DNA of 64,000 bases from the NCBI GenBank assembly GCA_028751875.1, contig CM054165.1:28998781-29062780 (forward strand). The letters are read 5' to 3'. The translations under genes were made by a program, and so were the position numbers. This document shows, piece by piece, positions 1 to 64,000 of the stretch. The first letter of the stretch is position 1. Each line of letters opens with the position of its first letter. The notes beneath the pieces were generated by a model. It was given only the letters and a program-made list of their open reading frames with translations. It had not been told where the DNA came from and ran no database searches. Origin of the DNA: Rapana venosa. Its lineage: Eukaryota > Mollusca > Gastropoda > Neogastropoda > Muricidae.

Positions 1-1253
1 AATGTAAGGGTCTTTGTTTTGTGTGGCTGAGAGATCTTGTAGCTGTTTGCTTTTGAATTTTTGTCCACATAGTGAATCAGCTGTATGATTTCTCATTCCC
101 TGTTCCTTTCACCCTCTACACTGCTCCACTGTCACATATAATTAACCGTCATCAGATCAACCGTCATTTTTATGCAGATGACTCTCAGATTCTAAGCAGC
201 GACACTCCTGAAAATCTGCCTTCTCTCTTGACAAATATGGCCCACTGCTTTCAAGATATCCAAAATTGGATGATCCAGAACAAGTTACAATTAAATGCAG
301 ATAAAATGGAAACCATGCTTGTAGGGACCAAACACAAACTGTTTTCCATTACAACAGCTTCAATAGAATTTGGCAATGCATCAGTCCCTCTATCCACTGC
401 TGTGAAGTATCTAGGGGTCATTATTGACAACACACTATGCAAAATTTCATCACCCAGGCCTGCCAGTCATGCTACTATCAATTACAGCGTATTAGTGCAA
501 TCCGAAAGTACCTGTCCACAGATGCAACATCCAAACTCGTTACGTCTCTCATTCTTTCACGTCTGGACTATTGCAATTCTCTTATGGCTGGTCTGCCAGC
601 ATCATCAATCCATTCCCTTCAATGTATTCAAAACTCTGCAGCTCGACTAGTTCTCAGAGAGAAAAAATCTGAGCACATTACCCCTCTCTTGCGATCTCTC
701 CACTGGCTGCCTGTGCCACAGTGAGTAAACTATAAGATCAGTACCCTCTGTTACAATTGTCTCCACAAAACAGCTTCCTCCTACCTCTGTGAATGTCTTC
801 ACTTGTACACTCCTCGTTCCCTCCGCTCTTTTGCAGATACCTTGTCCTTACGAATACCTAGATTCAACCAATCCACAGTCGGCCGTCGCTCTTTCTCTAT
901 TTCTGGTCCATCGATATGGAATGACCTCCCTCTCTCTCTTCGCCAAAAGCCTTCTTATGACACTTTTAAATCCAGTCTCAAGACTTATTTATTTCAAACC
1001 TAAGATTTTCCTCTTTTGCTTCATCTCACAGCTTTTCCCAGCCTTCAACAGCCAAGATTATATCGCCCTGTCAGGGTGTGTGACCTGTGTATGTGTGTGT
1101 GCATGCGTGCGTGCGTGCACATTTGGACTTGTTGGAACTATTAATTGTTACTGGTTGTATGACTGTTTAAGAATGAGTTGAGTGCAAGCGCTTTGATTTG
1201 TCTCTGCAAGATGTAGCACTATATAAATTCCATTTATTTTTATTATTATTATC
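1..1253 (+). mobile_element. CR1/L2-like LINE, 3' part, degenerate
   Basis: This is the C-terminal part of a non-LTR retrotransposon reverse transcriptase with its 3' tail. The catalytic YADD motif is encoded near 171-185 (FYADDS). It is followed by the thumb-region strings AVKYLGVIID, SRLDYCNSL and the C-terminal WNDLPLSLRQKPSYDTFKSS, ending at about 1003. The reading frame shifts near 440 and again after 720, and an in-frame TGA follows LPVPQ, so the copy is dead. The 3' UTR runs to a TTA-rich tail and includes the string GCACTATATAAATTCCATTT. The same tail ends a SINE family in this window (see 11089-11575). Assignment to the CR1/L2 group rests on recognised C-terminal motifs, not on an alignment. 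Confidence 0.8.
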
Positions 1254-2340
1254 ACATGTCCAAGAGAAACACGCACACATCCTGTTTCATATATTGACAA
1301 TACTGTGACGCACTAAGTGGCCATATTTGAAAAAAATTACATATATCGCTCTCAAAACTCATAAAGCCAAACATATCAAAGTAAACCTTATTTAAAGTAT
1401 TTTTAGGATTTGCAAAATTGTTTTTCATATTACATATCAAAGTAAAGTTATTTCAAGTACAATTAGAATTTACAACGATGTTTATCCATAGATATTTTAT
1501 TTTGTTATGTTTTCCCTAAAAGTAAGTCAATGAATGCTCAAATTTGTAACAAAACCCCCCACAAAAATCCCTTTTGACACACCACAGGCTTACCTTTGAC
1601 AATATGTAAGTTTCCATCAGCTAAGCCACAAAAATGATTCATTGATTTCACACACAGTGATGTTTCCTCAGGCTCGGGAATCACTTTGAAATAAAATTTG
1701 CCAACACTGTCTCTTTCAGAGGTTGTTGTTTTTTTGTTGCCATTTTTGCCATGAAAAATCACTGACTCACACAAGTCACAGTGACATTTTACAAAAAAGG
1801 TCAAAACCATGCACACCGAGCAACTGACAGTTTAAGGGAAAGAACTCATTTGAAAGGAAACTGATTCAGCTAACAGCATACATATATAATGTAGTTTCCC
1901 TTGGATTGAATGTGGTTAAGGCTAGACGTGGGTGTCAAAACTGAGAAATTTAGTTTACAAGCTCATGTTAGAAGTTGTATCATGCATTGAAAGGGCATCA
2001 CTTGTAGAGGCTAAAAATCTATAAATTACTCATTTTTTATGCACTGTTGCCATGGAAACAATCCAAAATGGCTGCTGCCAAAACTAAATGTTTCAAACTC
2101 CTAAGTGTTTTTATCTATAACAGGTACAAGAAACCTGTTTCTTCAGACATGTTTTACATCCTAATTTCTTTAAATTCACGAAGGGAAATCTCCATATTTG
2201 CATCTATCAATTTTTTTTTCTAAAAAAACATGATTTTGGCATCTTTTAGACTAACCGTAAGTGTTTTTAAAAAAAAAGAGCAAAAAAAAAAAAAAAAAGC
2301 ATGTTGTATGAATAGCAGTGACTCAGTGTTTTAAAGTGCA
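1254..2340. other. AT-rich intergenic or intronic DNA without a gene
   Basis: No convincing exon, RNA gene or recognised element is visible. Open frames are short and lack family signatures. Poly-T and poly-A runs occur near 2205-2300. Confidence 0.5.
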
Positions 2341-2459
2341 GTCAGGCTTTAAAAAATTCTTCTTTTTTAGGGAGGATCGTGTATGTGTGTGTGCGTGTGT
2401 TTATTTTTTCTTCTTTTTTTTTTCTTTTTTTTTGAGGATAATGTGTGTGTTTGTGTTTT

Positions 2460-2705
2460 CTTTTCTTTCGAGAATAACAGAATAAGCACTCATGTGCTTT
2501 TACATCCAATCCCCATGTGTATGCAGTTTTGTTACATTTATCATTCATTCCTACTGGCACACTGTGGTCTACTCTTCCAAAAAGCGGAACAGGTTTTAAC
2601 ATTTGCACAAGATGTTCTGTGTGCATTCAAACACGGGACCTCAGCGTATAGTCTCATCTGAAGGACTTTTGGGGTGAGTGGAGTTGGAACTGATGTTTAC
2701 TCAAG
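2460..2705 (-). mobile_element. SINE-A, 5'-truncated copy
   Basis: Reverse-strand copy of the most frequent repeat in the window, called SINE-A here. It carries the body motifs for 'gcggaacaggttttaac', 'tagtctcatctgaagga' and the terminal 'ttctttcgagaataac'. The tRNA-like head is missing. SINE-A is defined from the full copy at 10351-10705. Confidence 0.75.
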
Positions 2706-2917
2706 TCAAGTCAAGTCAAGTCAAATACAGTTTAATCATCCCATGAAGGGCAATTACAATACTGACAGGCACAAAGATACGTATAATAATCTCGAAAAAC
2801 ACAAGAAAGCTACATTTCATATTGGTTAAATTATTCCAAGATAACTTCAAATAGAAATGTTATGAACACACACACACACACACGCATATGAGCACATACA
2901 CACACTCACACATGTAA

Positions 2918-3065
2918 GAGTAGGCCATTGTGTGCCGGTGGGAACAGATGACAGAATTTACAAAACCACATACACATGGGGACTGAATGTAAAAAAGCAT
3001 GTGAGTGCTTATTCCATTATCCTTGATAAAAAAGAATAAAATAAAAAATAAAATAAAATAAAATA
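2918..3065 (+). mobile_element. SINE-A, 3' fragment
   Basis: Forward 3' end of SINE-A: 'agagtaggccattgtgtg', 'ggaacagatgacagaat', 'tgcttattccattatcc' and an AAAATAAAATA-type tail. A CA-rich microsatellite precedes it. Confidence 0.75.
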
Positions 3066-3227
3066 AACACACACACACTCGCACACCAATTGGGAATACA
3101 ATGTTATAAAAACCATTGACTTGAAAAGACATGTAAACTTATTTATGCATACACAACATGCACACACGCATGTGCGTGCATGAGCGAACACACACACACA
3201 TGCACAACCACACACATACACCAATGT

Positions 3228-3545
3228 ATTCTTCTTCCTTTTTTGTCATGTTTCTCCCAGGGGAGGTTTGACATTGATGAGCCTTCTCCATCTCTCTCTG
3301 TTTTGAGCCTCCTCCTTATTTACGCCCCTTTCTCTAAGATCATCTGCAATACAGGCAGCCCAGGTCTTGCTAGGTCTTCCCTTTGGTCTCTTTCCATCTA
3401 CTACGAAGTTCATTGCTCTTTTTATGATGTGGTCTGCTTTCTGTTGAACATGCCCAAACCAGCGCAGTCTATTGCTACTAGCTTCAGACTTCAGATCATC
3501 AGCTTTGCACACCAATGTATTAAAGACCATTGACAAAGAAGACAT
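3228..3545 (-). mobile_element. LINE reverse transcriptase C-terminal remnant (family E)
   Basis: On the reverse strand a frame reads LRWFGHVQQKADHIIKRA, then GKRPKGRPSKTWAACIADDL and ends near LINVKPPLGET. This RWFGH...GRP.KTW...DL layout is typical of the extreme C-terminus of endonuclease/reverse-transcriptase ORFs of non-LTR retrotransposons. Related copies lie at 12915-13075, 14887-14990, 29823-30180, 44660-44842 and 52385-52615. Only the 3' end is ever present, as expected from 5' truncation during target-primed insertion. Confidence 0.75.
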
Positions 3546-3714
3546 ATATAGAGACTTATTTCATATACATAACTTTCTGGCTTACCTTGTCTGTAATACA
3601 GCCATTTCTCTTCAGTGGTGGCACCCAGATGTTGGGGTTGTGGTGGGGGGTCGTATCTGTGACAGAGCACTTGACTGACTCCTTGCTAATCAGAAGAGAG
3701 AAAACAAAAGGAAA

Positions 3715-4172
3715 AGAGGATGTGTGTGACTTAACTAATCTGGGTATGGCTGGGGCAGAGAGATTGAAACGAGCGGTGTGGGAACAGCAGGACAAGAATG
3801 TCACAGAAGATGAGGCATCCAAAAAACAACAACAACAAAACAAAAAATTCCCCAAATAAACAAAAAACCAATGGAAAAGAGGATGTGACATAACAAATGT
3901 GGCTATGGCTGGGGCAGAGAGATTGAAACAAGCGGTGTGGGAACGGCAGGACAGGAACGTCACAGAAGATGAGGCAGCTAAAACAAACAACAAAAAATTC
4001 CAAAATAAACCAAAAAACAAAATAAAAAACAAAGGAAAGAGGATGTGACATAACCAGTGTGGGTATGGCTGGGATGGAGAGATTGAAATGAGCGGTGTGG
4101 GAACAGCAGGACAGGAATGTCATAGAACATTAGGCAGCCAAAAAACAACAAAAACAAAGGAAAAGTTGGTGG
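3715..4172 (+). repeat. Minisatellite, three units of about 150 bp
   Basis: Three tandem copies begin near 3715, 3875 and 4035. Each holds 'gagagattgaaac/t' and 'cggtgtgggaac', followed by a CAA/AAAC-rich spacer that differs in length. All frames translate to low-complexity peptide, so no gene is called. Confidence 0.8.
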
Positions 4173-4549
4173 GGGGGGGGGGGGATTGGGGGGATGGGTT
4201 GGGAAGAAAATATATAAATTCCATATATTATTATTATTAAAATGTTTTGATCTGGCGACCAGACAGTGATAATTGTAAATTCTGGGATGGGTGCAGGATG
4301 TCCATTCTGCAGTGTTATTTGGATATGGCATATTCTTTTATATATATATATCTTTTTGTTTTTTGAAGTGTTTATCTCTTTTTATGCTTTCTTGTATGAT
4401 AAATTAAGCAGAATGGATGGCATCCTCATTACAGCCTAGTTTTAACTTTAAATAATGAAATGTTTATGGTCCTTTGTCATTTAAGTGTTGGGTTGTTTGT
4501 TTGATTTTTTTCCAGATTAATGGAGTTGGATATTTGAAGGGATTAGGGT

Positions 4550-4635
4550 GTGTCCATTTGCGCTTTGATTTGTTTGTTTTACAAGATTCAGCACTATATA
4601 AATTCCATTTATTATTATTATTATTATTATTATTA
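4550..4635 (+). mobile_element. LINE/SINE 3' tail fragment
   Basis: Contains 'gcgctttgatttgtttg', 'ttcagcactatataaattcc' and an ATT repeat, which is the shared 3' tail of the LINE at 1-1253 and SINE-B. Confidence 0.7.
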
Positions 4636-4659
4636 CAAGTACAAAATGAATGAATGAGT

Positions 4660-4765
4660 TATCCCCAAAGTCAGAATGTGGCTACCTTCATAGTGGGACA
4701 AAATGTGTACATACTCAAAATCTCGCCATTACTTAACCTTAGACCACTGGCAGAGAAACCAAAGA
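4660..4765 (+). mobile_element. SINE-C, 3' fragment
   Basis: Short fragment with 'tcagaatgtggctacctt', 'actcaaaatctcgccatt' and 'cttaaccttagacc'. It matches the 3' end of SINE-C, defined at 30815-31152 on the other strand. Confidence 0.55.
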
Positions 4766-4974
4766 AAAGAAAAATTTAATGAATGAATTGCTTCTTTTCA
4801 GAGCTCATAAATATTTAGACTACACACGCATGCACAAACACCCCCCCCCCCTCCCCCCCCACACACACACATACACACAAACTTCACACACACACACACA
4901 CACACACACATCGTTTTAAATGCTAATGAGGCTGGTGTGGGTTTCATTATTTCATCATTAAAAGTAGAATGATC

Positions 4975-5701
4975 TGTCAACCTGGGAAAAAATCAATCTA
5001 TATTTAAAGCTGAGCTAACTGCTATACTTTTGGCACTGTACTATGTAATTGACTTCCCTAAAGACATTTTCAACATACTTATGTGTGTTGATTCTAAATC
5101 GGTTTTACATGCTTTAAAAAGTTCTACCTTTATCAGGCATCTGGTACATTTTTTTATTTTTAAGAGGTAGTACTGTTACTTTCTGTCGGGTTCCCTCACA
5201 CACTGGTATCTTTTTTTTAATGAAAAAGTTGACAGCCTTGCAAAATATGGAGTGAGATATAAGAATGGTTCTTGTGGAATATATGTTGCCTTATCTCTGC
5301 ATGAGGGATACAGCTTGCTGCAAAACGCTTGCTAGAAGCACTTCAGAAAGAAGACATATGATTCTGGCTATTGTCTTTATAATGGGGTTACAAGCAATGT
5401 GATTGATTTTCAAAATACTTTCATTTCTAACAAAGTCTGTGGTTGGCAAAATCGCAGAAATATGTTATCCCTTATGTACAGATTTAAACTAAATGCTTTC
5501 AGGACCAAAAAAATGAAATATGTAAACTGTATTTCTGGGGATAATATTACCAGTAGTCATGTTATTTTTGATTGTGGACATTTAAAAGCATTTTTACCTG
5601 CTGTACCAAGTTTGTCACTGGATCAGATTTTGTCTGAACCATCGTTACTGTTGGACATTGTGTTAGGATTGATAAGAAGTCCGATAATTCAGTATTTGTA
5701 G
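4975..5701 (+). mobile_element. LINE remnant with RNase H-like domain
   Basis: Degenerate coding remnant of a non-LTR retrotransposon that carried an RNase H domain. Visible strings are FKAELTAILLALYY (the acidic E site region), CVDSKSVLHALKSS (the D site), CRVPSHTG (usually W-x-PSHxG) and VDSLAKYG. A C-terminal frame at 5399-5701 follows, with CGHLKAFLP, possibly derived from a terminal Cys/His motif. The upstream part is broken by frameshifts and stops. The exact clade is not resolved. Confidence 0.7.
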
Positions 5702-5829
5702 TATGTTATAAAGTTAAATTTTATTCAGTACTGTTATCTGACATTTTTCTGTTATTGTTTGCATTCTCTTGTTTAGATTTCTTTTTCCCATCCAAAATCA
5801 CTAAATGTGAATAGACATTAAACTGAAGA

Positions 5830-5878
5830 TATCACACACCACTCACACACACACACACACAACCACACACACACACAC

Positions 5879-5925
<47 letters not shown>
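5830..5925. repeat. CA microsatellite
   Basis: Nearly pure AC repeat followed by a TC/CCCT-rich pyrimidine tract to about 6070. Open frames across it are repeat translations. Confidence 0.95.
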
Positions 5926-5927
<2 letters not shown>

Positions 5928-6175
5928 TAAATTGCTCTCTCTCCTTCTCTCTCTTCCTACACCCTCCCACCCCACCCCCTACCTTCCCTCTCACTCTCTT
6001 TTTCTCACTCCCTCTCTCTCTCTCTCCCTCTCTCTCTCCCCCGTCTCCATCTCCCTCTCTTCTTCCCCCCTTCACCCTCTTCTGTTGGTCCTTTGTCTTC
6101 TCGTTTACCAACCTGAACCACTGCTCATTAAAAACAACAACAACCACCCACAAACAAGAAGAAGAAGAACAACAA

Positions 6176-6233
6176 CAACTACTACTACTATGACTGCGAC
6201 TACTACTTCTACTACTACTACTACTCTACTACT

Positions 6234-6264
<31 letters not shown>

Positions 6265-6313
6265 CACTACTACCACCACTACTACTACTACTACTTCTAC
6301 TACAACAACAACA

Positions 6314-6372
<59 letters not shown>
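6176..6372. repeat. ACT trinucleotide array
   Basis: ACT/CTA repeats of nearly 200 bp with ACA and TCT interruptions. Six-frame translation gives poly-Tyr, poly-Thr or poly-Ser, none of which is a gene. Confidence 0.95.
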
Positions 6373-6374
<2 letters not shown>

Positions 6375-6931
6375 ACCATCTCAAAATGTAACAAAAGCAG
6401 AAAATATAATAATAATGGTTGTTTTGACAGGCAGTTAGTAAGCATCCACCCACAAAAAAACAGATCATAAGTGCTCCTGAAATTTTTTTTTTTTTTACAA
6501 AATTGTTTTCACAACCACAATGTCTCTCTCAGTGCGAGTCAGTTGATCGATCAAAGTTTTCCGTTTTGAACTGAAACCAAAACAAACAAACAAACGAAAC
6601 AAAAAAAGAAAGAAAGGAAAGAAAGAGGAAGGGAAGGTAACTTCTCAGAAACGGAAAAAGAAACCAAGAAAAAGAAAATAGAACAAGATAGAGAAAAAAA
6701 AATTGAAGTGACTCTGTTCTTGGAATTCAAAAGTAGGTGGGGGGGGGGGAAGCCTTTAGAAAAAATGTTGAAAAGATATGACGCTGAAGTTTTGGAAATT
6801 GAAAGAAAAAAATTTAAACCCTTTAAAAAAAGTCAACCAATCAAATAAGTGTTTTTTTAAAAAGTGCGCGTGCACACACACAGAGACACATTCAGAAACT
6901 GAAACTAAGATTTGCCAGTGAAAAAAATCAG

Positions 6932-6998
<67 letters not shown>
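6932..6998. repeat. CA microsatellite
   Basis: About 66 bp of uninterrupted CA repeat. The flanks are A-rich and have no coding signature. Confidence 0.95.
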
Positions 6999-7001
<3 letters not shown>

Positions 7002-7599
7002 CTAAAACTTAATGAATAAAAAATAAATGAATAAAACGCAGCTTTAATAAAAGAACAAAAGAAGAACAACAGGAAGTAGAAAAGACCGCTGGATATGAAA
7101 GGGACAGAAGAGTCTAAAAATAGCAACAGGGATTTTCCAGGCCGCTAAAAATAGAACATGAATGGAAGCCCAAAATAGAGATTTCCACAGAACAGAAAGT
7201 TGAAACCTGGAAGTAAAAACAATCACCGGGCCAGTATGTGAGAGGTGTCACACAACTCAAGAACAAACATGGTGGCTCTTCCGTCATCGTCTTCCTCGTC
7301 GTCGTTGTTGTTGTTCTCGTTGTTGTTTGTTGGGACTATTGGGGGGCAAGTTTGATTGATAAGCTCATGCAGAAAGATATGGGTCGGAAGTAGAATAGCA
7401 GTGCAATGTTAATGTGAAGTGAAGTGAACGAGAGAGAGAAGTACAAAAAATATTGTGTTGGGGTTGGTGTTGTACAGATTTGTGAACATGGGGTGAGTTG
7501 TATGTGTTGAACTGAAGAAGCTTTTGTTAGTGGATTGTGCATTGGTGGGGAGGGGGGGCAGGACAGCATTTTTGAGAAAGGGTTGTGAGGTAGTGAGTG

Positions 7600-8285
7600 G
7601 TGTTGTGTTTGTGTGTTGTGGTGTGTGTGTGTGGTGGTGGCAGTGTGTGTGTGGTGGCAGTGTGTATGTTTGTGTGGTTGCAGTGTGTGTGTGGTGGCAG
7701 TGTGTGTGTGTGGTTGCAGTAGTGGGAGTGTTTGTATGTGTGGCATTGCATTGGTGGTTGTGGTGATGGCAGTGTGTGTGTGTGTGTTTGTGCGTGCGTG
7801 CGTGCATGCGTGTGTGTGTGTGTGGTAGCAGTGTGTGTGTGTGGTTGCGGTAGTGGGAGTGTTTGTATGTGTGGCATTGCATTGGTGGTTGTGGTGATGG
7901 CAGTGTGTGTGTTCGTGTGTGTGTTTGTGTGTGGTGGCAGTGTGTGTGTGTGTTTGTGTGTGGTGGCAGTGTGTGTGTGGTTGTGGTAGTGGGAGTGTTT
8001 GTGTGGCATTGCATTGGTGGTTGTGGTGGTGGCAGTGTGTGTGTGCGTGCGTGCGTGTGCGTGTGTGTGTGGTTGCGGTAGTGGGAGTGTTTTTATGTGT
8101 GGCATTGCATTGGTGGTTGTGGTGATGGCAGTGTATGTGTGTGTGTGCACGCGTGCATGTGTGTGGTTGTGGTGGTGGTAGTGTGTGTGTGTGTGTATGC
8201 ATGTATGATTGTGGTGACGGTGGTGGTGGTAGTAGTGTGTATATGTGTGTGAGTGTATATATGTGTGCGTGTGTGTGTGTGTTTT
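7600..8285. repeat. GT-rich minisatellite, about 100-130 bp unit
   Basis: At least four higher-order units contain 'tggcattgcattggtggttg' (near 7740, 7870, 8005 and 8100), separated by variable GT tracts and 'gtagtgggagtgtttg'. The 200-290 residue open frames on either strand are His/Thr- or Cys/Val-rich translations of this array and are not genes. Confidence 0.9.
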
Positions 8286-8289
8286 ATTT

Positions 8290-8405
8290 TACTTTTTTTT
8301 ATATTTTGCGGATAATGAAATAACCATTTATGTGCTTTTTTTTACATCCAGTCCCTGTGTGTATGTGGTTTTATAAATTTTGTTATCCAATCCCACTGGC
8401 CCTAA
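8290..8405 (-). mobile_element. SINE-A, 3' fragment
   Basis: Reverse copy of the SINE-A 3' end: 'gcggataatgaaataac', 'ttacatccagtccctgtg', 'ttatccaatcccactggc'. It directly abuts the GT minisatellite. Confidence 0.65.
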
Positions 8406-9255
8406 GTGTTTGTGTGTGTATGTTCACACATGCATGCATGCATTTTATGTGTATTAATGTGTTGTTTGCATAATTTACCTTTTTTTCTTCTTGCAAATTA
8501 TACAAACATATTCATGAATCATGTAGTCCATTAAAGGGATGTTTGGCACCTAAAGTTAGAATTTTTAATCATTTTTGTTGATTCTGAATTGTTGGTATTT
8601 TTGTGAGCTTGGACGTGTACGTGATCAATTTTCACTACAGAAAACCTACAAACTGATTTTGCAGTAAAAATCATTTTATAACCTACCCTCTGTATTTCTC
8701 TCTGAATGAGTCAATAAGAAAAACGCAATTTTCTCATTTCTCTAGTTTTGTTCATTGTCTGTGGGCAGTTTTTAAAAATAATATTCAACAAAAAGACATG
8801 AAACTTGGCACAAATGCTGGTGATACAGTTGCCTAGAGCCTGTCAATAGGAATTTTAAACATCTAAATTGTGGGAGCTATGATATTGAAATCCTGTCTGT
8901 ATGATGGTGCTGGTTACACCACAGCATGGCAGAAAATTAGACTTGCTCGCTTCTTCCTCGTGGACAGATTATGCAAAGAAAATCCATCAGTACTGGTTTC
9001 TCTGTCTACGAGTGGCAACTCGCACTTTATATAGTTTTGTTTGTAGTTATATTTATATATATATGTGTGTGTGTGCACACACAACCGCACGCATGCTGAT
9101 ATGGTCACACCCACCCACATGCACGCATGCATACTTGCATGCGTGCACCTATGCGTCACACGCACACGCATGCACACTCTCAAACACATACACACTTTAT
9201 TTCTCTCTCTCTGTGCGTGCCTCTCTCTCTAGCTGTAAAGTAAACGTGTATGCAA
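8406..9255. other. No gene seen
   Basis: AT-rich unique-looking DNA, then a TG/CA- and GCATGC-rich stretch at 9060-9190. No splice-bounded coding block or element signature is recognised. Confidence 0.5.
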
Positions 9256-9289
9256 AATGATATGTCAATACACATGCAGACAGGGAAAA

Positions 9290-9323
<34 letters not shown>

Positions 9324-9430
9324 CTGGCGCTGCTCTTGTGGCATGCGCTCTCCCCTGGGAGAGAGAGAGCAGCCTGAATTTCCTGCAGAGAAACCTGCCA
9401 TGACTTGAAAGGAGTATACAAATACAGTTT
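9256..9430 (+). mobile_element. SINE-B, 3' fragment
   Basis: Shows 'catgcagacagggaaaa', an ATA array, 'gctctcccctgggagag' and 'cagcctgaatttcctgcag'. This matches the 3' half of SINE-B, defined at 11089-11575. Confidence 0.7.
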
Positions 9431-10345
9431 ATACAATATATACAAGTGCTATTGTGATTGTCCTTGTGTAGCACCGTTTATACTGTCGTGTCTACTTCCT
9501 GTTGCCAGTCAGGATTACTTGTCATATGATTCTGTATTGATATTTACATGTGACCCTTTAACACATAATGAGTCATATTGCACCAGAGGTCAGTTTGTAG
9601 TTCTTAATATTGTTATTAATCTGCAATGAAAAAGGATATTCAGTACAAAAGACAGATTGAAAGATAGGACAACTCTTATGAAAAGTTGAATCACACATTG
9701 ACGTGGTAGACGGCAGGAAGAGACAAAAATGTGTAACTGACACAGTTTGCATCATAATAGGCAGTCAGGATTGAAAGGCTCGGGTGTTGTTTTTTTAATC
9801 ACGTTTTGAAAATTAAAAACGGAAACAAAATTATGCCTTCATACTTCAGTACAAAGTAGAGCTGTAGTTTTATAAAATCAGTCATCCCCCGAAGTAGGAA
9901 TGCAGCTACCTAAATCGTGGCGAAGAAAATGGTCGCGTACGCATAAATCTCACCACACCTGGGAGTTCTAGGCAAGTAAGTGTGGGGGGGGGGGGGGGGG
10001 GGGGGGGGGTTATATATTAAAAAATAATCATTCAAAATCGACAACCTTCTCCCCCCCTCCCCCACCTGCCCTAAAATGGCTGCTAGCAGAAAAGTGGGTC
10101 AGGTGCAAGGCGACTCATTTCATGGTGGAGCGTCACATATAATGCGATTATGTGTGTGTACCTTTTGTACAATGAAACCTTCCACCTGTGATCAACGTGG
10201 TGGTGCAAACATTTTTGCTCGCTTTATGAAAGGGATTGTTCTAATAAAAAAAATAAATAAGTGAATCATATTATACAATACATTATATTTATACGCACAC
10301 AGAGAGAGATACACACACACACAGACACACACACACGCATTTTAC
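9431..10345. other. No gene; SINE-C fragment and G-run
   Basis: Position 9885-9980 holds a SINE-C 3' fragment ('gaagtaggaatgcagctacc'). It is followed by a run of more than 20 G near 9985-10008. The rest shows no exon or recognised element. Confidence 0.5.
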
Positions 10346-10350
10346 CATTA

Positions 10351-10705
10351 GGGGGACGGGATAGCCTAGTGGTCAGAACATTGCGCTCGCAATCTGACGA
10401 CCCGGGTTCGATTCCCGTTCAAGGGGATATTTTCCTCTGGAGTTAACATTAGTGCAGACTCCACTCTCCCCAGAAGTCCTTCGGATGAGACTATAAACCG
10501 AGGCCCAGTGTGCGAACGCACGCAGAACATCTTGCGCACACGTTAAATCCTGTTCCGCTTTTCGTGAGAGTAGGCCATTGTGTGCTGGTGGAAACAGATG
10601 ACAGAATTCACAAATCCACATACACACGGGGACTGGATGTAAAAAAGCACATAAATGCTTATTCCATCATCCTCGATATAAAAGAATAAATAAAATAAAA
10701 AATCA
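10351..10705 (+). mobile_element. SINE-A, full-length reference copy
   Basis: tRNA-derived SINE. The head carries an A-box-like 'tagcctagtgg' and a B-box 'ggttcgattcc', the internal Pol III promoter layout of tRNA genes. The body holds the motif 'tcggatgagactataaaccg', then 'gaacatcttgcgcacacg', 'gagtaggccattgtgtg' and 'acggggactggatgtaa'. The 3' end is 'tattccatcatcctcg' plus an AATAAA-type A-rich tail. More than fifteen copies or fragments of this family occur in the window on both strands. Confidence 0.85.
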
Positions 10706-10914
10706 ATAAAATAAAAAATTAGTGAATCTTGGAGCTCTAGCCAAGGAACAAAAAAACAAACAAACAAACAAACAAAATAAAAAAAGACATGTTGATTTGG
10801 GGTTCCACTGTACAGACTCTGTGTGTGTGTGTGCCCGCGCATGTGTGTGTTTCAATTTCTTTGCTTGGTGACCGTGTGTCACACGCTGTGTAGCTTTCTC
10901 TGTGGTATCTGTGT

Positions 10915-11088
10915 GGTGATATGATATCATGTCTATCTGTGTGATATCATGTCTATCTGTGTGATATCATGTCTGTCTGTGATATGTATGTCATGTCTAT
11001 CTGTGATATGTATGTCATGTCTGTCTGTGTGTGATATGTCTGTCTGTGTGTGATATGTATGTCATGCCTGTCTGTGATATGTATGTGG
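10915..11088. repeat. TGTC/GATATCATG satellite, left part
   Basis: Units built from 'gatatcatgtctgtctgt' and 'gatatgtatgtcatg'. The array is interrupted by the SINE-B at 11089-11575 and resumes at about 11580. Confidence 0.9.
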
Positions 11089-11222
11089 ATCGGTGGTCTA
11101 GAGGTAACGCGCCTGTCTAGAAAGCGAAAAGTCCGGGTCTCAAGTGTGCGGCGGTTCGTACCCCGTTTGGACCGGAAATTTTTCCCCCATCCATTAGACC
11201 ATGAGTGGTGGTCTGGGCGCTA

Positions 11223-11253
<31 letters not shown>

Positions 11254-11575
11254 CGTGTGTTACACGTAATTATTTAGCACACGTAAAAAAACCCACGGCA
11301 ACAAGAGAGTTGTCCCTGGCAAAATTCTTAGAAAAAAGCCACTCTGATAGGGAAACAAATACAGCTGCAGAAAAAAAAAAAAAAAAAAAAAAGGGTGAAA
11401 GGGTGGCGCAGCGCTAAGTGGCGACGCGTTCTCCCGCTCTCCCCAGGGAGAGCAGCCCGAATTTCATGGAGAGAAATCTGCCATGACTTAAAGTGGTATG
11501 AAATAAAATCTGAGTGCTTTGATTTGTTGCTTTACAAGATTCAGCGCTATATAAATTCCATACATTATTATTATT
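11089..11575 (+). mobile_element. SINE-B, full-length reference copy
   Basis: A second tRNA-derived SINE. The head has an A-box-like 'ggtctagaggtaacgcgcc' and a B-box-like 'ggttcgtacccc'. The central motif 'tcggatgagacgataaaccg' is nearly identical to that of SINE-A despite the different head. Its own body ('ggcaacaagagagttgtccc', 'agcagcccgaatttcatgg') follows. The 3' tail ('gcgctatataaattccatac', ATT repeat) matches the end of the LINE at 1-1253, suggesting use of that LINE's machinery. Other copies or fragments are at 9256-9430, 29355-29660 and 61190-61395. Confidence 0.85.
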
Positions 11576-11579
11576 ATTA

Positions 11580-12300
11580 TTATGTCTCTGATATAATGTA
11601 TGTCTGTGATATCATGTCTGTCTGTCTATGATATGTATGTCATGTCTGTCTGCCTGTGATATGTATGTCATGTCTGTCTGATATAATGTATGTCTGTGAT
11701 ATCATGTCTGTCTGTCTATGATATCATGTCTGTCTGTCTATGATATGTATGTCATGTCTGTCTGTCTCTCTGATATGTCTGTCTATGATATGTATGTCCA
11801 TGATATCATGTCTGTCTGTCTATGGTCTGTCTGTCTGTCTGTCTATGATATGTCTGTCCATGATATCATGTTTGTCTGTCTATGATATCATGTCTGTCTG
11901 TGATATCATGTCTGTCTGTCTATGATATGTGTCATGTCTGGCTGTCTCTCTGATATCATGTCTGTCTATGATATGTATGTCATGTCTGTCCATGATATCA
12001 TGTCTGTCTGTCTATGATATGTATGTCATGTCATGTCTGTCTGTCTATGATATCATGTCTGTCTGTGATATCACGTCTGTCTGTCGTGATATCACGTCTG
12101 TCTGTCGTGATATCACGTCTGTCTGTGATATCATGGCTGTCTGTGATATCATGTCTGTCTGTCTCTGATATCATGTCTGTCTGTCTCTGATATCATGTCT
12201 GTCTGTCTGTGATATCATGTCTGTCTGTCTATGATATCATGTCTGTCTGTCTATGATATCATGTCTGTCTGTCTGTGATACCATGTCTGTAATGTCTGTC
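11580..12300. repeat. GATATCATGTCTGTCTG satellite, right part
   Basis: Roughly 720 bp of degenerate units of 'gatatcatgtctgtctgtct' with internal TGTC slippage. The array ends only a few bases before the splice acceptor of the exon at 12308, so its TGTCTG units supply the pyrimidine-rich tract. Met/Ser/Cys-rich open frames here are repeat translations. Confidence 0.95.
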
Positions 12301-12307
12301 TGTGCAG

Positions 12308-12427
12308 ACGCAGCAAGAAGGAGAAGAAGAAGCATCGCACCAAGTCACCCCCGGATGTTCCGCCGGTGCGAGACAAAAAAATTACCTCCCCTCCTGCCCC
12401 TGACAAGCCCAGGGAACATAAGAGAAA
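12308..12427 (+). CDS. ZC3H13: ZC3H13 exon a (Lys-rich)
   Basis: First ZC3H13 exon recognised in the window, bounded by 'ctgtgcag' and 'AGAGAAAgtaaatg'. It enters with one base of a split codon and leaves after two (phase 2 at both ends), 120 nt. It encodes RSKKEKKKHRTKSPPDVPP then DKKITSPPAPDKPREHKRK: basic, Ser-Pro-containing low-complexity sequence likely to act as nuclear localisation and protein-contact surface. Its acceptor sits at the edge of a large TGTC satellite. Confidence 0.75.
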
Positions 12428-12599
12428 GTAAATGTCGTTTTTCTGTTTGGTATTTTTTTATGTTGTCTTTTTTGTTTTTTACATCGTAGCTTTTTTCCTT
12501 TTTTTTTTTTTTTTTTGGGGGGGGTGGGGGGGGGGAGGTTTTTTAAATTTGGCTGCCTCATCTTCTGTCAGCCACAGAATCAAAGACCTTGGTTTTTTA

Positions 12600-12860
12600 A
12601 ATTACATGATGATTAATAATAATGATATGCAGTTTTGTCAATTTTGTCATCTGTTCCCACCAGCACACTGTGGCCTACTCTTCTGAAAAGTACACGAATG
12701 CTTATTCCATTATCCTCGAAATAAAAGAATAAATTAAAAAAATGTTAAAAGTTTTTTTAATAAATAAAAGCAGAATGGGTTTTAATGTGTGTGCAAGATG
12801 CTCTCTATGTGTTTGCTTATGGGACCTCAGTTCATCGTCTCATCTGAAGGACTTGTGTGC
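12600..12860 (-). mobile_element. SINE-A split by an opposite SINE-A 3' end
   Basis: A reverse SINE-A runs at 12625-12686 ('tcatctgttcccaccagcac') and resumes at 12771-12858 ('cagaatgggttttaatgtg', 'catctgaaggactt'). Between them, 12687-12770 is a forward SINE-A 3' end ('gcttattccattatcctcg') with an A-rich tail. This is a nested insertion or gene-conversion product. Confidence 0.7.
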
Positions 12861-12914
12861 ACATGCACATACAACCATCTACACAGATCATGCATGTTAG
12901 ATGTATGCATTCTC

Positions 12915-13075
12915 ACACGGGAGGGAGACCTAGCAAAACCTGGGCTGCCTGTATTGCAGATGATCTTAGAGAAAGGAGCATAAATAAGGAGAAAGCTCAA
13001 AACAGAGAGATGGAGAAGGCTCATCAATGTCAAACCTCCCCTGGGAGAAACATGACAAAAAAGGAAGAAGAAGAA
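12915..13075 (+). mobile_element. LINE family E C-terminal fragment
   Basis: Encodes GRPSKTWAACIADDLRER and the end of the family E ORF, followed by 'gggagaaacatgacaaaa' and a GAA repeat, in forward orientation. Confidence 0.7.
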
Positions 13076-13082
13076 GAAGTGG

Positions 13083-13455
13083 GCGGACAGGATAGCCTGG
13101 TGGTTAGAGCATTGTGCTCATGATCTGACAGCCTGAGTTCGAGCCCCGGTTCAAGCCACAACCGAGACACACGCTGAAGATTTTTCCTATGGAGTTAACA
13201 TCGGTGCTGACTCTACTTCCCCAAGAAGTCCTTTGGATGAGACCATAAATCGAGGCCCCGTGTGTAAATGCACGTAGATTATCTTGCACACATGTTAAAA
13301 CCTGTTCTGCATTTTGGAAGAGTAGGCCATTGTGTGCTGGTGGGAATGGACGACAAAATTTACAAAACTGTATGCACATGGGACGAGGATGTAAAAAGAA
13401 AAAAGCGCATGAGTGCCTTATTCCATGATCCTTAAAATAAAAGACTAAATAAATA
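13083..13455 (+). mobile_element. SINE-A, near full-length
   Basis: Carries the tRNA-like head 'gatagcctggtggttagagc' and B-box region 'gagttcgagcccc', an insertion after the head, then the standard SINE-A body and an AAATAAATAA tail. Confidence 0.8.
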
Positions 13456-13624
13456 ATAGATAACACACACACACCACACCACATGCACACACATGCATGC
13501 ACGCACATGCAGACATTTTCACTCACTACCCCTACTCAACACCACCACCACCACCCCTCCCACAACGACAACAATCGTCCCATCACCACCACCACCACCA
13601 CCAGCAACAGCATTAAAACATAAG

Positions 13625-13910
13625 AGGTAAAGGTGTCCCATAACCTATGTGGTCACAGGGGAGCAAGACATCAAGAGACCTCAGCTTCTCCAGGGTCTCC
13701 CTCGCCGCTTTACCTACCTTGACCCTAAAGAGGGCAGGTACTCATTTACAGCTGGGTGAACCGGGTGACAGTAATGAAACCAAGGCGTGCAACAGTATAG
13801 CCACCATCAACTTGATATGTATCCCCGAAGTCGGAATGCGGCTAGCTACCCTCATGACGGGCAAAATCGGTCACACAAGCAAAATCTCTAGCCGAGGGGG
13901 GAAAAAAACA
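13625..13910 (-). mobile_element. SINE-5S (partial) joined to SINE-C 3' end
   Basis: 13625-13795 matches the 3' half of the tRNA/5S chimeric SINE described at 27205-27502 ('accctaaagagggcaggta'), with its promoter end lost. From about 13815 it continues into a forward SINE-C 3' fragment ('gaagtcggaatgcggctag'). Confidence 0.6.
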
Positions 13911-13942
13911 AACGCAAAACAATAATCCTTGATACATTGCAG

Positions 13943-14083
13943 ACATGAGGCAGAAGAGGAGACTCACAAGAAGCACAAGAAGAAGAAGGAACGGAAACGT
14001 TCGCTCACTCCGCCCGCCGTCCCCCTAATACGAACGAAGAAAAAAGACAAATGGGCGGACGAACAAGAATCGTCGGCCTCAAG
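13943..14083 (+). CDS. ZC3H13: ZC3H13 exon b (Lys-rich)
   Basis: Bounded by 'acattgcag' and 'GCCTCAAGgtacgag', 141 nt, phase 2 at both ends, in frame with exon a. It encodes HEAEEETHKKHKKKKERKRS, then LTPPAVPLIRTKKKDKWADE and QESSAS. The basic tract followed by a W-containing acidic segment resembles the low-complexity linker of ZC3H13 proteins. The next recognised exon begins one base out of phase, so an intervening exon or a one-base error near 15080 must be assumed. Confidence 0.75.
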
Positions 14084-14089
14084 GTACGA

Positions 14090-14195
14090 GTGAGAGATAT
14101 AATTATGATGAAGAAGGGAGGAGAGAGAAGAAAGGAAGAGAGTGAGAGGATGGGGAGGGGGGTTGCTGGCTGACTCGGGTATCTGAGAGAAGGGT

Positions 14196-14227
<32 letters not shown>

Positions 14228-14823
14228 GAGAGGAAGGGGAGGGGTTATGAGAGATGTTTTGTTTTCATGGTTGGGGCCCAGATCAACTAGAAATGAAGTG
14301 TGGTGTATTTGTGTGTGTGTGTTCGAAAGTTGAATTTTTATTTCCAGATGGTATACTGAATAAACAGTGCATTTGCTTATTTTCATCAAGTGTATGTGTG
14401 TGTGTGCGTACATGCGTGTTGTGTTTGTATGTGTGTCTTGCATCTTTATTGTTTCATCATTTTATCGTCACTGTTCCTTCCATGCTGAACGTTGGTTTTT
14501 CAGTTCCTATTGGTGATAATATCTTGGGGGTAACGTGATGACAACGTGATGATTTAAAAAAAAATTTTGTTGAGTGGAGCGCAAATGAATTGCTACCAGT
14601 AGATTTGTTTTCCTATCTCCATGGTAGGTTAAAAACTGTCACATACACAATATCTCACGGTTGGTGACCTCCGAAACTGTAGCCAAGGAGTGCAAAGAAA
14701 GAAAGAAGAAGAATCTTGATAGGTGTGGCATAGCGAATATGGAACGCTCTGCACAGGATAGTACAGTGAACAAAAACTGAATATACATTCATGTGCATTC
14801 TCTGAGCAAGTGTGTGCATATAA

Positions 14824-14825
<2 letters not shown>
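14090..14825. other. Intron with long G-run
   Basis: Contains a purine-rich tract, a run of about 30 G around 14195-14226, and a SINE-C 3' fragment near 14600-14690. No exon is recognised. Confidence 0.55.
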
Positions 14826-14887
<62 letters not shown>

Positions 14888-14990
14888 CTTCTTCCTTTTT
14901 TGTCATGTTTCTCCCAAGGGAGGTTTGACATTAATGAGCCTTCTCCATCTCTCTCTGTTTTGAGCTTCCTCCTTATTTATGCCCCTTATA
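14826..14990 (-). mobile_element. CA microsatellite plus LINE family E fragment
   Basis: About 60 bp of AC repeat runs directly into a reverse family E 3' end ('gtcatgtttctcccaaggg', 'gagccttctccatctctc'). Confidence 0.7.
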
Positions 14991-15079
14991 TATAGATACG
15001 CTTATGTATGTATGTATTCTTCTAATTGTATGCATTTATTGCCTGTTATCATTTTGAAAAATGTTCTTTAACGTTCCAG

Positions 15080-16535
15080 GCCTCACGCGACGTCACGACC
15101 AGCAGCAGACAGCACTCGCAGCCGCATTCCAAACACTCCCGCTCCTCCTCCTCCTCCAGCTCCGTGTCGCCCCCGAGGGCCAAGGACGTCAAGGCCAAGG
15201 TCAAGGGCAAGGCCAAGAAGAAGAGCGCCGGGCGGGCAAGGGGGAGAGCGACTCGGACGAATCGCACACCACCAAGTCCAAGAAGTGGCTGTCCCCGCTG
15301 AAGAAGACCCTCAAGCTGAAGAAGGCCAAGGCCAGCAGCGTCTCGGGCGACCCCAAGCTGGAGGAAGGAGGAGGCCGCCTCAAGCAGCGGTCGGCTTCGC
15401 CCAAAGCCGGGCGGCGCGGGGACCGGCGAGAGCTGCTGGGGGACGAGCCGTTGCTGCTGCCCCCGCGGTCGCACGAGTCGCGCAAAGAGGCGGAGGTGGC
15501 GGCGGCGACGGCGCGGTCTCGGGGCCGCAGTTCGGAGAAGCGGGAGAAGAAGATGATGACGACGACGATGATGAAAGGCAGGCAGTCGGGATCCCAATCC
15601 CCGGCCCCACAGCTGGACCGAAGCCGCAGCGCCAAGCGCGGGGACAGCAGCCGCGACGCTTCGTTCGGCCGCAAAGGCAGGCAGTCGGAGTCGCCTCCCT
15701 TGCCCACGGACCGCAGCAGCAGCGGCAGGAGAGGAGGAGGGGGAGGAGACGGTGGTGGTGGCCGGGATTTGTCCGTCGACCGCCGCAAACTGGAGCCGCG
15801 AGGGGAGAGCAGGAAGGGGGGTGGGGAGGAGCGGGGGAAACGGCCCCCTTCCCCCCCTTCCCTGTCCAGCAGGCCGTCGGAGATGTACTCCCCTTCCCAG
15901 CTGGACCGAGACTCCCCGACCCGGGAGTCGTCCCAGCGCCAGCCCCCCCCAGCCCCCAGAGGGCGCCAGGCGGAGCGCGACCCCCCGCGCGATGACGAGA
16001 GGCGCTGGCGGCGGGGGCCAGGAGCGCGAGGGGCGGGGCCGGGGAGGAGACAAGTTCGAGTCCCGCAGCAGCTCCTCGGCTTCGTTGGATCGAAGCGGGG
16101 CGGAGAGGTTCGGCCGTCGTGGTGGTGGCGGTGGTGACGGGGGTGACAGCTTTGACCAGTACGGGCCGGACCGCGGGCAGTTTGACGCTGACCGCAACCG
16201 CTGGGACTATCGGGACGGTCGCGGGACGGACGCCGGAGGGGGAGGAGGAGGAGGAGACCGTGAGCCGCGAGGTCGCAGCAGGGGAGACCACTTTGAGAGG
16301 GGACTGGCCCCCCCGCCGCCACCCCCGCCCCCACCGCGAGAGCAGGCGAGGGGCGAGGGCTTGGGGCGCGAGGCTCCTTTCGACCGCTCGGACAGCCTGC
16401 GCGGCTCCGGGGGTCGTGACGGGCGCGACCTCTCCAGGGACAACGAAGGGCGCGAGCGGGGGCGAGATGGGGGCCGGGACAGGGGAGACAACCGGGGTAG
16501 AGACCGGGATGGACGTGGTGGAGCTTTGGTTGAAG
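15080..16535 (+). CDS. ZC3H13: ZC3H13 large exon c (SR/RD-rich), two frame breaks
   Basis: GC-rich exon of 1456 nt after 'acgttccag', ending at 'TTGGTTGAAGgtgaggg'. The protein is low complexity: ASRDVTTSSRQHSQPHSKHS, then SKKWLSPLKKTLKLKKAKAS, then Arg/Asp/Gly/Pro-rich sequence to DRGDNRGRDRDGRGG. Read directly, the frame shifts near 15235 (one base apparently missing) and near 16000 (one base extra or two missing). Codon character continues smoothly across both points, so assembly error is more likely than mutation. The exon leaves in phase 1, matching the next exon. This is the disordered RS/RD-like middle of ZC3H13; no folded domain is visible. Confidence 0.75.
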
Positions 16536-16682
16536 GTGAGGGGGTTGGGGGTGGGGTCTGGGGTTGTGATGGTAGTTTTGTGTGGATTATCAAAATTATC
16601 CTTTTTTTCACCACCAAAAAAAAAAAAAAAAGAAAATCTAAAGAAAATAAGTAACGCAAGTCATATCAGAAACATTATAGAT

Positions 16683-16905
16683 AATCCTTCGGATGAGACT
16701 ATTAACTGAGGCCCCGTGTTCGAACGCATGCAGAACATCTTGCGCACATGTTAAATCCTGTTCCGCTTTTTGGAAGAGTAGGCCTTTGTGTGCCGGTGGA
16801 AACAGATGACAAAATTTACAAAACTGCTTACACGCGGGGACTGGATGTAAAAAAGTACGTGAGTGTTTATTCCATTATCCTCGATATAAAAGAATAAATA
16901 AATAA
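16683..16905 (+). mobile_element. SINE-A, 5'-truncated
   Basis: Begins at the central motif 'tcggatgagactattaactg' and continues to the AATAAATAAA tail. The tRNA head is absent. Confidence 0.8.
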
Positions 16906-16985
16906 AAATAAAAGAAAGAAATACCAAAGATTAAGTACAAAGATACTTGGCAATGCTTGGTACAAAAATAGAAGAGAAAGGATTC

Positions 16986-17315
16986 CCCCATGGGGGCCTG
17001 TCAGTATAAACAGCATCCCCATCTTCTGCAGATTCTGTGCTATAAATTCCCTCTTTTCTATCCATCTCTTTATTTCTGCCTTGGTTTTTTTGTGTTTTTT
17101 CTTCCTGTCACCAGCTCCTTGTCTATTTTCTGCCTTCTTGGTCCGTTCTCCTGCCTTTTTTTTTCCCCAAGAAAGACTTTAAAGATAACAGTTCTCTCCC
17201 ACTCTGAATTCGAAAGTGCTTGACCAGACTTGTCAGGCGCTTAACAGCAGTGCAATGCGTTTTTGCTCATATGACTGACAACAATGGTTGCTGAGTGTTT
17301 GAAGAAGAAGAAGAA
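16986..17315 (+). mobile_element. Unclassified dispersed repeat (family F)
   Basis: A repeat found six times in the window, marked by 'gtataaacagcatccccat', 'ctgccttcttggtccgttc', 'gaaagactttaaagataac' and a 3' GAAGAAGAAG run. Copies are at 31685-31975, 35370-35695 (reverse), 52200-52780, 55790-56115 and 58335-58605 (reverse). The GAA-rich end looks like a tail. No promoter boxes were identified, so its class is unknown. Confidence 0.65.
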
Positions 17316-17620
17316 GAAAATGTTTCCTGCCCTGTCAGTTTTCGTCAGTTTTCACCAGTTGGTTTTCACCAGTTGTCAGTTTTCACCAGTTGTCAGTTTC
17401 TTTTAAGCGTCTTCCTATCCAGACACAGGCAGACTTTTGGCTCAAAGCGAAGAGCTCTTTTTAAAAAAAAACATTTGGCACTTATTTCAACCTTTTTACT
17501 ATTTTAAAAAAAAAAGAAGTTCATGAGCAGTACAAGCAAAAACAAATCAATGAATAGTAACGGATTATGGCATACTTCAATGATCCACATATCTGTAATC
17601 AGTCAATAAGTTCATTATCC
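17316..17620. other. No gene seen
   Basis: Contains four short repeats of 'tcagttttcaccagtt' at 17335-17400 and AT-rich sequence. No exon is recognised. Confidence 0.5.
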
Positions 17621-17624
17621 ATTG

Positions 17625-17985
17625 GGGGACAGGGTAGCCTGGTTGGATAGAGCGTTGTGCATTACAGTCTTGATCTGTGCTGACCCGGGTTCGAATCCTG
17701 TTCAAGGGGATATTTTCCCATGGAGTTAACATCAGTGCAGACTCCACTGCCCCAAAAGTCCTTCAGATGAGACTATAAGCCGAGGTCCCGTGTGCGAACA
17801 CACAGAACATTTTGCGCACACATTAAAATCTGTTCCAGTTTTCAGAAGAGTGGGCCATTGTGTACCGGTGGGAACAGATGACAACATTTACAAAACTGCA
17901 TACACACGGGGACTTGATGTAAAAAATACAAGAGTGCTTATTCCATTATCCTCAAAATAAAAGAATAAATAAATAAAAAATAAAT
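17625..17985 (+). mobile_element. SINE-A, full-length
   Basis: Head 'acagggtagcctggttgg' and B-box 'gggttcgaatcctg', body with 'cagatgagactataagccg', and an AAATAAATAAA tail. Confidence 0.8.
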
Positions 17986-18226
17986 ATCCTTTCTGTGCAA
18001 AGAAAAGAATACATCTACTATTTCCACTGATTTATCTTAAAACAACAATGTTTTCAATCATTCTTAATGACTTCTGTACAGGAGCCATCTTTTGTGGAAT
18101 TATGTTAATTGCATCTCCAACTGGTATGAGTGTTTTTCCATGTTATATCTATAGTTTATCTCTGTGAGAAAAACATTGAGATTGAGGCATGATGTGTTGA
18201 TTCCATGTTTATATATATATATATAT

Positions 18227-18426
18227 ATAGTAAAATGAAAATAAAAACACAACTGTGTTCAGCTTCATTTCTCCTTTTATTTTTTTCAGCAAATTTAAAA
18301 GATGGTTTTATCATTAGGTTATCCATTCAGCCTGAGGAAGATTCAGAGGGAAGCGAAAATTTGCTGAAAAAAATAAAAGGAGAAATGAAGCTGAACACAG
18401 TTGTGTTTTTATTTTCATTTTACTAT
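18227..18426. mobile_element. Perfect foldback element, 70-bp arms
   Basis: The left arm 18227-18296 (starting ATAGTAAAATGAAAATAAAA, ending CAGCAAATTT) is the exact reverse complement of 18357-18426. The 60-bp spacer includes 'cctgaggaagattcagagg'. The element is flanked on both sides by TA microsatellites. The arms contain no mismatches by eye. It could be a foldback or MITE-like transposon, or a recent palindromic duplication. No transposase is encoded. Confidence 0.85.
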
Positions 18427-18489
18427 TTTACCTCAACTGTGTGCTTGAAGGGAGTGGTGCCCAGCAGAATTGTGGGTTTTTATCAAGAC

Positions 18490-18492
<3 letters not shown>

Positions 18493-18557
<65 letters not shown>
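18493..18557. repeat. TA microsatellite
   Basis: About 64 bp of pure TA repeat downstream of the foldback element. Confidence 0.95.
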
Positions 18558-18560
<3 letters not shown>

Positions 18561-18770
18561 ACCAAGTAACAAAATCAAGTCCAGCAGTTTATCAGTTTTT
18601 GGTCAAAGGGAAAAGCTTAACACACAATATCATTCCATCACAAAGTGCTTTTATTTGACTCTTTCAGCTATTACAAGCACACATTTCCCCCTGAGGAATG
18701 TGTAGATTACTCTGAAGACGTCCAAAGTACGGTTGCTGTGCTCATTTATCATCTGACCGATATGTTGAAG

Positions 18771-20309
18771 GTCGCATGTATCGTGACGACGGGCGAGAGG
18801 GCTCTGATCGCCGAGGAAGGGAGGTAATTCCAGAAGGTCGTCCATCTCTGGAAGGAGGTCGCATGGACCGACCCGACAGCCGAGGGGACAGGAGCGACAG
18901 TCGCATGGACAGAGACGGTCGCTTGGACAGAGACGGTCGTATGGAAAGAGGAGACAGTCGCTTGGACAGAGGAGACAGTCGAGGTGAAGGTCGCATGGAC
19001 CGCGGCGATGGCCGCCTGGAAAGGGGAGACAGTCGTGGCGACCGAGGTCTGGCCCGCGGCGAGGGACGCCTGGACAGGCTGGACAGGGGGGACAACCGCT
19101 TGGACAGGGGAGACAACGCGATGGAGCACCACCGCGGGGAGCCCCCAGGCCCGCCTGTGGATCAGCGGGGCTTCCGCCAAGGTCGCGGGATGGGGTCGGG
19201 CCCTGGCGACAGTCGTGGCGCCCTGAGGGGCGGGGGGAGTCGGGGCAGCCCCGGAGAGAGCCGCGGCTTCGACTTTGACCGGCGCGGGGAGGCAGCAGCG
19301 GGGGGCAGGATGGACAGAGACCTGACCGGCCTGGGCCAGCTTCCTCCGCCCAGAGACCGCTTCCTGCCCGGCCCGGAGTTCAGGAGGGAGGAACCCCCCC
19401 CGGGTTTCCGTGACGGCGTCCCAGATCGCCGCGGCGACGACCGCTTCATCGGCCCGGACGGCATCGAACTCCCGCCCCGAGGGGACCGCCGCTTCGAGGA
19501 CGTGCGCGACGACCGGTTGCCGGGCCGGGGCCCTGGAGAGGATCGGCCGGGGCGGGAGAGGATGCTGGCACACCGCGGGGGCCACTTCGACTTTGGCCGC
19601 GGGCCAGGTCCCGACGTACGGCCGCCGCCACACCACCACCACCACCACCAGACCTGCTGCCCAACCAGAGGCGAGGCCCGCTCCTGCCCACGCCCATGGA
19701 GGAACCCCTGCGCTGCGGGGAGCGGGGAGAGACCTTCGAGCGGGAACCGCCCCGCGGGGGTCGCGACAGCTCGCGGGGTCGACGAGAGCAGCGCGACGCT
19801 GCCGCTGCCGCCGCCGATTTTGGGCCGGAGCTGGGCCGAGGAGGGCGGGACCCTCCCCCTCCCCGCGAGGCCATGAGGGACCCCCCCACCGCTGCTGCTG
19901 CTGCTGCTGCCACTGCCTGGGACCGCGACAAAGACCGGAGGCTGGGCGGGCGTGACGGAGGACCCAGGGACCCGGCGGCTGGTCGGCGCGGAGGCTTCGC
20001 CGCCCCTGGGGAAGACTTCCCGCCTCCGGAGGGCGACCGGAAGCGACGGGACCGAGAGCGCAGCCCCCGACGTGACAGAGGAGGAGGAGGAGGAGACCGC
20101 GCCAGTCCCGCCCTGGACAAGAAGGAGGGGGGAGAGGGGGGGGGGAAGGACGCCAGCGATGCCCGCAGCACGCGCTCGGCCGACGACGTTCGAGAGCTGG
20201 CCGGTCAGCGGGGGAAGGAAGGAGAGGGGTCGGGTGGTGGAGGAGGTGGTGGTGGACCGGGCGTGGTGAAGGGGGTGAGGGACCGGGACTCTCGCTCTGA
20301 CGGGAAGAG
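18771..20309 (+). CDS. ZC3H13: ZC3H13 large exon d (RD/DR repeats), one frame break
   Basis: 1539-nt exon. The acceptor is taken as 'atgttgaag' because GT then completes the split Gly codon of exon c; this acceptor has a weak pyrimidine tract, and an earlier start is possible because upstream codons read DRYVEG in frame. It encodes RMYRDDGREGSDRRGRE and many tandem D/R/G units (MDRDGRLDRDGR, DSRLDRGDSRGEGR), then proline/glycine-rich sequence. Near 19640, inside a CAC/CCA tract, the frame shifts by one base to continue as PDLLPNQRRGPLLPTPMEEP and DRKRRDRERSPRRDRGGGG. The donor is 'GGGAAGAGgtgagt', leaving in phase 2. The tandem RD/DR pattern mirrors the Arg/Asp/Glu repeats of vertebrate ZC3H13. 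Confidence 0.77.
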
Positions 20310-20319
20310 GTGAGTGTGT

Positions 20320-20740
20320 GACAGTGGGATGTGTTTTTGTGAGGTATGTGTGAATTGATTATTTGTTCTGATGCTTTTTGGGTTTTTTTTTTTTTATTGG
20401 TGGGGGGGGGGGGTGTGAGAGGGGTTTTTGGGGACGGGGTGGGGGGGGGGCTTAGTTTTGGGAGGGTTTGTTTGGGGGGGAGGGAGGAGTTAAAACATTT
20501 TTGGGAGGAGCTGTCATTGTTTGAGGGTTGTTTTTGGTTGGGTCTATGTCTGTCTGTCCTACTGTCTGCCTGTGTCTGTGTGTGTGTGTCTCTCTCTCTC
20601 TTTCTTCTTCTTGATCTTCTTCTTCTTTCTATATTCTACTGTGTGATGTTTTTACTTCAGTTCTTAAGTTCTTATGTTAGCCATGTTGCAATGCCAAAAC
20701 GTTCCTTCCGTAGCATACTATTTAATTAATTTTTTTCCAA
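20320..20740. other. Intron, G- and T-rich
   Basis: GT- and G-rich intron start followed by pyrimidine-rich DNA. No exon is recognised. Confidence 0.5.
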
Positions 20741-21025
20741 GTGAGACTTGACACTTTGCATTATATAAAAATCCATAACAAAACCGTCCACACACCTCAT
20801 CAAGATACTATGATATCTAACACTAAACATAAAGATCCACAACCCAACATCCACACACCTCATCAAGACACTATGATATCTAACACTAAACATAAAGATG
20901 CACAACCCAACATCCACACAGTTCATCAGACACTGTGATATCTGACACTATGCATTAGATAAAGATCTACAACAAAACAGTCAACACAGTTCACCAGACA
21001 CTATGATATCTGACACTATGCATTA
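20741..21025. repeat. 64-bp satellite, outlying units
   Basis: Three to four degenerate units of the same satellite as 21456-22255 ('acactaaacataaagat', 'cacctcatcaagacactat'). Confidence 0.85.
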
Positions 21026-21028
21026 TAT

Positions 21029-21370
21029 AAAGGTGGCAGGATGGTTAAGATGTTCGCCTGCCAACAAGTAAACCATGAGGTTGTGGGTTCGATTCCCAGC
21101 CTCGCCCTTTCTTCCCAGTTTGACAAAAAAATCGAACCGAATGTCAAAGTCCTTCGGATGAGACTATAAACCGAGGCCCCGTGTTCGAACGCATGCAGAA
21201 CATCTTGCGCACATGTTAAATCCTGTTCCGCTTTTCGGAAGAGTAGGCCATTATGTGCTGGTGGGAACAGATGACAAAATTTACAAAACCGCATACACAC
21301 GGGGACTGGATGTTAAAAAAAAAAAGCACATGAATGCTTATTCCATTACCCTCAATATTTTTATATATAA
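21029..21370 (+). mobile_element. SINE-A' (variant head)
   Basis: The body is SINE-A ('tccttcggatgagactataa'), but the tRNA-like head differs: 'ggtggcaggatggttaagat' with B-box 'gggttcgattcccag'. Reverse copies of this variant lie at 23370-23622 and 57000-57288. A LINE/SINE-B-type tail fragment follows at 21380-21455. Confidence 0.8.
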
Positions 21371-21455
21371 AAAAGTCATCTGAGCGCTTTGATTTGTTAC
21401 TTTACAAGATTCAGCGCCATATAAATTCCACCATACATTATTATTATTATTATAT

Positions 21456-22255
21456 TTGACACTATGCATAAAGATCCACAACCCAACATGCACACAGCTC
21501 ATCAGACACTATGATACCTGACACTAAACATAAAGACCCACAACCCAACATGCACACAGTTCATCAAGACACTATGATATCTGACACTATGCATAAAGAT
21601 CCACAACCCAACATCCACACAGTTCATCAAGACACTATGATATCTAACACTAAACATAAAGATCCACAACCCAACATGCACACAGCTCACCAAGACACTA
21701 TGATATCTGACACTAAACATAAAGATCCACAACCCAACATGCACACAGCTCACCAAGACACTATGATATCTGACACTAAACATAAAGATCCACAACCCAA
21801 CATCCACACAGTTCATCAAGACACTATGATATCTGACACTAAACATAAAGATCCACAACCCAACATCCACACACCTCACCAAGACACTATATCTGACACT
21901 AAACATAAAGATCCACAACCCAACATGCACACACCTCATCAAGACACTATGATACCTAACACTAAACATAAAGATCCACAACCCAACATCCACACAGTTC
22001 ATCATACACTATGATATATCTAACACTTAACATAAAGATCCACAACCCAACATCCACACAGTTCATCAAGACACTATGATATCTAACACTAAACATAAAG
22101 ATCCACAACCCAACATGCACACAGCTCACCAAGACACTATGATACTATGATATCTAACACTTAACATAAAGATCCACAACCCAACATCCACACAGTTCAT
22201 CAAGACACTATGATATCTAACACTAAACATAAAGATCCACAACAAAACCGTCCAT
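21456..22255. repeat. 64-bp satellite array, about 13 units
   Basis: Units contain 'taaacataaagatccacaac', 'ccaacat(c/g)cacacag' and 'ctcaccaagacactatgat'. The array runs up to the acceptor of the exon at 22263, and the unit part 'cacacagctcaccaa' resembles that acceptor plus exon start ('accacagctcaccaa'). The 167-residue open frames on both strands are translations of the array and are not genes. Confidence 0.92.
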
Positions 22256-22262
22256 ACCACAG

Positions 22263-22953
22263 CTCACCAAACCACTCTAACCAACAATGGGACTTGCCCA
22301 GGTCCCCAGACCGATCCCAAGACAAAGGGGACTCCTCCCTGCCTTTCTCCGGCCGCCGACAACCTCTCCGGGCGCGCTCGCTCTCCCCGAAACAGCGCAG
22401 CAAGTCCAGCGGAGGGGGAGGCGACTCCGGCCGCTCTCCAGGCCGACGCCGCTCCCCGGGCCGTCGCCCGGGCGACCACGCCTCCTCCCCGGCCTCCCGC
22501 TCCACCCAGGGTGGCGGGGGCAGCAGGTCGCGCACCCCGGTGGGCACCAAGCGCAAGCTGGAGGAAGGCCTGCGCTCGCCCCGGGGCAAGGACGACACCA
22601 AGTCGCCGGTGGCCAAGCGGCCGCGGGAGGAGTCCAAGTCGCCGGCGCGTAAAGGCAGCCGCCACCCGTCGCCGGCCGGCTCCCACCACAGCCGCGGCAG
22701 CCACAGCAGCGAGAGGCGTCGCCGGCCTGGCCTGACCCAGCGGGAGCCCGAGAGCCGTTTCTTCGGCTCGGGCGGTGCGTCCTCCCACGACCGGGACAGC
22801 CCGGCCCGCCGAGAGCGGGACAGGGAGCGGGACAGAGAGCGGGACAGGGAGCGGGACAGGGACAGCCCGGCCTGGAGGGACGGGGAGAAGGACAGCCCTG
22901 CCCGCAGAGACCGAGACAGAGAGCGGGAGAGAGACCGAGACACCAAGGTGGAG
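22263..22953 (+). CDS. ZC3H13: ZC3H13 exon e (SR-like, RD/RE repeats)
   Basis: 691-nt exon bounded by 'ataccacag' and 'AAGGTGGAGgtgagtg'. One base completes the split codon left by exon d, and the exon ends in phase 0. It encodes SPNHSNQQWDLPRSPDRSQD, a Ser/Arg/Pro stretch (RRSPGRRPGDHASSPASRS), VGTKRKLEEGLRSPRGKDD with Lys-Ser-Pro sites, and a terminal RERDRERD run. The sequence is uninterrupted here. A damaged second copy lies at 25614-26291. Confidence 0.85.
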
Positions 22954-22974
22954 GTGAGTGAGGTTGGCTGAGGT

Positions 22975-23195
22975 GACGTCGTTTATTTATTCTTTTATAT
23001 CGAGGATAATGGAATAAGCACTCATGGGCTTTTTTACATCCAGTCCCCGTGTGTATGCGGTTTTGTAAATTTTTGTCATCTGTTTCCACTGGCACACAAA
23101 AGCCTACTCTTCCGAAAAGCGGAACAGGATTTAGCAAGATGTTCTGCATGCGTTCGAACACGGGGCCTCGGTTTATAGTCTCCTCCGAAGGGTTG
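22975..23195 (-). mobile_element. SINE-A, 5'-truncated
   Basis: Reverse SINE-A body and tail starting 'tttatttattcttttat', with 'cggggcctcggtttatagtc' at the inner end. The same insertion recurs at 26313-26535. Confidence 0.8.
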
Positions 23196-23369
23196 GGAGT
23201 GTATGTATGGTTGTTTTTTTTCTTCTGTTCCTCGGCTAGAGCTCTGCGGTTCAAACGATGGTGAGGTTTTTGCGTATGCAGCCATTTTTCTCCCCACTAT
23301 TTAGATAGCTGCATTGTGACTTGGGGATAGTGTCTAAATATGACACCTGTGTGTTCATGGGTTTAAAAA

Positions 23370-23860
23370 AAAAATTTTTTTGTCATGAATCTATTCCTAC
23401 AGGTATGGATGGCCTTCTCTTCCGGAAAGGCGGAACAGGTTCAGATGTTCTGTGTGCAATAGCACACAGGTCCTTGGTTTATAGTCTCATCTGAAGGACT
23501 TTGGCATTCAGTGTCATTTTCTCATAAAATTGGGAAGAAAGGGCGAGACTGGGAATCAAACGTAGAACCTCACTGTGTACTTGTTTGGCAGGTGAATGTC
23601 TTAACCATCCTGCCACCTTCCTTATTTAATGTCCTTCAGATGAGACTGTAAACCGATGTCTTGTGTGTGGACACACGCAAAACATCTTGCACACACATTA
23701 AAACCCATTCCGCTTTTTGGTAGAGTAGGCCATTGTGTGCCGGTGGGAACGGATGACAAAATTATTTTTAAAATGCATACACCGGGGTACTGGATGTAAA
23801 AAAGCAATAAGTGTTTATTGCATTATCCTCGAAATAAAAGAACAAATAAATAAATATATG
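23370..23860. mobile_element. SINE-A' (reverse) abutting SINE-A fragment (forward)
   Basis: 23370-23622 is a reverse SINE-A' with its head at the right ('taaccatcctgccacc'). 23630-23860 is a forward 5'-truncated SINE-A ('tccttcagatgagactg' to an AAATAAATAA tail). The same pair recurs at 26700-27195. Confidence 0.75.
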
Positions 23861-23861
23861 A

Positions 23862-25112
23862 TAAGTTAGGGATATCTGGAGTCCATAACCTTTCTTTAAG
23901 GTGTAGGGGATTTCGACGTCAGTGCAAAATGCCTCCACTTCAGTTTTGTTAATTATTGAGAAGGCGGAATGGGTTCCCTGCTTAAAATCTGGCCTTAGAG
24001 AAAGTGGCAGTACCCATTACAGCTGTGTGAATGGGGAACAGACTGAGCAGGCGCGCAATGGGTACACTCCATCCACTGGTACCACCGCCTCCGCTGCTTG
24101 TTTTCTAATATTGTTGAAAAGAAGTGATATTGCGTAGTACAGTCTGACCACACAGCATGCAAATCCAACATCACTATCAAGAGTGCTAATTCATCCGCCC
24201 CTTCCATTTTCCTATCCAATAGTGGCAGACCTGCTATAGTTAGCACCAGTGGCTGGATGGCAGGAAGGACCAGTGCTGGGTGTAGCTGAAAGTGGGGGAA
24301 ATGACTTTGCAGACCGCTGACTCCGACACCACGAAATTGTAGGCAATGCACCTGACCCTCCGACACGAAATGAAGGGCTATGCACGGACCCTGACGCCTC
24401 CACCACGAAATGAGTGTCATTGACCCCTACCACCAACCAAACTGTGGCCTTGCCTGACCCTACCATCCTACAAAGTAGTGGCATTGGCACCGACCACTCC
24501 GACAGATATGTTGGCATGACACGCCTGACTCACGAAATAGTGGCATTGCCCTGCCCTGACCTTCGGCACGAAATAGGGCATTGCACTGACTTACTCCTCC
24601 ACCAAGAGTGGCATTGCACCTGATCTGACCCTCCACCACAACTGAGGGCATTGCCTGACCTTTCCATAGAAGCCATTTATGTGGCAGTGGGGCACTGACT
24701 AGTGGTTTGTGGTACTAGATCAGTTCTGGATAGTGAAATTAACTTGGGCCCATGTGAATAATAATTTAATGTGCAAAGAACCCATGGCAACAGATGATTG
24801 TCCGGCAAAATTCTTAGAAAAGCCTTTATTAGGGAACTAAAACAATAGTGCTGAGGCACACGACAGCAGCAAAATCCAGACTGCACTCGTCAAGAGCGCT
24901 AACAGCGTTCCCTGGGCATTTGCCCCGAATTGTCAGGCAGGTGTCAGTTCCTGCTATAGTTAGCAATCAGCTGGGCTGGATGGGATGGAAGGATAGCAGC
25001 TGAAAGTGGGGGAAACTGACTTTGCACCTCACCCTGACCCTCCACCATAAATGGTGGCCCTTGCACTCCACCCGACCCTCCACCATGAAATGAGTGGCAT
25101 TGCACCTGACAT
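23862..25112. other. Low-quality duplicate of 27.2-29.5 kb repeats
   Basis: The stretch reads like an error-laden, collapsed version of 27205-29500. It begins 'gagtccataacctttct' (compare 'gagtcccataacctata' at 27210), then gives fragments matching 28260-28440, a few units of the 'gaaatgagtggcattgcac' satellite with many deletions, and a SINE-B piece ('ggcaacagatgattgtccgg'). It then repeats the 28260-28440 segment and ends in satellite. Single-base deletions are dense. It should not be annotated as unique sequence. Confidence 0.7.
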
Positions 25113-25613
25113 GCACACAGTCCCCAAGAAACTTGATATCGCACAAAAATAAAGACCCACAAAAAAACCACACAGTTCATCAAGCACTATGATATCTGAC
25201 ACTAAACATAAAGATCCACAACCCAACATCCACACACTCACCAAGACACTATATCTGACATAAACATAAAGATCCACAACCAACATGCACACACCTCATC
25301 AAGACACTATGATACCTAACACTAAACATAAATCCACAACCCACATCCACACAGTTCATCATACACTATGATATCTAACATTAACATAAAGATCCACAAC
25401 CCAACATCCACACAGTTCTCAAGACCTATGATATCAAACCCACTAAACATAAAGATCCACAACCCAACATGCACACAGCTCCCCAAGACACTATGATACT
25501 ATGATATTAACACTTAAATAAAGACCACAACCCAACATCCACACAGTTCATCAAGACATATGATATCTAACACAAAACATAAAAAATCCAAAAACAAAAC
25601 CGTCATACCACAG
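25113..25613. repeat. Low-quality duplicate of the 64-bp satellite
   Basis: Matches 21700-22262 with frequent one-base losses ('taaagaccacaacccaac'). The junction with the preceding satellite near 25113 is abrupt ('gcacctgacatgcacac'). Confidence 0.75.
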
Positions 25614-26291
25614 TCACCAAACCACTCTAACCAACAATGGGACTTGCCAGGTCCCCAGACCGACCCCAAGACAAAGGGGACTCCTCCTGCCTTTCTCCGG
25701 CCGCCGACAACTCTCCGGGCGCGCTCGCTCTCCCCGAAACAGCGCAGCAAGTCCAGCGGAGGGGGGGAGGCGACTCCGGCCGCTCTCCAGGCCGACGCCG
25801 CTCCCGGGCCGTCGCCCGGGCGACCACGCCTCCTCCCCGGCCTCCCGCTCCACCAGGGTGGCGGTGGGCAGCAGGTCGCGCACCCCGGTGGGCACCAAGC
25901 GCAAGCTGGAGGAAGGCCTGCGCTCGCCGCGGGGCAAGGACGACACCAAGTCGCCGGTGGCCAAGCGGCCGGGGAGGAGTCCAAGTCGCCGGCGCGTAAA
26001 GGCAGCCGCCACCGTCGCCGGCCGGCTCCCACCACAGCCGCGGCAGCCACAGCAGCGAGAGGCGTCGCCGGCCTGGCCTGACCAGCGGGAGCCGGAGAGC
26101 CGTTTCTTCGGCTCGGGCGGTGCGTCGTCCACGACCGGGACAGCCCGGCCCGCGAGAGCGGGACAGGGAGCGGGACAGAGAGCGGGACAGGGAGGGGACA
26201 GGGACAGCCGGCCTGGAGGGACGGGGAGAAGGACAGCCCGCCGCAGAGACGAGACAGAGAGCGGGAGAGAGACCGAGACACCAAGGTGGAG
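25614..26291 (+). pseudogene. ZC3H13: Damaged second copy of ZC3H13 exon e
   Basis: Aligns end to end with 22263-22953 but is 678 rather than 691 nt. At least a dozen one-base indels scatter the frame over all three frames, for example 'acttgccagg' against 'acttgcccagg' and 'gacaactctcc' against 'gacaacctctcc'. Splice-site bases on both sides survive. As written it cannot encode the exon's protein. An assembly artefact (an unpolished read or a misplaced alternative haplotype) explains this better than a real pseudo-exon, because damage drops sharply just after the exon. Confidence 0.75.
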
Positions 26292-27200
26292 GTGAGTGAG
26301 GTTGGCTGAGGTGACGTCGTTTATTTATTCTTTTATATCGAGGATAATGGAATAAAGCACTCATGGGCTTTTTTACATCCAGTCCCCGTGTGTATGCGGT
26401 TTTGTAAATTTTTGTCATCTGTTTCCACTGGCACACAAAAGCCTACTCTTCCGAAAAGCGGAACAGGATTTAGCAAGATGTTCTGCATGCGTTCGAACAC
26501 GGGGCCTCGGTTTATAGTCTCCTCCGAAGGGTTGGGAGTGTATGTATGGTTGTTTTTTTTCTTCTGTTCCTCGGCTAGAGCTCTGCGGTTCAAACGATGG
26601 TGAGGTTTTTGCGTATGCAGCCGTTTTTCTCCCCACTAGATAGCTGCATTGTGACTTGGGGATAGTGTCTAAATATGACACCTGTGTGTGCATGGGTTTA
26701 AAAAAAAAAATTTTTTGTCATGAATCTATTCCTACAGGTATGGATGGCCTTCTCTTCCGGAAAGGCAGAACAGGTTCAGATGTTCTGTGTGCAATAGCAC
26801 ACAGGTCCTTGGTTTATAGTCTCATCTGAAGGACTTTGGCATTCAGTGTCATTTTGGCATTCAGTGTCATTTTCTTATCAAATTGGGAAGAAAGGGTGGG
26901 GCTGGGAATCGAACCCAGAAATTTTGCAGTGTACTTGTTTGGCAGGTGAATGTCTTAACCATCCTGCCACCTTCTTTAATGTCCTTCAGATGAGACTATA
27001 AACTGAGGTCTTGTGTGTGAACACATGCAGAACATCTTGCACACATGTTAAAACCCATTCTGCTGTTTGGAAGAGTAGGCCATTGTGTGCCGGTAGGAAC
27101 GGATGACAAAATTATTTTTAAAATGCATACACCGGGGTACAGGATGTAAAAAAGCAATAAGTGTTTATTGCATTATCCTCGAAATAAAAGAATAATATAT
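26292..27200. repeat. High-identity second copy of 22954-23870
   Basis: Repeats the SINE-A, unique spacer and SINE-A'/SINE-A pair of 22954-23870, with only a few differences such as a duplicated 'ggcattcagtgtcatttt' at 26840-26870. Here the copies are clean, unlike the preceding 2.4 kb. Confidence 0.85.
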
Positions 27201-27204
27201 ATGT

Positions 27205-27502
27205 AAAGTAAAGGTAAAGGAGTCCCATAACCTATAAGGTTGTAGGGGACCGAGGCGTCAGAGACCTCACTTCTCTAGGGCCAGCATATTGAGGGCGGCG
27301 CCCATCTCCTCTCCCTAGCTGCTTTACCTTCCCTGACCCTAAAGAGGGCAGGTACCCATTTACAGCTGGGTGAACTGGGGGAACTGTACTGAAGCCAAGG
27401 CGCGCAAACGGTCACCCATCCAACTGGTAACCACGCTCGACGCTGCTTAACTTGGCTGGGGGAAAGCGAGTGCTCCGACCACTGAGCTATCCCGTCCCCT
27501 TA
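27205..27502 (-). mobile_element. SINE-5S: chimeric tRNA/5S rRNA SINE, full-length
   Basis: Read on the reverse strand, the element starts GGGGACGGGATAGCTCAGTG with a textbook tRNA A-box (TAGCTCAGTGGTCGGAGC). It then passes into a segment very like the promoter half of 5S rRNA: AGTTAAGCAGCGTCGAGCG and GTTGGATGGGTGACCG, compared with the 5S box A and box C strings AGCTAAGCAGGGTCGGGCC and TTGGATGGGAGACCG. A unique body and 'cctttaccttta'-type end follow. No tRNA B-box is seen. Further copies are at 13625-13795 (partial), 38620-38922, 48183-48467 (reverse) and 56205-56462 (forward). Confidence 0.78.
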
Positions 27503-27860
27503 ATATATATGAGTTGGGGTTTTTTCCCATTCCTGCCAGCATACAGTAGCCAGTTTTCTTTTGAAAGATGGAATGGAATTTTGACGTCAGTGCAAGATTG
27601 TCCTGGTTCACACACGCAGGACCTCAGTTGTGTTTTTTAATCTTATATGAGGAATTGGCAGGGGATGGGTACCTGCATGAAAATCTGGCTCTTTAGAGAA
27701 AGTGGCAACCAGCCTACAGCTGATACTGAGAATCGAACAGGCAGTGACTCCAGGGGATCAAGTGTGTGTGTGTGTGTGTGTGTGTGAAGCCCCCTAGCCA
27801 CTAAACCCACCTGGGCCCCTCCTGCTTGTTTTCTACATGATGCTGTAAAAGATAGTGTAT
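27503..27860. other. Intron with short TG tract
   Basis: Low-information intronic DNA with a GT repeat at 27763-27785. No exon is seen. Confidence 0.5.
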
Positions 27861-27861
27861 T

Positions 27862-28262
27862 GTTGGGCATGACACAGTCTGACTAGTGTATTGTTGGACA
27901 TGACACAGCCTGACTAGTGTTTTATTGGGCATGACACAGCCTGGCTAGTGTTTTATTGGGCATGACACAGCCTGACTATTGTTTTATTGGGCATGACACA
28001 GCCTGACTAGTGTATTGTTGGGCATGACACAGCCTGACTAGTGTATTGTTGGGCATGACACAGCCTGACTAGTGTATTGTTGGGCATGACACAGCCTGAC
28101 TAGTAGTGTATTGTTGGGCATGACACAGTCTGACTAGTGTATTATTGGGCACGACACAGTCTGACTAGTGTATTATTGGGCACGACACAGTCTGACTAGT
28201 GTATTATTGGGCACGACACAGTCTGACTAGTGTATTATTGGGCACGACACAGTCTGACTGCA
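27862..28262. repeat. 31-bp minisatellite, about 13 units
   Basis: Tandem 'tattgttgggcatgacacag' plus 'cctgactagtg' units, with two sequence subtypes (gggcatg/cctg and gggcacg/tctg) grouped left and right. Confidence 0.93.
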
Positions 28263-28424
28263 CACACAGCGTGCAAATCCAACATCACTCAGTCAAGAGC
28301 GCTAAATTCAGCGCACCCCTTCCATTTCCCTAGTCACAAGTGTGGTCAGTTCCTGCTATAGTTAGCATCAGCTGGGCTGGGATGGGATGGAATGGATAGC
28401 AGCTGAAAGTGGGGGAAACTGACT

Positions 28425-29312
28425 TTGCACCTCACCCTGACCCTCCACCATGAAATGAGTGGCATTGCACCTCACCCTGACCCTCCACCATGAAATGAGT
28501 GGCATTGCACCTGACCATCCACCACAAAATGAGTGGCATTGCACCTCACCCTGACCCTCCACCACAAAATGAGTGGCCTTGCACCTGACCCTGACCCTCC
28601 ACCAGGAAATGAGTGGCATTGCACCTGACCCTCCACCACGAAATGAGTGGCATTGCACCTGACCCTCCACCAGGAAATGAGTGGCATTGCACCTGACCCT
28701 GACCCTCCACATGAAATGAGTGGCATTGCACCGGACCCTCCACCAGGAAATGAGTGGCATTGCACCTGACCCTGACCCTCCACCAGGAAATGAGTGGCAT
28801 TGCACCTGACCCTGACCCTCCACATGAAATGAGTGGCATTGCACCGGACCCTCCACCAGGAAATGAGTGGCATTGCACCTGACCCTCCACCAGGAAATGA
28901 GTGGCGTTGCACCTGACCCTCCACCAGGAAATGAGTGGCGTTGCACCTGACCCTCCACCACGAAATGAGTGGCATTGCACCTGACCCTCCACCTCGAAAT
29001 GAGTGGCATTGCACCTGACCCTGACCCTCCACCACGAAATGAGTGGCATTGCACCTGACCCTCCACCACGAAATGAGTGGCATTGCACCTGACCCTCCAC
29101 CACGAAATGAGTGGCATTGCACCTGACCCTCCACCACAAAATGAGTGGCATTGCACCTGACCCTGACCCTCCACCACAAAATGAGTGGCCTTGCACCTGA
29201 CCCTGACCCTCCACCAGGAAATGAGTGGCATTGCACCTGACCCTCCACCACGAAATGAGTGGCATTGCACCTGACCCTGACCCTCCACCACGAAATGGGT
29301 AGTATTGCACCT
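28425..29312. repeat. 33-42 bp minisatellite, about 24 units
   Basis: Tandem 'aaatgagtggcattgcacct' plus 'gaccctccaccacg' with or without an extra 'ccctga'. All three reverse frames are open for 250-345 residues because the unit lacks stops. The peptides are pure repeat, so no gene is called. Confidence 0.93.
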
Positions 29313-29354
29313 GACCCACTTTTCCACTACAAGCCGTTTTAGGCAGATGAGGGT

Positions 29355-29660
29355 CATTTGAGTGGTGGTCTGGGTACTAGTCTTTCGGATGAGACAGTAA
29401 ACCAAGGTCCCGTGTGTAATAATAATTTAATGCATGTAAAGGAACCCATGGCAACAAAAGAGTTGTCCCTGGCAAAATTCTGTAGAAAAAAAGCCACTCC
29501 GATAGGAAACCAAATACACATTATGCAGACAGGAAAAGAACAAGAAAGTAATGGGTGGCGCTGCTCTTGTGGCAACGCGCTCTCCCTGGGGAGAGCAGCC
29601 TGAATTTCAGGCAGATAAATCTGCCGTGACTTCAAGTGGTATACAATACAATGCTAAGGA
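29355..29660 (+). mobile_element. SINE-B, headless copy
   Basis: Starts at 'gagtggtggtctgggtac', with 'tctttcggatgagacag', 'ggcaacaaaagagttgtcc' and 'gagcagcctgaatttcagg'. Confidence 0.8.
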
Positions 29661-29822
29661 TTGTAGTGCAGAGCAGCGCAACATATCTCAGACTTCATGC
29701 GAGGTAAAAAAGAATGCCTACAACCACCCATCAGCCATAGATTTTGGCCTCTACCTTACATTTTCAACAGTGAAATCTTCCCTGTTGCCATACTTTTCTG
29801 CTGTCTTACCAGACATGGTTTC

Positions 29823-30180
29823 TTTCTTCTTCTTCCTTGTTTGTCACGTTTCTCCCAGGGGAGGTTTGACATTGATGAACCATCTCCATCTCTCTCTCTG
29901 TTTTGAGCTTCCTCCTTATTTATGCCCCCTTTCTCTAAGATCATCTGCAATTCAGGCAGCCCAGGTTTTGCTAGGTCTTCCCTTTGGTCTCTTTCCATCC
30001 ACTACGAAGTTCGTTGCTCTTTTTATGATGCGGTGGTCTGTTTTCCATTGAACGTGCCCAAACCAGCGCAGTCTATTGCTACTACTAGCTACAGACTTCA
30101 GATCATCAACTTTGCACATTCTCCATAGTTCTTCATTCATGATCCTGTCTTCCCATTTGATCTTTGTCATGTAGTATAGC
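29823..30180 (-). mobile_element. LINE family E C-terminal remnant
   Basis: The reverse strand encodes LRWFGHVQWKTDHRIIKRA and GKRPKGRPSKTWAA with a broken frame. It lies 48 bp upstream of the exon at 30229. Confidence 0.75.
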
Positions 30181-30228
30181 ATTCGGCTTTGACAGCTCTT
30201 GAACGTGGTTTATTCATGTTGTGTTCAG

Positions 30229-30358
30229 AAAACCAGCGACAGCAGTAAAGGAGACAGTGACAAGACGGAAGGGTCCCGCAAACGAGGCCGATCACCACCA
30301 CGACCCCACACTCGAGGGTCAGACGGCGGCGACCGGGGTCGTAAGCGGTGGAGGGGAG
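30229..30358 (+). CDS. ZC3H13: ZC3H13 exon f
   Basis: 130-nt exon bounded by 'gttgtgttcag' and 'AGGGGAGgtaagc', entering in phase 0 (matching exon e) and leaving in phase 1. It encodes KTSDSSKGDSDKTEGSRKRG, then RSPPRPHTRGSDGGDRGRKR and WRGG. It continues the charged low-complexity region. A second possible donor (gtcgtaagc) lies 18 bases upstream. Confidence 0.8.
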
Positions 30359-30359
30359 G

Positions 30360-30810
30360 TAAGCGATGCAGGATGCTTTTGTTTCGTTCGTTATGTATCA
30401 TCTCTGTTGGTGTGGTTGGGTTTTTGTTTTTCTTCAAAAATTGCGTTTTAAGGTAGTGGGATTTTATGGGCGGTTTTTATTTCAAATTTGGTATACAATG
30501 ATTTGGTCAGAACAGTATAGGTTCCTGTATGAAGTATGTGTGATTCTGGCTGATCTTTTTGAGTTTTATGTAATGTTTTGTGTATTATTCTTGTAAAAGA
30601 ATGATTTTTGTTGTTGTGTTTGTTTAGGGGTTGGTTGTTGTTTTTTTGGGTGGGGGTTGTTTGTTTTTGTATTTTTGTGGAAGAGTTTTTCACCCATATG
30701 TAGATGAGTATCAGTTCATCTTATTTTAGTTAGTTACTGACTTATGATTGTAGTTGGTTCCTAACTTTTAAATTTTTTTTTTTTTTAAAGTCAGTAAGAA
30801 CTCTGAGGTT
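30360..30810. other. Intron, T/G-rich
   Basis: No exon or element recognised. Confidence 0.5.
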
Positions 30811-30814
30811 TACC

Positions 30815-31152
30815 AGAGGTGAGATTTTGCATATGCGACCAATTTTTGCCTCCATGAAGGTAGCCGCATTCCAACATCAGGGATGTATGCTGGGTATGTT
30901 CATGGTTCTGTAACCCACCAAACACTGACATAAAATACAGGATCTTTTGACGTGCATATTTGATCTTTTGCATGTGAAGATATATGAAGGGAACTAAGGG
31001 GCTGGCAGGTCTGCACTTGAAGTTGACCTGGGAGATGGTCAATATCCCCACCCTTAATTGACCAGACGTTGCCGAGATTCGAACCTAGGACTTCATAGAC
31101 CCATGGGGTTGAAGCCAAACATTCTTAACCACTCGGCTATGGTGTCTGTCGA
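30815..31152 (-). mobile_element. SINE-C, full-length reference copy
   Basis: tRNA-derived SINE read on the reverse strand. The head has the A-box TAGCCGAGTGGTTAAGAATG and B-box GGTTCGAATCTC, with a long variable-arm-like segment as in Leu/Ser tRNAs. The body contains the complement of 'aagttgacctgggagatgg', and the 3' end the complement of 'gtagccgcattccaac'. Other copies: 32095-32270, 37150-37535, 37660-37770 and 39650-39750 (reverse), 37830-38190 and 41205-41550 (forward), plus 3' fragments. Confidence 0.8.
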
Positions 31153-31261
31153 TTCTTTTGTCCTCTTTTGTTTTAAACTGATTGAAAAGAGTGAGAGAGG
31201 TGTTTTTAAAAATATGTTGAACATCTTTTTTGTTATTCAGTTATAACTCACTTTTGGTGTA

Positions 31262-31560
31262 ATGATGAGTTTTTATGGTGTTATCATTGTTTTTGTCATT
31301 TGGTTGGTTGGTTGGTTGGTGGCTGTTGTTGTTGTTGTTGCTGTTGCTGATGCCGCTGGTAGTAGTAGTAGTAGAAGTAGTAGTGATGTACTTTTAAAGC
31401 CGAGTTTTTATTATTATTATTATCATCATTATTATCTGTCTTTATTTTGCAAAGTTTTCTGTGTTCTGTATTTTTGTTCTGCTGTCTTGTTGTGTGTTTT
31501 GTTGTTATTTTTAATGTATGATTTGAAAGAAATGTGTGGTTGTTTTCATAGTTGAACTTC
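31262..31560. other. Intron with short GT/TTG/AGT repeats
   Basis: Contains TTGG, GTTGTT and TAGTAG micro-repeats. No exon is seen. Confidence 0.5.
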
Positions 31561-31684
31561 TGTTTCATAGTTGAATTCTGTCTCTCCTCCACCATTTCAA
31601 ATCTTTTCTCTCTGGTCTGTGTCTGTCTCCCTGTCATCTTTGTACATATCTTATCTTTGGTCTGTGTTTTATTTGGATATGAGT

Positions 31685-31975
31685 CTGTATATAATTCTGT
31701 GCCAGGAATTCCCTCTTTTCTATCCCGCTCTGTGTTTCTGCCTTGGTCCTTATCTTCCTTTCACCTCCTTCTTGTCTGTTGTCTGCCTTCTTGGTCCATT
31801 CTCCTGTCCTTTTTCCAGAAAGACTTGTAAAAGATAACAATTCTCTCCCATGCTGTAGTCAGATATGTTGGCCCTGATTTGTCAAGCATTCACTGGCAGT
31901 GAGAGGCAGTTTTGCTCCATTGACAGACAACAGTAGTTGCTGTCGGAGTGTTTGATGGAGAAGAAGAAGAAGAAG
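31685..31975 (+). mobile_element. Family F repeat
   Basis: Shows 'ttctgtgccaggaattccc', 'ctgccttcttggtccattc', 'tgacagacaacagtagttgc' and a terminal GAAGAAGAAG run. Confidence 0.7.
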
Positions 31976-32094
31976 AAGGATGCCATCTCCATATTCAGAA
32001 ATAACTGATTGATCTTGAATGTTTCCCAAGTTGGTGAATATAGTTTGTGGTCCCAGTTTAAAATTCTAGTGGATTTGGTTTTCATTTTTCCATT

Positions 32095-32275
32095 CCTTGC
32101 CTAGAGCTCCGCGGTTCACCAGTGATTAGAGTTTGCGTATGCAGCTGTTTTTGCCCACCATGAATGTAGGTGGATTCCGACTTTGGGGGTGCATGCTGGG
32201 TATGTTAGTGTTTCTCTAGTCTAACCCACTGAACATTGACTTGCATTAGGATGTGGACGTGTGTGTGTGTGCTGG
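32095..32275 (-). mobile_element. SINE-C, 3' fragment
   Basis: Matches the SINE-C 3' half ('gcagctgtttttgcccacc', 'gtgcatgctgggtatgtt'). Confidence 0.65.
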
Positions 32276-33772
32276 ATTGAAATTATGGTTTTGTAATATC
32301 TTGAACGGATACACTTTTGAATGTTTTTGGTGATAGTTTAGAATTAGATACTGTACTTTTTGGGAGTGAGGTGTTGGTTGGTGATGTTTGATTGATTGAG
32401 TGGTTTGTTCTTGTGCGCGTGTGTACTTCTTTTCCTCCTGCTGTGTTTCCTGCCCGAGTGTTGACCCTTGTAGAGTAGAAACTTGTGCATGTTTGTTCAG
32501 ATTTGTATGGCGTCTCTTGGAATCTTTGAGAAGATAGAATTTGAAGTTGAAGAGTTAAAGAGGTTTTGTCAGCAAAGGGAATATGTTTGATTTTTTATTT
32601 TTTTTAATTCCAGAAGAGGTTTTGAAGTATGTAGAAGGTTAGGATTATCATGACTATTTTTTTTAAAGTTAGCAGGAAGCCCTATCATACCAAAAAAGAA
32701 TAAGCTCTTGGTGTTTTCTCTTCATATACTGATCTGTCACAAATCTTGTTGCACTTCCATTGGCCTGTAGAATTTTCAATGGGTCATGAGAAGTGCTGTC
32801 CGCAATGCTCCATTGATGAAAGCTGTTCATCCTGATTCAGCACTCTTTGTGAAACATCCAGCATAGCCAAAAATCTCTCTATTTATGATTTCATGAGCAT
32901 GTGAAACAGCAAGATTTTTTTTTTTAAAGTACCTACCTCCAGAAGGACACACAGGTGTGTTGGCATGCTTGATACACTTGGCAGTTGGAAATACTCAATC
33001 TTATTTTTCACACACAAAAAAGAAGAAAATCATCTTCACAAATAAGTTTATGTGCTTCAAATAAGTTTATGTGCTTATTATAAAGCTTCTTTCAGTATCT
33101 TCTGAAATATAAGCAAATGAAAGTCATAGGCGTGATTTTTCTGTTTTTCTGAAAAAAAAGTTTCTTAGCACGAGACTTGGCAGAATAATATAGAAAATGA
33201 CAGGGTTTGTGAACAAATATTTGCTTCTTGGATTTTGATCTTTATTTGCTTTTTATTTCAGGAGGGCTGGGGGAGGGAAGCGTTGGTTTGATCGCTTTCA
33301 TGAGTCCTTGAGTCTCAGAAAAGACCTTAGAGAAATATCGGCAGTCTGTTCAAGCGTGTTAATGTGAAAAAGGTGTAAACATCCTGTGTAGTTGTAGACA
33401 AAGTTCAGAGTTGCTTTGAGTTTTGCATGGCCTGAAACCTTGCCTGTTAGCTGCAGGATTTTCTTGTGTATGTGTATCAGTAGGTGGGGAGGGGGGGGAG
33501 TGTTTTTGTTAAGGTAAAGCTCTTTTTTTATGCTGATCAGTAGTTATCTTTTTTTTTTCATTTTTAAAAAAATTCTTTTTAGTTCATATCTCCATTCTGT
33601 GTGTGTATAGAGGTGGAGAAGATGAATGGGAAATGTTGCATGCAGTAGTAGTAGTAGTAGTAGTAGTAGTCACGTTTTTGCATGAGCTATCTGGGCCTGA
33701 CCCCTCTCTCTCTGTGTCTCTCTCTCTCTCCCTGTGTTGTGTGTCTTCTTCTTCTTCTTCCCCTCCACACAG
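32276..33772. other. Long intron, nothing recognised
   Basis: About 1.5 kb without a recognised element. It ends in TCTC/TTC pyrimidine tracts that form the acceptor of the exon at 33773. Confidence 0.5.
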
Positions 33773-34089
33773 AGAAAGTGCACCCTGTGGTAGAGGCAGC
33801 GTGGCAGGCAGGGTTCTCGCCCGCCGACGTTGAGAGCAAACTGGCCAAACTTTCGGATCCCTTCCGACAGCGCCAGCTGCGCTCGCTGTTTCGCAATCTC
33901 TCGGCCCAGAAGGTGGTGCTGGACAAGCGCTACGACCGCGAGCGCCTGATAAGCGAGAGCGACGACCTGATCATTATGTACGACTGCAAGCGGCAGGCGG
34001 TGGTGGATTGGTTTGTGCGCAAGGACCGCAAGCACAAGATGACGCACTTTGAGGAGGACGCGCAGAACTGTGTGAAGGTGTGGTCGGCG
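33773..34089 (+). CDS. ZC3H13: ZC3H13 exon g, unrecognised helical domain
   Basis: Exon after 'cctccacacag', entering with two bases that complete the codon split by exon f. It encodes VHPVVEAAWQAGFSPADVES, then KLAKLSDPFRQRQLRSLFRN, LSAQKVVLDKRYDRERLISE, and on to VVDWFVRKDRKHKMTHFEED and QNCVKVWSA. Unlike its neighbours it is complex, non-repetitive and predicted by eye to be largely helical. I do not recognise the domain and do not recall it in vertebrate ZC3H13. The donor is taken as 'TCGGCGgtgagc' (phase 0); 'GTGAAGgtgtgg' twelve bases earlier is an alternative. Neither matches the phase of exon h, so one more exon may lie in between. Confidence 0.7.
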
Positions 34090-34486
34090 GTGAGCGGCCC
34101 CCAGTTCCAGGCGCTCTGCCTCATGCTGTCCACACTCACGCGCCTCTTGGCTGCCGCCCTTCGTCGCTTTCTTGGTCCGTGCCTCCCGTCACCTCGTGTC
34201 GTGTCGTGCCTGGCCCTTCTGTGTGTCGGTGTTGTGCCACTTGTTGGTGGTGTCAGGATATTGAGAGGAGCTGGTGTCGTTTTTGCTGGATGGACTTGTG
34301 TCGTCAGTGGAAGATTTCGTGGGCAGCGTCGCTTGTGTTCACTTTTCTCGACGGGTTGTTCGCTGGAGTGTTTGATGCGCTGCTTTACTGGTTGTGTTGT
34401 TGCCTTCAATTTAACGTCTGTTCACTCTTGGTGATGTTAGAAACTGGTTTATTACTGGTTGTGTGTGTGAGTGTGTGTGTGTATGT

Positions 34487-34536
<50 letters not shown>

Positions 34537-35365
34537 ATGTTTGCCGTGTTTGTATTATCTTTGATGTTCAACTGCAGTATCTGTGTCTTAAGTGGTCTTA
34601 ACTCTTGCTTATATATCATATGAATTGATGCTTTTTGTAATCAGTTGATATTGTTCGGTAAGCTTACTTTGGCAGTTGTTTGTTGTTGTTGTGTGATGTT
34701 GTGCAGGATTGCTTGTCGGTATGTTTAACCACTCTTTCTTCAGCAGCTTACGGTATTGTGTGCACTCTCTGCAGAGCAGTGAGACTGTCTGTTGGATACA
34801 TGAAAGCCAACATTCTTCAGAAAGAAGAAATTCATATGAAAAGATACCAGTCACTTTCACAAACTGTGTGGTCTAGATCAGCATCTTATCTTTCTCTTTC
34901 TTTCTTTAGAACTTTCTCTTATTTTGGTTCCTCAGCTAGAGCTCTGTGTGTGTTGTGTGCGTGCGTGTACATGCGTGCGTGTGTGGTTATGTGCGTGCGT
35001 GTACATGCATGCGTGCGTGTCTGTGTGTGTGTGTGATTGTTTATGAATACTTGTGTGTAATATGCTTGTTAATGAGTAGATGGTTACTTGATTTTTTGTA
35101 AAAAAACTTTTGGTTCAGAAAGTAAAGTTCCTCTAAAGTGTTTCAAACTGTGCACCGTCGTTGTAAAAGGCTTTCTTTGCTTTCTCTCACAGTTGTATTG
35201 GAGCTGTATTGTTGAACAAAAGCTAAAAATGAAAGACACTAATTTTGTACACACACCTACATGAAAAACATTCCAGTGTGACAGGACCCTTTAGTCTCTA
35301 TTCAGAGAAAAAGGAGAGTTCTTCTGTTCTTTGTTCAACACTCAGACAGCATGTTATCATCTTGT
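34090..35365. other. Intron with TG repeats
   Basis: Has a TG microsatellite at about 34495-34535 and GCGTG-rich tracts at 34945-35035. A missing phase-0-to-1 exon would be expected between 34090 and 36985. I saw only weak candidates (for example after 'ctctgcag' near 34780) and do not call one. Confidence 0.45.
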
Positions 35366-35369
35366 CATA

Positions 35370-35695
35370 TGAGAGAAAATGTGTTGCGCTGCAATTAAGC
35401 CCCTGACTAGTCGGGCCCAGCACATCCGACTTTGGCCTGGGAAAGAACGTTTATCTTTTAAGTCTTTCTTGGGGAAAAAAGGCAGGAAAGCGGACCAAGA
35501 AGGCAGAAAATATACAAGGAGGAGGTAACAGGAAGAAAAAGGACAAGGCAGAAAGAAAGAGGTCGGTGGAAAAGAGGGAATTTCTAGCACAGAATTTCCA
35601 GAAGGTGGGGATGCTATTTATACTGACAGGACCCCCCGGCATCCCCACGGAAGGGAAAAGGAGAATCAAGTGGACAGGCACATAGGAAGATTCTG
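35370..35695 (-). mobile_element. Family F repeat
   Basis: Reverse copy: 'cccagcacatccgacttt', 'gaccaagaaggcagaaaat', 'ggatgctatttatactgac'. Confidence 0.7.
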
Positions 35696-36235
35696 TTCAT
35701 TACATCATGGCTGACAGGATAAAAGATTGATAAACACTGGAGAATTAGAGAGTGTTGGTGTTCACCATCTCTCGCTTATCTGTCTGCCTTTGTCTGCTTT
35801 GGTTTTGTTTTTGTCTTTTATGTGGAGTCCATTGGGAGATTTTGTTACATTTATACAGAGATTTCTATGTTTTTAGTTACAGTTTATTGTCATTCTGTTT
35901 TTCTTTCTTTTTTCTCTTCCACTCACCTGCGTATTCATGCACACATGCGAAGGGAACTCACATACTCATCTTCAGATGGGTGTGTGATGTCTATATATAT
36001 ATATAGAGAGAGAGAGAGAGATACACATACACATACATACACACACACACACAGGCCCATAACCCCGCTGTTAGTTTCTATATATGTACATGTATGTACT
36101 ATACTTATTAATAATAATAGTAATATATGGAATTTATATAGCGCTGAATCTTGTAGAAAACAAACAAATCTTATTCACACTCATTCCTTTTTTTCTTTTT
36201 TGTTATTTTGTTTCGTGTCTGTTTCCATTATTTTA

Positions 36236-36247
36236 ATGCCTGTCCAG

Positions 36248-36320
<73 letters not shown>

Positions 36321-36328
36321 CTATCCAT
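36236..36328. repeat. TC and TATC microsatellite
   Basis: About 50 bp of TC repeat followed by CTAT repeats. A reverse SINE-B/LINE tail fragment precedes it at 36110-36160. Confidence 0.9.
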
Positions 36329-36717
36329 CTTCACGGTTTACTTAGTACATTTTGTAACATTTATTTTTGTTTTTGTTTGTCGTTTTGTTTTGTTTATTTC
36401 TAATTCTACTCTCTACAGATTTTCTACAGATTTTGTTATTTTAAGTCCATGGTTTTTTCCAGTTGCATCCTTTTTTTTTCTCCTCACGTAAATTTTCGTT
36501 TTTGTTTGTCTTTTTCTTCCTGTCAATACCCACACTTTCTTCCTCTCCTGCTTTTTTTTTCTCCCTTTTTGCAAATCAAGCTTCAACATTGCATACATGT
36601 ATATATATAAGAGATTTTCTTTGTATGTGAACTGATGTATGACTGTGTCAAGTGTGTACATTCTGTTTGTATGTTTGTTTGGTTTTTGTTTTTTGGGGGG
36701 GAGGTTTGGAGGGGGTA

Positions 36718-36892
36718 TTCTTTTATTTCAAGGATAATACTATTCTATAAGCACTCATGTGCTTCTTTACATCCAGTCCCATGTGTGCGCAGTTTTGTAA
36801 ATTTTGTCATCCGTTCCCACCGGTACACATTGGCCTACTTTTCCAAAAAGCCGAATGGGTTTTAACATGTGCACAAGATGTTCTGCATGCTT
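36718..36892 (-). mobile_element. SINE-A, 5'-truncated
   Basis: Reverse SINE-A: 'ttcttttatttcaaggat', 'tcatccgttcccaccgg', 'acaagatgttctgcatg'. It ends 94 bp before the exon at 36986. Confidence 0.8.
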
Positions 36893-36985
36893 CTATGCGA
36901 ACTGATATGTGACGACTGTGTACTACTGTGTGTACATTCTTTCCGTATGTCAACTGATGTGTGCCTGTGTCATGTGTGTTTACAG

Positions 36986-37035
36986 ACGGCAGTTGGTCAG
37001 AGTCTGAAGCAGCAGCAGAGAGTGGTGATAAGCAG
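36986..37035 (+). CDS. ZC3H13: ZC3H13 exon h (acidic micro-exon)
   Basis: 50-nt exon between 'gtgtttacag' and 'GATAAGCAGgttggt'. Read with two bases completing a split codon, it encodes (D)GSWSESEAAAESGDKQ and ends in phase 0, matching exon i. Human ZC3H13 has a similar acidic Trp-containing patch, so the frame is favoured over the alternative TAVGQSLKQQQ. The upstream junction is unresolved (see exon g). Confidence 0.65.
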
Positions 37036-37149
37036 GTTGGTTGAATTTGTCAAACTAACATTTTTGTTGTGGTACGTCTTATGGTTTGAAAGTTTCTTTT
37101 GTAGAAAATATTTTGGATGTACCATTCTTTTTTGGGGGGAGAAGGGTGT

Positions 37150-37535
37150 TGTTTTGTTGCCCACTTAGAGCTCCAACATTCACCACCAATGGTTAGATTT
37201 TGTGTATGCGACCGTTTTTGCCTCTTCCAGAAGGTAGCCACTTTCTGACTTCAGGGATGCATGCTGGGTATGTTCATGTTTCTGTAAGTAACCCACTGAA
37301 TGCTGACATGAATGACGGGATTTTTAACATGCATGTTTGGTCTTCTGCCTGTGTATATACTCGAAGGGGATGAAGGCACTAGCAGGTCTGCCTGCACTTG
37401 AAGTTAACCCAGGAGATGGTAAATCCCCACACTTAATTCATCACACACTGCCGAGATTCAAACCCACGATTTCATGGACCTGCAAAATGAAAGTTGAACG
37501 GCCTTAACCCACTCAGCTGTAGCATCCGTTGGGTG
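37150..37535 (-). mobile_element. SINE-C, near full-length
   Basis: Shows 'gtagccactttctgacttc', 'gtctgcctgcacttgaag' and the head 'ttaacccactcagctgtag'. Confidence 0.75.
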
Positions 37536-37829
37536 TGCCACTTATGTTTTTTTAAAAGAGAGGGGGGAAAAAAGACATCAAAAAGTGTGTTGATGAAGCT
37601 TGAAAGAATGGTGTAGTCTGTTGCAAAGCGAACAGGAATTTGTGTGTGTGTTTTTCATTCTGTGGCTAGAGCTCGGAAGTTGAGATTTTGTGTATGTGAC
37701 CGTTTTTACCCACCGTGATTAAGGCAGCCGCATTCTGACTGTGGGAAGGGGGGGGGGGGGGGGGGGTGATACTTTGTAATGCTCTTTTTGATTGGAGTAC
37801 ATGAAGAACATTATTTCCTGTTGGACACA

Positions 37830-38190
37830 TCCTATAGCTGAGTGTTTTAAGATTGTTCAACTACAATCCCATTGGTCTGTGAAGGTGTGGGTTCCAATAT
37901 GGGCAGTGGCTGGTGAATTGAGGGTGAGGATGTCTACCATCTCCCAGATTAACTTCCAAGTGCAGACCTGCCAGTGCCTTAATTCTCTCACATACAGAAG
38001 ATCAGATATCACGTTAAAAATCCTGTTAGTCTTGTCAGCTTTCAGTGGGTTACAGAAACACGAACATACCCAGCATACATCCCCAAAGTTGGAATGCAGC
38101 TACCTCCAGGGTGGGGCAAAGACATTTGCATACGCAAAATTTCACCAGTGGTGAACCTTGGAACTATCACCAAGGATCCAAATATTTTTT
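37830..38190 (+). mobile_element. SINE-C, forward full-length
   Basis: Head 'ctatagctgagtgttttaag' and 'gtgtgggttccaatatg', body 'gcagacctgccagtgcc', 3' end 'gttggaatgcagctacctcc'. A G-run at 37748-37768 and a reverse SINE-C fragment (37660-37745) precede it. Confidence 0.75.
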
Positions 38191-38615
38191 AAAATTGCTG
38201 TTGAAATGCCTTCAAGACACACTACAGTGAGAGACAGTGCAAAATAGTATGAAAACGCAATATAAAGCAATACAATACAGTGCATGGGTAACAGTTTGCC
38301 CACCAAACTTACTCACCCAGGCTTTGTGCTCTGGAGTATAAACACCTAGAGCGCAACTGCATAGTCTTAGGAGACTGATGAATGTCTACTACTACAATGC
38401 AATACATGGCAACGCAGCATGACACAACGTTTCGATATAATACAGTGCAACAGAATACAACACAATACATTGCATACTTTCAAAACCAAAAGCCATCCCC
38501 ACAGTTTGAATGCAGCTACCTTCATGGTGGGTAAAAATGGTCACATACGCAAAATCTGACCTGGGAGCTCTAGCCAGGGTAAAAACAAAAGGTGAACCTA
38601 ACAGCAGAGAAAGCT
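38191..38615. other. Intron with ATACA-type low complexity and SINE-C fragment
   Basis: Loose 'caatacag/caatacaat' repeats, then a SINE-C 3' fragment at 38497-38590. No exon is seen. Confidence 0.5.
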
Positions 38616-38619
38616 TACT

Positions 38620-38922
38620 CTAAGGGTAAAGGTGTCCCTTAACCTATGTGGTCGTAGAGGAGCGAGGCGTCAGAGACCTCAGCTTCTCTAGGGGCCACCA
38701 TATTGAGGGCGGTGGCGCCCATCTCCTCTCCCTCGCTGCTTTACCTTCCCTGACCCTAAAGAGGGCAGGTACCCACTTACAGCTGGGTGAGCTTGGGGGA
38801 CTGTACTGAAGCCAAGGCACGCAAACAGTCACCCATCCAAGTGGTAACCACGCTCGATGCTGCTTAACCTTGGCTGGGGGAAAGCGAGTGCTCTGACCAC
38901 TGAGCTACCCCGTCCCCTATTT
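38620..38922 (-). mobile_element. SINE-5S chimeric SINE
   Basis: Full-length reverse copy. The promoter end reads, in reverse, GGGGACGGGGTAGCTCAGTG, and the 5S-like part includes the complement of 'cacccatccaagtggtaacc'. It lies 42 bp upstream of the exon at 38964. Confidence 0.78.
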
Positions 38923-38963
38923 ACTAGCTTACTTTATACATCCATCATTTTGATGTCCAACAG

Positions 38964-39172
38964 AAATCCAGCGGTGCAGAGCAGCCGAAATCGGCAGAGG
39001 ATGGGGGAGAGAACGCGGACCCTGCCAAAGCTGCTGCTGGTGGCAGCGGTGCTGCTCCCTCTGCTGACATGGGCAAGCCCACTCGCTCTGGGAGGGGAGA
39101 CAGCTTCAGTGGCAGGGCTGGTGAAGACCGTGGCCAGTCTGAGGGCTATCCCACTGCTCGTGGGGAAGACAG
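38964..39172 (+). CDS. ZC3H13: ZC3H13 exon i
   Basis: 209-nt exon between 'gatgtccaacag' and 'GGGGAAGACAGgtaggt', phase 0 in and phase 2 out. It encodes KSSGAEQPKSAEDGGENADP, AKAAAGGSGAAPSADMGKPT, then RSGRGDSFSGRAGEDRGQSE and GYPTARGED: Ala/Gly/Glu-rich linker. Only this frame fits both neighbours. Confidence 0.82.
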
Positions 39173-40148
39173 GTAGGTCTGTGTGTGTGTTTGTGTGTGT
39201 TGGGGGAGGGGGGGTTGGGTGGGGTGGGAGTATGTGGTTATGTATGTGCATTGTCATCCAATTGTGTGAAACCATTCATCACAACAAAAAAGATACCTCA
39301 TGAATGTTTGAGAATGTGAACAACTGATTGCAAAGGACAAAACCGTGTGTTGTGGACACAATTTGGAAATATTGTCACTGTTTGGGGGTTTAGAAATGGC
39401 TGTGATTTTGCTTGTGAATATTATTATTATAACACTTTTGTTTCTCTCTCTGCATTAGAAACCGTTTTTCAGTTACGTTTAAGATAATCCATGATGGCTT
39501 GTGTTTATGTGTGAGAGAGAGAGAGACCTGCAGACCTCTGTGCGACTTTGCTAATGAAATTTTAGGGCAAATAAGAAGTTTTGGACATGGGAGAAGGGGA
39601 ATGGGAGGGGAGAAACTTGGTGTTTGTTGTTGTGTTTTGTTTTGATATTTGTTTCTCAGCCAGAGTTCTGAGGCTCAGCAATGGTGAGATTTTTGTGTAT
39701 ATGACTGTTTTTGCCTACCGTTAAGGTAGCCATATTCCAGCTTAGGGGATGTTGATTTATAATTCTAGAGAAAAGGTAGTGTTTCTATCATAGCTGAAGA
39801 TGCTCAGCTGTCGGTTTCCTTCCCCCACTGTCAGCTGCTATCCATTCCATCCCAGCTGGTGCTAATTACAGCAGAAACTGACCGCACTTGGACTTGGTAA
39901 AAGGAAGGGGCTAATTATAGCACTGGGCCCTTGACTGCATTACGCTGGATCTGCACTATAGGTGACTGGTAATGGTCGTCTGGGCCAGAAATAACACGCA
40001 ATGAATGAGTGCTAATGTTGTAGTTATCCCAAAATTGTACGTTTTATTTTCTGTAATAAAATTTTTTTTTTTTTTTACATACAGTCTAAAATGTTAACAG
40101 TCAAGTGATGGAAAATGATTTTTTTGTTTTTGGTTGACATTTGTCAAG
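39173..40148. other. Intron; repeat fragments only
   Basis: Holds a SINE-C fragment at 39650-39750 and a dispersed 'ctgctatccattccatccc' repeat at 39800-39960, which also occurs at 28340-28400 and 50530-50640. Confidence 0.5.
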
Positions 40149-40246
40149 TTTCCACAGAGGCGGGGGAGAAAATCGCGGGGAGTTGTCCTCCATGTCACAG
40201 GATGGCGCTGATGACAGCAAGGACGCCAGTCTGAAGAATATGCTGT
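40149..40246 (+). CDS. ZC3H13: ZC3H13 exon j
   Basis: 98-nt exon ending 'AATATGCTGTgtaagt'. It encodes (S)FHRGGGENRGELSSMSQDG then ADDSKDASLKNMLC. Two acceptors nine bases apart keep the frame: 'gtcaag' (start 40149) and 'tccacag' (start 40158, the stronger CAG). Phase 2 in and phase 1 out match the flanking exons. Confidence 0.8.
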
Positions 40247-40825
40247 GTAAGTCTCTGTGTATGTTGTGCATATGTGTTTGTGTGTGTGTGGTGTTTTTTG
40301 GTGTGTGTGTTGTTGTTGGGTTTTTTTTTTGGGGGGGGGATGTGGACTCTGTGTAACTATGGGTGAGAATAAGGCCACAACTTAGAACAGTACCAATAAC
40401 ATGTGGGAGATTTGTGGGGGAAGGGGGGGGGGCGGGGTTGTGAGGAGAGTTTTGCCGCAGATATGTATAATTTAAGGAAAGAGGAGTGTTACTACAACTC
40501 TTGGCATATTAATTTTGAGTCAGCTGAGCATAGTTATTCTATTTTGGGAAGGGGTGGGGGGGGGGGGTGAGCTTCAAAATTTACCAACGGTAAGATTTGG
40601 CATTTGCAGCCGTTTTTGCCTACCATTAAGGTAGCCGCATTCCGACTTCATCATGTTCTGGTTTATATAAGTCAGCTTTGCCGTAGACTCTGTGTATGCG
40701 TGCGTGCGTGCGCACATGTGTGTGTGCTCCAAACATGAAGGGGTTGGGGTGTTTTTTTTCATGTAGCACAAGAGAGCAGACAAGTACAACACAAGACTGT
40801 GTAGGTTTTTTGTTTTTGTTTTTTA

Positions 40826-41169
40826 ATTTTATTTTATTCTTTTATATTGAGGATAATGGACTAAGCACGTATGTGCTTTTTTACATCCAGTCCCCATGTG
40901 TATGCGTTTTTGTAAATTGTCATCTCTTCCCACAGCACACAATGGCCTACTCTTACGAAAAGAGGAACAGGATTTTAACGTGTGCGCAAGATGTTCTGTG
41001 TGCGTTCGCACACGGGGCCTCAGTTTATAGTCTCATCTGAAGGACTTTTGGGGAGAGTGGAGTCTGCACTGATGTGAACTCCAGGGGAAAATATTCCCTT
41101 GAACGGGAATCAACCTGGGTCGTCAGATTGTGAGCGCAATGTTCTAACCACTAGGCTATCCCGTCCCCC
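40826..41169 (-). mobile_element. SINE-A, full-length
   Basis: Reverse full copy from 'ttattcttttatattgagg' to the head 'accactaggctatcccgtcc'. Confidence 0.85.
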
Positions 41170-41204
41170 TTGATATCTTGAATGCAGCGACCACACTGCG
41201 TTTG

Positions 41205-41550
41205 AATGGTGGTGTCAACAGACACTGCAGCCAAGTGGTTAAGGCCGTTCAACTTCAATCCCATGGTGAAGTTGTGGGTTTGAATCGTGTTGGCGTCTGG
41301 TGAACTAAGGGTGGATGTTTTTACGCTCTCCCAGGTCAACTTCAAATGCAGACCTGCAAGTGCCTTCAGAAGATCAAATTTGCACATTAGAGATCCCATA
41401 GTTGATGTCAGCATTTGGTGGGTTAAAGAAACACGAACATGTCCAGCATACATCCCTGAAGTCGAAATGCAGCTACCTTCGTGGTAAGCAAAAATGGTCG
41501 CATACGCAAAACCTCACCATTGGTTAACCTTGGAGCTCTAGCTGAGAAAT
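41205..41550 (+). mobile_element. SINE-C, full-length
   Basis: Head 'cagccaagtggttaaggcc', B-box-like 'gggtttgaatcgtg', 3' end 'gtcgaaatgcagctaccttc', and A-rich tail. Confidence 0.78.
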
Positions 41551-41714
41551 GAAAAACAAAACAAATCAATAAAATAATTATGGTGTACTTGTGAAAGAAA
41601 GTGAGAACTTAGTGGGGGGTTTTTAGAGAAAGGGGATGTGAGGCATTTGTTGCTGTGTGAAAAGGAGTGTTGAAGACTTATCAGTCGCATAGATCTAAGA
41701 ATCTTGCATGTAAT

Positions 41715-42470
41715 TATGTGAGAATGGGAAATGTTCATTGGAGTGCGTGGGGTGGGAAATGTTCATCAGGGGAATGGGAAATGTTCAATGGATTGTGAGT
41801 ATGGGGTGTATTCATTGGGGTGTGAGAATGGGAAATGTTTATTGGGGTGTTAGAATGGGAAATTTTTATTGGGGTGTTAGAATGGGAAATATTTATTGGG
41901 GTGTTAGAATGGGAAATGTTTATTGGGTAGTGAGAGTGGGAAATGTTTATTGGGTATGTTAGAATGGGAAATGTTTATTGGGATGTTAGAATGGGAAATG
42001 TTTATTGGGGTGTTAGAATGGGAAATGTTTATTGGGGTGTTAGAATGGGAAATGTTTATTGGGTAGTGAGAGTGGGAAATATCCAATGGGGTGTGAGAGT
42101 GGGAAATATCCACTGGGGTGTGAGAGTGGGAAATATCCACTGGGGTGTGAGAGTGGGAAATATCCACTGGGGTGTGAGGAAGAGAAATGTTCATTGGGGT
42201 GTAGGAATGGGAAATATTCTTTGAGGTGTTGGAATGGGGAATGCTCATTGGGGTGTGGGGAATGGAAAAAGTTCATTGGGGTGTGGGGAATGGAAAATGT
42301 TCATTGGGGTGTGAAAATGGGGAAATATAGGGATGGGAAATGTTCTTTGGGGTATGGGAAATATTCATTGGAGTGTAGGAATGGGAGATGTTCATTGGTG
42401 TAGAGGGACTATTCATTGGTGCATGGAAATGGGAAATGTTCTTTAGTGTATTGTAAGGAAAAAATGTTCA
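41715..42470. repeat. 27-30 bp minisatellite, more than 20 units
   Basis: Tandem 'gaatgggaaatgtttattgg' plus 'ggtgtta' units, drifting to 'gtgagagtgggaaatatcca' in the middle. Long frames on both strands are repeat translations. Confidence 0.93.
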
Positions 42471-42633
42471 TGAATATGTGAGTACAGGAATTGTTCTGTG
42501 GTGTGTATACGCGTGTGTGTGTATGAATGGTAAATGTTCATGAATATGTGGAAAACAAGAAATTTGTTTACTGATGCACACAAATTTCAAGAAGGCTTGG
42601 GTAAAAACTTGGGTGCTGAGCTGATCAGTTTTG

Positions 42634-42636
<3 letters not shown>

Positions 42637-42684
<48 letters not shown>
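42637..42684. repeat. TG microsatellite at a splice acceptor
   Basis: Pure TG tract of nearly 50 bp that ends eight bases before the exon at 42692. It supplies the pyrimidine/GT-rich stretch of the acceptor. Confidence 0.95.
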
Positions 42685-42685
<1 letters not shown>

Positions 42686-42691
42686 TTACAG

Positions 42692-42766
42692 ACGAAGACG
42701 ACTATGAGAAGATCTCCTCAGACGAGAGTGACTTTGAGGCTGATGAAGGAGAGAAACAGTCGCAGA
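42692..42766 (+). CDS. ZC3H13: ZC3H13 exon k (acidic patch)
   Basis: 75-nt exon between 'gtggttacag' and 'CGCAGAgtaagtc', phase 1 in and out. It encodes (Y)EDDYEKISSDESDFEADEG and EKQSQ. The Y-E-x-I-S-D/S-D-E string corresponds to the acidic GYEPISDDELDE segment before the conserved C-terminal domain of human ZC3H13. Confidence 0.88.
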
Positions 42767-42919
42767 GTAAGTCAACTTCTCCTCTCCTCTCCTCTGTACA
42801 ATACAGTTGGATTCATTTTGGGGGGGGCTTGTCAGAGGGGGGGGAGGGGGGTTGAACAATGCCCAATTTTATAGTCTAGTGGATGAGGGGGGATGGTGGG
42901 GGGGAGTTTTGGGCACAAA

Positions 42920-43338
42920 CAGGGATCAAACTTGGACTTTATGCTTTCCAGGTAGGTGCGTTACCTCTAGACGGGATATCCTAGTGGTTAGAACATTGTG
43001 CTCGCAATCTGACGACCCAGGTTCAATTCCCGTTCAAAGGGGATATTTTTCCCTGGAGTTAACATTAGTGCAGACTCCACTCTCCCCAAAAGTCCTTCAG
43101 ATGAGACTATAAACTGAGGTCCTGTGTGCGAACGCACGCAGAATGTCTTGCGCACACGTTAAATCCTGTTCCGCTTTTTGTAAGAGTAGGCCATTGTGTG
43201 CCGGTGGGAACAGATGACAGAATTTACAAAACTGCATACACACGGGGACTGGATGTAAAAAAGCACATGAGTGCTTATTCTATTATCCTCGATATAAAAG
43301 AATAAATAAATAGATAAATAAATAAATTAAATAAATAG
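42920..43338 (+). mobile_element. SINE-B head fragment plus SINE-A
   Basis: 42920-42972 is a reverse SINE-B head fragment ('tgcgttacctctaga'). From 42973 a forward SINE-A follows ('atatcctagtggttagaac', 'tcagatgagactataaactg') to its AAATAAATAA tail. Confidence 0.78.
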
Positions 43339-43514
43339 CACTGGGCCCTGGACCCTTGACTGAGTTCTGCTGTATTTTGCGCGCTGTGATATGACAGATT
43401 CGTCATTCTGTTTGTGTGGGTTGGTCGGTTGGGTTGGTGGCCTTCAATTTTACGTCTGTTAACAAAAAAGTGATGTTAGTGTATGTATGCGTGCATGTGT
43501 GTGTGTGTGTGCAG

Positions 43515-43709
43515 ACATCGTCAGTGTGCTGGACATAGACTGGGCCAGCCTGGCCAAGCAGCCCATTCCCAAGCAGAACACGGGCTCCCTCCTCAAGCGC
43601 TTCCACCCGGCCAGCGTCTTCCGTCGCATCGGCGTGTCTCGCAGCCTGGCCGGCCAGTCCTTGTTCGAGAAGATCGAGGCCATCTGCAAAGAAGGCCTGG
43701 CTGTGGACG
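43515..43709 (+). CDS. ZC3H13: ZC3H13 exon l (conserved C-terminal domain, first half)
   Basis: 195-nt exon between 'tgtgtgtgcag' and 'GTGGACGgtgcgt', phase 1 in and out. It encodes (N)IVSVLDIDWASLAKQPIPK, QNTGSLLKRFHPASVFRRIG and VSRSLAGQSLFEKIEAICKE. Human ZC3H13 has VIDVDWSGL, LLKFTPGAVMLRVGISKKLA and GSELFAKVKE in the same order, which makes this the strongest family evidence. The domain is conserved in animals; in ZC3H13/Flacc the non-zinc-finger part mediates contacts within the m6A writer complex. Confidence 0.92.
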
Positions 43710-43754
43710 GTGCGTGTGGGTTGTGGGTTTTTGGAGTGGAGTGCAGTGTAGACC

Positions 43755-44665
43755 TTTTTCAATCACGGCAGAGTTCTCTGCATGAAATTCGGGCTGCTCT
43801 GTCTTCCTGTTTCATCTCGTATCTGTCCCTGCCCTTCAACAACCGAAATCCCCATCACCCTTTCAAAGTGTATAACCTTTGTGTGTATGTGTGTACGTGT
43901 GTGTGTGCGCATGTGTACATTTGAAATGAGGTGGGGGCAGGAGGAGAAAGTACATTGCCACAACCAGTTCAATTCGGCTTAACCAATCCACCATTGCCCG
44001 TCGCCTCTTTCTCTGTTTCTGGTCCGACAATCTGGAATGACTGCCCTCTCTCTTATCCCTTTTCCAAAAGCCTACTTGTGACGCATAAATCCAGCCTCAA
44101 GACATGTCTATTCCAAACCTAAGATTCTTCCCTCCTGTTTCATCTCGTGTCTGTCCCTGCCTTCAACAACTGAAGTCCCCATCACCCTTCCAAAGTGTAT
44201 AACCTTTGTGTGTACGTGTGTGTGCGCACGTGTACATTTGAAATGGGGGGGGGGGGGGGCAGGAGGAGAAAGTACATTGCCACAACCAGTTCAACTCAGC
44301 TCAACCAATCCACCATTGGCTGTCGCTCTTTCGCTGTTTCTGGTCCGACAGTCTGGAATGACCTCCCTCTCTCTCCCTTTTCCAAAAGCCTACTTATGAC
44401 GCATAAATCCAGCCTCAAGACATATGTCTATTCCAAACCTAAGATTTTTCCCTCCTGTTTCATCTCATGTCTGTCCCTGCCTTCAACAACCGAAATCCCC
44501 ATCACCCTTCCAAAGTGTATAACCTTTGTGTGTGTGTGTGCGTGCGTGTACAAGTGTGTGCGCACGTGTACATTTGAAATTGTTAACATTGTTAATTATT
44601 ATTGGTTGTATGTGTAAGAATATGTTGCATGCTAGTGCTTTGATTCGTTTTCACAAGATATGGAA
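43755..44665 (+). mobile_element. LINE 3' end, tandemly repeated about three times
   Basis: A 320-335 bp segment of a CR1/L2-like LINE 3' end is repeated head to tail, starting near 43800 (partial), 43926 and 44246. The ORF end (WNDLPLS...SSLKTYV) is followed by 'tgccttcaacaac' and 'cacccttccaaagtgta'. The last copy runs into the terminal tail ('ttgttaattattattggttg'). A small reverse SINE-B piece begins the block. Confidence 0.8.
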
Positions 44666-44842
44666 AGAGACCAAAGGGAAGACCTAGCAAAACCTGGGCT
44701 GCCTGTATTGCAGATGATCTTAGAGAAAGGGGGCATAAATAAGGAGGAAGCTCAAAACAGAGAGAGAGATGGAGGAGAAGGCTCATCAATGTCAAACCTC
44801 CCCTGGGAGAAACATGACAAAAAAGGAAGAAGAAGAAGATAG
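44660..44842 (+). mobile_element. LINE family E C-terminal fragment
   Basis: Encodes ERDQREDLAKPGLPVLQMIL-type frame-shifted sequence and 'cctcccctgggagaaacatg', ending in a GAAGAAGAAG run. It is inserted into the LINE tail. Confidence 0.7.
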
Positions 44843-44891
44843 CGCTATATAAATTCCATTGATTATTATTATTATTACTGTCTGTATACAG

Positions 44892-44977
44892 ACAGCAAGG
44901 ATAACGGCAAGGAGAAGGAGAACATGGAGCAGGCAGCAGAAGTTAACATCGTTAATTATCATTGGTTGTATGTGTAA
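44892..44977 (+). pseudogene. ZC3H13: Partial copy 1 of the exon at 45582, with acceptor
   Basis: After an intact 'tctgtatacag' acceptor, the exon start is copied and encodes (D)SKDNGKEKENMEQAAE in the same phase. At 44942 it passes into LINE tail sequence ('gttaacatcgttaattatc'), which adds VNIVNYHWLYV and a stop at 44975-44977. If used, it would give ZC3H13 a short alternative C-terminus lacking the last conserved block. Use is not shown by sequence alone. Confidence 0.65.
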
Positions 44978-45081
44978 GAATATGTTGAATGCTAGTGCTT
45001 TGATTCATTTTCACAAGATACAGCGCTATATAAATTCCATTCATCATCATTATTATTATTACTACTACTGTCTGCATACAG

Positions 45082-45161
45082 ACGGCAAGGAGAAGGACAA
45101 GGAGACCGTGGAGCAGGCAGCAGAAGTTAACATCGTTAATTATCATTGGTTGTCTGTGTAA
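45082..45161 (+). pseudogene. ZC3H13: Partial copy 2 of the exon at 45582, with acceptor
   Basis: Same structure as copy 1: acceptor 'tctgcatacag', (D)GKEKDKETVEQAAE, then LINE-derived VNIVNYHWLSV and a stop at 45159-45161. It is preceded by the LINE tail 'gcgctatataaattccattc' and an ATT/ACT repeat. Confidence 0.65.
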
Positions 45162-45252
45162 GAATATGCTTTGATTCGTTTTCACAAGATACAGTGCTAT
45201 ATAAATTCCATTCATTATTATTATCATTATTACTACTAATTTCTTCATGCAG

Positions 45253-45338
45253 ACGGCAAGGATAACGGCAAGGACAAGGAGAATGTGGAACAGGCAGCAG
45301 ACGTTAACATCGTTAATTATCATAGTGTATTATTGTAG
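45253..45338 (+). pseudogene. ZC3H13: Partial copy 3 of the exon at 45582, with acceptor
   Basis: Acceptor 'cttcatgcag', (D)GKDNGKDKENVEQAAD, then VNIVNYHSVLL and a stop at 45336-45338. The exonic part is in frame. The tail has lost part of the LINE sequence. Confidence 0.65.
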
Positions 45339-45419
45339 TGTATTTTTTGATTCGTTTTCACAAGATATAGCGCTATATAAATTCCATTCATTATTACTAC
45401 TACTAATGTCTTCATGCAG

Positions 45420-45493
45420 ACGGGAAGGACAAGGAGAACGTGGAGCGGGCAGCAGACATTAACGTCGTTAATTATCATTGGTTGTATGTGTAA
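45420..45493 (+). pseudogene. ZC3H13: Partial copy 4 of the exon at 45582, with acceptor
   Basis: Acceptor 'cttcatgcag', (D)GKDKENVERAAD, then INVVNYHWLYV and a stop at 45491-45493. Spacing between acceptors falls from 190 to 171, 167 and 162 bp toward the true exon. Confidence 0.65.
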
Positions 45494-45581
45494 GAATACG
45501 CTTTGATTCGTTTTCACAAGATATAGCGCTACATAAATTCCATTCATCATCATCATTACTACTATTACTCTCTGCATGCAG

Positions 45582-45856
45582 ACGGCAAGGAGAACGGCAA
45601 GGAGAAGGACAAGGAGAAGGCCGTGGACCAGGCATCCAACACCTCTGCGGCCCAAGGCGGGGTGGGGGTGGTGGTGGGGAGGCGGCAGAGGAAGGTGGAC
45701 ACGAGGCTGCTGGTGGACGTGCCGGTGCTGCACATGGCGGCGGTCAGGCAGAAGCGGGAGCGGGCCAACCTGCTGCACAACCTGGGCCCCTTCCGCCGCG
45801 CCCTCTGCGCCCGCCGCGACCTGGAGATCCGCAGACAGCTGTGCAAAGTGGACAAG
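45582..45856 (+). CDS. ZC3H13: ZC3H13 exon m (conserved C-terminal domain, second half)
   Basis: 275-nt exon between 'tctgcatgcag' and 'GTGGACAAGgtagaa', phase 1 in and phase 0 out. It encodes (D)GKENGKEKDKEKAVDQASN, a Gly/Val spacer, KVDTRLLVDVPVLHMAAVRQ, KRERANLLHNLGPFRRALCA and RRDLEIRRQLCKVDK. Human ZC3H13 has LNMAALLRKEERASLLSNLG and RRDSAIRKQL at the same place, so this is clearly the functional copy. Its 5' end is duplicated four times upstream, and its 3' border about 27 times downstream. Confidence 0.92.
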
Positions 45857-47372
45857 GTAGAATGGGCACAGGGGGGGGGGGATCCGCCGACAGCTGTGCA
45901 AAGTGGACAAGGTAGTCATGGGCACGGGGGGGGGGATCCGCCGACAGCTGTGCAAAGTGGACAAGGTAGGAATGGGCACAGGGGGGGGGGATCCGCCGAC
46001 AGCTGTGCAAAGTGGACAAGGTAGTCAATGGGCACGGGGGGGGGGATCCGCCGACAGCTGTGCAAAGGGGACAAGGTAGGAATGGGCACAGGGGGGGGGG
46101 GATCCGCCGACAGCTGTGCAAAGTGGACAAGGTAGTCATGGGCACGGGGGGGGGATCCGCCGACAGCTGTGCAAAGTGGACAAGGTAGGAATGGGCACAG
46201 GGGGGGGGATCCGCCGACAGCTGTGCAAAGTGGACAAGGTAGTCATGGGCACGGGGGGGGGATCCGCCGACAGCTGTGCAAAGTGGACAAGGTAGGAATG
46301 GGCACAGGGGGGGGGATCCGCCGACAGCTGTGCAAAGTGGACAAGGTAGTCATGGGCACAGGGGGGGGGGGATCCGCCGACAGCTGTGCAAAGTGGACAA
46401 GGTAGTCATGGGCACAGGGGGGGGGGGATCCGCCGACAGCTGTGCAAAGTGGACAAGGTAGTCATGGGCACGGGGGGGGGGGGAGGATCCGCTGACAGCT
46501 GTGCAAAGTGGACAAGGTAGTCATGGTCACAGGGGGGGGGGGATCCGCCGACAGCTGTGCAAAGTGGACAAGGTAGTCATGGTCACAGGGGGGGAGATCC
46601 GCCGACAGCTGTGCAAAGTGGACAAGGTAGTCATGGTCACAGGGGGGGGGGGATCCGCCGACAGCTGTGCAAAGTGGACAAGGTAGTCATGGTCACAGGG
46701 GGGGGGGGGGGATCCGCCGACAGCTGTGCAAAGTGGACAAGGTAGTCATGGTCACAGGGGGGGGGGGATCCGCCGACAGCTGTGCAAAGTGGACAAGGTA
46801 GTCATGGTCACAGGGGGGGGGGATCCGCCGACAGCTGTGCAAAGTGGACAAGGTAGGAATGGTCACAGGGGGGGGGGATCCGCCGACAGCTGTGCAAAGT
46901 GGACAAGGTAGTCATGGTCACAGGGGGGGGGATCCGCCGACAGCTGTGCAAAGTGGACATGGTAGTCATGGTCACAGGGGGGGGGGGATCCGCCGACAGC
47001 TGTGTAAAGTGGACAAGGTAGTCATGGTCACAGGGGGGGGGGATCCGCCGACAGCTGTGCAAAGTGGACATGGTAGTCATGGTCACAGGGGGGGGGGGGG
47101 ATCTCGCCGACAGCTGTGTAAAGTGGACAGGTAGTCATGGTCACAGGGGGGGGGGGATCCGCCGACAGCTGTGCAAAGTGGACAAGGTAGTCATGGTCAC
47201 AGGGGGGGGGGATCCGCCGACAGCTGTGCAAAGTGGACAAGGTAGTCATGGTCACAGGGGGGGGGGGATCCGCCGACAGCTGTGCAAAGTGGACAAGGTA
47301 GTCATGGTCACAGGGGGGGGGGGATCCGCCGACAGCTGTGCAAAGTGGACAAGGTAGGAATGGTCATGGGGG
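45857..47372 (+). repeat. 55-bp minisatellite made of the exon m 3' border and 5' splice site
   Basis: About 27 tandem units. Each contains 'gatccgccgacagctgtgc' and 'aaagtggacaag', corresponding to the last bases of exon m (ATCCGCAGACAGCTGTGC...), then the splice donor 'gtagtcatg' or 'gtaggaatg', and a run of 7-13 G. Early units read 'gggcac' and later ones 'ggtcac', so two subtypes are arranged in order. Every unit keeps the AAG/GTAG junction except rare variants such as 'gacaggtag' near 47130. Frames through it are repeat translations. Confidence 0.93.
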
Positions 47373-47377
47373 GGGGG

Positions 47378-48076
47378 GGGTTTTTTGCTTGTAGAAACAT
47401 CCTAGTGAACAGTACCACACCGACCACTCCCACCAGCATCAAGATGAGTGGCGAGACACTAGAGGAGGTAGAAACTTTCAAGTACCTTGGAGCAGTCATC
47501 ACCAAAGAAGGTACGAGCACACAAGAGGTGAAGATCAGACTTGCTGTGGCACTCTCCTCCATGACTAAGCTGGTGAAAGTGTGGAGAAACCACATCAGAA
47601 CCCACACTAAGGTCAGACTCTACAAGGCACTCGTCACATCCATTGCCTTGTACAGCTGTGAAGCATGGACACTTACTGCCGATTTAGAACGTCGCATTCA
47701 AGCCTTTGAGTTGAAGTGCCTCAGGCGGATCCTGAACATCACCTACAGAGACCGCAAAACCAATGACTACGTCTGGCAGCAGATCGAGGCACTGGCTGGC
47801 AAACAAGAACCATTGCTAGATACAGTCAAACGGAGGAAACTGAAGTGGTTTGGCCACACAACAAGGCATAACAGCCTGTCAAAGACAGTCCTGCAGGGAA
47901 TGGTGGAAGGAGCAAGGAGGCAGGGACGACCACGCAAAAGCTGGATATCCAACATCAAGGAGTGGACCGGCCTCACTGTACCAAACCTCCTGAAAACAGC
48001 CCAGGACAGAACCATTTGGCGGTCCACTTGCAGCGTCCGTGTGGGTACCCCAACGGTCGTCCCGACCAAGGGATGA
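47378..48076 (+). mobile_element. LINE reverse transcriptase C-terminal remnant
   Basis: An uninterrupted frame encodes EEVETFKYLGAVITKEGTST, VRLYKALVTSIALYSCEAWT, ERRIQAFELKCLRRILNITY, RRKLKWFGHTTRHNSLSKTV and GARRQGRPRKSWISNIKEWT, ending PTVVPTKG and TGA. This is the thumb and C-terminal part of a non-LTR endonuclease/reverse transcriptase. It starts directly after the G-run of the minisatellite; the catalytic core is missing. The frame is intact over 230 codons, implying a fairly young insertion. Confidence 0.85.
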
Positions 48077-48182
48077 ATGAGTGAGTGAGTGAGTGAGAGA
48101 GAAGTTGTAGTGTATGTTTGTCCGTCGTGTCCGACGATGACCTCCAAAACAGCAGAGGAGGCAGCTGCTGTTTTGGAAAAGG

Positions 48183-48467
48183 TAAAGGAAAGGTAAAGGA
48201 GTCCCATAACCTATAAGGTCGTAGGGGAGCGAGGCGTCAGAGACCTCACTTCTCTAGGGCCAGCATATTGAGGGCGGCGCCCATCTCCTCTCCCTCGCTG
48301 CTTTACCTTCCCTGACCCTAAAGAGGGTCGGTACCCATTTACAGCTGGGGGAACTGTACTGAAGCCAAGGCGCGCAAACGGTCACCCATCCAACTGGTAA
48401 CCACGCTCGACGCTGCTTAACTTGGCTGGGGGAAAGCGAGTGCTCCGACCACTGAGCTATCCCGTGT
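48183..48467 (-). mobile_element. SINE-5S chimeric SINE
   Basis: Reverse copy from 'aaaggagtcccataacc' to 'ccactgagctatcccgt', with 5S-like and tRNA-like parts intact. Confidence 0.78.
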
Positions 48468-48789
48468 TTTGGAAACTGGGCAGAAATTTGATTATAGTGG
48501 AGATGCCTTGCCCGCAGTACATCCCCCACTCTCTCGGCCAAGTGGGCGTAAGGACAGTCAGCGTTGGAGATGCTCTCCAAAGGCCAACCAGCCCCCAGGG
48601 CTGCAGCACATAAGGACTGTGCGAGTCAAGCCTCCTAGTCAGAGAGTCCTAGTCGATCACTAAAGACTAAGCTGTAAAGTGGAATTCCATGAGTGGGAAA
48701 GAAAGCCACTGGTCATACAGCCTCTCACTTTGCTGTTGCCCCCAGCGTCAATGGTTTAATCAAGAACTGTGATAAAGCCCAGGCGCTGA
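48468..48789. other. Intron; possible LINE leftovers
   Basis: Resumes unique sequence after the SINE ('gttttggaaactgggcag'). The words 'gttttggaaa' occur on both sides of the SINE (48169 and 48466), as a target-site duplication would. No exon is seen. Confidence 0.5.
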
Positions 48790-49180
48790 CGGCATAGTTG
48801 TAGTGTAGTGTTGTTTGTAGTGTAGTGTGTTGTGTTGTGTTGTAGTGTGTTGTGTTGTAGTGTAGTGTGGTGTAGTGTGCTGTGGTGTAGGGTGGTGTGT
48901 TGTGGTGTAGTGTGTGGTGTGTTGTAGTGTAGTGTGTTGTGGTGTAGGGTAGTGTGTTGTGTTGTAGGGTAGTGTGTTGTGTAGTGTGTTGTGGTGTAGT
49001 GTAGTGTGGTGTGTTGTAATGTGTTGTGTTGTAGTGTGGTGTAGTGTAGTGTGTTGTGTTGTAGTGTGTTGTGTTATAGTGTAGTGTGGTGTGTTGTAGT
49101 GTGGTGTGGTGTAGTGTGTTGTGTTGTAGTGTAGTGTGGTGTGGTGTGGTGTGTTATATTGTCTTGTCTTGTATACCACG
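48790..49180. repeat. TGTAGTG/TGTTG low-complexity tract
   Basis: About 390 bp of shuffled 'tgtagtg', 'tgttgtgt' and 'gtggtgt' words. Confidence 0.9.
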
Positions 49181-49435
49181 TCGGTGGGGGGTCTTGCTTG
49201 TAGAGAGAAATTGTATTGTATTGTATACTATGTCGGTGAGTCTTGCTTGTAGAGAGAAGTTGTGTTGTGTTATATTGTGTTGTGTTGTATTGTATTGTAT
49301 ACTATGTCGGTGGGTCTTGCTTGTAGAGAGAAGTTGTGTTGTGTTGTGTTGTCTTGTATTGTATTGTATACTATGTCGGTGGGTCTTGCTTGTAGAGAAA
49401 AGTTGTGTTGTGTTGTATTGTATACCATTTATCAT
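49176..49435. repeat. About 65-bp tandem repeat, four units
   Basis: Units share 'tatgtcggtgggtcttgctt' and 'gtagagagaagttgtgttg', with TTGTA tracts of changing length. A reverse SINE-B fragment follows at 49432-49480. Confidence 0.88.
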
Positions 49436-49748
49436 GGCAGATTTCTCTGCGTGAAATTCAGGCTGCTCTCCCCCTGGGACTTATTTTTGCGATAAAGAAT
49501 TTGACTTGGTTGTTTTTTTTCACAGTAAAGAATTTGACTTGTTTTTGCTATAAAGAATTCGACTTTTAGTTGCAGTCAAGAATTTGACTGAACTTGTTTT
49601 TGCGATCATAAAGGATTTGACTTGTTGCTGGCCAAAACAAGAGCAAGAGGGTGAACTAAGGACATGACCAATATTTTCTTCTTCTTCTGCTTTTTCTCCT
49701 TCTTTTTTTGTCATGTGTGTGAATTGTGTGTGTGTGTGTGTGTGTCAG

Positions 49749-49892
49749 GTGTACGAGCAGCCTGCAGTGTTCCCCACTCAAGTGATGGACACAGACCTGT
49801 GCAAACTGAGCATGCAGCTGTTCCGACAGGGCCGCGACTTTGTGGAGCGCAAGGACTCCGAGTGTGACAGCAAAATAGAGCTGAGCATTTGA
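49749..49892 (+). CDS. ZC3H13: ZC3H13 terminal coding exon
   Basis: After a TG tract and 'gtgtgtcag', the exon enters in phase 0, as left by exon m. It encodes 47 residues: VYEQPAVFPTQVMDTDLCKL, SMQLFRQGRDFVERKDSECD and SKIELSI, then TGA at 49890-49892. Human ZC3H13 ends its conserved domain with VDNELLRLSLRLFKRK, matching MDTDLCKLSMQLFRQG. The 3' UTR extends into AC- and AT-rich DNA. No polyadenylation site could be fixed; AATAAA hexamers occur only further away, for example near 52826. Confidence 0.88.
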   Translation: MYEQPAVFPTQVMDTDLCKLSMQLFRQGRDFVERKDSECDSKIELSI

Positions 49893-51110
49893 GCACACAG
49901 CAACAACAGCAACAATGACGATGATGCCAACGCCTTGGGTTTTTCTGTCTGGTGCTGTCTCTACTGTGGTCGTTGTTGTCGTGGTGGTGGTGGTTGTTAT
50001 GTGGAATGTGTGTTGCAGGCTGTTGTTCGTCCCCCCCAAAATGATGATGATGAGCTGTGGCTGGTTCTGCAGAAGCAAGTCTTTCTGTTTGTGCAGAAAG
50101 AAAGAAAAAAAAATCAACAAGAAAAATTTTTTTTTAAAGAATAATAATATAAACAAATTAATGATAAAAAAAATGAGAGAGAAACTGACACTGACAAACA
50201 AAACTTACTTCCCAGGAAAAAAAAAGTTTTTAAACAAGCTAAAGCAGGAATCCTGAAAAGTAACAACAAAAAACTAAACACACCCCCTTCACCCAACACA
50301 TCCCTACCCCCCCTTTCTAAAAAAAACAACCCACAACTAAACCACACACACACACACACACACACAAACCGTGCCTAAGACGTTGTGACAGCTCATTCAG
50401 ATCTCAGAACCAAGGTGTGTTTGTTTTTGTGTGTACATTCTTCCCTCCCGGATGTGTGACAAGGACATCTCCCACAGCACACAAATCCAGCAGAACTCGG
50501 TCAAGGGCCCAGAGCTAAAATCAGCATGTCCCTTCCTTTTCTAAGAAGTCCAAGTATGGTCAGTTTCTGCTATAACAATTAGCGCCAGCTGGGATGGAAA
50601 GGATAGCAGCTGAGAGCAGCTGACAGTGGGGGCAAAATAAAACTGACAGCTGTGTTGCACCAAGATCATTGATCTTTGGTTTTCTTGCTTCCAACACTCA
50701 AGAGTGTGTGTGTGTTGGTGTGATTGTGAATGTGTGTGCGTTTTCATGTGGAGGCAGCGTTCAACCAAGAGAAGAAAGAAAAAGCATCGAGGTCAGGATG
50801 TCGTTCACTCTGATTTTGATTTTAGCATGTTAATAGGGGAGGGGGTGGGGGGGTTCATGCACGTGTGTGTGTGTGTGTGCAATTTTAGCATGTTTGTGTG
50901 TTTGTATGTTTGTTCATGCATGTGTGTGTGTGTGTACATGCACGCATGCTCACTTGTGTACGTGTAAGTGTATGTATGCTGGTATGTGTATGCTCATTTC
51001 CAAACTTCATGATCTACTTGATTTTTTTTTTTAAGATGTTTTACTCTGAATATAAGCTTGAACTGAGATATATATCGGCCACACAAAAACAGAGGCACAC
51101 AAACAAATCT
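49893..51110. other. 3' flank, no gene
   Basis: Likely 3' UTR followed by intergenic DNA with CAA-, GT- and CA-rich stretches. A dispersed repeat fragment lies at 50455-50645 ('gctgggatggaaaggatagc'). Confidence 0.5.
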
Positions 51111-51114
51111 GATG

Positions 51115-51310
51115 ACGACAAAAGTTCTCTACGGTAAGGTTGAGGGCAGAAGCAAAAGAGACAGACCACCACCATCCTACATTGCCAACATCATCACTGA
51201 GATCAGTGGTCTGGGAGGAGGGCTACAGGAGATGGTAGAACTCAGCAGAGACAGAGAGAGATGGTGAACCCTGGTGGTGGCATTGCGTGGAGCTCCTACC
51301 ATCGACTGCA
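51115..51310 (+). mobile_element. LINE C-terminal fragment (family H)
   Basis: Encodes RPPPSYIANIITEISGLGGG and LQEMVELSRDRERW, then 'gtggcattgcgtggagctcc'. The same sequence is at 58745-58920 and partly at 60830-60905. It resembles C-terminal 'GRP...D..W' ends of retroelement ORFs. Confidence 0.6.
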
Positions 51311-51857
51311 GCGATGGTGACAGGATGTCATTCTGAATACCTTTACATGACGGGCTTTTGTGGCCAAACACGCAAAGTTTTTAAACATTTCATTCTGATT
51401 TTGTACTGGCTGTTCTTAACCCCTATTCCTTGGCTAGAGCTCCATGGTTCACCAAGGGTGAGATTTGGCATACGCGACCGATTTTACCCACCATGAAGGT
51501 AGCTTACCATCCTGAAGTTGTAGATTTGAATGTCAGTCTATCTGGCAAACACTGACAAAGAAGATACTATGAAGATGTTCTGCTGTGTTGTGTGTGTGCT
51601 TTTTGTTTGTGTTTAGTGTGTGTGCGTGCATGTGGTTGTGTTCAGATCTTTTAATATGGATGTATATAGTGTGTTCAATTTTGCAATGCATATAATTATG
51701 GGGAATATTTTCATTTTAGAGAAGGTGGGTGGGTGGGTGGCTTTGGCAGAAGTAAGTGACATCTCCTTAGAGGTAGGTGGTCTGATGAGAAGGCAGAATT
51801 CATGATCATTGTCATCATCATTATCTGTCATCTTTTGTGATCTTTTATTTATTTATT
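51311..51857. other. No gene seen
   Basis: Includes a short SINE-C fragment (51430-51510) and TG-rich sequence. Confidence 0.5.
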
Positions 51858-52187
51858 TTATTTTATTCTTTTATTTCAAGGATAATGGAATAAGCACTCG
51901 TGTGCTTTTTTCATCCAGTCCCTGTGTGTATGCAGTTTTGTCATCTGTTCCCACCGGCACACAATGGCCTACTCTCCCGAAAAACAGAACAGGTTTTAAC
52001 ATATGTGGAAGATGTTCTGCATGCGTTCGCAAACGGGACCTCAGTTTATAGTCTCATCTGAAAGACTTTTTTTAGGGAGAGTGGAGTTTGCACTGATGTT
52101 AACTCCAGAGGAAAAATCCTCATGAACAAGAATCAAACCCGGGTCAGCAGATCACGAATACATCACTGTAACCGCCAGGCTATCCCA
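51858..52187 (-). mobile_element. SINE-A, full-length
   Basis: Reverse full copy from 'ttattcttttatttcaagg' to 'accgccaggctatccca'. Confidence 0.83.
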
Positions 52188-52199
52188 ATGGAAGCAGAG

Positions 52200-52780
52200 G
52201 TGTTCTTTGAATGGTCTTTCCCCCATGGGGATGCCAGGACCCTGTCCGTATAAACAGCATCCCCACCTTCTGGAAATTCTGTGCTAGGAATTCCCTCTTT
52301 TCTATCCCTCTCTTTGTGTTTCTGCCTTGTTCCTGTTTTCCCTGTCACCTCCTTCTTGTCTAGTTTCTGCCTTCTTGGTCCATTCTTCTTCTTCCTCCTT
52401 TTTTGTCATGTTTCTCCCATGGGAGGTTTGACTTTGATGAGCCTTCTCCATCTCTCTGTTTTGAGCTTCCTCCTTATTTATGCCCCTTTCTCTAAGATCA
52501 TCTGCAACACAGGCAGCCCAGGTTTTGCTAGGTCTTCCCTTTGGTCTCTTACCATCCACTACGAAGTTCATTGCTCTTTTTATGATGTGGTGGTCTGCTT
52601 TCGGTTGGTCCATTCTCTTGCCCTTTTTTTCTTCTAGACAGACTAAAAAGATAAAAATTATCCCCCTTGCTGAAGTCGGATGCGCTGGGCCCAACTTGTC
52701 AGGTGGCAAACGGCAGCTATGACAGACAACAACAAATGCTGCCTGAGAGTTCGATGACGACGAAGAAGAAGAAGAATGTT
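52200..52780 (+). mobile_element. Family F repeat interrupted by LINE family E
   Basis: Family F at 52200-52384 ('gtccgtataaacagcatccc') resumes at 52612-52780 ('gacagacaacaacaaatg', GAAGAAGAAG). In between, 52385-52611 is a reverse family E C-terminus (GKRPKGRPSKTWAAC). The word 'ttggtccattct' occurs at both joins, as a target duplication. Confidence 0.75.
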
Positions 52781-53425
52781 CATTGAGGAAAGAAATGCAT
52801 AAGTCTGTTGTTTGAAAAAATATAAATAAAGTAAAAAATAAAGTCTGTCATTTTGATGTTGATGGAGTTCCAAGGTCATTTGCGTTGAGCCGTGTCGTTT
52901 TGACACCACAAGTTTCTGATTGAAATAAGACAGTTACAAATATTGTGAAAATTTTTATGAACAGTTAGTTAACTGTGAACTGTTGTTATGAATAGTTCAT
53001 GAAGTTGTTGTGTTAACAGTTGGTTTGTATTATTATTATTATATATTGTAAAAAAAATAAAGAAAAAAGTTTGAATTATTAAAAATTGTCAAAACTGTCT
53101 GAATGATTTCAGTTTATCTTAGTATGGAAGAATGAATGTGTGATTGTATTTGTTTGTAAATTAGTGGGGGGGGGGGGGTCTGTTGCAGTCTGATTAGTGA
53201 TGTCACAGTGTGAGTATGGGTGTGTGTGTGTATGCATGCATGCATGTGTATGTGTGTGATAACTTGTTCACTACTCAACATTCATGCATAGCAGCAAACA
53301 CAAGAATTTTTTGTTTTTGTTTTTTTAAGTGATAGTGTTAGTTCATAGTCTCCATTACTCTCCCTTTAATGATAATCTACCCAAAGCCTCCCTCTGTCAC
53401 TATTACATTACACACATGTCACATA
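52781..53425. other. AT-rich intergenic DNA
   Basis: No gene; AATAAA-like words near 52826 and 53046, a G-run near 53165. Confidence 0.5.
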
Positions 53426-53429
53426 ATTA

Positions 53430-54095
53430 TTTAGTCTAACAACTAAAATGTATCCTACACGTGTAACATACATATATAGTCTAACTACTAAAATGTATCC
53501 TACACGTGTAACATATATAGTCTAACTACTAAAATGTATCCTACACGTGTAACATGTTTAGTCTAACTACTAAAATGTATCCTACACGTGTAACATGTTT
53601 AGTCTAACTACTAAAATGTATCCTACATGTGTAACATATTTAGTCTAACTACTAAAATGTATCCTACACGTGTAACATGTTTAGTCTAACTACTAAGATG
53701 GAAAAATGTCACATCTTTTGTCTAACTTCTAAAATATGCACATGTCACATATTTAGTCTAACTACTGAAATATACACATGGGTCATCTTTAGTCTTAACT
53801 ACTAAAGTATGCACATGTAACATATTTAGTCTAACTACTAAAATATGCACATGTCATATATATAGTCTAAGTACTAAAATATGCACGTCACGTATTTAGT
53901 CTTAACTACTAATATATACACGTCACATATTTAGTCTAACTACTAAAATATACATGTCACAGATATAGCCTAACTACTAAAATATGCACATGTTACATAT
54001 TTAGTCTAACTACTAAAATACGCACGTCACATATATAGTCTAACTACTAAAATATACACATGTCATATATAGTGTAACTACTAAGATATGCACAT
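53430..54095. repeat. About 40-bp satellite, some 15 units
   Basis: Tandem 'tagtctaactactaaaatg' plus 'tatcctacacgtgtaacat' (left) or 'atgcacatgtcacatattt' (right) units. Confidence 0.92.
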
Positions 54096-54952
54096 GTCAC
54101 AGTCACTGCTAATATAATTATACACATGTGACATCTCATTGCTAAAATGTTATACACATGACATCTCACAGCTAAAATAATTCTACACATGTGACATCTC
54201 ATTGCTAAAATAATTATACACATGTGACATCTCATTGCTAATATAATTACACACGTGTGACATCCCACAGCTAAAATAATTATACACATGTGACATCTCA
54301 TTGCTAAAATAATTACACACATGTGACATCTCACTGCTGAAATAATTATACACATGTGACATCTCAGCTAAAATAATTATACACATGTGACATCTCATTG
54401 CTAATATAATTATACACATGTGACATCTTGCTGCTAAAATAATTATACATGTGACATCTCACAGCTAAAATAATTATACACATGTGACATCTCACCGCTA
54501 AAATAATTATACACATGTGACATCTCATTGCTAATATAATTATACACATGGGACATCTCGCTGCTAAAATAATTATACACATTTGACATCTCAGCTAAAA
54601 TAATTATACACATGTGACATCTCACAGCTAAAATAATTATATACATGTGACATCTCAATGCTAAAATAATTAAACACATGAGACATCTCAATGCTAAAAT
54701 AATTATAGACATGTGTAACATCTCATTGCTAATATAATTATACATATGTGACATCTGACTGCTAATATAATTATACACATGTGACATCATCTCATTGCTA
54801 AAATAATTATACATGTGTAACATCTCGCTGCTAATATAATTATACTCATGTGACATCATCTCACTGCTAAAATAATTATACATGTGTAACATCTCACTGC
54901 TAATATAATTATACACATGTGACATCATCTCACTGCTGAAATAATTATTATA
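54096..54952. repeat. 33-bp satellite, about 25 units
   Basis: Tandem 'aaaataattatacacatgtg' plus 'acatctcattgct' units. It appears to derive from the array before it, since both share 'acacatgt(g)acat'. Reverse frames (CIIILAMRCHM repeats) are artefacts. Confidence 0.93.
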
Positions 54953-55340
54953 CCGTCTCAGCCTAAGTTACAACTCACCACCTTAATACGTTTAAGACCT
55001 TATATATCGGTTGTTGTTTGGGTTTTTTATTTCATGTACACAAAGCATATCTTGCTGATTGTCTTTCGTATAGTACAACTGGTTTTGATTTTTTATCCAA
55101 TAACCTAAAAATTAATTAGATGAAATGTCACGAATGAAAAATAATAATCAGGGAAAATGAACAGGTCACAAGTGATTTCAAATGGCAAAAGTTGATAGTT
55201 TTAGGACATCAGTTTCCAACTGTGATATTAATTTTAAAAATGTCAAATACATAACAGTAAATGGGAGAGATGGAGTTCAAATTTTACATTCACAAAAAAG
55301 CAACCTGCCCAAATAACACTAAACAAGTCACGCAACAATC
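54953..55340. other. No gene seen
   Basis: AT-rich intergenic DNA without recognised features. Confidence 0.5.
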
Positions 55341-55705
55341 TGAGGGGGACGGGATAGCCTAGTGGTCAGAACATAGCGTTCGCAATCTGACAACCCAAAT
55401 TCGAATCCCGTTCAAGGGGATATTTTCTCCTGGAGTTACCATCAGTGCAGACTCCACTCTCCCCAAAAGTCTTTCGGATGAGACTATAAACCGAGGCCCC
55501 GTGTGCGAACCACGCAGAACATCTTGCGCACACGTTAAATCCTGTTCCGCATTTTCGAAAGAGTAGGCCATTGTGTGGCAGTGGGAACAGATGGCAAAGT
55601 TTTAAAAGCCGCATACACACGGGGACTAGATTTTTTTTTTTTTAAAGCACATGAGTGCATATTCCATTATCCTCAATATAAAAGAAATAAATGAGTGAAA
55701 TCAAT
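55341..55705 (+). mobile_element. SINE-A, full-length
   Basis: Head 'gacgggatagcctagtggtc', B-box-like 'aattcgaatcccg', central motif 'tcggatgagactataaaccg', AAATAAATGA tail. Confidence 0.85.
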
Positions 55706-55789
55706 GCCGTTGTCACTCTGAACACTTCACAGCAGTTTATACTAACTTCAATTTTTTTTTTTAAAGATTGATGTGGGATATCCCCCACC

Positions 55790-56115
55790 CCCACCCCTTT
55801 TGTGGGGATGGGTTCTGGGGCCTTGTCAGTATAAACAGCAACCCTACCTTCTGTGCTTCTATTCTACCCCTCTCTATGTATCTGCTTTGTTCCTTTTCTT
55901 CCCTTCACCGTCTTGTCGATGTTCTGCTTTCTTGGTCCATTCTCCTGCCCTTTTTTCTAGAAACACAAAGTTTTAACTGTTCTCTCCCACACCAAAGTCG
56001 GAAGCGGTTGGCCTGACCTGTCCAGCGCTTAACAGCAGCAGCACAACGCATTTTTGTACTTATAACAGAGGACAAAAGTTACTGTAGGAGCGTTCGACGA
56101 CGACGAAGAAGAATT
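55790..56115 (+). mobile_element. Family F repeat
   Basis: Shows 'tgtcagtataaacagcaac', 'ctttcttggtccattctcc' and a GACGACGAAGAAGAA end. Confidence 0.7.
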
Positions 56116-56204
56116 TCCTTTCAAATGTCGGTGTATGAATATGAATAATACATCATGGGACACAAAGGATTAACGATTTGAAAAATGATCTAAATGAGGA
56201 TTGC

Positions 56205-56462
56205 ACTAGCTTTCCCCCAGCCAATGTTAAGCAGCTTCGAGCAGTGGTTACCAAATGGATGGGTGACCGATTGCGCGCCTTGGCTTCAGTACAGTCCCCC
56301 AGTTCACTCTGCTGTAAATGGGTAGGCTACCTGCCTCTTTAGGGTCAGGGAAGGTAAAGCAGCGAGGGAGAGGAGATGGGCGCCGCCCTCAATATGCTGG
56401 CCCTAGAGAAGTGAGGTCTCTGACGCCTCGCTCCCCTTCGTTATGGGACACCTTTACCTTTG
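56205..56462 (+). mobile_element. SINE-5S, forward copy, tRNA head truncated
   Basis: Begins 'tttcccccagccaatgttaa'. It carries 5S-like 'gttaagcagcttcgagcag' and 'aaatggatgggtgaccg', then the SINE-5S body to 'gggacacctttaccttt'. Confidence 0.75.
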
Positions 56463-56995
56463 TTTTTGAAATGAGGATCTTGGACAGAAAAAGATAATCT
56501 TCATCACAAAAGAAAGGGGAAAAATGAAAGCTGCTGAGCAAGCAATCTACAAAAAGTAAGTGAAGCAAAATTATGACACTAATCTTCACAAACTCATAAG
56601 ATAAGCTACAGTTGTATGGTTAGTTGTTTTGAAGAAATCAAAACAGACAGACATACTGGACAGAAACAGATAATTATCTGAGAATAACAAGACCAGAATT
56701 TTTTGTTCAGTCTGCGTGTATGTACATTTCAATTTGTTAACTCTGTTAATTGTTATTGGCTGTATGTATGGGTGTGTTGAATGCAAGCGCTTTGGTTTAT
56801 TTTTGCAAGATATAGCGCTATATAAATTCCTTCTTTATTTTTTAACCAGTAGTGACATTTTTGCTAATGAGATCGGCTTTTGTTCTCTCCCACCATGTAG
56901 GTAGCCGCATTCCGACTTCAGGGATGGTGTCTAAACACGACAACAGTGTGCTTGCGTTTTTCGGTTGTTGGTTGTTGTTGTTTTTTTTTTTTGGG
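56463..56995. other. Intergenic; LINE tail fragment
   Basis: 56725-56835 contains a LINE 3' tail ('tagcgctatataaattcc'), then a short SINE-C fragment near 56895-56930. No gene. Confidence 0.5.
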
Positions 56996-56999
56996 GGGG

Positions 57000-57288
57000 G
57001 TTGTTTTGTTTTAATTTTGTTATCTGTTCCTACCAGCACAAAATGGCCTGCTCTTCCGAAAAGTGGAACGGGTTTTTAACGTGTGCTCAAGATGTTCTGC
57101 GTGCATTAAAACACATGGGGGCCTCGGGTTACAGTCTGACTTTGATTTTCTCGTCAAACTGGGGGGATGGGGGTCGGGGGGGGGGGGGGGGGGGGGGGGA
57201 GAGCAAGGCTGGGAATTCGAACCCAGAACCTCACGGTTTACTTGTTAGGCAGGTGAACGCCTTAAAACCGTCCTGCCACTTTCCTTCT
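57000..57288 (-). mobile_element. SINE-A' variant
   Basis: Reverse copy with body 'aaaatggcctgctcttccg' and the variant head at the right ('cgaacccagaacctcac'). A run of about 22 G lies inside it at 57178-57199. Confidence 0.75.
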
Positions 57289-57364
57289 TATATCCGAAAA
57301 TAATGCCAAGATAACCACCACACACAAAAAAACCCACAACAAAGCGTTGCAACAAAACAAGAAG

Positions 57365-57645
57365 TATGTTCTTTCGAGCCAGAAGGCCCATAGAGCCGGA
57401 GCTTATCCCGGTTTCTGTAGCGTTAAGCGAACTGATGGTTTTTCACCACCCCTGTGACAGGACGCTAGTCTGTCGCCAGATACTTCCCCAGCAGAGCTGG
57501 TACCCACTTGTACACCTGGGTGGAGTGAGGAAAATAGGAGTAAAGTGTCTTTCCCAAGGGCACAAACTGAGCCGAGCGGGGATCGAACCCGCGACCTCTG
57601 GATCACGAGTTGACCGCCTAAACCACTCGACCACGGTGCCTCCTA
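57365..57645 (-). mobile_element. SINE-D, tRNA-derived
   Basis: Read in reverse, the head is GAGGCACCGTGGTCGAGTGG with B-box GGGTTCGATCCCCGCTC, closely resembling a Ser/Leu-type tRNA 5' and T-arm region. The body includes the complement of 'ccggagcttatcccggttt'. It is the only copy seen in the window. Confidence 0.72.
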
Positions 57646-57717
57646 ACAAAACAAGAAACAAACTCAAATACACGAAAACTAATTTTTTTTTAAAATCAAA
57701 AACTGACCAATATTTAA

Positions 57718-57854
57718 TTACAGAGCAGAAGCAGACGAGGTGGATGGTCGGTATTTGAAGGGGATGTCAAGGTGACCCAGGTGTTCAGCATACACCTGGT
57801 CAAACACCTCGTCCTGGGTCACCGTGAAGTGATTCCTCCAGTCCCCGACCTCAC
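57718..57854 (-). CDS. Cytosolic sulfotransferase, terminal exon
   Basis: On the reverse strand, after the acceptor 'atcctcag', two bases complete a split Gly codon. The exon reads EVGDWRNHFTVTQDEVFDQV, YAEHLGHLDIPFKYRPSTSS and ASAL, then TAA at 57720-57718. With the end of the upstream exon this gives RKGEVGDWRNHFTV, the conserved SULT C-terminal motif (RKGxxGDWKxxFT) that binds the 3'-phosphate of the PAPS sulfonate donor. Cytosolic SULTs sulfate phenols, steroids and other small acceptors; the acceptor here cannot be inferred. The gene converges on ZC3H13. Confidence 0.9.
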
Positions 57855-58004
57855 CTGAGGATGAAAAAAAACCAAACTGTAACCAAGTCAGCCTGGAAAG
57901 GAAACGCTACACACCCTTGTACTATTCCCCTCTGCAGTGCATCAACAAACAAACAAACAAACAAAAACACATATGCCCCCAAGTCAGTCTGGAGAATTCT
58001 TCTT
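57855..58004 (-). other. SULT intron
   Basis: Start of the 3.7-kb intron between the two sulfotransferase exons; the rest is listed as repeats below. Confidence 0.7.
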
Positions 58005-58295
58005 CATCGATATTTTCCCCTGGAGTTAACATCAGTGCAGAAGACTCCACTCTCCCCAAAAAGTCCTTCGGATGAGACTATAACCCGAGGCCCCGTGTGC
58101 GAACGCACGCAAAACATCTTGCGCACACGTTAAATCCTGTTCCCCTTTTCGTAAGAGTAGGCCATTGTGTGCCGGTGGGAACAGATGACAGAATTTACAA
58201 AAACCGCATACACACGGGGACTGGATGTTTAAAAAAAAGCACATGAGTGCTTATTCCATTATCCTCGATATAAAATAATAAATAATAAATAAATA
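58005..58295 (+). mobile_element. SINE-A, headless copy
   Basis: Starts 'cgatattttcccctggag' and runs through 'tcggatgagactataacccg' to an AATAAATAAATAA tail. Confidence 0.82.
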
Positions 58296-58334
58296 ACGCT
58301 CACACAGCAACTATTGTCTGTTATATGAGCGAAA

Positions 58335-58595
58335 AATTAATGAGTCACGCTGCCGTTAAGCGCCTGACAAGTCAGGCCCAGCGCATCCGACTTTGGCATA
58401 AGAGAGAGTTGTTATCTTTTAAGTCTTTCTTGGGGAGAAAAAAGGCAGGAGAATGGACCAGGAAGACAGATAACAGACAAGAAGGTGACAGGAAGAAAAA
58501 AACGAGGAAAAAACCAAAGAGATTGATAGAAAAGAGGAAATTTATAGCACAGAATATGGGGATCCTATTTAAACTAACAGGTCCCGGCATCCCCA

Positions 58596-58605
<10 letters not shown>
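58335..58605 (-). mobile_element. Family F repeat
   Basis: Reverse copy ('cccagcgcatccgactttgg', 'gtcccggcatccccacgg') ending in a run of about 29 G at 58600-58628. Confidence 0.7.
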
Positions 58606-58630
<25 letters not shown>

Positions 58631-58744
58631 GGAAGCCTGGAAAGGAAACGTTACACAGCATCATCTCGAACTATTCCCTTGTGTTCTGTATCAACAAGCA
58701 AACAGAAACACACGGACAAAATTCTGAGATCGACAGTTCTGTAA

Positions 58745-59030
58745 GGTAAAGGTTTGAGAGCAAGAAGATCACCACCATCCTACATTGCCAACATCATCAC
58801 TGAGATCAGTGGTCTGGGAGGAGGGCTACAGGAGATGGTAGAACTCAGCAGAGACAGAGAGAAATTGTGAACCCTGGTGGTGGCATTGCGTGGAGCTCCT
58901 ACCATTGACAACGGTAGAAGGAAAAGAGGCAGACCTACAGCATCATCCTACATTGCCAACATCATCACTGAGATGAATGGTCTGGGAGGGTTATAGATAT
59001 CGCGGATCTCAGCAAGAGAGACAATGACAA
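58745..59030 (+). mobile_element. LINE family H C-terminal fragments, two in tandem
   Basis: Two successive copies of the PSYIANIITE(I/M) segment are separated by 'tggagctcctaccattgac', each with a broken frame. Confidence 0.6.
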
Positions 59031-59340
59031 TGACAAATTCTTTTATTTCGAGGATAATGAATAAGCACCCATGTGCTTTTTTACATCCAGTCCCCGCCCT
59101 TAAGGATATATATGAAAATAAAATAAAATAAAGCCCATAGCAATACACTTACACAGTTTACGGGGGGAAAATATCTACACAAAAATCACCAAGGAGAGAC
59201 AATGACAATGACAATGACAAATTCTTTTATTTCGAGGATAATGAATAAGCACCCATGTGCTTTTTTACACCCAGTCCCCGCCCTTAAGGATATATATGAT
59301 AATAAAATAAAATAAAGCCCATAGCAATACACTTACACCG
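59030..59340 (-). mobile_element. Short SINE 3' end, tandem pair
   Basis: Two copies of a reverse segment starting 'gacaatgacaaattctttta' and containing 'acccatgtgcttttttaca' and 'cagtccccgcccttaagga', spaced by 187 bp. Further copies within GA/GATA arrays are at 63100-63160, 63296-63400 and 63810-63925. The segment resembles the 3' end of SINE-A with a different inner part. Confidence 0.7.
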
Positions 59341-59750
59341 CTTACGGAAAAAATATCTACACAAAAATTCCCAAAAAAAAATCACCGAAGAGAGAGAGAA
59401 AAGAAAAAAAAGAAGAAAAAAAGTAGCAACAAGTAAGAAAGAAAGCAGAACAGAAAACACGAAACAACCGAAAAAAATAGCAAGAACAAAGAGCAAACAA
59501 AAACGGCAACAACAAGGGGAGAGGTAACAACCAAATAGTCCCCCTCATAAAAGCAACAACAACCCCAAACTAAAACCAAAACAGAACCAAACAAGCAAAA
59601 CCACTATAAAATAAGGAAAAGAAACACGTAAATAGTTTCTTTTTGGCTAACAGGGAGAAACGGCAAAATTTCTTTGTGCTTTTATGGAGGCAACAGGAAA
59701 TAGTAACTACATGAAACAAATATTGTAGAAGCAATTGCATCCCATGCACA

Positions 59751-59785
<35 letters not shown>

Positions 59786-60081
59786 CACGCCCCGCGCGCG
59801 CGCGCGCGCGCACCCCACACATGCATCAATGTCAACATAAAATTTTTTATGAATATCATGTATAGTCATAGAGAGGACATCGCATTTTGGAATTAGCTAT
59901 ACATAATTGGTACGCTCAAAACAAGATATCAAAATAAAACATTCACTGAATCTCAAATACAGTCAATTTTTGGGAGTAGAACTGAAATATAAATCTGAAT
60001 AAAGCATTCAACGGGATACTAATTATAAAATACGACAATTAAATCTATAAGCAATTAATAAAAGAAAAGGGAGGGCGAGAA

Positions 60082-60142
<61 letters not shown>

Positions 60143-60350
60143 GAGAGAGAGAGAAAAGAGCAGTGCATTTTTTAAAACCATATGATATTGAATATAGTTT
60201 TCAATTCATCAACACTATCACCATTGGAAAATCACTGTGATTTAACATTGTACATGTTAAGATCGTCCTAGAGTCATTATAAAGAAGTAGGATAGTGGAA
60301 AATTCATTTTTAGAAGTCATTTTTCAAAAACACAATAGCGATATACAAGT
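59341..60350. other. A-rich intron DNA with CA/CG and GA tracts
   Basis: Includes a CA tract joined to an alternating CG tract at 59755-59811 and GA tracts at 60085-60155. No exon is seen. Confidence 0.55.
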
Positions 60351-60367
60351 AAAACACTCAAACACTT

Positions 60368-60371
<4 letters not shown>

Positions 60372-60410
<39 letters not shown>

Positions 60411-60411
60411 A

Positions 60412-60453
<42 letters not shown>

Positions 60454-60475
60454 AGAGAGAGAGAGAGAGAGGATA
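60372..60475. repeat. GA repeat and about 40-base G-run
   Basis: GA repeat, then roughly 40 consecutive G, then GA again. Confidence 0.9.
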
Positions 60476-60682
60476 ATTTGGTATAATGCAAGGGAGGATA
60501 TATTTACTTTGTTTCCAACAGATCAATTGTGGATTTTTATTTTTGATGCATCAAGTGGATGAAAAAATTACTTTTGAAGATTGTTAATGATTGGTGTTGT
60601 CTAAATGAGTCAGGAAGGGAGTTCCACAGCACAGGGCCTGAGTAAAGTAAGCTAGATAAAAGTAAGCTAGATTTGAACAAAT

Positions 60683-60684
<2 letters not shown>

Positions 60685-60744
<60 letters not shown>

Positions 60745-60830
60745 GAGAGAGAGACAGAGAGAGAGAGAAAGAAAGACAGAGAGACAGACAGAGAGAAAGA
60801 CAGACAGAGAGACAGACAGAGAGAGAGAGC
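60685..60830. repeat. GA/CAGA microsatellite
   Basis: GAGA array with CAGA interruptions. A short family H LINE fragment follows at 60830-60905. Confidence 0.92.
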
Positions 60831-61009
60831 CCTGCTGGTTGGTTTTGCGTGAAGCTCCTACCGACGACAGCTACGATGGAGACAACTGAACTGAATGTAT
60901 CGACCACACTTTGCCAATCCAATCCTATTGTTTATAGCCCCGCCGACCACAGAGGCCATAATTATTATCAAGACTGTCACCTTCGTTAATGATGAATGTT
61001 CAAATGAAA

Positions 61010-61115
61010 ACCGTGCGACGATGTAGGCTTACTTTTTAGAATAAAGAAAACGGCCGCATAATTATACAAAAATCTCACCATGGGTGAACCTCGGATATCT
61101 AGCTGAGGAACGAAA
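61010..61115 (+). mobile_element. SINE-C, 3' fragment
   Basis: Shows 'aatctcaccatgggtgaacc' and 'atctagctgaggaacg'. Confidence 0.55.
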
Positions 61116-61189
61116 AAACCCAACCCTACAACCCATACAATACAATAAAGTAGACTACACTACACAACAACGCAATTAGTACAGAACAA

Positions 61190-61395
61190 CCTACCTCTAG
61201 AAAAAAAAAAGTCACTCTGACAGGGAAACAAATACAATTGCAGACAGGAAAAAAAAAAAAGGGTGGCGCTGTTCTTGTAGCGACGCGCTCTCCAATCCCC
61301 CCCCCCCCCCCCCCCCCACCCACCCTGGGAGAGCAGCCCGAATTTCACGCAGAGAAATCTGCCGTGACTGGAAGTGGTATACACACTAGAATACC
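61190..61395 (+). mobile_element. SINE-B, 3' part
   Basis: Shows 'actctgacagggaaacaaat', a poly-A, 'gggtggcgctgttcttgtag', a C-run of about 20, and 'gagcagcccgaatttcacgc'. Confidence 0.78.
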
Positions 61396-61558
61396 TGCTA
61401 CCCATCTGCCTTAAATCAAAATCCCACAAACCCACCCACCCCCACCCCACTCATCTCCCCCCCCCAACCTCCCACCCCTCACCCCTTCACCCCCCACACA
61501 CACAAACCCTTCACCTCTCACCCACACCCTCCTGCTCCTCCACCACCCCGGAGTTCAC

Positions 61559-61756
61559 CTTTCCTGAGGAGCGGGGAGACCCGACTGTCAATGGAGTAGA
61601 CATCCAGGTGATTGGTCATGGGGTTCTTCTTCATGTTGCCGAAGCTGCAATGGTCGGCAATTCGGGCCAGGAGACTGGAAGAGTGATGGCCCTTGCCCAC
61701 AAATGTCGCCAGCTTCTGCAGCTCAGTGACAGGATCCTGCTTGAGGACGAACATGG
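61559..61756 (-). CDS. Cytosolic sulfotransferase, penultimate exon
   Basis: The reverse frame reads FVLKQDPVTELQKLATFVGK, GHHSSSLLARIADHCSFGNM and KKNPMTNHLDVYSIDSRVSP, then LLRKG, with donor 'AGGAAAGgtgaac' in phase 1. It matches the SULT family: a D-P...LA.F(L/V)GK helix, SF..MK.NPMTN, then the RKG that begins the PAPS-binding motif completed in the next exon. The 5' limit is uncertain because a T-run and a run of about 30 G (61760-61804) abut it; the start given is the last plausible codon. Upstream exons carrying the 5'-phosphosulfate loop are not seen and should lie beyond the window. Confidence 0.88.
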
Positions 61757-61805
61757 TTGGCTTTTTTTTTTTTCTTTTTTTTGGGGGGGGGGGGGGGGGG
61801 GGGGT

Positions 61806-61865
61806 TATAGTACCAGCTAAGGCGCAGACAGAAAACTAGTCTTTCGGATGAGGAGATGAACCGAG
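61806..61865 (+). mobile_element. SINE-B core fragment
   Basis: Contains 'actagtctttcggatgagg' and 'gatgaaccgagg', the shared SINE-A/B central motif. Confidence 0.6.
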
Positions 61866-61869
61866 GAAC

Positions 61870-62583
61870 GTAAGACAGTTAGAGAAGGAAAAGAAGAATT
61901 TGAAGGAGAATTTGAAGAAGAATTTGAAGAAGAAGAGGAGGAGGAGGAGAAAGAAGAATTTTGAAGAAGAAGAATTTGAAGAAGAAGAAGAAGAATTTGA
62001 AGAAGAAAAAGAAGAAGAAGACTTTGACGAAAGAAGAAGAATTTGACGAAGAAGAAGAATTTGAAGAAGAATTTGAAGAAGAAAAAGAAGAAGAAGAAGA
62101 ATTTGAAGAAGAAGAAGAAGAAGAAGAATTTGACGAAGAAGAAGAATTTGAAGAAGAAGAAAAAGAAGAAGAAGACTTTGACGAAAGAAGAAGAATTTGA
62201 CAAAGAAGAAGAAGAAGAAGAAGAATTTGAAGAAGAAGAAGAAGAATTTGAAGAAGAATTTGAAGAAGAAGAACAAGAAGAAGAAGAACAAGAAGAAGAA
62301 TTTGAAGAATTTGAAGAAGAAAAAGAAGAAGAAGAATTTGAAGAAGAAAAGAAGAAGACTTTGACGAAAGAAGAAGAAGAAGAATTTGAAGAAGAAAAAG
62401 AAGACTTTGACGAAGAAGAAGAATTTGAAGAAGAATTTGAAGAAGAAGACTTTGACGAAGAAGAAGAATTTGAAGAAGAATTTGAAGAAGAAGACTTTGA
62501 CGAAGAAGAATTTGAAGAAGAAGAAGAAGAAGAAGAAGAAGAAGAAGAAGAAGAAGAAGAAGAAGAAGAAGAAGAAGAAGAAA
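61870..62583. repeat. GAA/GAATTT purine tract, about 700 bp
   Basis: Nested tandem repeats of 'gaagaagaatttgaagaa' and a higher-order 'gaagactttgacgaagaaga' unit, ending in about 70 bp of pure GAA. Nearly every base on this strand is purine apart from TTT and C in the units. A Glu/Phe/Asp-rich frame is open across 62043-62669, but two one-base shifts upstream and the lack of a start context argue for satellite rather than a protein. Confidence 0.9.
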
Positions 62584-62880
62584 AAGTACTTGTAGAAACA
62601 AAGTTAAACGATGGATTTCCAGTCAATGAAACACAGAGGTATCTTATCAATCTTGGGGCCCGCAAGTGAACCAGTTTCTGCAGCCCTGCTACAGCCTTCT
62701 GTCAACACGCTGGTCGATGGACAGACACGCAGACAAACAGCCCGGTAAGTATTCTGATAGGAAGAATGTAGGGAAGATGTAGACTGATAGATCTAGGGAC
62801 TTGTTCTCCTTCTGTGTCCCGTTGATCTACACGGACACAGAGAGTTAAGCTGGCGGAGAGGTTAGCTTTCTCTTAACTGC
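62584..62880. other. Unique sequence with splice-like borders
   Basis: After the GAA array the frame continues VETKLNDGFPVNETQRYLIN to a TGA at 62667. A block between 'gtttctgcag' (62683) and 'CAGCCCGgtaagt' (62744) looks like a short exon but has no recognised product. Treat as undetermined. Confidence 0.3.
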
Positions 62881-62895
62881 TAATCTTCCAATTTC

Positions 62896-63100
<205 letters not shown>

Positions 63101-63159
63101 GACAAATTCTTTTATTTCGAGAATAATGATAAGCACTCATGTGCTTTTTTACATCAGTC

Positions 63160-63218
63160 CGAGAGAGAGGAGAGAGAGAGAGAGAGAGGGGAGAGAGAGA
63201 GAGAGGAAGAGAGAGATT

Positions 63219-63273
<55 letters not shown>

Positions 63274-63420
63274 TAGATAAATAGATAGATAGATAGACAA
63301 TGACCAATTCTTATTTTTATTTCGAGGATAATGAATAAGCGCTCATGTGCTTTTTTACATCCAGTCCCCGACCGTAGGGATACATCTTAATAATAACCCA
63401 ATGCTCGATAGATAGATAGG

Positions 63421-63471
<51 letters not shown>

Positions 63472-63484
63472 GTAGATAGATAGG

Positions 63485-63536
<52 letters not shown>

Positions 63537-63564
63537 CAGATAAGCATGTAGATAGATAAGCATG

Positions 63565-63607
<43 letters not shown>

Positions 63608-63612
63608 GCATG

Positions 63613-63643
<31 letters not shown>

Positions 63644-63745
63644 GTAGATAGGTAGATAAGCATGTAGAGAGAGAGAGATAGATAGATAGATGATAGATAA
63701 GCATGTAGATAGATAGATGAGCATGTAGATAGATAGATAAGCATG

Positions 63746-63809
<64 letters not shown>

Positions 63810-63934
63810 CAATGACAATGACCAATTCTTTTTATTTATTTCGAGGATAATGAATAAGCGCTCATGCGTTTTTTTACATCCAGTCCCCGCCCGTAGGGAT
63901 ACATCTTAATAATAACCCAATGCTCGATAGATAG

Positions 63935-63967
<33 letters not shown>

Positions 63968-64000
63968 AGAGAGGAGAGAGAGAGGAGAGAGAGAGGAGAG
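63160..64000. repeat. GA and GATA arrays with embedded SINE 3' ends
   Basis: Long GATA arrays (with 'aagcatgta' interruptions every 20-60 bp in the middle) alternate with reverse SINE 3' ends at 63296-63400 and 63810-63925. The window ends in GA repeat. Ile/Tyr/Leu/Ser-rich frames on the reverse strand are repeat translations. Confidence 0.95.

Follow-up and report, generated by a model that had tools for sequence, protein, structure and literature searches.

A splice-donor minisatellite at the edge of the penultimate coding exon of ZC3H13 in the gastropod Rapana venosa

The 3' end of the penultimate coding exon of ZC3H13 in Rapana venosa, together with its splice donor, is repeated in tandem into the last intron of the gene as a minisatellite of 28 units, which confirms the splice-donor minisatellite reported at the edge of exon 45582-45856 in the initial annotation. 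A further amplification, absent from that annotation, affects the 5' edge of this exon. We regard it as probable that the array is a young, near-neutral minisatellite in which the exon's own donor (donor 0) is still the main donor and the downstream copies are decoys that are rarely used. The window is the whole stretch of 64 kb that was analyzed (28998781-29062780 of its contig; positions below count from its first base), and genome searches were made over the 2.28-Gb assembly of 2004 contigs.

Gene identity and exon layout

ZC3H13 is a component of the m6A writer, a helper in RNA methylation. The exons at about 43515 and 45582 encode peptides that matched the PDB chain 7vf2_B, "Zinc finger CCCH domain-containing protein 13", at an E-value of 4.5e-19 (query 1-64 and 106-153 on chain residues 388-452 and 460-507). 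The C-terminal query detected 22 homologues at E <= 0.01, several of them named ZC3H13, and the closest homologue found was a protein of the neogastropod Babylonia areolata (P0001; 79% identity over 87% of the query). When P0001 was aligned to the window by tblastn, the match was collinear exon by exon, with the last three coding exons in order at 43514-43711, 45581-45859 and 49752-49889. The match to the PDB chain and the exon-by-exon alignment uphold the gene name given initially. The C-terminal peptide had no Pfam match up to an E-value of 1, and scans of the window for tRNAs and for Rfam families (gathering threshold) found nothing. The exons and intron at the 3' end of the gene are as follows.

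43515-43709, + strand: preceding ZC3H13 exon (containing IVSVLDIDWASLAKQP), donor ACG followed by GTGCGT, matched by 7vf2_B and P0001
45582-45856, + strand: penultimate coding exon ("exon m"), start phase 1, end phase 0, ending in LEIRRQLCKVDK; 68.8% identity to P0001 residues 1515-1597 (tblastn match at 45581-45859)
45857-49748, + strand: last intron, 3892 bp, donor AAG followed by GTAGAA, acceptor TGTGTCAG followed by GTGTAC
49749-49892, + strand: terminal coding exon (VYEQPAVFPTQVMDTDLCKLSMQLFRQGRDFVERKDSECDSKIELSI, then stop); 93.5% identity to P0001 residues 1598-1643 (tblastn)

The terminal exon was found by listing every downstream frame; a regular expression for a vertebrate-like last exon had missed it. 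Since its start is fixed at 49749, the last intron runs from 45857, the first base after the exon 45582-45856, to 49748, and the array therefore occupies the 5' end of this intron. The junction across the intron, KVDK joined to VYEQPAVFPT, is common to the orthologues.

Anatomy of the donor array

The array and its parts are listed here.

45826-47379, + strand: minisatellite of 28 units, each with the exon end (31 nt), a GTAG donor, a short spacer and a G-run (7-14 G)
45836-45890, + strand: unit 0, the real exon edge with its donor and the first G-run
45891-46324, + strand: units 1-8, alternating TCA(A)TGGGCACGG and GAATGGGCACAG types, a dimeric higher-order repeat (unit table)
46325-47379, + strand: units 9-27, of which 16 of 19 are TCATGG(G/T)CACAG monomers, the exceptions being units 11, 18 and 27 (unit table)

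TRF reported the array with a period of 56 (28.0 copies, 93% matches, score 2591) and also with a period of 225 (7.0 copies, score 2607). Decomposition at the in-unit CAG gave unit 0, which is the exon edge itself, and 27 downstream units, in agreement with the exon edge, donor and about 27 extra copies described before. Each unit consists of 31 nt of exon end (GATCCGC, then C or A, then GACAGCTGTGCAAAGTGGACAAG), GTAG, a spacer of about 10 bases and a single G-run; the GTAG donor is present in 28 of 28 units, unit 0 included, and so is the G-run, as had been claimed (28/28, 7-14 G). Units 0-26 are 53-59 bp long, 22 of these 27 with lengths that are not multiples of three and the other five with 54 bp, and unit 27 is cut off at its G-run by the end of the array. 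The stretch from the in-unit CAG to GTAG measures 18 nt in 27 of the 28 units and 17 nt in one.

The units are near-identical, and donor 0 is the donor of the exon itself. The exon-derived 31 nt equal the consensus in 21 of the 27 downstream units (units 4, 12, 20, 21, 22 and 23 deviate), and unit 0 differs from the consensus by a single synonymous base (AGA/CGA). That every unit keeps CTGTGCAAAGTGGACAAG followed by GTAG is true to the letter for unit 0 and 22 of the 27 downstream units, but not for units 4, 20, 21, 22 and 23. This exact 22-mer occurs 23 times in the 2.28-Gb assembly, always at the ZC3H13 locus, and its reversed control pattern had no match in the same 2.28 Gb; the array is confined to a single locus. 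The succession of a dimer block (units 1-8) and a monomer block (16 of 19 units) is as in ordinary minisatellite growth.

Amplification of the acceptor side

The 5' edge of the exon has been multiplied as well.

44892-45581, + strand: upstream array with four extra copies of the exon acceptor and the first ~40-50 nt of the exon (TRF, alignment)

The first exon-like bases of the four copies are at 44892, 45082, 45253 and 45420, and each copy is joined to a 3' tail that looks retroposon-like by eye. TRF reported 44996-45606 with a period of 171 (3.6 copies, 79% matches). A genome search recovered, among the best candidates that it scored, the exon itself plus three of its four upstream copies, and only at this locus. 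With four upstream acceptors, the exon's own acceptor and 28 donor units, this is therefore one exon with five acceptor and 28 donor copies. The acceptors of the upstream copies have pyrimidine shares of 0.65-0.70. These copies were considered as usable exons and rejected, reading on from them reaching a stop in four of four; the sequences between them hold no donor that reaches -6 kcal/mol.

The region that follows the donor array contains an open reading frame which we take to be retrotransposon reverse-transcriptase-like.

47395-48076, + strand: reverse-transcriptase-like C-terminal ORF fragment of a retrotransposon (by eye), directly after the array and behind TTTTTTGCTTGTAG

Its only Pfam match was DUF6451 (E 0.059), below the cut-off of that family. 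At 47361-47395 a G-run is followed by the acceptor-like TTTTTTGCTTGTAG, with a pyrimidine share of 0.45 over 20 nt; this site opens a 57-codon frame in the fragment and could serve a possible alternative last exon.

Repeat density of the window

Minisatellites were counted at a period of at least 10, at least three copies and at least 150 bp. The window (64 kb) holds 13 such arrays covering 8876 bp, or 13.9% of its length. The genome sample, 143,342 non-N bases out of 200,000 fetched, holds nine (4.0 per 64 kb, 3.9% of bases), and minisatellite density over 1-64000 is about three times that of these sampled stretches of the same genome. Ten exon edges were checked and two lay inside arrays, both of them edges of exon 45582-45856; one or two would be expected by chance. 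As a control, 20 of 139 kinase-domain matches in the same genome were sampled, with match ends as a proxy for exon ends and one match with 281 N. None of the 20 was overlapped by an array (period at least 10, at least three copies), and nine had an array within 400 bp. Because none of these 20 exons was overlapped, it is not routine for both edges of a single exon to lie in an array. The arrangement is uncommon, but no special cause is needed.

Other repeats were seen in the window. An interspersed repeat of about 290 bp, SINE-like by eye, is present at 48182-48465, 27203-27495, 38622-38913 and, in reverse, 56461-56203, with a weaker further copy at 13625-13792. A ZC3H13 exon block and an adjoining 63-bp array occur as a doubled block that looks like an unpolished false duplication.

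Reliability of the assembled array

We regard an assembly artefact, in the array as such or in its copy number, as improbable. The doubled block does lend this explanation some support: the gene block is present twice (22280-23400 and 25621-26740), and an alignment of the two copies shows 19 mismatches and 17 gap events, with alignment ends accounting for two of the latter. At 11 of the 17 gaps the second copy (25621-26740) lacks one C, a pattern that resembles unpolished long-read sequence. The coding frame also changes relative to Babylonia within 15187-15232 and within 19621-19651, probably through consensus indels at short runs. Against an artefact stands the ordered inner structure of the array, a dimer block followed by a monomer block with its own variants, which would be hard to obtain from a false join. 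The array is also 1.55 kb long, within the span of long reads, if such reads were used.

The donor that serves the gene

Forty-seven proteins were fetched for comparison. A spliced junction after KVDK or its equivalent was found in 17, a V (GTN) stood straight after the K, as expected of read-through into the intron, in 24, which are not 24 independent loci because some are near-duplicates, and the motif was missing in six. The second intron codon of the read-throughs varies (S, W, V, G, C, I, K, M, R, N), and a second copy of the KVDK motif was found in none of the 47. Since 17 of the 47 share the spliced junction and 24 read into V, the position of the donor is old, and the conserved tail depends on donor 0. 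Protein conservation of this kind argues for predominant use of donor 0 in R. venosa.

The predicted products of the array donors were obtained by joining each donor to the terminal exon. As assembled, only donor 0 gives the canonical tail, and none of the 27 downstream donors does. Donors 1-3 give shifted but open tails. For donors 4-27, including the eight whose extension is divisible by three, a stop falls within the array, 54-1332 nt ahead of the junction. These predicted frames are unreliable, as the lengths of the G-runs are not trustworthy in the assembly. A search of the protein collection with array-encoded peptides (83 candidates) gave no match at E <= 0.01.

Donor strength was expressed as the RNA duplex energy with the 5' end of U1. 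Donor 0 (GTAGAA) has a value of -6.5 kcal/mol compared to -14.0 kcal/mol for the consensus, and the downstream donors range from -4.8 to -9.2 kcal/mol. Units with GTAGTC have -6.3 kcal/mol after AAG, -4.8 after ATG (two units) and -7.8 after CAG (one unit), and the six GTAGGA units (2, 4, 6, 8, 18 and 27) have -9.2 kcal/mol, stronger than donor 0. Donor 0 is at the weak end yet not alone, the four other ZC3H13 donors in the window having -12.7, -9.6, -6.4 and -6.9 kcal/mol. The rest of the intron has 296 other GT sites, of which 23 reach the value of donor 0, 25 that of the GTAGTC units and only one that of the GTAGGA units. Because donor 0 is weak and the GTAGGA units pair better with U1, competition by the decoys is plausible.

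Selection that keeps the donors was considered and is unsupported. No GTAG change was seen in the 27 downstream units (27 x 4 nt); the exon part has eight changes in 27 x 31 sites. The intact GTAG is not evidence of selection, because only about one GTAG change would be expected at the rate of the exon part. Buffering or modulation of splicing by the array is possible.

Use of the array donors, as in human IFI6, would mean that the spliceosome takes donor 0 and the next few donors and so produces a set of C-terminal tails or, through stop codons, reduces how much functional protein is made, with copy number and G-run lengths tuning the ratio. We consider this unlikely, although it is the main alternative and has several points in its favor. 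Array donors are reported to be used in human IFI6 (Turri et al., 1995), the effect of poly-G runs on splicing reportedly depends on the strength of the site (Xiao et al., 2009), and G-quadruplex motifs are reported to be enriched near splice junctions (PMC9065059). At this locus, donors 1-3 give open frames with new tails as assembled, and the GTAGGA donors (6 of 27) exceed donor 0 and all but one of the 296 other intronic GT sites. However, 22 of the 27 units have a length that is not divisible by three, donors 4-27 leave their stops upstream of the junction, and the tail at stake is conserved among the molluscs fetched. The peptide search found no protein of the predicted kind, and the frames themselves are uncertain with the assembled G-run lengths.

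Micro-exons

The initial annotation also suggested that each unit could be spliced in as an in-frame micro-exon of 18 nt (LCKVDK), so that the number of insertions would vary. The 18-nt core between CAG and GTAG in 27 of 28 units is in keeping with this, and introns as short as 43 and 49 nt, atypical and G-rich, have been reported in human genes (PMC8363638). The introns from unit to unit would be only 35-41 nt, shorter than these human cases, and the pyrimidine share before the AG of the downstream units averages 0.27 compared to 0.50-0.70 at four genuine ZC3H13 acceptors, two of which were placed one base off. Among 191 background AGs the pyrimidine share averages 0.45, and 8.9% are at or below 0.27. 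By intron length (35-41 nt) and acceptor quality (mean pyrimidine share 0.27), the units fall short of what micro-exons would need. The six codons have changed from V to G in one unit and from K to M in two, with a one-base deletion in one and a synonymous change (TGC to TGT) in two; missense changes and a deletion alongside a synonymous change do not suggest coding selection on the sequence, and the repeated motif was absent from all 47 fetched proteins. The suggestion is unsupported in view of the short introns, the purine-rich acceptors, the coding changes and the 22 of 27 unit lengths that are indivisible by three. Micro-exons are very unlikely, with barely any weight left to them, rather than impossible, because of the short human introns mentioned above (43 and 49 nt; PMC8363638). 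New introns inside the array are unlikely; the last intron itself is old, its junction being common to orthologues.

Origin of the array

The reading that we prefer, a young and near-neutral array of decoy donors, would begin with a tandem duplication that joined a poly-G tract at the start of the last intron to a position in the exon 31 nt before its end. The ends of units 11 and 13, GGAGGATCC and GGGAGATCC, are close to the exon's own CTGGAGATCC and point to a G-rich junction. Slippage or unequal exchange, in which the G-runs probably assisted, may then have multiplied the unit of exon end, donor and G-run to about 28 copies. Folding of a 204-nt piece with quadruplexes allowed uses one of the G-runs (-89.6 compared to -83.6 kcal/mol, a prediction only), and by such predicted folding the G-tracts, 28 runs of 7-14 G, are able to form G-quadruplexes. 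The pre-mRNA would still be spliced mainly at donor 0, with the 27 copies as intact, mostly weak decoys that are used rarely or never and whose products would mostly be frame-shifted or stop-containing mRNA. We infer the youth of the array, the role of G-runs in its amplification, the predominance of donor 0 and near neutrality from this combination of features.

Comparison with known systems

The human IFI6 (6-16) repeat unit is short and in frame. Keeping of frame by downstream donors, which may be typical of IFI6, was not seen in ZC3H13, where 0 of 27 canonical tails were obtained as assembled. The minisatellite of IFI6 supplies several splice donors (Turri, Cuin & Porter, 1995, Nucleic Acids Res 23:1854), and its downstream repeats are reported to be used, giving three mRNAs (Turri et al., 1995; also cited in PMC2572611). 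With this reported human precedent, a donor-bearing minisatellite is a known kind. As in splice-donor minisatellites of the IFI6 type, the tandem units of ZC3H13 start in the exon and each has a GT donor (28/28 GTAG). Unlike IFI6, the units are mostly not multiples of three and each has a G7-14 run, the acceptor side of the exon is repeated too, and the donors are known from sequence alone. The mostly out-of-frame units, the long G-run in each and the repeated acceptor side are what differs from IFI6. A literature search for ZC3H13 with minisatellite found no paper.

Other systems share single features with the locus, as far as the accessible portions of the respective reports go. In potato RdRp, an intron was gained by tandem duplication across an intron-exon boundary (PMC4974935), and there, as here, duplicating an exon/intron boundary copies real splice signals. 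The potato duplication is on the acceptor side and its new splicing was confirmed by RNA, whereas ZC3H13 has 27 donor-side copies seen in sequence; the upstream acceptor copies of ZC3H13 come closer to the potato case. In yeast, G-quadruplexes make G-rich minisatellites such as CEB1 unstable (PMC2673046; PMC5491262). The ZC3H13 units likewise carry G-runs on one strand, but no splice site is involved in CEB1 as described in those portions. An intronic VNTR of ABCA7 is reported to affect splicing (PMC5954066); the ZC3H13 array is an intronic repeat too, and the units of the ABCA7 VNTR are not described there with splice donors.

Implications

With both splice sites amplified (five acceptors, 28 donors), the exon could conceivably be a hypermutable module whose repeat number and G-run length determine how much of the mRNA is productive, and with it the dose or the tail of an m6A-writer subunit, differently between individuals, a speculative reading to which we give little credence. 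The array extends donor-bearing minisatellites beyond human, to an exon with its acceptor side repeated too. It is a natural experiment in which the spliceosome chooses one donor among 28 that are near-identical, each followed by a G-run, in a conserved gene. If donor 0 is used faithfully, this would argue for strong rules of position or exon context; if it is not, the C-terminus or the dose of a component of the m6A writer would be under the control of a minisatellite.
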